A stretch of DNA of 32,360 nucleotides from Terriglobia bacterium (GTDB taxonomy: Bacteria > Acidobacteriota > Terriglobia > Terriglobales > Acidobacteriaceae), in NCBI GenBank assembly GCA_020073185.1, contig JAIQFT010000060.1:1-32360 (forward strand). The letters are read 5' to 3'. The notes under the pieces were generated by a model that was given only the letters and a program-made list of their open reading frames with translations, ran no database searches and was not told the DNA's origin. Position numbers and translations under genes: made by a program. Every line of letters starts with the position of its first letter. The first letter of the stretch is position 1. This document shows, one piece after another, positions 1-32,360 of this stretch.

Positions 1-338
1 TGCCGGGCGCTGTCGGCGAGCGCGCGCGAGATTGCGCGTGTCGGCGCGCCGCCGTAGACGCGATCCAACTCTTCGCGCCAGCGAGCCAGCAGCGAGGCCG
101 CATCGCTCGCCGATTCATCATCGGCGATGTCGTCGATGAAACGGCAGAAGGCATACACGGCGTGGAGTGCGCGGCGACGCTCGGCGGGCAACAGCATGAA
201 GGCGTAGTAGAAATTCGACGACGAGCGGCGGGTGATATCCGCACATCGTGCGTAGTCGGCCTCCAGACGGCCGTGCCCGTTTCCGTTTCCATTCCCTGCA
301 TATAACGTCCGGCTGTCGTAGTCATAATGCAGAGGCAC
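1..338 (-). CDS. Squalene/phytoene synthase family protein, 5' part (runs off window)
   Basis: Translating the minus strand gives an N-terminal squalene/phytoene synthase domain. It has SSNFYYAFMLLPAERR, then HAVYAFCRFIDDIADDES, which carries the first Asp-rich motif (DDIADD) that binds Mg-diphosphate. The family condenses two farnesyl or geranylgeranyl diphosphates, feeding squalene, hopanoid or carotenoid synthesis. A prenyl diphosphate synthase gene at 8257 could supply substrate. The C-terminal two thirds lie beyond position 1. The start is unclear. No in-frame ATG precedes the domain, and the frame stays open into the Wzz-like sequence upstream. In-frame GTG codons at 348-350 (after a GAGG) and 336-338 are possible starts; I give the nearer one. 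Alternatively the protein is a true fusion. Family assignment is firm; start and free-standing status are not. Confidence 0.8.
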   Translation of the reverse strand, partial: MPLHYDYDSRTLYAGNGNGNGHGRLEADYARCADITRRSSSNFYYAFMLLPAERRRALHAVYAFCRFIDDIADDESASDAASLLARWREELDRVYGGAPTRAISRALADSAR

Positions 339-1070
339 TGCGGCAAGCACCGGGATCCTCAACTCGCTCATCACTTCCGAAGGAGTACGGAACGACTGGT
401 CGGCATAATCAATCGCAAAGACAACGCCCAAGCTCACCGCTGCCGCCAGCAGGATTCCCACGAGGGCAAAGATGAGCGGAGACCGAGTTGGAATGCTCGG
501 AAGTACAGGAGTTTCCACGATCGAAACGTTCAACATACGGTTCCGATCGAGAGCATCTTCGATGCGAGCTTCCTCTTTTTTCTTGGTGTAGGGGAGGTAA
601 TTGCCTTCGTCTTCCTTGGCGGTGCGAGCCAGGTCCGCCTGCTCGATGCCCTGTTGCTCGAGCTGCTTGGACTGGTCTTCGTAGTTATTGATGACCGAAC
701 TCAGGGCAGTCTCACGCGCCTCATAGCCAGCCAGATCCGCTTTTGCCTTCGCCAGTTCGCCGCTGATCCAGGTGTAAGTCTGGTTCTGGTCCGTGGTCTC
801 TTCTTTCACTGGCGTCGCTTCTTCTTTCGCGAGGGCCGCACGCGTGTCGCTCAACTGCTTGTCAACTTCCAGGACCAATGGGTAGGTAGGTTGATACTTG
901 GTCAGCAACTCCGTCCGCTTGTTCTCGAGCGTCAGCAGACTTGCCTTCAAGTTCTCGAGAACCTGTGCGTTGTCAGTCAGCTTCTTCTGTGTCGTTAAGC
1001 GCGCAGGAATCTGCTGTGCCTGCTTCTCGAGGTCCGCAATACGCTTCTGCGATTCGGCAATCGCTCGTAG
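265..1070 (-). pseudogene. Wzz/GumC-type polysaccharide chain-length protein, truncated at its 5' end
   Basis: The minus strand encodes a long coiled coil (SQKRIADLEKQAQQIPAR, then LENKRTELLTKYQPTYPLV). A transmembrane helix follows (RSPLIFALVGILLAAAVSLG), then FRTPSEVMSELRIPVLAAVP, the usual C-terminal end of Wzz/GumC proteins, and a GNGNGNGHG tail. Such inner-membrane proteins span the periplasm and set exopolysaccharide chain length in Wzy- or exosortase-type export. The N-terminal Wzz domain and first membrane helix are missing. Homology ends near 1070, where an IS1-like remnant begins, and an in-frame TGA lies just beyond in that remnant. No Walker motif (tyrosine kinase domain) follows. 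The frame continues without a stop into the squalene synthase domain at about 264. The family call rests on the C-terminal pattern and domain order. Loss of function is inferred. Confidence 0.72.
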
Positions 1071-1416
1071 TGTCCTAAAACTGCGGTGGAGTACGGATGG
1101 CTTTCACTTTTACCGCAGAGGCGTTGAGGATGTGTTCGCGGGACAGGCCGATCACGCGCAGAACATCTGCACCTCCTACGTCGAACGCCAAAACCTTACG
1201 CTGCGCATGGCGGTTGCCGCTTCACTCGGCTGGCGAATGCCTTCTCAAAAAAACTCGACAACCTGAAAGCAGCTTGTGCGCTACACTTCGCCTATTACAA
1301 CTTCTGTCGGATACACAAGGAGCCTTCGGGACACGCCAGCGCTGGAAGCTGGAATTACGGATCACATTTGGACGATTGCCGAACTCGTAAGTGCGGGCTT
1401 AAGAAATGGAAAGTAA
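1068..1416 (+). mobile_element. Decayed IS1-like transposase remnant
   Basis: Three reading frames together give a broken DDE transposase of the IS1 InsB-like group. Frame 1 reads RWSTDGFHFYRRGVEDVFAG, then CTSYVERQNLTLRM to about 1209. The frame ending in phase 0 reads RFTRLANAFSKKLDNLKAA and ALHFAYYNFCRIHK to about 1316. Frame 1 resumes with LRDTPALEAGITDHIWTIAE and ends at TAA 1414-1416. This needs two compensating frameshifts. Between DHAQ and ICTSYVERQ the roughly 35-40 residues present in intact relatives are missing. The N-terminal half of the transposase is absent too. It abuts the truncated Wzz gene and probably marks the insertion or rearrangement that removed its 5' half. It cannot encode an active transposase. 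Confidence 0.8.
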
Positions 1417-1585
1417 CCGCGTGAGAAGATGGCTCCCGTCGTTTCTAGTAGTGTGGCTGTTCTTGTTTTTGCCACACAGACAACACATAAACGCTTGGGT
1501 TATTTTCGGGTCGCTTGTTTTGGCCATCGTCGAGTACTGGCTTATTCTTTCGTTGTTGCCGGACGATTCCGGACCGAAGCCGTAG
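1406..1585 (+). CDS. Possible 59-aa membrane micro-protein
   Basis: An ATG at 1406 opens a 59-codon frame ending at TAG 1583-1585. It predicts two hydrophobic helices (about residues 12-27 and 33-56, including WLPSFLVVWLFLFLP and GSLVLAIVEYWLILSLL) joined by a short polar loop, PHRQHIN. The first codons overlap the last ones of the transposase remnant in another frame, so the ORF may be fortuitous. There is no clear Shine-Dalgarno sequence. The hydrophobic pattern and the AT-richer composition shared with the next gene argue weakly for it. No family recognised. Confidence 0.3.
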   Translation: MESNRVRRWLPSFLVVWLFLFLPHRQHINAWVIFGSLVLAIVEYWLILSLLPDDSGPKP

Positions 1586-1632
1586 CACAATGTCGATGAC
1601 GGCATCAGCGCAGTTTTCATGCTAAACAAAAT

Positions 1633-2277
1633 ATGCTGCGAACCCTAACGACATCCCAAGTGTTGGAGCGGATCAAAGCCTTCGATATGCGTTATGTCAA
1701 GGACTGGAGCGCTTGGGTGCACGCGTCAGAGGGCTGCGATTTTCAAGCCGCCCCGATACCTGTGAAAGTTGCAGTCGAGTTCAAACGAATCATGGGCAAG
1801 TGGCAGGCTTGCCGACCGAAGTCTCTGCGCTGTGCTACTGAACTGCAACGCACACTGGATTCCGCCACTGAACCGCTTGGACTGATGGGATCAGCTAATC
1901 TCCGTTCCTTTCAGGCTCCCGGCGAATTGCTAACCGACACGATCTGCAGTCTGTGGCAAATTTTTGAAAGTGGTCTCTGCTTGAATGGCAAAGCAACCGA
2001 GGTCGGTGTTAGCAAAGCAATTCTCCTAGTCACAAAAGGGAGGATTGGCCCGGCCTTTGACAGCAACGTCAAGAAGAGACTGAAAGCTCTGTACGTAACA
2101 GACTGCAAGACGTACATAAAGGCGCTCGCAGCAATAGCCAGTGAATTGGTGGGCTTCGAGGCCCGCGAGTTGACAACCTTGGACGGCCTAGCTGAAAAGG
2201 CTGGAAGACCTGCCGACGTGGGCCGAGCCGTCGATATGGTGCTGGGGCCACGGCGGCGCGAACAGCGTGAAATCTAG
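1633..2277 (+). CDS. Hypothetical protein, 214 aa
   Basis: Not recognised. A soluble, mostly helical protein without signal peptide or membrane segment. The middle part (VGVSKAILLVTKGRIGPAFD, then SNVKKRLKALYV) recalls small proteins of unknown role with a helix-hairpin-like 'LSKALHLL.P...P.DS.V' pattern, but that is a faint resemblance. The C-terminus is charged and arginine-rich (RRREQREI). Composition is AT-richer than the flanking peptidase genes. It sits just downstream of the transposase remnant, so transfer is plausible. No Shine-Dalgarno sequence precedes the ATG. Length, the absence of internal stops and a protein-like composition make it a likely real gene. Confidence 0.65.
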   Translation: MLRTLTTSQVLERIKAFDMRYVKDWSAWVHASEGCDFQAAPIPVKVAVEFKRIMGKWQACRPKSLRCATELQRTLDSATEPLGLMGSANLRSFQAPGELLTDTICSLWQIFESGLCLNGKATEVGVSKAILLVTKGRIGPAFDSNVKKRLKALYVTDCKTYIKALAAIASELVGFEARELTTLDGLAEKAGRPADVGRAVDMVLGPRRREQREI

Positions 2278-2409
2278 ACTCGCCAGTAAGCAATTGCCGT
2301 TCGCCCTCGTGCCCTGAGTCCGCCTGCCGCCCTCAAGTCGCAGACGTTGCACAAAGTTTGCCGTGCAGGGGATGAATTTCCCGTCTGAATAGGTTTCTCC
2401 GCCAATCGC

Positions 2410-2437
2410 TTGACCCCGCTCCCCTGCCCGATATACT
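2410..2437 (+). promoter_or_regulatory. Putative sigma-70-type promoter of the oligopeptidase gene
   Basis: TTGACC at 2410-2415 (5/6 to consensus) and TATACT at 2432-2437 (5/6) are separated by 16 bases. Transcription would begin near 2444, giving a leader of about 44 bases before the ATG at 2488. This is the best promoter-like match I found in the window. Confidence 0.55.
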
Positions 2438-2487
2438 TGCTGTTCCCCTTATAGCTCGTCGAATCCTGCACCGGAGCCGCGAATCCA

Positions 2488-4632
2488 ATGAAGAGCATTG
2501 CTATCTTTCTGTTTCTGGTATTCATGACAACATTCCTGACCGACACACCCGCACTTTCCGCCGATAAAACCGAAGCGCCCAAGCCGCCCGTTGCCAAGGT
2601 GGTGGCCAAGGACGTCACGGTTCACGGCGATACCCGCATTGACAACTATTTCTGGCTGCGCGACAAGCAGAATCCCGAGGTAGCCGCTTACCTGAATGCC
2701 GAGAACGTCTACGCCGACGCGGTGATGAACGGCACCGGAGCGCTCCAGGAGTCGCTCTACAAAGAGCTGCTCGGACACATCAAGCAGACCGATGTTCAGG
2801 TTCCCTATCGCGAGGGCGGCTACTGGTATTACTCGCGCACCGAGGAAGGCAAGCAGTATCCGATTTATTGCCGCAAGGCCGGATCCTTGGACGCGCCGGA
2901 GCAGGTCACGGTAGACGTCAACGAACTAGCCAAGAGAGAGAAGTTCATGGCCGTGGGCGCTATGCAGGTCAGCGACGACGCCCACCTGCTGGCTTATTCC
3001 ACCGACAACACCGGCTTTCGCCAGTACAAATTGCACGTCAAGGACTTGCGCACCGGCGCGCTGGTGGAAGACGTTGCCGAGAAGGTCGGCTCCGTCGCCT
3101 GGGCGGCCGACAACAAGACGCTGTTCTACACCGTGGAAGATTCCGCCAAGCGGCACTATCGCCTGTATCGTCACATGCTCGGCTCGGGCAAACCGGACGA
3201 TCTGATTTACGAAGAGAAAGACGAGCGCTTCAACGTCGGCGTGCACCGCACGCGCAGCCGCAAGTACATCCTGCTGGAGATCGGCAGCCATACCACGTCG
3301 GAAATGCGCTTCCTGGCCGCGGATCAACCGACCGGCGAGTTCAAGCTTATCAATCCGCGCCGCCAGGAACACGAGTACTACGTCGACGACCACGGTGACC
3401 AGTTCCTGATCCGCACCAACGACAAGGGCCGCAACTTCCGCCTGGCGACGGCGCCCATCGGCGATCCCGGCGAGAAGAACTGGAAGGAGTTGGTGCCGCA
3501 CCGGCCCGCAGTGATGTTGAGCAACATCGACGTATTCCAGGATTTCTATGTGCGGGTGGAGCGCGAAAACGCCTTGCCCCACCTGACCATCGTGGATTTC
3601 AAGACCGGCGCCACGCACCGCATCGAGTTTCCCGAGCCGGTGTACTCGGCCTTCCCCAACAATAACCGCGAATACGACACCAAGCTCTACCGCTACAGCT
3701 ACCAATCCATGGTGACGCCGAGCTCGGTGTTCGACTACGACCTGGAGAAGCGCACCTCCAAGCTGCTCAAGCAGGTGGAAGTGCCCGGCTACGATCCGGC
3801 GAAGTACAAGTCGGAACGGCTGTGGGCCACCGCGAAAGACGGCACGCGTATTCCGATCTCGATCGTCTACCGCAAGGACTTCCGGAAAGACGGCACGCAT
3901 CCGTTGTTCCTGACCGGCTATGGATCGTATGGCATTTCCATCCCGGTGACCTTCAGCTCCAACATGTTGCCCCTGTTGGATCGCGGCTTTGCTTACGCCG
4001 TGGCGCACATTCGCGGCGGCGGCGACATGGGCAAGCCCTGGCACGATGCCGGCAAGATGTTCAACAAGAAAAACACCTTCACCGACTTCATCGATTCGGC
4101 GGAATACCTGATCGCCGACAAGTACACTTCGAAGGAAAATCTGGTGGTGCAGGGCGGCAGCGCCGGCGGCTTGCTGATGGGCGCGGTCACCAACATGCGC
4201 CCCGACCTGTTCCGCATCGTGATCGCCAAGGTGCCGTTCGTCGACGTGGTCAACACCATGCTCGACGCTTCCCTGCCTCTTACGGTCGCTGAATATGAGG
4301 AGTGGGGAAATCCCAACAAGCCGGACGAGTACAAGTACATCCGCAGCTACTCGCCTTACGACAACCTGGAGAAGAAGGCCTACCCGACCATCCTGGTGAA
4401 GACCTCGTTCAATGACAGCCAGGTGATGTACCACGAGCCGGCGAAATACGTCGCCAGGTTGCGCACCCTCAAGACCGATAGCAATCCGCTGGTGCTGAAG
4501 ACCAATATGGCCGCGGGCCACGGTGGATCTTCGGGGCGCTACGATTACTTGAAGGAAATTGCCTTTGACTACGCCTTCGTGCTCTCGCAGATGGGAATGG
4601 AAAAGCCGGCGGCCGCGCAGGCCGGAAAATAA
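2488..4632 (+). CDS. ptrB: Oligopeptidase B-like serine peptidase (S9A), exported
   Basis: A 714-aa prolyl-oligopeptidase-family enzyme, which cleaves short peptides after basic residues if oligopeptidase B-like. Residues 1-24 form a signal peptide (IAIFLFLVFMTTFL). Residues about 30-430 are the beta-propeller that gates access. The C-terminal alpha/beta hydrolase domain has GGSAGG with Ser558, Asp643 in FNDSQV and His678 in AGHGG. TGYGSYG, HIRGGGDMG and EEWGNP are typical of oligopeptidase B rather than true prolyl oligopeptidase. Length fits the family (about 690 plus signal). An exported location is notable because the enterobacterial enzyme is cytoplasmic. The gene converges on the M28 peptidase gene at 4763, and the two may share periplasmic peptide breakdown. 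It has its own likely promoter at 2410-2437. Confidence 0.93.
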   Translation: MKSIAIFLFLVFMTTFLTDTPALSADKTEAPKPPVAKVVAKDVTVHGDTRIDNYFWLRDKQNPEVAAYLNAENVYADAVMNGTGALQESLYKELLGHIKQTDVQVPYREGGYWYYSRTEEGKQYPIYCRKAGSLDAPEQVTVDVNELAKREKFMAVGAMQVSDDAHLLAYSTDNTGFRQYKLHVKDLRTGALVEDVAEKVGSVAWAADNKTLFYTVEDSAKRHYRLYRHMLGSGKPDDLIYEEKDERFNVGVHRTRSRKYILLEIGSHTTSEMRFLAADQPTGEFKLINPRRQEHEYYVDDHGDQFLIRTNDKGRNFRLATAPIGDPGEKNWKELVPHRPAVMLSNIDVFQDFYVRVERENALPHLTIVDFKTGATHRIEFPEPVYSAFPNNNREYDTKLYRYSYQSMVTPSSVFDYDLEKRTSKLLKQVEVPGYDPAKYKSERLWATAKDGTRIPISIVYRKDFRKDGTHPLFLTGYGSYGISIPVTFSSNMLPLLDRGFAYAVAHIRGGGDMGKPWHDAGKMFNKKNTFTDFIDSAEYLIADKYTSKENLVVQGGSAGGLLMGAVTNMRPDLFRIVIAKVPFVDVVNTMLDASLPLTVAEYEEWGNPNKPDEYKYIRSYSPYDNLEKKAYPTILVKTSFNDSQVMYHEPAKYVARLRTLKTDSNPLVLKTNMAAGHGGSSGRYDYLKEIAFDYAFVLSQMGMEKPAAAQAGK

Positions 4633-4674
4633 CTGGCGTGTGGCACACGCGCGCTCGCGTGTGCAGCGCAAAAA

Positions 4675-4757
4675 TGCACCACGGATTGCCACGGATCTCC
4701 ACGGATCGAATGCAAAGAATTTCCGATCTGTGTTCATCCGTGTAAATCTGCGGCTGA
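4675..4757. repeat. Dispersed intergenic repeat, copy a
   Basis: Between two convergent genes lies CCACGGAT three times in 30 bases, then GATCTGTGTTCATCCGTGT and AATCTGCGG. The left half (CCACGGATtg) is roughly the reverse complement of the right-hand end, so the unit is a long imperfect dyad. Related copies occur at 10045-10133, 12271-12300, 13082-13113 and 14002-14085. No gene is present here. Confidence 0.7.
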
Positions 4758-4762
4758 TTTTT

Positions 4763-7156
4763 TCACTTCGCCACGTTCTCCAGCGCCGCCGCAGCCGCTT
4801 CGATCACCTTCGCCTCGTTCTGCAATACCTGGGACGCGCGCGCCATCTGCTCCTCCGCCTGCTTCCACTGCTTCTGCTCGATGGCTTCGCGCACGCCCGG
4901 AATCGTCTTCACGCCATATCCCGTGTAATAACCCGGCGCGTAGATCTGGTGTTGGAACCAGGGACGATTAGGCAACCCGTCGGGCAAGGTCATGGCGCGC
5001 TCGCTCTGCATGATCTTGGCGTTCACACTGGCGAAAGAGCTCTTCGCCAACGCCGCACCGTCATTCTGCTGCGCCTTCTGCAACGCGGCGTCATAGCGAT
5101 CGGCGCTGCGCTGCAATGCGTCCAGCCCGTTTTGCAGCGGAGCAAAACTCAGAAAGGGCGGAACGGCTTCCTTCGACGGCGGGACGTAGGGCTTGCGTGG
5201 GTCCGAGGTCGCGGTGAACATTCCCTCGTCAATCTCGCGGTTGCGCTCCACGATCTTGTTGCGCTCGTCGCTAGCGAGCCTCTGTAGTTCGTCCACGTAG
5301 GTTTTGATTGCGGTCGCAAAGGCGCCGAAGTTGAACGGCAGCAGTTCGGCGTCGGCCAGCCGCATCATCGCCGTGCCGCCGGTCTGCGCCAGCGCGCGCG
5401 CGTACACGAAATCGCTGTCGGAGAAGTGCGTGTACCAGTAGAAATCGTCGTAAATGGAGTGGTAAATGCCGCCGTCGTCTTCGCCGTCGTAGCCGATGTT
5501 CAGCGACGCGATGCCGAGGTGGTCGAGAAACACGGTGTAGTCCGACCCCGAGCCCAGCGCGTCCAGGTGCAATACGCCTTTCGTGCGCAGTTCTTCCACC
5601 GACTGCTCCGAGGACCTGGGACGGCCACTGCGCCTCTGCGTCTGGCCCTGCTGTCGTTCCGTCGCGCGTTGGATGCGCCGCAACTGATCGCGCTTCCACG
5701 CCGAGATGTTTTTCTCCGGGTCGGTGATGTCGCGCGCCACGTCGTTGAGGAATTGTTCCAGCGTGTGCGAGCCGATCAGCATCAAGTATCCGCGGCTGTT
5801 GCCGTCGGAATTGATGTAGGCGACGGCGTGCCGTTGCAACTCCTGCGCGTGCGCCTCCGCCCACTCGGTGGAGCCGAGCAGGCCTTCCTCCTCGCCGTCC
5901 CACGCGGCATAAATAAGGGTTCGTTTCGGTTTCCAGCCTTGCTTCAGCAGTTCGCTGATGCCGCGCAGTTCCTCCATCTCGCCGACCAGACCGGAAATCG
6001 GGTCTTCCGCGCCGTTGACCCAGCCGTCGTGATGGTTGCCGCGCAGCACCCATTCATCCGGATACTTTGAGCCGGCAATGCGCACAATGATGTCGTTCAC
6101 CGGCTTGCGGTCCCAGTTCGACTTCACCACCAGGTGCACTTTCGACGGGCCCGGGCCGACGTGATAGGTGAACGGTAGTGCGCCGCGCCAGTTCTCCGGC
6201 GCAACCGGCCCGCCAAGGTTCTCCAGCAGCGGGGTAGCGTCGGCGTAGGAGATCGGCAGGACCGGGATTTTGGTCAGCGTTTTAACCTCGTTCAGCGGCA
6301 GGCGCTTGGCGTCCGGGGTTGCGCCAATTCCGGGCGTCAGCGGATCGCCGGGATACACCGGCATGTCCATCACGCTGCCGCGCTGCACGCCGTCTTTGTT
6401 GCGGAAAGGTCCCTGGGGGAAAACATCGCCCTCGAAGTAGCCGTCATCGCGCGGATCGGAATAAATGATGCAGCCGATGGCGCCGTGCTCGGCCGCCACC
6501 TTCGGCTTGATACCGCGCCACGACTGTCCGTAGCGCGCGATCACGATCGCCCCTTTCACCGAAATTCCGAGCCTGTCCAGTTGCTCGTAATCCGCCGGCA
6601 CGCCGTAATTGACGTACACCAGCGGCCCACTCACATCGCCGTCGGCGGAATACGCGTTGTAGGTGGGAAGCTGCTCGGCGTGCTGGTTCGAGGTCGGATC
6701 TGTCGCGACCGTCGGTTCCTGCAGTTTCGCCGTGAATTTTACCGGCTCCAGCAGTTCGACAACGCGCTGCTTCGGCGTGGGGAACAGGACTTCGAAGGTC
6801 TCGATATGCGCGTCCAGACCCCACGACTTGAACGTGCTCAGCAGCCACTGCGCGTTTTCCTGGTCGTAGGGCGATCCCACGTGGTGCGGCCGCGCGGAAA
6901 GCCGCTGCATGTAGTCGCGCGTGCGAGCAGGGTCCGGAATGGCGCGGAATTTCGTTTCCCACTCGCGCTCGGGACGGGCGTCGGCGGCGGAAAATCCGCG
7001 CATGTGCTGTTCCGGCCCCTGCGACTCGCTCGGCTCGGTGGTCGGCGCCGAGGATCTTAGAGTGGTCACCGGATCATTCCGCTGCGGCGCTTGTGAACTT
7101 GCCGAGATAACCAACAGCAACGTAAAGCAAACTGCCAGTGGTGCGAAGCGCCGCAT
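4763..7156 (-). CDS. M28 zinc peptidase, glutamate carboxypeptidase II-like, exported
   Basis: A 797-aa metallopeptidase with the domain order of glutamate carboxypeptidase II/transferrin-receptor proteins: signal peptide (FAPLAVCFTLLLVISAS), a PA domain inserted in the N-terminal part (VSGPLVYVNYGVPADY, GAIVIARYGQSWRG), the M28 catalytic domain, and a C-terminal helical dimerisation domain. Zinc and catalytic residues are visible: His376 and Asp377 in NHHDGW, Glu422-Glu423 in WDGEEEGLLGSTEWAE, the Asp of YINSDGNSRG, and the His of GIYHSIYDD. It probably releases C-terminal acidic or other residues from peptides in the periplasm. I chose the ATG at 7156 over one ten codons upstream because GGAGG lies five bases before it and the signal peptide then starts properly (MRRFAPLAV). 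Confidence 0.92.
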   Translation of the reverse strand: MRRFAPLAVCFTLLLVISASSQAPQRNDPVTTLRSSAPTTEPSESQGPEQHMRGFSAADARPEREWETKFRAIPDPARTRDYMQRLSARPHHVGSPYDQENAQWLLSTFKSWGLDAHIETFEVLFPTPKQRVVELLEPVKFTAKLQEPTVATDPTSNQHAEQLPTYNAYSADGDVSGPLVYVNYGVPADYEQLDRLGISVKGAIVIARYGQSWRGIKPKVAAEHGAIGCIIYSDPRDDGYFEGDVFPQGPFRNKDGVQRGSVMDMPVYPGDPLTPGIGATPDAKRLPLNEVKTLTKIPVLPISYADATPLLENLGGPVAPENWRGALPFTYHVGPGPSKVHLVVKSNWDRKPVNDIIVRIAGSKYPDEWVLRGNHHDGWVNGAEDPISGLVGEMEELRGISELLKQGWKPKRTLIYAAWDGEEEGLLGSTEWAEAHAQELQRHAVAYINSDGNSRGYLMLIGSHTLEQFLNDVARDITDPEKNISAWKRDQLRRIQRATERQQGQTQRRSGRPRSSEQSVEELRTKGVLHLDALGSGSDYTVFLDHLGIASLNIGYDGEDDGGIYHSIYDDFYWYTHFSDSDFVYARALAQTGGTAMMRLADAELLPFNFGAFATAIKTYVDELQRLASDERNKIVERNREIDEGMFTATSDPRKPYVPPSKEAVPPFLSFAPLQNGLDALQRSADRYDAALQKAQQNDGAALAKSSFASVNAKIMQSERAMTLPDGLPNRPWFQHQIYAPGYYTGYGVKTIPGVREAIEQKQWKQAEEQMARASQVLQNEAKVIEAAAAALENVAK

Positions 7157-7215
7157 GAATCCTCCGTGTGAACAACCTCGCGCCACGAGTTACCCCAAAC
7201 GCGCGCGCGAATCGC

Positions 7216-7221
7216 GAATTA
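7216..7221 (-). promoter_or_regulatory. Putative -10 element of the M28 peptidase gene
   Basis: The minus strand carries a perfect TATAAT about 60 bases before the chosen ATG. No good -35 hexamer lies 16-18 bases upstream, where the sequence belongs to a dispersed repeat (CCTCCGTGCCTCCGCGGTGG). The repeat may have displaced or supplied the upstream element. Confidence 0.4.
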
Positions 7222-7418
7222 TAAAGCATCCACCGCGGAGGCACGGAGGCGCGCAAAATTTCGTGGTTAGATAACCGGCTAATTTAGAAACCGAATCGCG
7301 AGCCCGGACTGAAGTGGTGGACTACAAATCGCCAATTCACGAAATTACTGAATTGCCGATTTCTCCATGTCTCCGTGTCTCTGTGGTTATCGGTTTCGGG
7401 AGATTAGATACGCGTTCG
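7222..7418. repeat. Intergenic region with CACGGAGG/CTCCGTG repeat arms
   Basis: About 200 bases between the M28 gene and the split PNPOx gene hold no gene. The left part has CCACCGCGGAGGCACGGAGG and the right part CCATGTCTCCGTGTCTCTGTGG, which are inverted to each other. They resemble the arms around 9138-9252 and form a second flavour of the dispersed intergenic repeat. Confidence 0.5.
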
Positions 7419-8174
7419 CTAGTCGCTCGTAAACTCCCAGCGCGTGGGGCTGGTGGCAAATTCCTTTTCCGTCCAGGCAAGCACCACGTGTGGCCTCAGC
7501 CTTACCAGGAACAGTTCGCCGGGCGCCTCGCTCAGGCGCATTTCGTATTTCTTCCGGTACAGGTCATCGAGAGGTCCCAGGATCGCGCGGTCGGTGACCT
7601 CTTCCGCCATGCCCTCGAGGATCACCACTTCTCTTGGGATCTCCAGGTGAATAGCCATGGCGGGAGTAAGTATCCTCCGGCAGAGCCGGAGGCTTTACGG
7701 GTCGCGGGCCCCTCAAAGGGGCCTGATCGCGACCCAAAGTCAAAACCGCTCGCTCCAGGCAGTACGGGTGAAAGCTGTGCGCTTGCAAAACCGCCACGCA
7801 CACACACGCTGCTCAATCGCACGCGCAAACAATGCGACGGCATACTCCCGGAACTGTCAAACTTTGGGAGCCTCCCCGGCAGAGCCGGGGGAACTCCTAG
7901 TTGCATTAGCCATCATGTTGCGCGCCTTGCGTGACCCGCGGTCGGTGCTGAAATAGACGGCGCCGTTCCACCACACCGCCCACACCGGCATGGCGTGCGG
8001 CGAGCCATCAGGACGCGTGGTGCCTACCCAGTAATTGTGCGCATCGGCGATTTTCTGCTCGACTTGCTCCCATGACAGCATGCCTTGGCTGTCCGCTGGC
8101 ATGCCGTAAGTCTTGGGCATCTGCGGCCGGCTGCGCTTCAGTTTTTTGAATGTATGCGAACTTTCTGTCGCCAT
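7419..8174 (-). pseudogene. Pyridoxamine 5'-phosphate oxidase-like (PNPOx) gene split by an inserted element
   Basis: The 5' part (8174 to about 7903) encodes ADAHNYWVGTTRPDGSPHAM, then PVWAVWWNGAVYFSTDRGSR and KARNMMANA. The 3' part (about 7660 to 7419) encodes MAIHLEIPREVVILEGMAEE and ends in EKEFATSPTRWEF. Together they make one flavin-binding split-barrel protein of the PNPOx family, typically 140-160 aa, which binds FMN or F420. The barrel is interrupted between KARN..AN and AIHLE by the element described at 7659-7906. The 5' frame stops inside the element after 105 codons. The family core needs both halves, so the product is probably non-functional. The two halves remain in good condition, so the insertion looks recent. 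Confidence 0.82.
7659..7906. mobile_element. Non-autonomous hairpin-ended (MITE/BIME-like) element inside the PNPOx gene
   Basis: About 248 bp of sequence unrelated to the host gene. The left end has GGGAGTAAGTATCCTCCGGC followed by AGAGCCGGAGG. The right end, read in reverse complement, has AGGAGTTCCCCCGGCTCTGC followed by CGGGGAGG. These are imperfect terminal inverted repeats, each of which also folds as its own hairpin (CTCCGGC/GCCGGAG and CCCCGGC/GCCGGGG). A third hairpin, GGCCCCTCAAAGGGGCC, lies just inside the left end. TAGCCAT occurs at both edges (7652-7658, 7907-7913) and could be a 7-bp target duplication. No ORF of its own is supported. A single copy is seen in this window. Confidence 0.68.
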
Positions 8175-8241
8175 GGGGCAGTAATATCCGCCAATCTGCC
8201 GCTCGGCGCAACTCGGAACTCGGAACTCAGAACTGCACTGT

Positions 8242-8247
8242 TATACT
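8242..8247 (+). promoter_or_regulatory. Putative -10 element of ispA
   Basis: TATACT ends nine bases before the ATG of ispA. If it is used, the transcript would start at or next to the start codon, giving a leaderless message. No Shine-Dalgarno sequence is present upstream, which fits. No convincing -35 is seen. The region just upstream has the tandem CTCGGAACTCGGAACTCAG. Confidence 0.35.
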
Positions 8248-8256
8248 GGCGCGTTT

Positions 8257-9138
8257 ATGCTGGCGGACATTCTGGAAAAAGGACGCGCGCTCACCGACGA
8301 AGCGCTGGAACGGCTGCTGCCCGCGGCGTCGCAGTACCCTGCGTCTATCCACAAGGCCATGCGGCACAGCGTCTTCGCCGGCGGCAAGCGGCTGCGTCCC
8401 ATCCTGTGCTTCGAGGCGGCGCGCATGATCGCCGCCCTGCCGCCGCTCGGTGTGGAACAACTCGGCGCCGCGCTGGAGATGCTGCACACCTATTCGCTCA
8501 TCCACGACGATCTCCCTGCGCTCGACAATGACGATCTCCGCCGCGGACGTCCCACCTGCCACAAAGTTTTCGGCGACGCCATCGCCATTCTCGCCGGCGA
8601 CGGGCTGCAGACGTTCGCCTACGAAGTGCTGGCGCGCATTCCCTGCCCTGCCGAGGCGCGCGCCCTCGTCATTGAGGAGATTGCGCACGCCACCGGCACC
8701 GTTGATGGCATGATTGGCGGCCAGGTGATGGATCTCGAAGCCGAGCACAAGAAACCCGATGCGCAGACGCTTGAGTACATTCACAAGTCGAAAACCGCCG
8801 CGCTGATTACTGCGAGCGTCGTGACCGGCGGGTTGTACGCCGGCGCCAACCAGTCCGATGTCGCCCACCTGCGCTGTTTCGGCCAGAAAATCGGCCTCGC
8901 GTTCCAGATCGCCGACGACATCCTCGACGTGACCCAATCCTCCGAGCAGTTGGGTAAGACCGCCGGCAAGGACACCGCCGCCGAGAAAGCGACTTACCCC
9001 GCGCTGTACGGGATTCAGGAGTCGGAACGCAAAGCAGCGGAACTGGTCAACGCCGGGTGCGCGCAACTCGATCCCTTCGGAGAGCGCGCCACCACGCTGA
9101 AGGAACTGGCGCGCTTCCTGGTGGAAAGGAAGAAATAG
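8257..9138 (+). CDS. ispA: Short-chain polyprenyl (farnesyl) diphosphate synthase
   Basis: A 293-aa trans-prenyltransferase that extends dimethylallyl/geranyl diphosphate with isopentenyl diphosphate, giving farnesyl (or geranylgeranyl) diphosphate in the cytoplasm. Visible motifs are GGKRLRP at 42-48, the first Asp-rich motif DDLPALDNDD at 84-93 with the two-residue insertion typical of bacterial FPP synthases, and the second motif DDILD at 220-224. GKTAGKDTAAEKATYP near the C-terminus is typical of IspA. Length matches the family (about 290-300). Its product could feed UppS (23029) and the squalene synthase (position 1). It stands alone in orientation between the split PNPOx gene and bshB1. 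No Shine-Dalgarno sequence is seen. Confidence 0.93.
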   Translation: MLADILEKGRALTDEALERLLPAASQYPASIHKAMRHSVFAGGKRLRPILCFEAARMIAALPPLGVEQLGAALEMLHTYSLIHDDLPALDNDDLRRGRPTCHKVFGDAIAILAGDGLQTFAYEVLARIPCPAEARALVIEEIAHATGTVDGMIGGQVMDLEAEHKKPDAQTLEYIHKSKTAALITASVVTGGLYAGANQSDVAHLRCFGQKIGLAFQIADDILDVTQSSEQLGKTAGKDTAAEKATYPALYGIQESERKAAELVNAGCAQLDPFGERATTLKELARFLVERKK

Positions 9139-9252
9139 CCACACAGGACACGGAGGTTTTCTAATTCGGTTCGTGGAATCGTGCAGCCGAAGTCAATGAA
9201 GCATCCGGAAAGCAGATGAACGAACCATCAAGATCCTCTGTGCCCTCTGTGG
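9139..9252. repeat. Repeat arms flanking and entering the start of bshB1
   Basis: After ispA comes GCCACACAGGACACGGAGGT and, about 90 bases on, CCTCTGTGCCCTCTGTGGCT. These are imperfect inverted copies of one another. The right arm covers the first dozen codons of bshB1. The same type of sequence is found at 7231-7400. Confidence 0.5.
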
Positions 9253-10025
9253 CTGACATCCTCGCCATCGCCGCCCACCGCGACGACGTCGAACAAACCT
9301 GCGGCGGCACGCTGCTGAAGATGGCGGCGCTCGGACGCCGCACCGCTATCCTCGACCTCACTCGCGGCGAGATGGGGACGCGCGGCACCGCCCAGGATCG
9401 CGAGCGCGAAGCCGCCGAGGCTGCCCGCATCTTGAAGGTTTCCTGGCGCGGCGCGCTCGACATTCCCGACGTCCGCGTCGAAAACACCTGGGAAAACCGC
9501 CTGAAGGTCGCCGCCATGATTCGCGCGCTGCGCCCGCGCGTCGTCATTCTTCCCTACTGGCAGGGCCGCCATCCCGACCATTACAACTGCTCGACGCTGG
9601 GCTACGAAGCGTGCTTTCTCGCCGGCCTGGCGAAGCTTGATTTGTCCGCCGTTCGCGCCGACTCGCTCAGCGTGACACTCTCTTCCACTCTCAACGCGGA
9701 ACTCGCAACGCGCAACTCGCTCCCGCACCGCCCGTTCAAGATTGTTTACGCGACTCTCTATTACGATATCCGCCCCACCTTCGTCGTGGACATCAGCGAG
9801 CATTTCCAAGCGCGCTTCGAGGCGCTGATGGCCTACCAGTCGCAATACTCCGATCAGCCGGTAGGCGGCGGCCTATTTCCCAAGCATGCCGAAATCCGCA
9901 CGCGTTTGGAAACCATGGCGCGCTTCTACGGCATGCTCGCCGGCGTCACCTACGGCGAGCCGTTTTTGCAAAAGGAAGTCGGACTGGTTGACGACCTCGC
10001 AGCCATACCCGTCGCCTCGCTGTGA
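9216..10025 (+). CDS. bshB1: LmbE/PIG-L zinc deacetylase, bacillithiol biosynthesis BshB1-like
   Basis: A 269-aa LmbE-family deacetylase. In bacillithiol synthesis BshB1 removes acetyl from GlcNAc-malate. The zinc motif AHPDD appears as AHRDD (His21, Asp23, Asp24), followed by VEQTCGGTLLK. TRGEMGTRGT and GRHPDH (119-122) are typical of the BshB1 branch, as is the C-terminal KHAEIRTRLETMARFYGMLA. Two oddities: the first 11 or so codons (RSSVPSVAD) are written in a dispersed CTCTGTGCCCTCTGTGG repeat, so GTG 9240 or 9249 may be the ancestral start; and a 25-30-residue loop after LAKLD (about residues 145-170) is absent from usual family members and its DNA resembles intergenic repeat sequence. 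Function is likely; no BshA or BshC is visible here. Confidence 0.85.
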   Translation: MNEPSRSSVPSVADILAIAAHRDDVEQTCGGTLLKMAALGRRTAILDLTRGEMGTRGTAQDREREAAEAARILKVSWRGALDIPDVRVENTWENRLKVAAMIRALRPRVVILPYWQGRHPDHYNCSTLGYEACFLAGLAKLDLSAVRADSLSVTLSSTLNAELATRNSLPHRPFKIVYATLYYDIRPTFVVDISEHFQARFEALMAYQSQYSDQPVGGGLFPKHAEIRTRLETMARFYGMLAGVTYGEPFLQKEVGLVDDLAAIPVASL

Positions 10026-10044
10026 ACTGGTCGCCTGGCGCACT

Positions 10045-10133
10045 TCCAAGATTCACCGCGGATCCCGCGAATCAGCACGGTCAAGCAAGAGAAACGATTC
10101 CGATCCGTATTCATCCGCGGCGATCTGTGGTTC
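10045..10133. repeat. Dispersed intergenic repeat, copy b
   Basis: GATTCACCGCGGATCCCGCG begins the unit; GATCCGTATTCATCCGCGG and GATCTGTGG end it. It has the same order of parts as the copy at 4675-4757 and lies in the gap between bshB1 and the carboxyltransferase gene. Confidence 0.65.
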
Positions 10134-10145
10134 AGTCTTGCGTCC

Positions 10146-10173
10146 TTGAGCCTCTTGCCCGGTGTGTTATACC
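10146..10173 (+). promoter_or_regulatory. Putative promoter of the leucine-catabolism genes
   Basis: TTGAGC (10146-10151, 4/6) and TATACC (10168-10173, 5/6 at the key positions) are 16 bases apart, the same spacing as the promoter at 2410. Transcription would start about 20 bases before the ATG at 10199. Confidence 0.4.
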
Positions 10174-10198
10174 GTAACCAGTTTCCGGTGACCCCTTG

Positions 10199-11905
10199 AT
10201 GGCAGACCGTCCCGAGCAAACCACCACCGCGCCCGCCAACAACGTGATCCAATCGCGCGTGGACGCCACTTCGGTGCGCTTCGAGAAAAACATGCGCGCC
10301 ATGGCCGACCTGGTCGCCGCGGTCCGCAACGAGGAAGAAAAGATCCGCGCCGGCGGGGGCGCCAAAGCGATCGAGGCGCAGCACAAAAAGGGGCGCCTCA
10401 CCGCGCGCGAGCGTCTCGCCCTGCTGATCGATACCGGCAGCGACTTCTTCGAGCTTGGCTCCTACGCTGCCTTCGGGATGTACGAGGAGTGGGGCGGGGC
10501 ACCGGCGGCAGGCGTGATCGCCGGCCTCGGCCGCATTCACACCCGCCTGTTCATGCTCATCGTCAACGACGCCACGGTGAAAGCGGGTGCGTTTTTCCCT
10601 ATGACCTCCAAGAAGGTCATCCGCGCGCAGAACATCGCCATCGAGAACCGCATCCCGACCATTTATCTGGTGGATTCGGCCGGCGTATTTCTTCCGCTGC
10701 AGGAGGATGTCTTCCCCGACACCGACGATTTCGGCCGCGTCTTCCGCAACAACGCCGTCATGACCGCCATGGGAATTGCTCAGATCGCCGCCATCATGGG
10801 CATGTGCGTTGCCGGCGGCGGATATCTGCCGGTGATGTGCGACAACGTCCTCATGACCGACGGCAGCGGCCTGTTCCTTGCCGGTCCCGCGCTCGTGCAG
10901 GCAGCGATTGGGCAGAAGGTGGATGCGGAAACTCTCGGCGGCGCCGCCATGCACTCCGCCATCAGCGGCACAATCGATTATCACGAGCCCAACGACGAAG
11001 CCTGCCTCGCGCGCATCCGCTCGCTGGTGGAGAAGATGGGCTACCGCCGCCTCTCGCCCTACGATCGCAGGAAGCCCGAGCCGCCGCTCTACCCCGGCGA
11101 AGAGATTTACGGGATCTACGAATCCGATCCCGCGCGGCCATACGACATGAAAGAGATCATCGCGCGCATCGTGGACGGCAGCCGCTTCGACGAGTACCGC
11201 GCCGAGTATGGCAAGACCGTGATCTGCGGCTACGCCCGCATCGGCGGCTTCGCCGTCGGCATCGTCGCCAACCAGAAACAGCACCAGCAGCAGACCGACG
11301 AGTCGGGGCACAAGCGCGTCGAGTTCGGCGGCGTCATCTACACCGAGTCGGCGGAAAAGGCCGCGCGCTTCATCATGGACTGCAACCAGAGCCTGGTGCC
11401 GCTCGTCTTCCTGCACGACGTTAACGGCTTCATGGTCGGACGCGACGCGGAGTGGAGCGGCATCATCAAGGCGGGCGCCAAGATGGTGAACGCCGTGTCC
11501 AATTCCGTCGTGCCGAAGATCACCGTGATCATCGGAGGCTCCTTCGGCGCGGGACATTACGCCATGTGCGGCAAGGCCTACGATCCGCGCTTCCTCTTCG
11601 CCTGGCCGACCGCACGCTACGCCGTCATGAGCGGCGATTCGGCGGCGGGCACGCTGGTGGAGATCAAGATCAAGCAACTGGAGCGCGGCGGCAAGAAGCT
11701 CAGCGACGAGGGAAAAAAAGAGCTGTTCGACTCGGTGAAGAAAACTTACGACGAACAAACGGACCCGCGCTACGGCGCCGCCCGACTGTGGATCGACAAG
11801 ATTATTGATCCGCTGGAGACGCGGGACGCCATCACCCGCGCCCTGGAAGCCGCCGCGCTCAACCCCGACGTAGCGGAGTTCAAGGTGGGAGTGCTGCAAA
11901 CCTGA
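10199..11905 (+). CDS. liuB: Acyl-CoA carboxylase carboxyltransferase (beta) subunit, methylcrotonyl-CoA type
   Basis: A 568-aa carboxyltransferase with two crotonase-like lobes. It transfers carboxyl from biotin to an acyl-CoA. N-lobe: HKKGRLTARERLALLIDTGS, MTSKKVIRAQNIAIENRIP, YLVDSAGVFLP, and GGAAMHSAISGTIDYH. C-lobe: GRDAEWSGIIKAGAKMVNAV, IIGGSFGAGHYAMCG, and SGDSAAGTL. The YLVDSAG.FLP pattern and the neighbouring HMG-CoA lyase and hydratase genes favour 3-methylcrotonyl-CoA (leucine pathway) over propionyl-CoA. The biotin carboxylase/carrier subunit is not in the window. I start at ATG 10199, just after a TTG. A short hairpin (GATCAC/GTGATC, 11904-11923) covers the stop codon. Carboxyltransferase role firm, substrate inferred. 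Confidence 0.88.
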   Translation: MADRPEQTTTAPANNVIQSRVDATSVRFEKNMRAMADLVAAVRNEEEKIRAGGGAKAIEAQHKKGRLTARERLALLIDTGSDFFELGSYAAFGMYEEWGGAPAAGVIAGLGRIHTRLFMLIVNDATVKAGAFFPMTSKKVIRAQNIAIENRIPTIYLVDSAGVFLPLQEDVFPDTDDFGRVFRNNAVMTAMGIAQIAAIMGMCVAGGGYLPVMCDNVLMTDGSGLFLAGPALVQAAIGQKVDAETLGGAAMHSAISGTIDYHEPNDEACLARIRSLVEKMGYRRLSPYDRRKPEPPLYPGEEIYGIYESDPARPYDMKEIIARIVDGSRFDEYRAEYGKTVICGYARIGGFAVGIVANQKQHQQQTDESGHKRVEFGGVIYTESAEKAARFIMDCNQSLVPLVFLHDVNGFMVGRDAEWSGIIKAGAKMVNAVSNSVVPKITVIIGGSFGAGHYAMCGKAYDPRFLFAWPTARYAVMSGDSAAGTLVEIKIKQLERGGKKLSDEGKKELFDSVKKTYDEQTDPRYGAARLWIDKIIDPLETRDAITRALEAAALNPDVAEFKVGVLQT

Positions 11906-11951
11906 TCACGTAATCTGGTGATCGAAAACAATTGGCCACTGATCAACGCAG

Positions 11952-12272
11952 ATGAACGCTGATGATAAGCAAAGAGGAGCAACAACCCAATACTGGGTTG
12001 TCGGTCTATGCGCTCCGGCATTGGCTAGCCTTTTTCTCATCCTCACCGCTTCGGTCTGGTGGCGCAAAGAGACACTGACCGCCCGCGCCCTCAGTCTCTC
12101 TTGGGCTGTGTTGTCTGCAATTTCCCTTATTGGCATTGTTGCAGCAGTTGTGACTGCCATTGTTCAAACACGAAAGAGGTGGTCCTTGCACACGGCATTG
12201 TTCATGTGGTCGCTGATAGTGGTGGCAATTGGGGCCATCGCCTACAACTTTCATGTGATAAGTGGCGAATAA
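11952..12272 (+). CDS. Small membrane protein, about 106 aa
   Basis: Not recognised. Three hydrophobic helices are predicted: WVVGLCAPALASLFLILTAS, SLSWAVLSAISLIGIVAAVV, and TALFMWSLIVVAIGAIAYNF. Short basic loops (WWRKE, QTRKRW) lie between them. The first ten codons lie in a fragment of the dispersed repeat (CAACGCAGATGAACGCTGATG), and another repeat copy follows directly after the stop codon. The gene therefore sits between repeat pieces inside what would otherwise be a leucine-catabolism operon. The start is uncertain for that reason. A real gene is likely from the regular helix pattern. Confidence 0.55.
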   Translation: MNADDKQRGATTQYWVVGLCAPALASLFLILTASVWWRKETLTARALSLSWAVLSAISLIGIVAAVVTAIVQTRKRWSLHTALFMWSLIVVAIGAIAYNFHVISGE

Positions 12273-12276
12273 TGCA

Positions 12277-12296
12277 ATCCGCGTTCATCCGCGGCA
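12277..12296 (+). repeat. 20-bp direct repeat, left of the transposase cassette (repeat copy d)
   Basis: ATCCGCGTTCATCCGCGGCA occurs here and identically at 13088-13107, in the same orientation on the other side of the Y1 transposase cassette. It is part of the dispersed repeat family. Confidence 0.8.
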
Positions 12297-12364
12297 GATT
12301 GGAGAAACTCGGATTCGTCCGCGCGGCGGGAGCCTGGACCTGATCCCGCGTCCCCCGGGGACGC

Positions 12365-12394
12365 TTGATGGCAGCCCAGCGATTCATCGCTGGG
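12365..12394 (+). repeat. REP hairpin, left copy
   Basis: TTGATGGCAG followed by the palindrome CCCAGCGATTCATCGCTGGG (9-bp stem, 2-base loop). It is inverted to 12935-12964. Confidence 0.85.
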
Positions 12395-12416
12395 TACGCA
12401 ATCCCAAAACCCGGTC

Positions 12417-12435
12417 AGTCCGGCAGGACGGTTGA
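12417..12435 (+). repeat. Inner inverted repeat, left copy
   Basis: AGTCCGGCAGGACGGTTGA lies six bases before the transposase ATG. Its reverse complement recurs five bases after the stop codon with one mismatch. Confidence 0.8.
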
Positions 12436-12441
12436 AAAACA

Positions 12442-12888
12442 ATGCCGCATGCTCTCGTCAACAATCGCGTGCACGTGATCTTCAGCACCAAGGGACGGCA
12501 GAAGCTCATCCCGGAAGATCGCCGGCCCCGCTTATGGGCATTCATGGGCGGAATCGCCCGCAAAAATGGATTCACGGCGGTGGCCGTGGGAGGCACAGAC
12601 GACCACGCCCACGCCTTATTGGCGATTCCGGCCACCATGCCTCTGGCCAAGGCTGTACAACTGATCAAGGGCGGCTCCTCCAAATGGTGCAACGAGAATC
12701 TTCCATGCCGCTTTGCCTGGCAGGAGGGCTACGCCGCGTTGAGCGTGAGCGCGTCCCACAAGGATGCTGTCATGCGTTACATTTACAACCAGAAGGAACA
12801 CCATGCAAAACGCACTTTTGAGGAAGAACTGCTTCAGTTGCTAAAGAAGAGCGGACTCGATTTTGATCCCAATGACGTGTTCGGATGA
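12442..12888 (+). CDS. tnpA: Y1 (HUH) transposase, IS200/REP-associated type
   Basis: A 148-aa single-domain HUH nuclease, the normal size of IS200/IS605 TnpA and RAYT proteins. It nicks and rejoins single-stranded DNA at hairpin ends through a tyrosine-DNA link. NNRVHVIFSTKGRQ is the N-terminal strand pattern. The metal-binding HUH motif is DHAHALL (His55, His57). The likely catalytic tyrosine is Tyr113 in MRYIYNQKEHH. WQEGYAALSVSAS and TFEEELLQLLKKSGLDFDP follow the common C-terminal pattern. All key residues are present and the frame is intact, so it may be active. It is closely wrapped by two inverted repeats. No TnpB gene is adjacent. Confidence 0.88.
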   Translation: MPHALVNNRVHVIFSTKGRQKLIPEDRRPRLWAFMGGIARKNGFTAVAVGGTDDHAHALLAIPATMPLAKAVQLIKGGSSKWCNENLPCRFAWQEGYAALSVSASHKDAVMRYIYNQKEHHAKRTFEEELLQLLKKSGLDFDPNDVFG

Positions 12889-12892
12889 GTTC

Positions 12893-12911
12893 TCAATCGT
12901 CCTGCCGGACT
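12893..12911 (-). repeat. Inner inverted repeat, right copy
   Basis: TCAATCGTCCTGCCGGACT is the reverse complement of 12417-12435 at 18 of 19 positions. Confidence 0.8.
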
Positions 12912-12934
12912 CGAACGTAACTGTTGCATCTCTT

Positions 12935-12964
12935 CCCAGCGATGAATCGCTGGGCTACCATCAA
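12935..12964 (-). repeat. REP hairpin, right copy
   Basis: CCCAGCGATGAATCGCTGGG followed by CTACCATCAA. Inverted relative to 12365-12394, with one mismatch in 30. Confidence 0.85.
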
Positions 12965-12986
12965 TCGCCCTCCGGGCTTGGGGTGG

Positions 12987-13020
12987 TGAATCGCTGGGCT
13001 GCCTTCAATCGCCCTCCGGG
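12987..13020 (-). repeat. REP half-copy, direct repeat of 12943-12976
   Basis: TGAATCGCTGGGCTGCCTTC, then AATCGCCCTCCGGG. It matches 12943-12976 at 32 of 34 positions, 44 bases downstream. The first hairpin arm is missing. The rest of the gap up to the next gene holds GCCCTC.GGGCGTT repeats and no gene. Confidence 0.7.
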
Positions 13021-13087
13021 CGTTCCTTTGCCTTCGGTTGCCCTCGGGGCGTTACCTTACCCGCGGAATCGACGGAGCGGCATTGTG

Positions 13088-13107
13088 ATCCGCGTTCATC
13101 CGCGGCA
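13088..13107 (+). repeat. 20-bp direct repeat, right of the transposase cassette (repeat copy e)
   Basis: Identical to 12277-12296. It ends about 30 bases before the HMG-CoA lyase ATG. Confidence 0.8.
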
Positions 13108-13137
13108 AACTGGTCTTTCACCGACAACCGATAACCG

Positions 13138-14001
13138 ATGACCGACAACCTCAAGCTTATCGAATGTCCCCGCGATGCCTGGCAAGGCCTCAAGGGGCAA
13201 GTCCCCACCGAGGTCAAAGCTGCCTACCTGCGCGCGCTGATCGGCGCCGGGTTCAAGCACATTGACGCCGTCTCGTTCGTCTCCCCCAAGGCCGTGCCAC
13301 AGATGGCCGACTCGGAAGAGGTGCTCAAGCAGATTGATCCGCCCGATGACTTCGAGATCATTGGCATCGTGGTCAACGAAAAGGGCGCCGAACGCGCCGT
13401 TGCCACCGAAGCTGTGCAGACTCTCGGCTTTCCATATTCCGTCTCGCCCACGTTTCTTCAGAAGAACCAGAACCAGACGCTGGAAGACGCCTACGACACG
13501 CTGGAAAAAATCAAGGAAAAGGCCGACGCCGCCGGGCTCGACGTCGTTGTGTACATCTCGATGGCGTTCGGCAATCCGTACAACGATCCGTGGAGCGCCG
13601 AAGAGGTTCTCGTGGCCGTGGACCTGATCGAAAAGACGGGCACTCGTTCCATCTCACTGGCCGACACCGTGGGCCTCGCCACGCCCGAGCAGGTTCGCGC
13701 GCTCGTAGCCGCCGTGCTCGCCCGCTACGACTATCTCGACATCGGCGTTCACGTGCACAGCCGGCCCGCGGAAGCGCTGGACAAAATTCTCGCCGCCTAC
13801 GACGCCGGCATCCGGCGCTTCGATTCCGCCATCGGCGGCCTCGGCGGCTGCCCCTTTGCCCAGGACGAACTCGTCGGCAATATTCCGACCGAAAATGTCC
13901 TGGAAGCGCTGGCGCAACGCGGCGCGGAAGTGCCCATCCGCAAGCCGTTCGACAATGTGCTTCGAATGAACGCCGACATCGCGGCGAAACACAAGGCCTG
14001 A
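13138..14001 (+). CDS. liuE: Hydroxymethylglutaryl-CoA lyase, Bacteroidetes-like type
   Basis: A 287-aa TIM-barrel lyase that splits HMG-CoA into acetyl-CoA and acetoacetate, the last step of leucine breakdown. The catalytic loop GGLGGCPFA holds Cys238. HVHSRP (His205, His207) supplies metal ligands. The N-terminal motif is ECPRDAWQG (Arg12, Asp13, Gln16) instead of the usual GPRDGLQ, and the HCHD.YG pattern is also replaced. These changes, with SFVSPKAVPQMADSEEVL and MAFGNPYNDPW, match what I recall of the Bacteroidetes form of the enzyme. The start ATG follows CCGACAACCGATAACCG, with no Shine-Dalgarno sequence. It belongs with liuB and liuC in function, although the transposase cassette lies between it and liuB. 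Confidence 0.88.
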   Translation: MTDNLKLIECPRDAWQGLKGQVPTEVKAAYLRALIGAGFKHIDAVSFVSPKAVPQMADSEEVLKQIDPPDDFEIIGIVVNEKGAERAVATEAVQTLGFPYSVSPTFLQKNQNQTLEDAYDTLEKIKEKADAAGLDVVVYISMAFGNPYNDPWSAEEVLVAVDLIEKTGTRSISLADTVGLATPEQVRALVAAVLARYDYLDIGVHVHSRPAEALDKILAAYDAGIRRFDSAIGGLGGCPFAQDELVGNIPTENVLEALAQRGAEVPIRKPFDNVLRMNADIAAKHKA

Positions 14002-14085
14002 CCACGGATCGCCACGAATGTTTCACGGGTTGCATTGTTGGTTTGCTTTATCCGTGTGAATCCGTGAAAATCCGTGGTTCGCTTT
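14002..14085. repeat. Dispersed intergenic repeat, copy f
   Basis: Begins with CCACGGATCGCCACGAATG at the stop codon of the lyase gene and ends with TTATCCGTGTGAATCCGTG and AAAATCCGTGGTTCG one base before the next ATG region. It fills the whole gap and leaves no room for a Shine-Dalgarno sequence for liuC. The outer ends ACCACGGAT and ATCCGTGGT are exact inverted repeats. Confidence 0.75.
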
Positions 14086-14086
14086 T

Positions 14087-14869
14087 ATGCCCTACCACAC
14101 GCTCACACTTGCCCACGAAGACCGCGTTGCGACCATCACCTTCAACCGTCCCGAGAAGCGCAACGCCATCAGCTTCGAGTTGCTTGCGGAATTGATGTCG
14201 GCGCTGGACGAGGTTGAGCGCTCCCACGCCCAAGTGCTCATCATCACCGGCGCCGGCAAAGCGTTTTGCGCGGGGCTCGACTTGGAAGAACTGAAAGGCC
14301 TGCTCGGCAAGACGCACGAAGAGAACGTCGCGGACTCGGCGCGCATGGCGCAGATCTTCCGCCGCATCTACGAATTCCCGCTACCGGCCATTGCTGCCGT
14401 CAACGGCGCCGCCATCGCGGGCGGCACCGGCATCGCCACCATGTGCGACTTCACGCTCGCCGTGCCGGAAGCAAGGTTCGGTTACACGGAAGTGAAGATA
14501 GGCTTCGTGCCCGCGATCGTGTCGTCGATCCTCGTCTGGCAGGTGGGGCACAAGATCGCGCGCGACCTTCTGCTCACCGGACGTCTGTTCGACGCCGCCG
14601 AGGCACACCGCTACGGGCTGGTCAACGAGGTCGTCGCCCCCGAAAACCTCATGCCGCGCGCCCGCGAACTGGCGGCCCAGCTTTTGGAAAATTCCCCGTC
14701 GTCGGTGCGCCTGACCAAGAAGCTGATCAACGGCTTCCTGGCGCGATCGCTGGATGAGCAAATCGCCCAGGCAGTCGAAGACAATGCTCGCATCCGCACC
14801 ACGGAAGACTTTCGCGAGGGGGTGACGAGCTTTCTCGAAAAGCGCAAACCAGAGTGGAAAAGCAGGTAG
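14087..14869 (+). CDS. liuC: Enoyl-CoA hydratase family protein, methylglutaconyl-CoA hydratase-like
   Basis: A 260-aa crotonase-fold protein. VATITFNRPEKRNAISFELL and TGAGKAFCAGLDLEELKGL form the CoA-binding and first oxyanion regions. VNGAAIAGGTGIATMCDFTL provides the second. In classical hydratases two glutamates act. Here the first (as in GGGCEL) is glycine (AGGTGI), while the second is kept in RFGYTEVKIGFVP. The same pattern occurs, as I recall, in Bacteroidetes relatives next to HMG-CoA lyase. Between the carboxyltransferase and the lyase in pathway order, hydration of 3-methylglutaconyl-CoA is the expected reaction. This is an inference; isomerase or other crotonase chemistry is possible given the missing glutamate. 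Confidence 0.82.
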   Translation: MPYHTLTLAHEDRVATITFNRPEKRNAISFELLAELMSALDEVERSHAQVLIITGAGKAFCAGLDLEELKGLLGKTHEENVADSARMAQIFRRIYEFPLPAIAAVNGAAIAGGTGIATMCDFTLAVPEARFGYTEVKIGFVPAIVSSILVWQVGHKIARDLLLTGRLFDAAEAHRYGLVNEVVAPENLMPRARELAAQLLENSPSSVRLTKKLINGFLARSLDEQIAQAVEDNARIRTTEDFREGVTSFLEKRKPEWKSR

Positions 14870-14900
14870 GGTAGTCGGCGCGGAATGACAATTTCCTAGG

Positions 14901-15317
14901 ATGATTAACGAAACCAAACTCCGCGTCCGCTACGCCGAAACCGACCAGATGGGCGTGGTCTATCATTCGAATTTTTTCATCTGGTTCGAGGTCGGCCGCG
15001 TGGAACTGCTTCGCCAACTCGGCTTCACTTATAAAGAAATGGAGCGCCAGGACCAGTGCTTCATCGCCGTGGTGGACGCGCGCTGCCGCTTCAAAGCGCC
15101 GGCGCGGTACGATGATGAGATCACGGTCCGCACGTACCTGAAGAACGTGCGCGAATCGCTGATTCACTTCGCGTACGAAGCCGTCCGCGAAAGCGACGGC
15201 ACGCTGCTGGCGGAGGGCGAGACGACGCACATCGTCACCGACGCGAACTTGAACAAGCGGCCGCTGCCGAAAAAGTACTGGGAAGCGTTCCGGCGGGCGG
15301 TGAAAACTGGCCGTTAG
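14901..15317 (+). CDS. Hotdog-fold acyl-CoA thioesterase (YbgC/4HBT type)
   Basis: A 138-aa single hotdog domain that hydrolyses acyl-CoA thioesters. The signature RVRYAETDQMGVVYHSNFF, then IWFEVGRVELLRQLG, contains the catalytic Asp15 of the 4-hydroxybenzoyl-CoA thioesterase group. RCRFKAPARYDDEITVRTYL and the beta strand EGETTHIVTD complete the family pattern. Length is standard (130-140). It begins 31 bases after liuC and probably belongs to the same transcript, releasing CoA or handling an acyl-CoA intermediate. The stop codon lies in the left arm of a 15-bp inverted repeat. Confidence 0.88.
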   Translation: MINETKLRVRYAETDQMGVVYHSNFFIWFEVGRVELLRQLGFTYKEMERQDQCFIAVVDARCRFKAPARYDDEITVRTYLKNVRESLIHFAYEAVRESDGTLLAEGETTHIVTDANLNKRPLPKKYWEAFRRAVKTGR

Positions 15318-15385
15318 CCATTGGCCTGTGGCCGTTGGCGGACGCCGGCAATTGGAAACCTGAGCTGACTGCCAATGGCTAACGG
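15311..15385. repeat. Long-range 15-bp perfect inverted repeat between thioesterase and hutH
   Basis: CCGTTAGCCATTGGC (15311-15325) and GCCAATGGCTAACGG (15371-15385) are perfect reverse complements 45 bases apart. The left arm includes the thioesterase stop codon; the right arm ends 11 bases before the hutH ATG. Extra GGCCGTTGGC lies inside. It could act as an attenuator or mRNA stabiliser, or be another mobile repeat. Confidence 0.7.
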
Positions 15386-15396
15386 ATAAGGGCTAC

Positions 15397-16986
15397 ATGA
15401 AAGCGCTCCACATCAACGGCTCCGATCTCACCCTCGACGAACTGCGCGAAGCGGTCTACGAGCGCCGTCCCGTGCTGCTCGACCCGGACGCCAGACAACT
15501 CGTGCAGGCCGCGCGCAGCGTGGTGGAAGAGTTCGTCGAGAGCAACCGAGTCGCTTATGGGGTCACCACCGGCGTCGGCAAATTTTCTGACGTTCGCATC
15601 GCGCCCTCGCAGATCCGCGAACTGCAGGTCAACCTGCTGCGCTCGCACGCAGTCGGTGTCGGCGAGCTACTCAGCGAAGAGGAAGTGCGCGCCATGATGT
15701 TGCTGCGCGCCAACTCGCTCGCCAAGGGGCATTCCGGCGTGCGCACCGCGGTGATCGACACGCTCTGCGAGATGCTCAACCGCGGCGTACATCCCGTGGT
15801 TCCATCGCAGGGCAGCGTCGGCGCCAGTGGCGACCTGGCGCCGCTGGCTCATCTCGCGCTGGTGCTGATCGGCGAAGGTGAAGCCTGGTATTGCGGGCCG
15901 AACTCACGGCGGCCGCGCCGCGCCGGCGATCCGCACGCGCGGCGACACTCCGCGAAGGAAGCGCTGCGGCACGCCGACATCAAGCCACTGACTTTGGAAG
16001 CCAAGGAAGCCATCTCGCTCATCAACGGCACGCAGGCCATGGTCGCCCTGGGCGCGTTGGCGTTGCTGGCGGCGCAGACCATGGTGGATTCAGCCGATGT
16101 GATCGGCGCCCTGTCGGCCGATGCGCTGCGCGGCACCGACGTCGCCTTCGACGAGCGCATTCAGAGGGTGCGTCCCCATGCCGGCCAGACGCGCAGCGCC
16201 GCCAATCTGCGCCGCATGCTGGAAGGCAGCGCGATTCGCGAGTCGCACCGCGAGTGCGGGCGCGTGCAGGACGCCTACTCGCTGCGCTGCATGCCGCAGG
16301 TGCACGGTGCGGTGCGCGACGCGCTGGCATACTGCTTGCAGGTCATCGAGGTGGAGATGAACGCGGCGGTGGACAATCCGCTGGTGTTTGTCGCACCCAA
16401 GCAGGTTGGTGGGCCGCATTCTGCCGCGGCACACAGCGACATTCTCTCCGGCGGCAACTTCCACGGTGAACCGGTAGCATTCGCGCTCGATTTTCTTGGC
16501 ATCGCGCTCAGCGCGCTGGCGGGAATCTCCGAGCGCCGCATCGAGCGCCTAGTCAATCCCTCGCTCAATGAGGGACTTCCCCCATTCCTCGCCAACGGTG
16601 CGGGACTGAATTCCGGATTCATGATGGCGCAGGTGACGGCCGCGGCGCTGGTCAGCGAGAACAAGATTCTGGCGCACCCTGCGTCGGTGGATTCGATCAC
16701 CACGTCAGGCAATAAGGAAGATTACGTTTCCATGGGAATGACGGCGGCGATCAAGCTGAAGAAAATCGTTGGCAACGCTCTCAACGTCCTCGCGATCGAG
16801 GCGATCTCTGCGGCGCAGGCGCTGGAATTCTTGGCTCCGCTGAAACCAGGCCGGCGCGCCCAGCAGGCGATAGCCGCCCTCCGCGCCGTCTGTCCTCCTC
16901 TGGAGCACGACCGCAGCATGGCAGCGGATTTTGCTCGCGTCGCTGAAATGCTAAAGCGCGGCGACGTTGCGGCGGTACTGCGGTAA
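15397..16986 (+). CDS. hutH: Histidine ammonia-lyase
   Basis: A 529-aa aromatic amino-acid lyase that removes ammonia from histidine to give urocanate. The self-made MIO cofactor arises from Ala143-Ser144-Gly145 in GSVGASGDLAPLAH. Tyr54 in VAYGVTTGVGKF is the catalytic base. NLLRSHAVGVGE, with its His, and SITTSGNKEDYVSMG are typical of the histidine rather than phenylalanine enzymes. A basic insert at about residues 168-185 (NSRRPRRAGDPHARRHS) explains the extra length against about 510 in other bacteria. No hutU, hutI or hutG is adjacent, so the pathway is completed elsewhere if at all. It ends before a strong palindromic terminator. Confidence 0.92.
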   Translation: MKALHINGSDLTLDELREAVYERRPVLLDPDARQLVQAARSVVEEFVESNRVAYGVTTGVGKFSDVRIAPSQIRELQVNLLRSHAVGVGELLSEEEVRAMMLLRANSLAKGHSGVRTAVIDTLCEMLNRGVHPVVPSQGSVGASGDLAPLAHLALVLIGEGEAWYCGPNSRRPRRAGDPHARRHSAKEALRHADIKPLTLEAKEAISLINGTQAMVALGALALLAAQTMVDSADVIGALSADALRGTDVAFDERIQRVRPHAGQTRSAANLRRMLEGSAIRESHRECGRVQDAYSLRCMPQVHGAVRDALAYCLQVIEVEMNAAVDNPLVFVAPKQVGGPHSAAAHSDILSGGNFHGEPVAFALDFLGIALSALAGISERRIERLVNPSLNEGLPPFLANGAGLNSGFMMAQVTAAALVSENKILAHPASVDSITTSGNKEDYVSMGMTAAIKLKKIVGNALNVLAIEAISAAQALEFLAPLKPGRRAQQAIAALRAVCPPLEHDRSMAADFARVAEMLKRGDVAAVLR

Positions 16987-17056
16987 TGCCTTAAACCGCG
17001 GATTACCACCGCAAAACACGGATCGGAAAAACAACGACAAAGCGAAAATGAAAATC

Positions 17057-17084
17057 ACGCGGAGATCGCCGGCGATCTCCGCGT
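17057..17084. terminator. Perfect 28-bp palindrome, likely bidirectional terminator
   Basis: ACGCGGAGATCGCC is followed directly by its reverse complement GGCGATCTCCGCGT. On the plus strand it is followed by ATCTTTTCTCC, on the minus strand by GATTTTCATTTTC. It sits between the convergent hutH and ABM genes, where termination from both sides is expected. A 14-bp stem with no free loop bases also makes it cruciform-prone. Confidence 0.75.
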
Positions 17085-17119
17085 ATCTTTTCTCCGTGAG
17101 AACTGATGACGATCCGAGG

Positions 17120-17461
17120 TTAATAACTCGCCAGCGCCGGCTCAGCCTTGCCTTTCCCCACGTGGTGCACGGTGGATGTTTCGACGTCGTAGATTTGCAC
17201 CTTGGGAGCGGTGTGCGTCAGGTGCTCGATCATTTCGCTGATGTGCCGAAAGTGTTTCTTCTGAAAATCCTCGGCGTCGGCCTTGGTCTTCCAGAAACTC
17301 ATGGCGAGCACCTCGTCCTTGTCGTGGTCGGCGATGAGAACGATTTCATCGATGAAGCCGGGATGCGCTTTCAGGATGTGAAGCACGTCTTCGTGCAGCT
17401 TACGGCAGAGTTCCTTTGCCCTACCGGGCCTGGTCTTGACGTTAACAGCGCGAGTAATCAT
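17120..17461 (-). CDS. Antibiotic biosynthesis monooxygenase (ABM) domain protein
   Basis: A 113-aa protein of the ABM/dimeric ferredoxin-like fold. The core reads VNVKTRPGRAKELCRKLHED, then HPGFIDEIVLIADHDKDEVL and SFWKTKADAEDFQKKHF. Most members are small dimers that act as cofactor-free oxygenases or heme-degrading enzymes, but many have no known reaction. No conserved Asn/Trp heme-degrading pair can be named with confidence. AAGGAG precedes the ATG by nine bases. It stands alone between hutH and a CDF transporter. Confidence 0.75.
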   Translation of the reverse strand: MITRAVNVKTRPGRAKELCRKLHEDVLHILKAHPGFIDEIVLIADHDKDEVLAMSFWKTKADAEDFQKKHFRHISEMIEHLTHTAPKVQIYDVETSTVHHVGKGKAEPALASY

Positions 17462-17587
17462 GGTCGGCAGCTCCTTTGAGAAATCGCGGAAGGACCCCTA
17501 ACGGAAAACATCACAGTATGGTCCACAATGGCCTTATCCGGGCAAAATACACGCGTCGCTCCGCTTCTTCAGGACCGAAATGGGAGG

Positions 17588-18526
17588 TCAACCGGGCCGC
17601 CCGGTGTAGTGCTCGTCGCGGTGGACGACTTGGTGGTCCTCCGCCGCTTCCAGATGCGTGATCACTTGCGCCGGAACACCGAGCACCTTGGGCAGGCTTT
17701 CTTCCACCTGCGTCGCAATCGTGTGCGCCTCCCCGACCGACACTTCGTACGGGAACAGCAGGTGGACCTCGATCATCAGCGTGTAGCCGGTGGTGCGAAA
17801 GCGCACGCCGTGGTACTCCACGCCGAGGCGGGCACAGACCTGATCGAGTTTTTCGCGCAGCTTGCAGCCGGTGTCGGGGTCGGAATAGTCCATCAGGCCG
17901 CGGGCGGAGCGCCAGACGAGGTGTCCGCCGGACCAGAGGATGTTGATCGCCACCGCGATGGCGAACAACGGGTCGAAAGGCCTCCAACCGGTCAGCAACA
18001 CCAGGCCGAGGCCGCCGACTACGCCAAAACTGGTCCAACTGTCAGTCAGGACGTGCTTGCCATTGGCCTCCAGGATCAGGGAGTGGTTGCGGCGTCCGGT
18101 ACGCACCAGATACCAGCCGAGGACGGCGTTGATCACCGATGCGGCGAGTACGAAGAGCGCGCCGGCGCCGAGATTCTGGAGTTGCAGGCCGTGCAGCCAC
18201 TTGTGAATCGCCGTCCAGATGATGGCGATGGCGGCGATGACGATCATGGCGCCCTCGAAACCGGCGGAGAAGAACGTGATCCGCTCGTAACCGTAGAGAA
18301 AGCGATCGTCCGCGGGTTTCGTGCTTAGGTTCAGGCTGAAGGCGGCGAATGTTACCGCCACCACGTGAATGATGGATTCGGCGGCATCGGAGAGGATGGC
18401 AGCGGAACCGGTGAGCAGATAGGCGCCGACTTTTCCAGTCAGCATGACCACGCCGAAGATGAGCGACAAGCGCATGGCATAGCGCGTGTCGTGCAGGGAC
18501 TGCGGATTGAGGGGCGCGGTCTGCAT
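17588..18526 (-). CDS. Cation diffusion facilitator (CDF) family metal transporter
   Basis: A 312-aa inner-membrane proton/divalent-cation antiporter (Zn, Mn, Fe or Co export). Six membrane helices occupy about residues 18-205. Metal ligands in helix 2 are Asp47 and neighbours in ILSDAAESIIHV; helix 5 has His158 and Asp162 in KHVLTDSW. The cytoplasmic C-terminal ferredoxin-like domain follows (GVEYHGVRFRTTGYTLMIEV, then VSVGEAHTIATQVEESLP). I start at the ATG at 18526; the open frame reaches to 18751, but the extra 75 residues are polar and not family-like. The last residues (GRPG) lie in a CCGGGC/GCCCGG hairpin. Metal specificity cannot be read from the sequence. Confidence 0.88.
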   Translation of the reverse strand: MQTAPLNPQSLHDTRYAMRLSLIFGVVMLTGKVGAYLLTGSAAILSDAAESIIHVVAVTFAAFSLNLSTKPADDRFLYGYERITFFSAGFEGAMIVIAAIAIIWTAIHKWLHGLQLQNLGAGALFVLAASVINAVLGWYLVRTGRRNHSLILEANGKHVLTDSWTSFGVVGGLGLVLLTGWRPFDPLFAIAVAINILWSGGHLVWRSARGLMDYSDPDTGCKLREKLDQVCARLGVEYHGVRFRTTGYTLMIEVHLLFPYEVSVGEAHTIATQVEESLPKVLGVPAQVITHLEAAEDHQVVHRDEHYTGRPG

Positions 18527-18533
18527 GGTGCGG

Positions 18534-18539
18534 ATTCTA
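18534..18539 (-). promoter_or_regulatory. Putative -10 element of the CDF gene
   Basis: TAGAAT on the minus strand ends seven bases before the chosen ATG, which would again give a leaderless transcript. There is no Shine-Dalgarno sequence and no clear -35. Confidence 0.3.
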
Positions 18540-18827
18540 GGCCAGGGGTGAAAGCGGCGCACTAAAACGAAATTGGAAATCGTTTTCAGCTGCAATCTTC
18601 GACACGCGAGCTGGGTTTCTGTCTCTTGCGGAGTGCTGAACTGCCGACGTGAGGAGGGAGCCACGTTTTCTGTCTCAATTTGATTCGCCGATCTCCCCAA
18701 CGTCTCACGTTGACCACTCGAATTTCCACGTAAGCCGCTATTTTCCAGCAACTTGCTTAAGCCAGCGTTTGGCCCCTGCAGTGCACTCCATTGGTTGGGC
18801 CTTTATGGGCAGCGGAGGAGGGTACCG
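18540..18827. other. Divergent intergenic region, nothing recognised
   Basis: About 290 bases between the divergent CDF and helical-repeat genes. It must hold promoters for at least the plus-strand gene. I see only a strong ribosome binding site, GGAGGAGGG at 18814-18822, six bases before the ATG at 18828. Confidence 0.5.
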
Positions 18828-21440
18828 ATGAGCGAGATGTCGCAGGTAGAATCCGCCATGGCCTTCGCGCACAGCCTGAACATCCTGCTCAAGTACGCGC
18901 GCCTGTACGGTCTGGATCATCAACGTACGCGCGGGCAGATGGACATCGCCTGGAGCGAATTGCAGCGCGCCGCGGCGCCGGAAACCGGCCTGCTATTGGC
19001 CACCGCCGACGGCAAGTTGCTGCTTGATGGCATGCCGATGGGAGGACATGCGGAACGCATGTTCGCATCCCTGCTGACCACCAGCGGCATCGCCAGCCTG
19101 CATTTCTCCTACGGAATACAACCCATCGAATTTGAGCGATTTTGCGGTGCGTTCTGCAGCGGAAAACCCTCCCAACTGACGCAGCAGTTGAAGGCCGCGA
19201 TCGGCGACTGTAACGCCATCAGAGTGAATGAAATCGTCTTTGTGGCGCAAGATTCCGCCACCGGCGTCGCGGAGCAGCTCACGGCGCGAACCTTGGCCGA
19301 GCGATCCGATCATCTGATGCCTTGGCTGCAAGACCCGGAAAAGCTTCTGCAATTGATTGCGGCCGCCGAAGGTTCCAACAGCGGGGGGGACGGGCAAGGA
19401 AGCGGAAGCGGTAACGGTAGCGGAAACGGTAGCGGCAGCGGATCCGGCTCCGGTTCAGGCGGCCCCGGCGGCGAGGTGTTTGAGGAGGAATCGGTCACCA
19501 AGACCTTGCGCCTGCTGGCGAGCGTGGCCGCGCTGAGAGGCAAGGCCGACGCGGAGTCGTCGGTGATGCGCGAATTGGCGCAGGAGAAGGACGCGTGCCG
19601 TGTACTGCGCAAAGTCATGCTGTCAATCCCGGTCGAGGGCGAGGATGAAGGCCTGGGGACAAACACGCTGAAGAGGCTGGCGGAACGGTTGGCGATCCGT
19701 TTCGCATTACAGCAGTTCGAGCGTGGCGACGTGAAAGTGAACGCGGTGCATGAATTGATGGAGCGCATGGGGCGCGAGATCGACTCGCTGCGCAGCGTTC
19801 TTTCCGCGCGCGAAGACAAGTTGACGCGGGCCGGCGTGGCGGTAGAGTCCTATGCCGACGTGCTGGACCGCAAATTCTGGGCGACTGTCCCGGAGCAGGG
19901 AAAGAAGAGCGTGCTGCTGTCGGCAGATGCGTGGTGCATTCCAGCGCGCAACGTTCGATCGTACATTGAAGAACTCCTGGGGCGCGGCGAGAACGCCATG
20001 GCCGACGCCATCTTGCGGAATTGGCTGCGGCAACTGGGCGGTTCCGACTTACAGGCGCGGCGCACGACCGCGGCCGCCGTCAGCGAATTGGCCGACCTGT
20101 ACGCCAAGGTGTCGTCTGATCTGCTGTTGAGCGCGTTGCGCGCCGTAGGGATGCGGATCTGCAGTGAAGAATCGATGGAGCTGCAGACGCAGCTCGGCGC
20201 GGCCTATGTGCGCCTGACGCAGGAAGCGGCGCAGCATCGCGATTATCCGGCAGTGATGCAGTCGTTGCTCACCCTCGAGCGCCTGCAGGAGTATCGCCCA
20301 CGAACCGCACAAGAAGTGCGGCCCCGGGTGACGGTCGAAAACCGCCTGCGCGGGTTTATCAGCGAAGCCGTGCGCGAGCCGGTGCTGCCGCAGGGACTGG
20401 TGCAGGTGCTGGCGCGCGTTCCGCTGCCCGCCGCGCAGGAGATTGCCGCGCAGTTCAGCGCCTGCGGCCTGCGCAGCCTGGCGGACCGCTATTTGGAGCT
20501 CGCGCAGGCGGTCGGGAAAAGCGTCGTCGAATGCCTGACCGGCACGCTGCGCACGGGGCGTGCCAGCGAAATCACGTCCAGCGCAGGCCTGCTGAGCCGC
20601 TTGCGGCCTGAAACGGTGGAGCAGGAACTGCCGCGGCGGATCCTGGAATTGTCGCGCCAGCAGCAGGACGCGGTGGTGCGCGTGCTGGCTGCGGCGGGCG
20701 CGCCCGAGCGCGGGCGTCTGCTGCTGGAAGTGCTGAAACATCTGGACCCTCTGCTGTTGCCCGCGGCGCTCGATGAGATCGGGTTTGCGGGCGATGCCTC
20801 GACAGCCGGCAGCCTGATGGAGTTAGCCGCCGGCGAAGGCTTGGCCAAGAACAATCCCTATGTTCGCGTGAAGGCGATGGAAGCGCTGGGCCGGCTGGGG
20901 GCAGTGGATGCGACCTCGTTGCTGGCGGAAGTGCTGGAGGGCCGGCGCGGGCTGTTCGGGTCGCGGCGGTCGCGCGAGCTGCAGGTCACGGCTGCCGGAG
21001 CGTTGCTCAACATGGATCCGGAACGAACGACTGCCCTGCTCACCCGCGGCGGTTTCACATCCCAGGAGCTCGCGGTCGGCGCGCTTCCGGTCACACCCAG
21101 TGATTGGGTCCGGCAGCGCCGTTATCCGCGCGTCCAACCGGCGCGACCGCTGAGCGCGCTGGCGATTACATCCAAGGGACGCTGCGCCGTAGATGTACAG
21201 CGCCTCAGCCTGGGCGGAGGTCTGATCGCCGTCGATCAACGCCTGCCGCGCAGCGGCGAAGCTACGTTGGAGTGGCAGTTAGGACTGTACCGGCTGCGCA
21301 GTCACGTGGTTTTGCGGCACCTCGGTGCGCGCGAAGTCGCATTCGAAGTGCTGGACATGGACCTGGATGGCCGGGGCCGCCTGCGGCGGATGGTCATGGA
21401 TCACACGCCGGCGGAACTGAACTTGGCGGCCGCTCATTAG
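18828..21440 (+). CDS. Large helical-repeat protein with C-terminal PilZ-like domain
   Basis: An 870-aa protein of unknown function. The N-terminal part (1-180) is an alpha/beta region beginning MSEMSQVESAMAFAHSLN. A Gly/Ser/Asn linker follows at about 184-215. A long all-helical region (about 220-760) has HEAT-like repeats near its end, for example NPYVRVKAMEALGRLGAVDA. The end (about 762-860) looks like a PilZ domain: RRYPRVQPARPL, then VDVQRLSLGGGLIAVD and EVAFEVLDMDLDGRGRLRR. The RxxxR part of the c-di-GMP site is there, but the D/NxSxxG motif reads RLSLGG, so binding is doubtful. The start at 18828 is fixed by GGAGGAGGG six bases upstream. A role in surface or motility signalling is a guess. 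Confidence 0.75.
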   Translation: MSEMSQVESAMAFAHSLNILLKYARLYGLDHQRTRGQMDIAWSELQRAAAPETGLLLATADGKLLLDGMPMGGHAERMFASLLTTSGIASLHFSYGIQPIEFERFCGAFCSGKPSQLTQQLKAAIGDCNAIRVNEIVFVAQDSATGVAEQLTARTLAERSDHLMPWLQDPEKLLQLIAAAEGSNSGGDGQGSGSGNGSGNGSGSGSGSGSGGPGGEVFEEESVTKTLRLLASVAALRGKADAESSVMRELAQEKDACRVLRKVMLSIPVEGEDEGLGTNTLKRLAERLAIRFALQQFERGDVKVNAVHELMERMGREIDSLRSVLSAREDKLTRAGVAVESYADVLDRKFWATVPEQGKKSVLLSADAWCIPARNVRSYIEELLGRGENAMADAILRNWLRQLGGSDLQARRTTAAAVSELADLYAKVSSDLLLSALRAVGMRICSEESMELQTQLGAAYVRLTQEAAQHRDYPAVMQSLLTLERLQEYRPRTAQEVRPRVTVENRLRGFISEAVREPVLPQGLVQVLARVPLPAAQEIAAQFSACGLRSLADRYLELAQAVGKSVVECLTGTLRTGRASEITSSAGLLSRLRPETVEQELPRRILELSRQQQDAVVRVLAAAGAPERGRLLLEVLKHLDPLLLPAALDEIGFAGDASTAGSLMELAAGEGLAKNNPYVRVKAMEALGRLGAVDATSLLAEVLEGRRGLFGSRRSRELQVTAAGALLNMDPERTTALLTRGGFTSQELAVGALPVTPSDWVRQRRYPRVQPARPLSALAITSKGRCAVDVQRLSLGGGLIAVDQRLPRSGEATLEWQLGLYRLRSHVVLRHLGAREVAFEVLDMDLDGRGRLRRMVMDHTPAELNLAAAH

Positions 21441-21570
21441 AGATCAGGCGAAAAGCATCCCTGCCTTGTAGTCCAGGAGGCCGGCGTCGATGGCCGGTTC
21501 ACACCGCTGATTGGGAAGCATCCAGCCAAGAGAACCCAGGCAGCAGTGAGGAAATCGTCGCGCCCGCCGC

Positions 21571-22152
21571 TTACTGTTGCTGTGTGGCTGATAGACCTTC
21601 CAGACCTAGTTCAGGGGCGATCTTCTTCATGGCCTCGATGCAGAACGCAATGTGCTCGTCGAGGTCCACGCCGAGGGCCGCGGCGCCGTTAACGACGTCG
21701 TCGCGGCTGACGCTGCGGGCGAAGGCTTTGTCCTTCATGCGCTTCTTCACCGACTTGGCTTCCAGCGAGTGGATCGACTTGTCGGGGCGGACCAGGGCAG
21801 CCGCGGTAATGAAACCCGCCAGTTCGTCGCAAGAGAAAAGCGCCTTCTCCATGCGTGTTTCGCGCGCAACCCCAGTGTAGTCGGCGTGCGACATGACGGC
21901 CTTGGTGATCTCCTCCGGCCAGCCGCGCTGGATGAGGATCTCGTTGCCGCGGTAGGGATGATCTTCCAGGCTGGGCCAGCGATCGTAATCGAAATCGTGA
22001 ATCAGGCCGACCAATCCCCACTTATCCTCGTCCTCGCCGAACTTGCGGGCGTATGCACGCATGCAAGCCTCGACGGCGAGGGCATGTTTGCGTAAATTTT
22101 CCGACTGGGTGAACTCAGTTAGTAAACACCACGCCGAATGACGGTCGCTCAC
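21571..22152 (-). CDS. HD-domain phosphohydrolase-like protein
   Basis: A 193-aa HD-superfamily protein. Metal-binding residues are His23 (NLRKHALAVE), the His52-Asp53 pair in GLIHDFDYDRWP, His65 in DHPYRGNEIL, and the His of MSHADYTG. A later Asp in CDELAGFITAAALV completes the pattern. Relatives are small predicted hydrolases of nucleotides or phosphate esters, and the substrate is unknown. It starts with GTG at 22152 after GGAGAAAGCC. It converges with the helical-repeat gene and diverges from the XRE regulator, so the tandem repeat at 22201-22235 lies in its upstream region too. Confidence 0.82.
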   Translation of the reverse strand: MSDRHSAWCLLTEFTQSENLRKHALAVEACMRAYARKFGEDEDKWGLVGLIHDFDYDRWPSLEDHPYRGNEILIQRGWPEEITKAVMSHADYTGVARETRMEKALFSCDELAGFITAAALVRPDKSIHSLEAKSVKKRMKDKAFARSVSRDDVVNGAAALGVDLDEHIAFCIEAMKKIAPELGLEGLSATQQQ

Positions 22153-22200
22153 GGCTTTCTCCCCCGATTCGCCAAAATTCTGCGGCTTTCATAGGCCTAT

Positions 22201-22235
22201 TTTTGGATTTACCCCGGATATCTTTTGGATTTACC
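22201..22235. promoter_or_regulatory. Tandem 13-bp direct repeat, candidate operator
   Basis: TTTTGGATTTACC occurs at 22201-22213 and again at 22223-22235, a 22-base period (two helical turns). It lies between the HD gene and the XRE regulator, about 110 bases before the latter. A repeat of this spacing could seat a dimeric DNA-binding protein, possibly the XRE protein itself. Confidence 0.45.
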
Positions 22236-22247
22236 GGCAAAAACATG

Positions 22248-22276
22248 TTGACACGCCGGAGCAATTGCCCCACATT
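22248..22276 (+). promoter_or_regulatory. Weak promoter candidate of the XRE regulator gene
   Basis: A perfect TTGACA (22248-22253) is followed 17 bases later by CACATT (22271-22276), a poor -10. The tandem repeat lies just upstream. A second TTGACA (22295-22300) has no -10 partner. Confidence 0.3.
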
Positions 22277-22346
22277 GTGCACCAAGCTTGTCTCTTGACA
22301 AAGTGCCAAGCCGGTTGGTGTCCGCTCTGGCATCTTCCACAACCTG

Positions 22347-22877
22347 ATGGCCACGACTCTAGCACCCGTAGATTCACGGGAGGTGGTGAGATGCGACCGA
22401 TGTCAGCTCGTCCAGTTTAGAACCCACAGCAACCTGTGCCGGCGCTGCAAGAGGGCACTCGACCCGGAAGAGCTCGAGCCCATCCTGGCGGCGCCGGAAC
22501 CGCAACCGCATCCGCCGGCGATGCATCGCCAAGGCATCCAGGTAGCGTTCGCCATCCGCAGCCTGCGGCTGCGCACCGGCCTGAGCCAGCGCCAGCTCGC
22601 CCTGCGCATGAGCGTGCCGCGGACTTACGTGTCGAAGATTGAAAACGAGAAGGCAACCCCGACCTTGTCGTCGCTGGAGCGCCTGGCGCGGGCGCTGAAC
22701 GTGACCGTGCCCGATCTGATCATGGGCAGCGGGCGCGAGGACGAAGTCAAGGAGTTGATGCAGGACGGATTCATCGCCGAGTTGGCGCCGTTCCTGTCCA
22801 AGCTTAACGGCATACAGTGGCAAAGCGTGCTGACGCAGATGCGGGACCTGGCAACCCACCCGCGTCGCACGGCGTAG
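22347..22877 (+). CDS. XRE-family transcription regulator with N-terminal zinc-finger
   Basis: A 176-aa protein. Residues 16-34 carry CDRC and CRRC spaced 11 residues apart, a likely zinc ribbon. Residues about 63-126 form a Cro/C1-type helix-turn-helix (IRSLRLRTGLSQRQLALRMS, then YVSKIENEKATPTLSSLERL). The C-terminal 50 residues are helical, perhaps for dimer formation. The HTH matches the classic XRE pattern, including the SKIENEKATP turn. Combination with a short Cys4 ribbon is less common. It is a cytoplasmic DNA-binding protein of unknown target. It precedes uppS on the same strand with about 150 bases between, so it could share or control that transcript. Confidence 0.85.
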   Translation: MATTLAPVDSREVVRCDRCQLVQFRTHSNLCRRCKRALDPEELEPILAAPEPQPHPPAMHRQGIQVAFAIRSLRLRTGLSQRQLALRMSVPRTYVSKIENEKATPTLSSLERLARALNVTVPDLIMGSGREDEVKELMQDGFIAELAPFLSKLNGIQWQSVLTQMRDLATHPRRTA

Positions 22878-22976
22878 CAAATTCTGCTCCAGAACTCCCG
22901 CCGGAGTCCCCGTGACTTCGGCGATTTTCTTGCTCGCGGTTGTGGGTTCCGGCTTACGCGTGATGTCGGCAGGCGG

Positions 22977-22982
22977 TACAAT
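22977..22982 (+). promoter_or_regulatory. Putative -10 element of uppS
   Basis: TACAAT lies about 47 bases before the chosen TTG start. The hexamer 17 bases upstream (TTACGC) is weak. Its position argues that translation starts downstream at 23029, not at the GTG at 22912. Confidence 0.35.
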
Positions 22983-23028
22983 TGCCGATGACACTTCTTG
23001 TGTCAGGTCTTCTCATTCGAGGTCCACC

Positions 23029-23853
23029 TTGGAAGTAAGTGTGCCCTCCGGGCTTGACGGGGCGGAAACAGAGGTTTTTCGCCGGTTGGACCCGCGGCGG
23101 CTGCCGAAGCATATCGCCATCATCATGGACGGCAACGGACGCTGGGCGCGCCAGCGCCATCTGCCGCGGATTGCCGGACATCGCGCCGGCGTGGATTCGG
23201 TGCGCTCCACCGTCGAGACCGCGGCGCGCGTCGGCATCGAGTCACTGACCCTGTATGCCTTTTCCACGGAAAACTGGCAGCGGCGGCCACGCACCGAGGT
23301 CAGCTTCCTCATGCGCCTGCTGCGCCAGTACCTGAAGCAGGAGCTGCCCACGCTGCGGAAGAACAACGTCCGGCTGGACTACATCGGACGCCAGCACGAG
23401 TTGCCAGTGGAAGTGCAGGAGCGGATGGACTGGGCGCGCGAACTGACCTCGCGCAACACCGGCCTGCGCTTGACGCTGGCGCTGAACTACAGCGCCCGGC
23501 GGGAGCTGGTGGATGCGTTCCAGGCGATCGCGCGCGCGGCGGCGCAGAACGGCGGCTTGGCGCACCTGAACCTAAGCGAAGAACTGGTAGCGCAGCATCT
23601 CTACACGCGCGACCTGCCCGAGCTCGACCTGGTGATCCGGACCAGCGGCGAGATGCGGCTGAGCAACTTCCTGTTGTGGCAGGTGGCGTACGCGGAGATT
23701 TACGTGACCCATACGCTGTGGCCGGAATTTCGCGGCGTGCACCTGCTGGAAGCCATCGCGGAATACCAGAAACGCGAACGGCGTTACGGCGGGCTGGGCA
23801 ACGGCGATCATCACGCCGCCGTTGCGGGTAACGGGAGCCATCCCGGTAAATGA
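23029..23853 (+). CDS. uppS: Undecaprenyl diphosphate synthase (cis-prenyltransferase)
   Basis: A 274-aa cis-prenyltransferase that builds C55 undecaprenyl diphosphate, the lipid carrier for peptidoglycan and O-antigen. IAIIMDGNGRWARQRHLPR holds the catalytic Asp34. HRAGVDSVRSTVETAARVGI, YAFSTENWQRR, LVIRTSGEMRLSNFLLWQ and YAEIYVTHTLWPEF are family signatures. The frame is open back to 22912, but residues upstream are not family-like. I chose TTG 23029 because GAGG stands six bases before it, just after a likely -10; GTG 23041 is an alternative. The stop overlaps the cdsA start (ATGA). Confidence 0.93.
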   Translation: MEVSVPSGLDGAETEVFRRLDPRRLPKHIAIIMDGNGRWARQRHLPRIAGHRAGVDSVRSTVETAARVGIESLTLYAFSTENWQRRPRTEVSFLMRLLRQYLKQELPTLRKNNVRLDYIGRQHELPVEVQERMDWARELTSRNTGLRLTLALNYSARRELVDAFQAIARAAAQNGGLAHLNLSEELVAQHLYTRDLPELDLVIRTSGEMRLSNFLLWQVAYAEIYVTHTLWPEFRGVHLLEAIAEYQKRERRYGGLGNGDHHAAVAGNGSHPGK

Positions 23854-24740
23854 AGCGCGTCGCCACCGCGGCCGTCCTGATTCCTATTGTTTTGCTTCTT
23901 GTGCTTCGCGCCCCGCTCCCGTTGCTGGCTGCGGTGGTGGCGGTGGTGGCGATGCTCGCGCTTCGCGAGTTCGTAGGGCTGGTACGCCACTACAATGTGG
24001 AGCCGTCTCGCGTGCCTCTGTACGTTCTGACGCTGGTGGGATTCGCGGCCCTGGCGGCCCAGACCGGCAGCAATTACCTGATTGCGACCTCGCAGATGCT
24101 GTTTGGAATCACCCTGGCGGTGGTGGCGGTAGCGTTCTTCTTTCTTGCGCTGGCAATGCGGCGCGATCCGCTGTCGACCGGATTTCCGGCTGCGGCTGCC
24201 TCGGCATTTGGATTCGTTTATGTCACCGTCCCCCTGGCCATGCTGGTGCAACTGCGGCAGCAGGGTTCGGGCGCGTTCCTGATTCTCTACGTCTTGATCG
24301 TGGTCTGGATCGGCGACACGGTAGCCTACTACACCGGGCGCGCGCTGGGACGGCACAAACTGGCGCCGCGGATCAGCCCGGGCAAGACGTGGGAAGGAAC
24401 GCTGGGATCGTTGGTGGGCGCGATCGTGTGCGGGACACTTGTGTTTGCCTACTCGCGCCAGATCAGCAGCGGGTTGATTTCCGTTGGGCTGCTCACGCCC
24501 GGGCAGGCGTACCTGCCACCGCAAATACCGCCGTTATGGCAGTTCGGTGCGCTGTCGGCGGGGATCAATGTGGCGGCGCAGATCGGAGACTTGGCGGAGT
24601 CGCTGATCAAGCGCGGCGCCGGGGTGAAAGATTCAGGCAGCATTTTGCCGGGTCACGGCGGCATCCTTGACCGCATCGATGCGCTGCTCTTTGCCGCCCC
24701 GGTGATTTGGTACTATGCCGCTTTCAGGGTCTTGAGTTAA
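23850..24740 (+). CDS. cdsA: Phosphatidate cytidylyltransferase
   Basis: A 296-aa multi-pass membrane enzyme that makes CDP-diacylglycerol from phosphatidate and CTP, the branch point of phospholipid synthesis. About eight hydrophobic helices are predicted. The family signature is complete: SLIKRGAGVKDSGSILPGHG, then GILDRID near the C-terminus (about 249-275). ISPGKTWEGTLGSLVG at about 170-190 is also typical. The ATG overlaps the uppS stop by four bases, so the two are translationally coupled. Confidence 0.95.
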   Translation: MKRVATAAVLIPIVLLLVLRAPLPLLAAVVAVVAMLALREFVGLVRHYNVEPSRVPLYVLTLVGFAALAAQTGSNYLIATSQMLFGITLAVVAVAFFFLALAMRRDPLSTGFPAAAASAFGFVYVTVPLAMLVQLRQQGSGAFLILYVLIVVWIGDTVAYYTGRALGRHKLAPRISPGKTWEGTLGSLVGAIVCGTLVFAYSRQISSGLISVGLLTPGQAYLPPQIPPLWQFGALSAGINVAAQIGDLAESLIKRGAGVKDSGSILPGHGGILDRIDALLFAAPVIWYYAAFRVLS

Positions 24741-24827
24741 TCCCGAATGAATTCGGCGGTCGTTCCGGTTGCCGGAAGCGTCTAATACAATGCACGCTAA
24801 ACTGGGTTAGTGTTCAGGGAGGCATTT

Positions 24828-25022
24828 GTGAATATAGATGAGCGCTTAGAGCGGCTAGCCGAACGGCATGAGGCCCTAACCCAGAGCTTGGAGTTGCTGA
24901 CCTCCGACTTGCACAGTCTGGAAAAGTATGTGGGTGAAATAGCCGAGGGCACCGCCCGTTTGCTGCACATCGCTCAGATTCACGAGCACCGCATTCCGCG
25001 CTTGGAAGACAAAAGCCAGTAA
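24828..25022 (+). CDS. Small coiled-coil protein, 64 aa
   Basis: Not recognised. It starts with GTG at 24828, five bases after GGGAGG. The product begins NIDERLERLAERHEALTQSL and continues as one amphipathic helix with Leu/Ile/Val at heptad positions (LELLTSDLHSLEKYV, IAEGTARLLHIAQ), with no membrane segment. It probably forms a dimer or bundle. TACAAT at 24786-24791 may be a -10 element. The gene lies between cdsA and dxr, in a cluster whose order is otherwise familiar, which suggests a link to envelope or lipid metabolism, but nothing in the sequence shows the role. Confidence 0.7.
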   Translation: MNIDERLERLAERHEALTQSLELLTSDLHSLEKYVGEIAEGTARLLHIAQIHEHRIPRLEDKSQ

Positions 25023-25076
25023 TCAAGTGATTCGGCCTCCCGATCGCCATCTACCGGCCACGACCACCACCCGTTC

Positions 25077-26273
25077 ATGAAAAAAATCGCCATTCTCGGG
25101 TCCACGGGTTCGATTGGGCGGAGCACGCTGAGCATTGTCAGCGCCTATCCTGATCGCTTTTCTGTCGTCGCCCTCGCCGCCGGTAACGATTTTGAGGGCC
25201 TCTTTCGCCAGGCGCTTCGCTACAAGCCGCGCCTGGTCTCGGTAGCGAGCGCAGAGGACGCCCAGCAGGTGCGCGAAGGGCTGGGGATGTCGGGGCTCAC
25301 CGACATCGAGGTGGTGCACGGCCCCGCTGGTAACGTCGCTGTCGCGACGCATTCGGAAGCCGACTTTGTGGTGAGCGCGATTGTTGGCGTCGCGGGCCTG
25401 GAAGCGACCTACGCGGCGGTGAAGGCGGGCAAGTGCGTCGGCTTGGCAAACAAGGAATCGCTGGTCGTGGCGGGCGAGTTGATCACCGCCGAGGCGAAGC
25501 GCCAGGGCAAGCCGCTGCTGCCGATTGATAGTGAACACAACGCGGTGCACCAGTGCATGCGTGGCGGCCGCTTGCAGGAGGCCGAGCGCATCTGGCTGAC
25601 GGCTTCGGGCGGGCCGTTTCTGAACACGCCGCCGTCGGAGTTCGACGGCATCACCCCCGAGCAGGCTCTGAACCACCCCACGTGGAAGATGGGGCCTCGC
25701 ATCACCATCGATTCCGCCACGCTGATGAACAAAGGATTCGAGGTGATCGAGGCCTGCCGCCTGTTCGACCTGCCGCCAAGCCGGATTGGCGTGATCGTGC
25801 ATCCGCAGTCCACAATCCACTCGATGGTTGAGTTCATTGATGGCAGCCTGCTGGCGCAACTGTCGGTCACCGATATGCGCCTGCCGATTTTGTACGCCCT
25901 CACCTATCCCGATCGAATTGGTTCCGATTTGCGCTTTCCTGTTCAAGAACTCCGCAGCCTGAATTTCAGCCCCCCGGATATGGAGAAGTTCCCTTGCCTG
26001 CGTCTGGCCTACGAAGCCGCCGAAGCCGGCGGGACCAAGACCATCGCCCTCAACGCCGCCGACGAGGCCGCAGTAGCCGCTTTTCTGCAGCGAACAATCC
26101 GCTTTTCCGACATTCCCCGCATCATTCGCAGCACAGTTCATGAAACCGTCGCTGCCCATCCCGAATCTATTACTAAAGTACTCAAGGCGGATGCGGAGGC
26201 GCGTCGCTCGGCTTGGGATAAAATTGAAGCACTGAGCCGCAGCCAGAGTTCCAATTCTGCCCGGGTCAGTTGA
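25077..26273 (+). CDS. dxr: 1-deoxy-D-xylulose 5-phosphate reductoisomerase
   Basis: A 398-aa NADPH enzyme that turns DXP into 2-C-methylerythritol 4-phosphate, the committed step of the MEP isoprenoid pathway. KKIAILGSTGSIGRSTLSIV is the nucleotide-binding start. ANKESLVVAGELI, PIDSEHNAVHQCMRGG (metal-binding Asp and Glu) and LTASGGPFLNT (substrate-binding loop) follow. WKMGPRITIDSATLMNKGFE and VIVHPQSTIHSMVEFIDGS are highly typical. Its product leads to the substrates of IspA and UppS in the same window. It ends 21 bases before rseP. Confidence 0.96.
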   Translation: MKKIAILGSTGSIGRSTLSIVSAYPDRFSVVALAAGNDFEGLFRQALRYKPRLVSVASAEDAQQVREGLGMSGLTDIEVVHGPAGNVAVATHSEADFVVSAIVGVAGLEATYAAVKAGKCVGLANKESLVVAGELITAEAKRQGKPLLPIDSEHNAVHQCMRGGRLQEAERIWLTASGGPFLNTPPSEFDGITPEQALNHPTWKMGPRITIDSATLMNKGFEVIEACRLFDLPPSRIGVIVHPQSTIHSMVEFIDGSLLAQLSVTDMRLPILYALTYPDRIGSDLRFPVQELRSLNFSPPDMEKFPCLRLAYEAAEAGGTKTIALNAADEAAVAAFLQRTIRFSDIPRIIRSTVHETVAAHPESITKVLKADAEARRSAWDKIEALSRSQSSNSARVS

Positions 26274-26294
26274 AAAGGAACCGACTTCAAATTG

Positions 26295-27629
26295 ATGGAA
26301 AATTTCTTTGTCGACTTGGCGGCCGTAGCGGTTGTACTCGGGATCATGATCGTGGTCCATGAGTTCGGCCACTTTGCCGCCGCGAAACTGTTTGACGTGC
26401 GGGTGGACCAGTTCGCCATCGGCTTTGGGAAGCGGTTGTTCGGCATCAAGAAGGGCGAGACCGATTACCGCTTTAACGCCTTGCCCTTCGGCGGCTACGT
26501 CAAAATGGCGGGCGAGAACCCGCTGGAGGCGCACAGCGGCGACCCCCGTGAGTTCACCTCAAAACCGCGCTGGCAGCGGTTCATCATTGCCTTCGCCGGC
26601 CCCTTCGCCAATGTCGTGCTCGCCATTGCCCTGCTGACCGGCGTGTTTATGGTGCGCTACGAGCACCCGGTTTATCTCAACCAGCCGGCGGTGATCGGAT
26701 GGGTGCTGGACAATTCTTCGGCGCAAAAGGCCGGCATTCAGGCGGGCGACCGCATCGTGCGTATCGAGGACGTGCAGAACCCAACCTGGGAGGACGTGCT
26801 GCCCAAGGTGGTGATGAGCCCCGGACAGCCGGTCACGCTGGCAATCCAGCGCGGCGATCAGATTCTTGAGAAGACGATCGTTCCAACTCCGACCGGGCCG
26901 GAGGAATTCGGCAATCCCGGGTGGCTGCCGGACCAGCCCAATACGGTCACCGAGATTGAGCCGAGCCTGCCGGCAGCCAAGGCCGGCATCAGGGTCGGCG
27001 ACACCATCGTTGCCCTGAACGGGCAGCCGACGCGCTCCATGCAGGCGGTCATCCGCGAGATCCAAGCGAACAAGGACAAGCCGCTCACCTTGACTGCGGT
27101 GCGCGACAACAAAGAACTGAATTTCACGGTTACGCCGATGCTGACCGAGCTGAACGGCAAGCAAATGTGGCGCATCGGGATTCGCTCCGAACCGCAGCAG
27201 GTTGACAAGCTGCCCTTCGGCAAAGCGTTCGTGAAGTCGCTCGACCAGAACAAGCGGAATTCGTTCCTGATCATCGAACTGGTCGAGAAGATGGTGCAGC
27301 GCAAGGTGTCGGTGAAGCAGTTCTCCAGCCCCATCGGAATTGCGCAGGCGTCGGGCGAGGCGGCGCGGCAGCAGGGATGGACCCCGCTGCTGGCGCTAAT
27401 GTCGGCCATCAGCCTCAACTTGGCCATCTTCAACCTGTTCCCGTTCCCCATCCTCGACGGCGGCATGATCCTGTTCCTGGCGATTGAGGGCATCCGCAGG
27501 CGCGACATCAGCCTGCGTCTGAAGGAGCGCATCTACCAGTTGGCGTTCGTGCTGCTGATTCTGTTCGCCGTAATTGTGATCTACAACGACCTGGCAAAGA
27601 CGCTTCCGGGGCTGCAGAGATTGCCGTAG
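26295..27629 (+). CDS. rseP: RseP-type site-2 intramembrane zinc protease with two PDZ domains
   Basis: A 444-aa membrane protease that, in studied bacteria, cleaves anti-sigma factors and signal-peptide remnants within the membrane. HEFGH (His22, Glu23, His26) in the first helix is the zinc and catalytic motif. The third ligand lies in FPIPILDGG near residue 390. Two PDZ domains occupy about 125-200 (SSAQKAGIQAGDRIVRIEDV) and 215-290 (LPAAKAGIRVGDTIVALNGQ). ATG 26295 is chosen over the preceding TTG. The neighbours (uppS, cdsA, dxr) match the usual order in many proteobacteria; bamA does not follow. Confidence 0.95.
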   Translation: MENFFVDLAAVAVVLGIMIVVHEFGHFAAAKLFDVRVDQFAIGFGKRLFGIKKGETDYRFNALPFGGYVKMAGENPLEAHSGDPREFTSKPRWQRFIIAFAGPFANVVLAIALLTGVFMVRYEHPVYLNQPAVIGWVLDNSSAQKAGIQAGDRIVRIEDVQNPTWEDVLPKVVMSPGQPVTLAIQRGDQILEKTIVPTPTGPEEFGNPGWLPDQPNTVTEIEPSLPAAKAGIRVGDTIVALNGQPTRSMQAVIREIQANKDKPLTLTAVRDNKELNFTVTPMLTELNGKQMWRIGIRSEPQQVDKLPFGKAFVKSLDQNKRNSFLIIELVEKMVQRKVSVKQFSSPIGIAQASGEAARQQGWTPLLALMSAISLNLAIFNLFPFPILDGGMILFLAIEGIRRRDISLRLKERIYQLAFVLLILFAVIVIYNDLAKTLPGLQRLP

Positions 27630-27651
27630 TGCAGTTGTGAGTTGTAAGTTC

Positions 27652-27674
27652 GCGGCTGCATCACGCAGCCCGCG
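27652..27674. terminator. Short hairpin between convergent rseP and phosphatase genes
   Basis: GGCTGC ATCAC GCAGCC, extended by CGCG on both sides with one bulge, lies over the stop codon of the phosphatase gene and 22 bases after rseP. There is no T-run, so a terminator role is only possible. Confidence 0.35.
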
Positions 27675-28659
27675 CCACCGCAAGAACGCTAAGGTCGTCG
27701 TTGCGCGCCGCGCCGCGCGCGAACGTTCCCAGATCCTCCAGACAGCCTCGGACAAGCTGCTGCGGCCCGAACTGGGCATGATGAGCTGCCGCGCGGGTCA
27801 AACGCTCGGCTCCGTACTCCTGGCCGCTGCCGTCGCACGACTCCGAGATACCGTCCGTATAGAGCAGCAATCCATCCCCTGCGACCAGCTTCAGGTGGAC
27901 ACTGCCGTATTGGCTGTTGCCGAACATGCCCAGCGGAAGTCCGGTGGACTCCAGCGCACTGACTTGGTCTCCGCACAACAGCAGAGGCGGACAGTGTCCC
28001 GCGTTGGCGAGGTGAACGGCGCCGTCGGGCTGCGCGCGGCCGCAGATCACGGTTGCGTAGTGCGTCGATAGCGCCGTCTCGCAGAAGATGCGGTTGGCCC
28101 GCTCCAGCAGATCGTCCGGCGCCAGGCCCAGCGTGATCAGGGTGCGAAACATGGCGTGCAATTGCGACATCAACATCGAAGCCGCAATGCCTTTGCCGGC
28201 GACATCGCCGAGCACGAAGTACAGCACCTCGCCCGCGGCCGGAATCAGGTCGCAGTAATCTCCGCTCACCGGGCCGAAGGCTTCGTAGTGGTAACACGCG
28301 GACCATCCGCCCACGCGAAGTTCCTTCGCCGGGAGCAGATTGTTCTGAATGCGCGAGGCCAGTTGCAGATCGTCTTCCAGCGCCCGTTGTTCCCGCGGCG
28401 TCAGGTGGCCAAGGCAGAGGCGCAACAAGGGATTGGCGGCGAGCCGCTCCGCTTCGATGGGGTCGTGGCAGGTCTCGCACAGGCCGTAGCTGCCGTTGGC
28501 GACGCGCTCCAGCGCGCTGTCCACTTCGCGGAGTAGTTGGGAAAATTGCGCCTCCGCAGGCGCCGTAGAGATGGCCTGCTCCAGCCGAACGCGCCGTTCC
28601 AGCAGTTGCTCGCGAACCGAACTCGGGGTGCTAATCGCGACTTGGGACCCTTCAGCCAT
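27661..28659 (-). CDS. DksA/TraR-type zinc finger fused to RsbU-type PP2C phosphatase
   Basis: A 332-aa protein. Residues 16-58 form a helical arm; 58-86 read YGLCETCHDPIEAERLAANP, then LLRLCLGH. This is the DksA/TraR zinc finger (Cys61, Cys64, Cys82) with His85 in place of the fourth Cys. Residues about 95-332 are a SpoIIE/RsbU phosphatase: GDYCDL at 133-138, VLGDVAGKGIAASMLMSQ, NAGHCPPLLL, LLLYTDGISES and NDDLSVLAV, with the metal-binding aspartates in place. Such phosphatases usually act on phosphorylated anti-anti-sigma proteins in partner-switching. A DksA-like finger on this phosphatase is unusual and may connect it to RNA polymerase or be a sensor. No anti-sigma partner gene is adjacent. 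Confidence 0.87.
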   Translation of the reverse strand: MAEGSQVAISTPSSVREQLLERRVRLEQAISTAPAEAQFSQLLREVDSALERVANGSYGLCETCHDPIEAERLAANPLLRLCLGHLTPREQRALEDDLQLASRIQNNLLPAKELRVGGWSACYHYEAFGPVSGDYCDLIPAAGEVLYFVLGDVAGKGIAASMLMSQLHAMFRTLITLGLAPDDLLERANRIFCETALSTHYATVICGRAQPDGAVHLANAGHCPPLLLCGDQVSALESTGLPLGMFGNSQYGSVHLKLVAGDGLLLYTDGISESCDGSGQEYGAERLTRAAAHHAQFGPQQLVRGCLEDLGTFARGAARNDDLSVLAVARAA

Positions 28660-29204
28660 AGCTACTTGATGCCGCGAGGCAAATGGGAGACTCGCAATGT
28701 TCCGAGGCTGAAAGCGCGATGTGCAGAGCAGGACGCTACATCTAAGTGATTACCACTGTGATATTAGCTCCAGCCAGCCGCTGTTTATAGACCCCCCTCC
28801 CCCTCCTCGGCTGTGGGGTCAACAGGTTAAGGCAGGGATACCGTCGGGCAACCTCAGGTAACCTACGGTAACCGTGGACGGCGCTAGTTAACCGACAAGG
28901 CAACTTTTGCGGGATGTGGCGGGTGACCATTGTTATCCAATAGTTAAACAGCGATTGTCTGAAGACACAACCACCGAGGCGCAGTGTGCGCGGAATCACA
29001 GTAGCGCTTGCAGTGGATGATGTCTGTGACAAGGGGAGAATAATTTTCCGGGGAATTCCCGATTTGGGAAAGAGGTTGCGAGTTTATGACGCCGCTTTAG
29101 GAACGGCGCGAGCCTTGTGTCACTGACTGAAGCCGAAGCAGAACTGCAGGCAAGATACAAGGGTGGGAATGACGAATCTCGACACCCTCTGTACCGCCAC
29201 CGCC
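28660..29204. other. 545-base region without a convincing gene
   Basis: Short frames on both strands here lack ribosome sites and protein-like composition. Visible structure: GACCCC (28790-28795) and GGGGTC (28815-28820), which can pair around a C/T-rich stretch; two GGTAACC copies ten bases apart near 28857; a CCGCTTTAGGAACGGCG hairpin near 29093. The region separates conserved chromosomal genes from the restriction-like pair and may be the edge of an acquired segment. Confidence 0.5.
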
Positions 29205-31734
<2,530 letters not shown>

Positions 31735-31742
<8 letters not shown>

Positions 31743-32360
31743 CGTCACCGCCCATTCCCATTGGGCGCACTACCTTCTCGATGAACGCAATCTCGTCTTT
31801 GGTGATGGCATACTTTTTGTAGAGCAAGTCATCTGTCCACAGTTTTGTCCATTTTTGAGTTGGAACGAACGTGTAGACCCTGCGCGTGGTGTTATGAGAC
31901 GGCTTGTGCAGGAGGATCAAAAAGCGAGTCAGCCGACATGAGAGATAGGACAAGACACTCTCAGCCTCGGATTTCGAATTCAGTGGGCCAATGCACAGGT
32001 ACGTCTCCGAAGAGATAGTGTCCGGCTTGCCGATGAATGGTGTACTGATGATCTTGTGCGGATAGGTATCTTTATTTCCAGTGCCTGGAGCGGCGAAACC
32101 AACGAAAACCTTCCACTTTTCAATGAGGTTCGTGCCGCTCGTAACTGAGGTTTTAGGCAGATATCCCTTCCCGCCGTTTTGGTAGACGAGGAGATCCCCC
32201 GAACCTTTGGCAATTTTCCCTCTAACAGCCCGTGGTGCAAGTCTGGATTCGTGAGCGGAAAGTACTGAAGTATCCACAGGCATAGTTCGTAGAATGTCGC
32301 GCATGTCGATGGGGACGCGCAAGCAGCGGGAGAAGCAAGAGGACATCTGGATTGCGCACA
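31735..32360 (-). CDS. Eco57I-like adenine methyltransferase, C-terminal part (5' end off window)
   Basis: The frame stays open to the right edge, so at least 208 codons are the end of a larger gene. The segment fits the target-recognition end of Eco57I/TaqI-like N6-adenine methyltransferases: LLVYQNGGKGYLPKTS, IEKWKVFVGFAAPGTGNKD, then ISSETYLCIGPLNSKSEAES, CRLTRFLILLHKP and a final TKDEIAFIEKVVRPM. The methyl-transfer motif NPPY is beyond the window. An internal ATG at 32346 could start a 203-aa protein, but a lone recognition domain is unlikely. It overlaps the helicase gene by eight bases. It would protect host DNA from the linked helicase-nuclease. The family call rests on the general C-terminal pattern. 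Confidence 0.65.

Follow-up and report, generated by a model that had tools for sequence, protein, structure and literature searches.

Insertion sequences of the IS200/IS605 type, such as IS608 and ISDra2, have ends that do not form inverted repeats, and the whole element travels with its gene. Proteins of the REP and IS200 kinds cleave single-stranded DNA that bears hairpins, at sites that are chosen by a tetranucleotide located 5' of the hairpin (PMC8266576). The survey of Quentin 2018 (PMC6006769) divides Y1 proteins into several classes, and its Table 1 enters subclass 1.2 with a "no" for REP and as occurring mainly in Cyanobacteria and Bacteroidetes. Class 3 TnpAY1 proteins are presented in the same paper as possible IS/REPtron intermediates that are found in Acidobacteria among others and are associated with high-copy atypical hairpins. 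Additionally, Di Nocera 2013 (PMC3733652) described TIRtrons, in which Y1 genes (TIRYTs) are accompanied by inverted repeats, also in Acidobacteria; 20 of those 26 TIRYTs are placed by Quentin 2018 in subclass 2.1 and the other six in subclasses 2.2 and 2.5. A further family with a bearing on this locus is the Rfam entry RF01687 (Acido-Lenti-1), which Weinberg 2010 lists as a probable RNA that is probably not cis-regulatory and that occurs in Acidobacteria and Lentisphaerae. According to the account in PMC13298647 (2026), little is known of Acido-Lenti-1 function, and a regulatory role is still under discussion, for instance next to Tannerella proteases. In the open-access journal literature searched, we found neither RF01687 nor subclass 1.2 tied to a transposase-associated repeat.

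In this study we describe a Y1 transposase locus in a Terriglobia bacterium. The window, by which we mean the whole stretch of 32,360 nucleotides that was analysed, is contig C60 of a 4.66-Mb draft genome assembly (G000). Our preferred reading, to which we assign a probability of roughly three in four, is that a class 1 (subclass 1.2) Y1 transposase, flanked by cognate inverted units, forms a REPtron-like module here and moves these units while the gene itself stays. The intact HUH transposase frame reported by the initial annotation is confirmed, as the reading frame is whole and its product matches Pfam Y1_Tnp (E 1e-22). The protein also scores 59.6 bits with the NCBIfam IS200/IS605 model, which is above the cut-off of 55; it gives no match to NF047646, used here to judge RAYT membership, at E<=0.001, a level at which 43 of 54 aligned family members do match. 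Residues H55, H57, Y113 and Q117 show no variation across 54 aligned homologues, and the signature Y...Q..HH is present in 63 of the 68 distinct homologous genes taken from fetched loci. The predicted fold (pLDDT 94) lies nearest to ISDra2/IS608-type TnpA (Z 13.7-12.6), followed by TnpAREP 4er8 (Z 9.9), with unrelated rows of the comparison beginning below the latter at Z 8.2. A family profile searched against the PDB matches IS608, ISDra2 and similar TnpA at E 2e-16 to 8e-13.

A tree of 55 Y1 proteins, including 38 of the 68 homologues, parts class 2 (the E. coli RAYT and five G000 genes) from class 1 at 100/100 and places the window protein in class 1, the IS200 side. Eight IS200-type proteins cluster at 83/75 in this tree; several long branches meet, and the tree gives no answer on whether the Y---Q--HH proteins form one clade beside the IS200-type proteins. 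By comparison with Table 1 of PMC6006769, the window protein is on its motifs a class 1 Y1 transposase of the subclass 1.2 kind, which it resembles in its 148 aa, WQ, Y---Q--HH, class 1 position and few divergent copies per genome, although its DHAH deviates from the DH[IV]H of the subclass. It differs from class 3 TnpAY1, which is described with NHVH, W[TA], YV[VI][AENY]EQ, a length of 178 aa and a CnGA foot. As a side observation, class 2 (RAYT-type) Y1 genes also exist in G000 (C96, C15, C40, C24 and C6).

The repeats that surround the gene were located as an inner 19-bp inverted repeat (12417-12435 with 12893-12911, 18/19) and an outer 30-bp inverted pair (12365-12394 with 12935-12964, 29/30). 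Both are where the initial annotation put them, and the inverted match, with a local score of 34.5, is above chance. Among 500 mononucleotide shuffles the score never exceeds 17.0, and among 289 sliding pairs taken elsewhere in the window it never exceeds 15.5. The extra REP half-copy that had been noted is likewise present (94% over 35 nt). What does not hold is their description as two nested inverted repeats, since the inner, outer and half repeats are all parts of one three-hairpin unit (model R1) that occurs on the left and, inverted, on the right of the gene (Table 1). Approximately 100 nt of the left flank has two gene-free copies in G000, in C50 (90%) and C9 (88%). The window's own sub-family has no gene-free copies in this genome beyond these two, a low number that counts against our preferred reading. 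The expectation that the repeats exist without the gene is borne out, and the refuting outcome named by the initial annotation, an absence of other genomic copies, did not occur.

Table 1. Features of the transposase locus, in window coordinates.
Feature	Position	Strand	Basis or remarks
Left three-hairpin unit, H3 facing gene	12347..12434	+	model R1, E 1.5e-10; gene-free copies G000:C50, C9
H1 of left unit, GCGTCCCC C GGGGACGC	12348..12364	+	sequence reading, model R1
RF01687 match, H2-H1 half of left unit	12349..12394	-	35.6 bits, E 3.3e-6; gathering score 37
H2 of left unit, 20-nt palindrome, 5' foot GCAG	12375..12394	+	repeat analysis, model R1
H3 of left unit, GTCC GGCA GGAC, inside 19-bp repeat	12418..12429	+	repeat analysis, model R1
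Y1 HUH transposase gene, 148 aa	12442..12888	+	HUH at H55/H57 (DHAH), WQ motif; Y113 in YIYNQKEHH is the presumed catalytic tyrosine
Right three-hairpin unit, inverted, H3 facing gene	12894..12980	-	model R1, E 3.6e-10
H3 of right unit	12899..12910	-	sequence reading, model R1
H2 of right unit, 5' foot GTAG on minus strand	12935..12954	-	repeat analysis, model R1
RF01687 match, H2-H1 half of right unit	12935..12978	+	36.8 bits, E 1.6e-6; gathering score 37
H1 of right unit	12967..12977	-	sequence reading, model R1
Additional partial unit made up of half H2, spacer and H1	12987..13021	-	94% direct repeat of 12943-12977; in G002 too

The same unit accompanies many homologues of the gene. Its layout is H1, 12 nt, TAG, H2, 22 nt, H3, for a total of approximately 88 nt, with an inverted copy across the gene, and with H1 and H3 being hairpins of one kind in the same orientation. 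A strict detector that uses stem lengths and spacing alone was applied to the 136 flanks of 68 distinct homologous genes and found a unit, with H3 facing the gene, on 68 flanks (32/68 left and 36/68 right; 25 genes on both sides), as against 3/136 in the opposite orientation, 1/680 dinucleotide shuffles and 0/136 gene ends. The detector misses 36 of the 68 left and 32 of the 68 right flanks, including those of the window itself because its H1 and H3 lie outside the stem and loop limits. Among the 68 detected units, the H1-H2 spacer is 12-13 nt in 59 and the H2-H3 spacer is 20-23 nt in 59. The three bases immediately 5' of H2, which were not a selection criterion, are T in 58, A in 64 and G in 65 of 68; relative to the GT[AG]G foot of REPtrons, TAG is conserved and the first base is variable, the left and right units of the window having GCAG and GTAG, respectively. 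Pairing in the stems was followed in 35 units, on which model R1 was also built and which, except for the window's two, were picked for having stems so that percentages are biased upward; both sides of a pair have changed in 103 cells versus a shuffle mean of 27, and sliding the pairing partner abolishes pairing. When the left and right flanks of each gene are compared with one another, 41 of 68 have an inverted match that exceeds the 99th percentile of mismatched flanks. In 17 of 68 the direct match is above the control as well, in part because H2 is palindromic.

The presence of this unit distinguishes the locus from an ordinary IS200/IS605 insertion sequence with palindromes nearby that are there by chance or are unrelated. 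Such a reading has the NCBIfam match in its favor, yet it would have to accommodate a fixed three-hairpin unit that stands, inverted, to the left and right of the window gene and also beside many homologues, as well as an element that is single-copy, and we regard it as scarcely credible. The window protein does share with IS608 and ISDra2 the nearest folds and profile matches, and with IS200/IS605 the probable use of hairpin substrates with a 5' guide. However, the window gene has inverted repeats at its ends, and the element is present once in the G000 draft assembly.

We also observed that RF01687 Acido-Lenti-1 is the H2-H1 half of the unit, read on the other strand, with the same structure and sequence pattern. 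At Rfam default thresholds the window units are not reported (Table 1). At or above the gathering score, RF01687 occurs in 13 of 20 homologue loci versus none of 20 comparison loci; one of the latter (L112) holds the orthologue of the sister species G002 with its units, below gathering as in the window, and the other 19 are without a homologue at E 1e-3. The family is present in all five further loci that were chosen by hand, four with the gene and one without it. In whole genomes, RF01687 matches were obtained in 15 of 16 searched (11 of 16 over the cut-off) and in 0 of 14 controls, with a Desulfococcaceae genome having at least 149 matches among the best 150 scored and a Pedobacter genome having none. 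The catalogue treats this family as an sRNA, whereas at the loci studied here it lies within a DNA repeat that is linked to a transposase.

Given this identity, the unit could instead work as an RNA, be it the Acido-Lenti-1 sRNA, a UTR element or an attenuator, with its location beside transposase genes reflecting their regulation. The catalogue assignment by Weinberg 2010 points in this direction, the covariation of the stems suits RNA as well as single-stranded DNA, and many left units finish within approximately 10 nt of the start codon. A role as RNA is nevertheless improbable to us because the structure is also located downstream of the gene in inverted form, because there are approximately 100 copies with overlapping arrays, in one place inside a reading frame, and because sister species differ at 8 of 10 sites.

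Analysis with R1 indicates that the units are widely dispersed. There are at least 108 units in G000 (among the best 150 of 1841 candidates scored), of which 98 are more than 1 kb away from all four class 1 homologues detected in this genome and ten are within 1 kb; they form 78 clusters, 60 of them single. In 1.6 Mb of G002 there are 59 units. Eight adjacent pairs have an overlap of 20-22 nt, with both members on one strand in seven cases, which amounts to one small hairpin being shared. The resulting arrays follow the pattern h-H2-h-H2-h with a period of approximately 68 nt, and H2 types are not alike within one array. A second family surrounds the paralogue in C8 (55% identity) and has its own dispersed repeats, with counterparts in G001 and G002. 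Copy number and the differences between species suggest that the units most likely have spread.

Units were found by R1 in 60 of 100 genomes, G000 included, and many of these attained the ceiling of 44 that were scored. All 39 genomes whose homologue reaches E<=1e-20, again counting G000, have units, as opposed to 21 of the other 61, with 40 being without; the corresponding Fisher p of 1e-12 is overstated since the genomes compared are related. At a looser E<=1e-3, units are present in 43 of 47 genomes, and the four that lack them have weak homologues only (best E 5e-13). The 21 genomes that contain units but no strong homologue count against a module formed by transposase and units.

Several individual loci deserve description. 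Some units, at L201, L204, L205, L214 and L221, lie inside an approximately 185-nt repeat with inverted ends GGCTYTGTTGA...TCAACARAGCC; no copy of this repeat without the unit, that is with the flanks joined, gave a contiguous match in 4 genomes. At G000:C12:76743-77377 a homologue is split over two frames with units on either side, so that the repeats' own gene appears broken, and the H2 of these units (CCCGGCAC..GTGCCGGG) is frequent among the best-scoring dispersed units. Beside the C8 paralogue (L023, G000:C8:79726-80720) and at L094, a short stretch resembling the end of the upstream gene recurs after each unit pair, as if the element and its neighbour had been duplicated in tandem.

Comparison among related species separates the behavior of the gene from that of the units. 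The window element is at the same site in G002, where the protein is 93% identical, and the best paralogue within the G000 draft assembly is 55% identical with no near-identical gene copies. Recent activity, which had been suggested on the basis of repeat identity, is thus not borne out as movement of the gene. In contrast, among 30 G000 unit loci examined, ten have both flanks in the 1.6 Mb of G002, and only two of these keep the unit while eight are without it. One of the eight is an array located within a reading frame of G000:C3 (L216). Compared with G002, 426 nt are added here without a frameshift, and neither species has the frame interrupted. At this locus the hairpin repeats are read as protein. 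The comparison of empty sites proposed by the initial annotation is accordingly clear as to the presence or absence of units, but it did not give exact ends at the C9 unit, at the window site or at the G000 sites compared with 1.6 Mb of G002; intergenic DNA is too diverged between the species.

These data also bear on whether the gene together with its inverted ends moves as one transposon, either TIRtron-like or composite, with gene-free units being deletion leftovers. The inverted ends themselves would fit, as would a gene-free left-right pair beside the C8 paralogue and the absence of the element beside both G001 copies of the neighbouring gene, one in C63 behind the same upstream gene and one in C160 behind a different upstream gene. 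A transposon of this kind is unlikely, however, considering that G000 is without near-identical gene copies, that most unit clusters are single (60 of 78, among the at least 108 units), and that the C8 paralogue is preceded by the same upstream gene in three species. As published, TIRtrons resemble the window locus in being Y1 genes with inverted repeats; their assigned subclasses are others, and the motif reported as shared by them, GGGGWSAS, is a different sequence.

A pair of 20-bp direct repeats outside of all other repeats (12277-12296 with 13088-13107) had also been pointed out. These are indeed identical (20/20) and correctly positioned, but they are not target duplications: this candidate explanation is ruled out as the 20-mer is a member of another dispersed family (ATCCGCGTTCATCCGCGG), with 16 sites at <=2 mismatches in G000 versus 0 for a reversed control. 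The orthologous element in G002 is without the left copy. Upstream of the element there is also a 106-aa ORF (11952-12272), in a stretch that has no counterpart at the G002 site.

The unit is also found outside of Acidobacteria. A Desulfococcaceae locus has R1 units on both sides of the gene, two Verrucomicrobiota loci have a weaker R1 unit on one side (E 1e-4 and 1e-3), and a Melioribacteraceae locus has two more distant R1 units in the opposite orientation. A Persicobacter (Bacteroidota) plasmid gene gave no R1 report and has by eye a unit on both sides, with TTATTAG and AAATAG located 5' of an H2 of different sequence. Neither the two Bernardetia genes nor the Pedobacter locus gave an R1 match, and one of the Bernardetia genes has by eye a weak version of the unit at best. 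Among plasmids, three records contain a relative of P0001 at 1e-8, of which the one from Megaera was taken as an IS200-type protein; seven phage records match the Persicobacter protein weakly, and 242 pattern matches in viral contigs included no relative.

Taken as a REPtron-like module, the locus resembles class 2 TnpAREP/RAYT systems in that inverted hairpins both flank the gene and are dispersed without it, and in that there are no near-identical gene copies; a TAG-type foot precedes the hairpin too, though with a first base that varies relative to the REPtron foot. It differs from them by having a class 1 protein with Y...Q (YIYNQ) in place of Y...NP, and an approximately 88-nt three-hairpin unit in place of one hairpin or a doublet. 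The RAYT-like inverted layout around an IS200-like protein that was originally noted therefore stands, with inverted units on both sides and a class 1 position in the tree. The accompanying idea of a bridge between IS200 and RAYT stands in part: the layout is RAYT-like but the protein is not a RAYT. The description of subclass 1.2 is of genes without REP or IS200-type structures beside them, whereas cognate three-hairpin units flank the genes here, on both window sides and on 68 of 136 flanks, in acidobacterial genomes and at single loci of other phyla. These units bear on the description of the subclass and not on membership of the protein in it.

From the H2 foot, together with the paired small hairpins of the same orientation at the unit ends, we infer that units are moved in single-stranded form by the class 1 protein, which would be a RAYT-like way of working and not membership of the RAYT class. 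In such a mechanism the protein would bind the unit hairpins where DNA is single-stranded, in all likelihood on the lagging-strand template, and the TAG that precedes H2 would serve as a guide foot as is the case for REPs and IS608 ends. Tyr113 would then cut, and units would be moved or copied, while the transposase gene would stay put between its inverted pair and be inherited vertically. A narrower version, which we hold only tentatively, is that Acido-Lenti-1, instead of being an RNA gene, is DNA on which a separate REP system acts, one that arose on the class 1 (IS200) side of the Y1 family. The mobile entity would be the approximately 68-nt stretch from H1 to H3, which has end hairpins of the same kind and orientation like IS200 ends; it might be excised as a tiny single-stranded circle that then inserts next to a further hairpin of this kind. 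Hairpin-sharing arrays would arise in this way, with the inverted pair anchoring the gene.

If the locus is indeed a REPtron-like module, then it would provide a likely origin for the orphan Rfam family RF01687 as well as a repeat partner for a Y1 subclass that has been described without one. It would also mean that a resident transposase is combined with dispersed hairpins not on one side of the IS200/RAYT split alone but on both, and the units constitute defined DNA substrates with which this can be tested.
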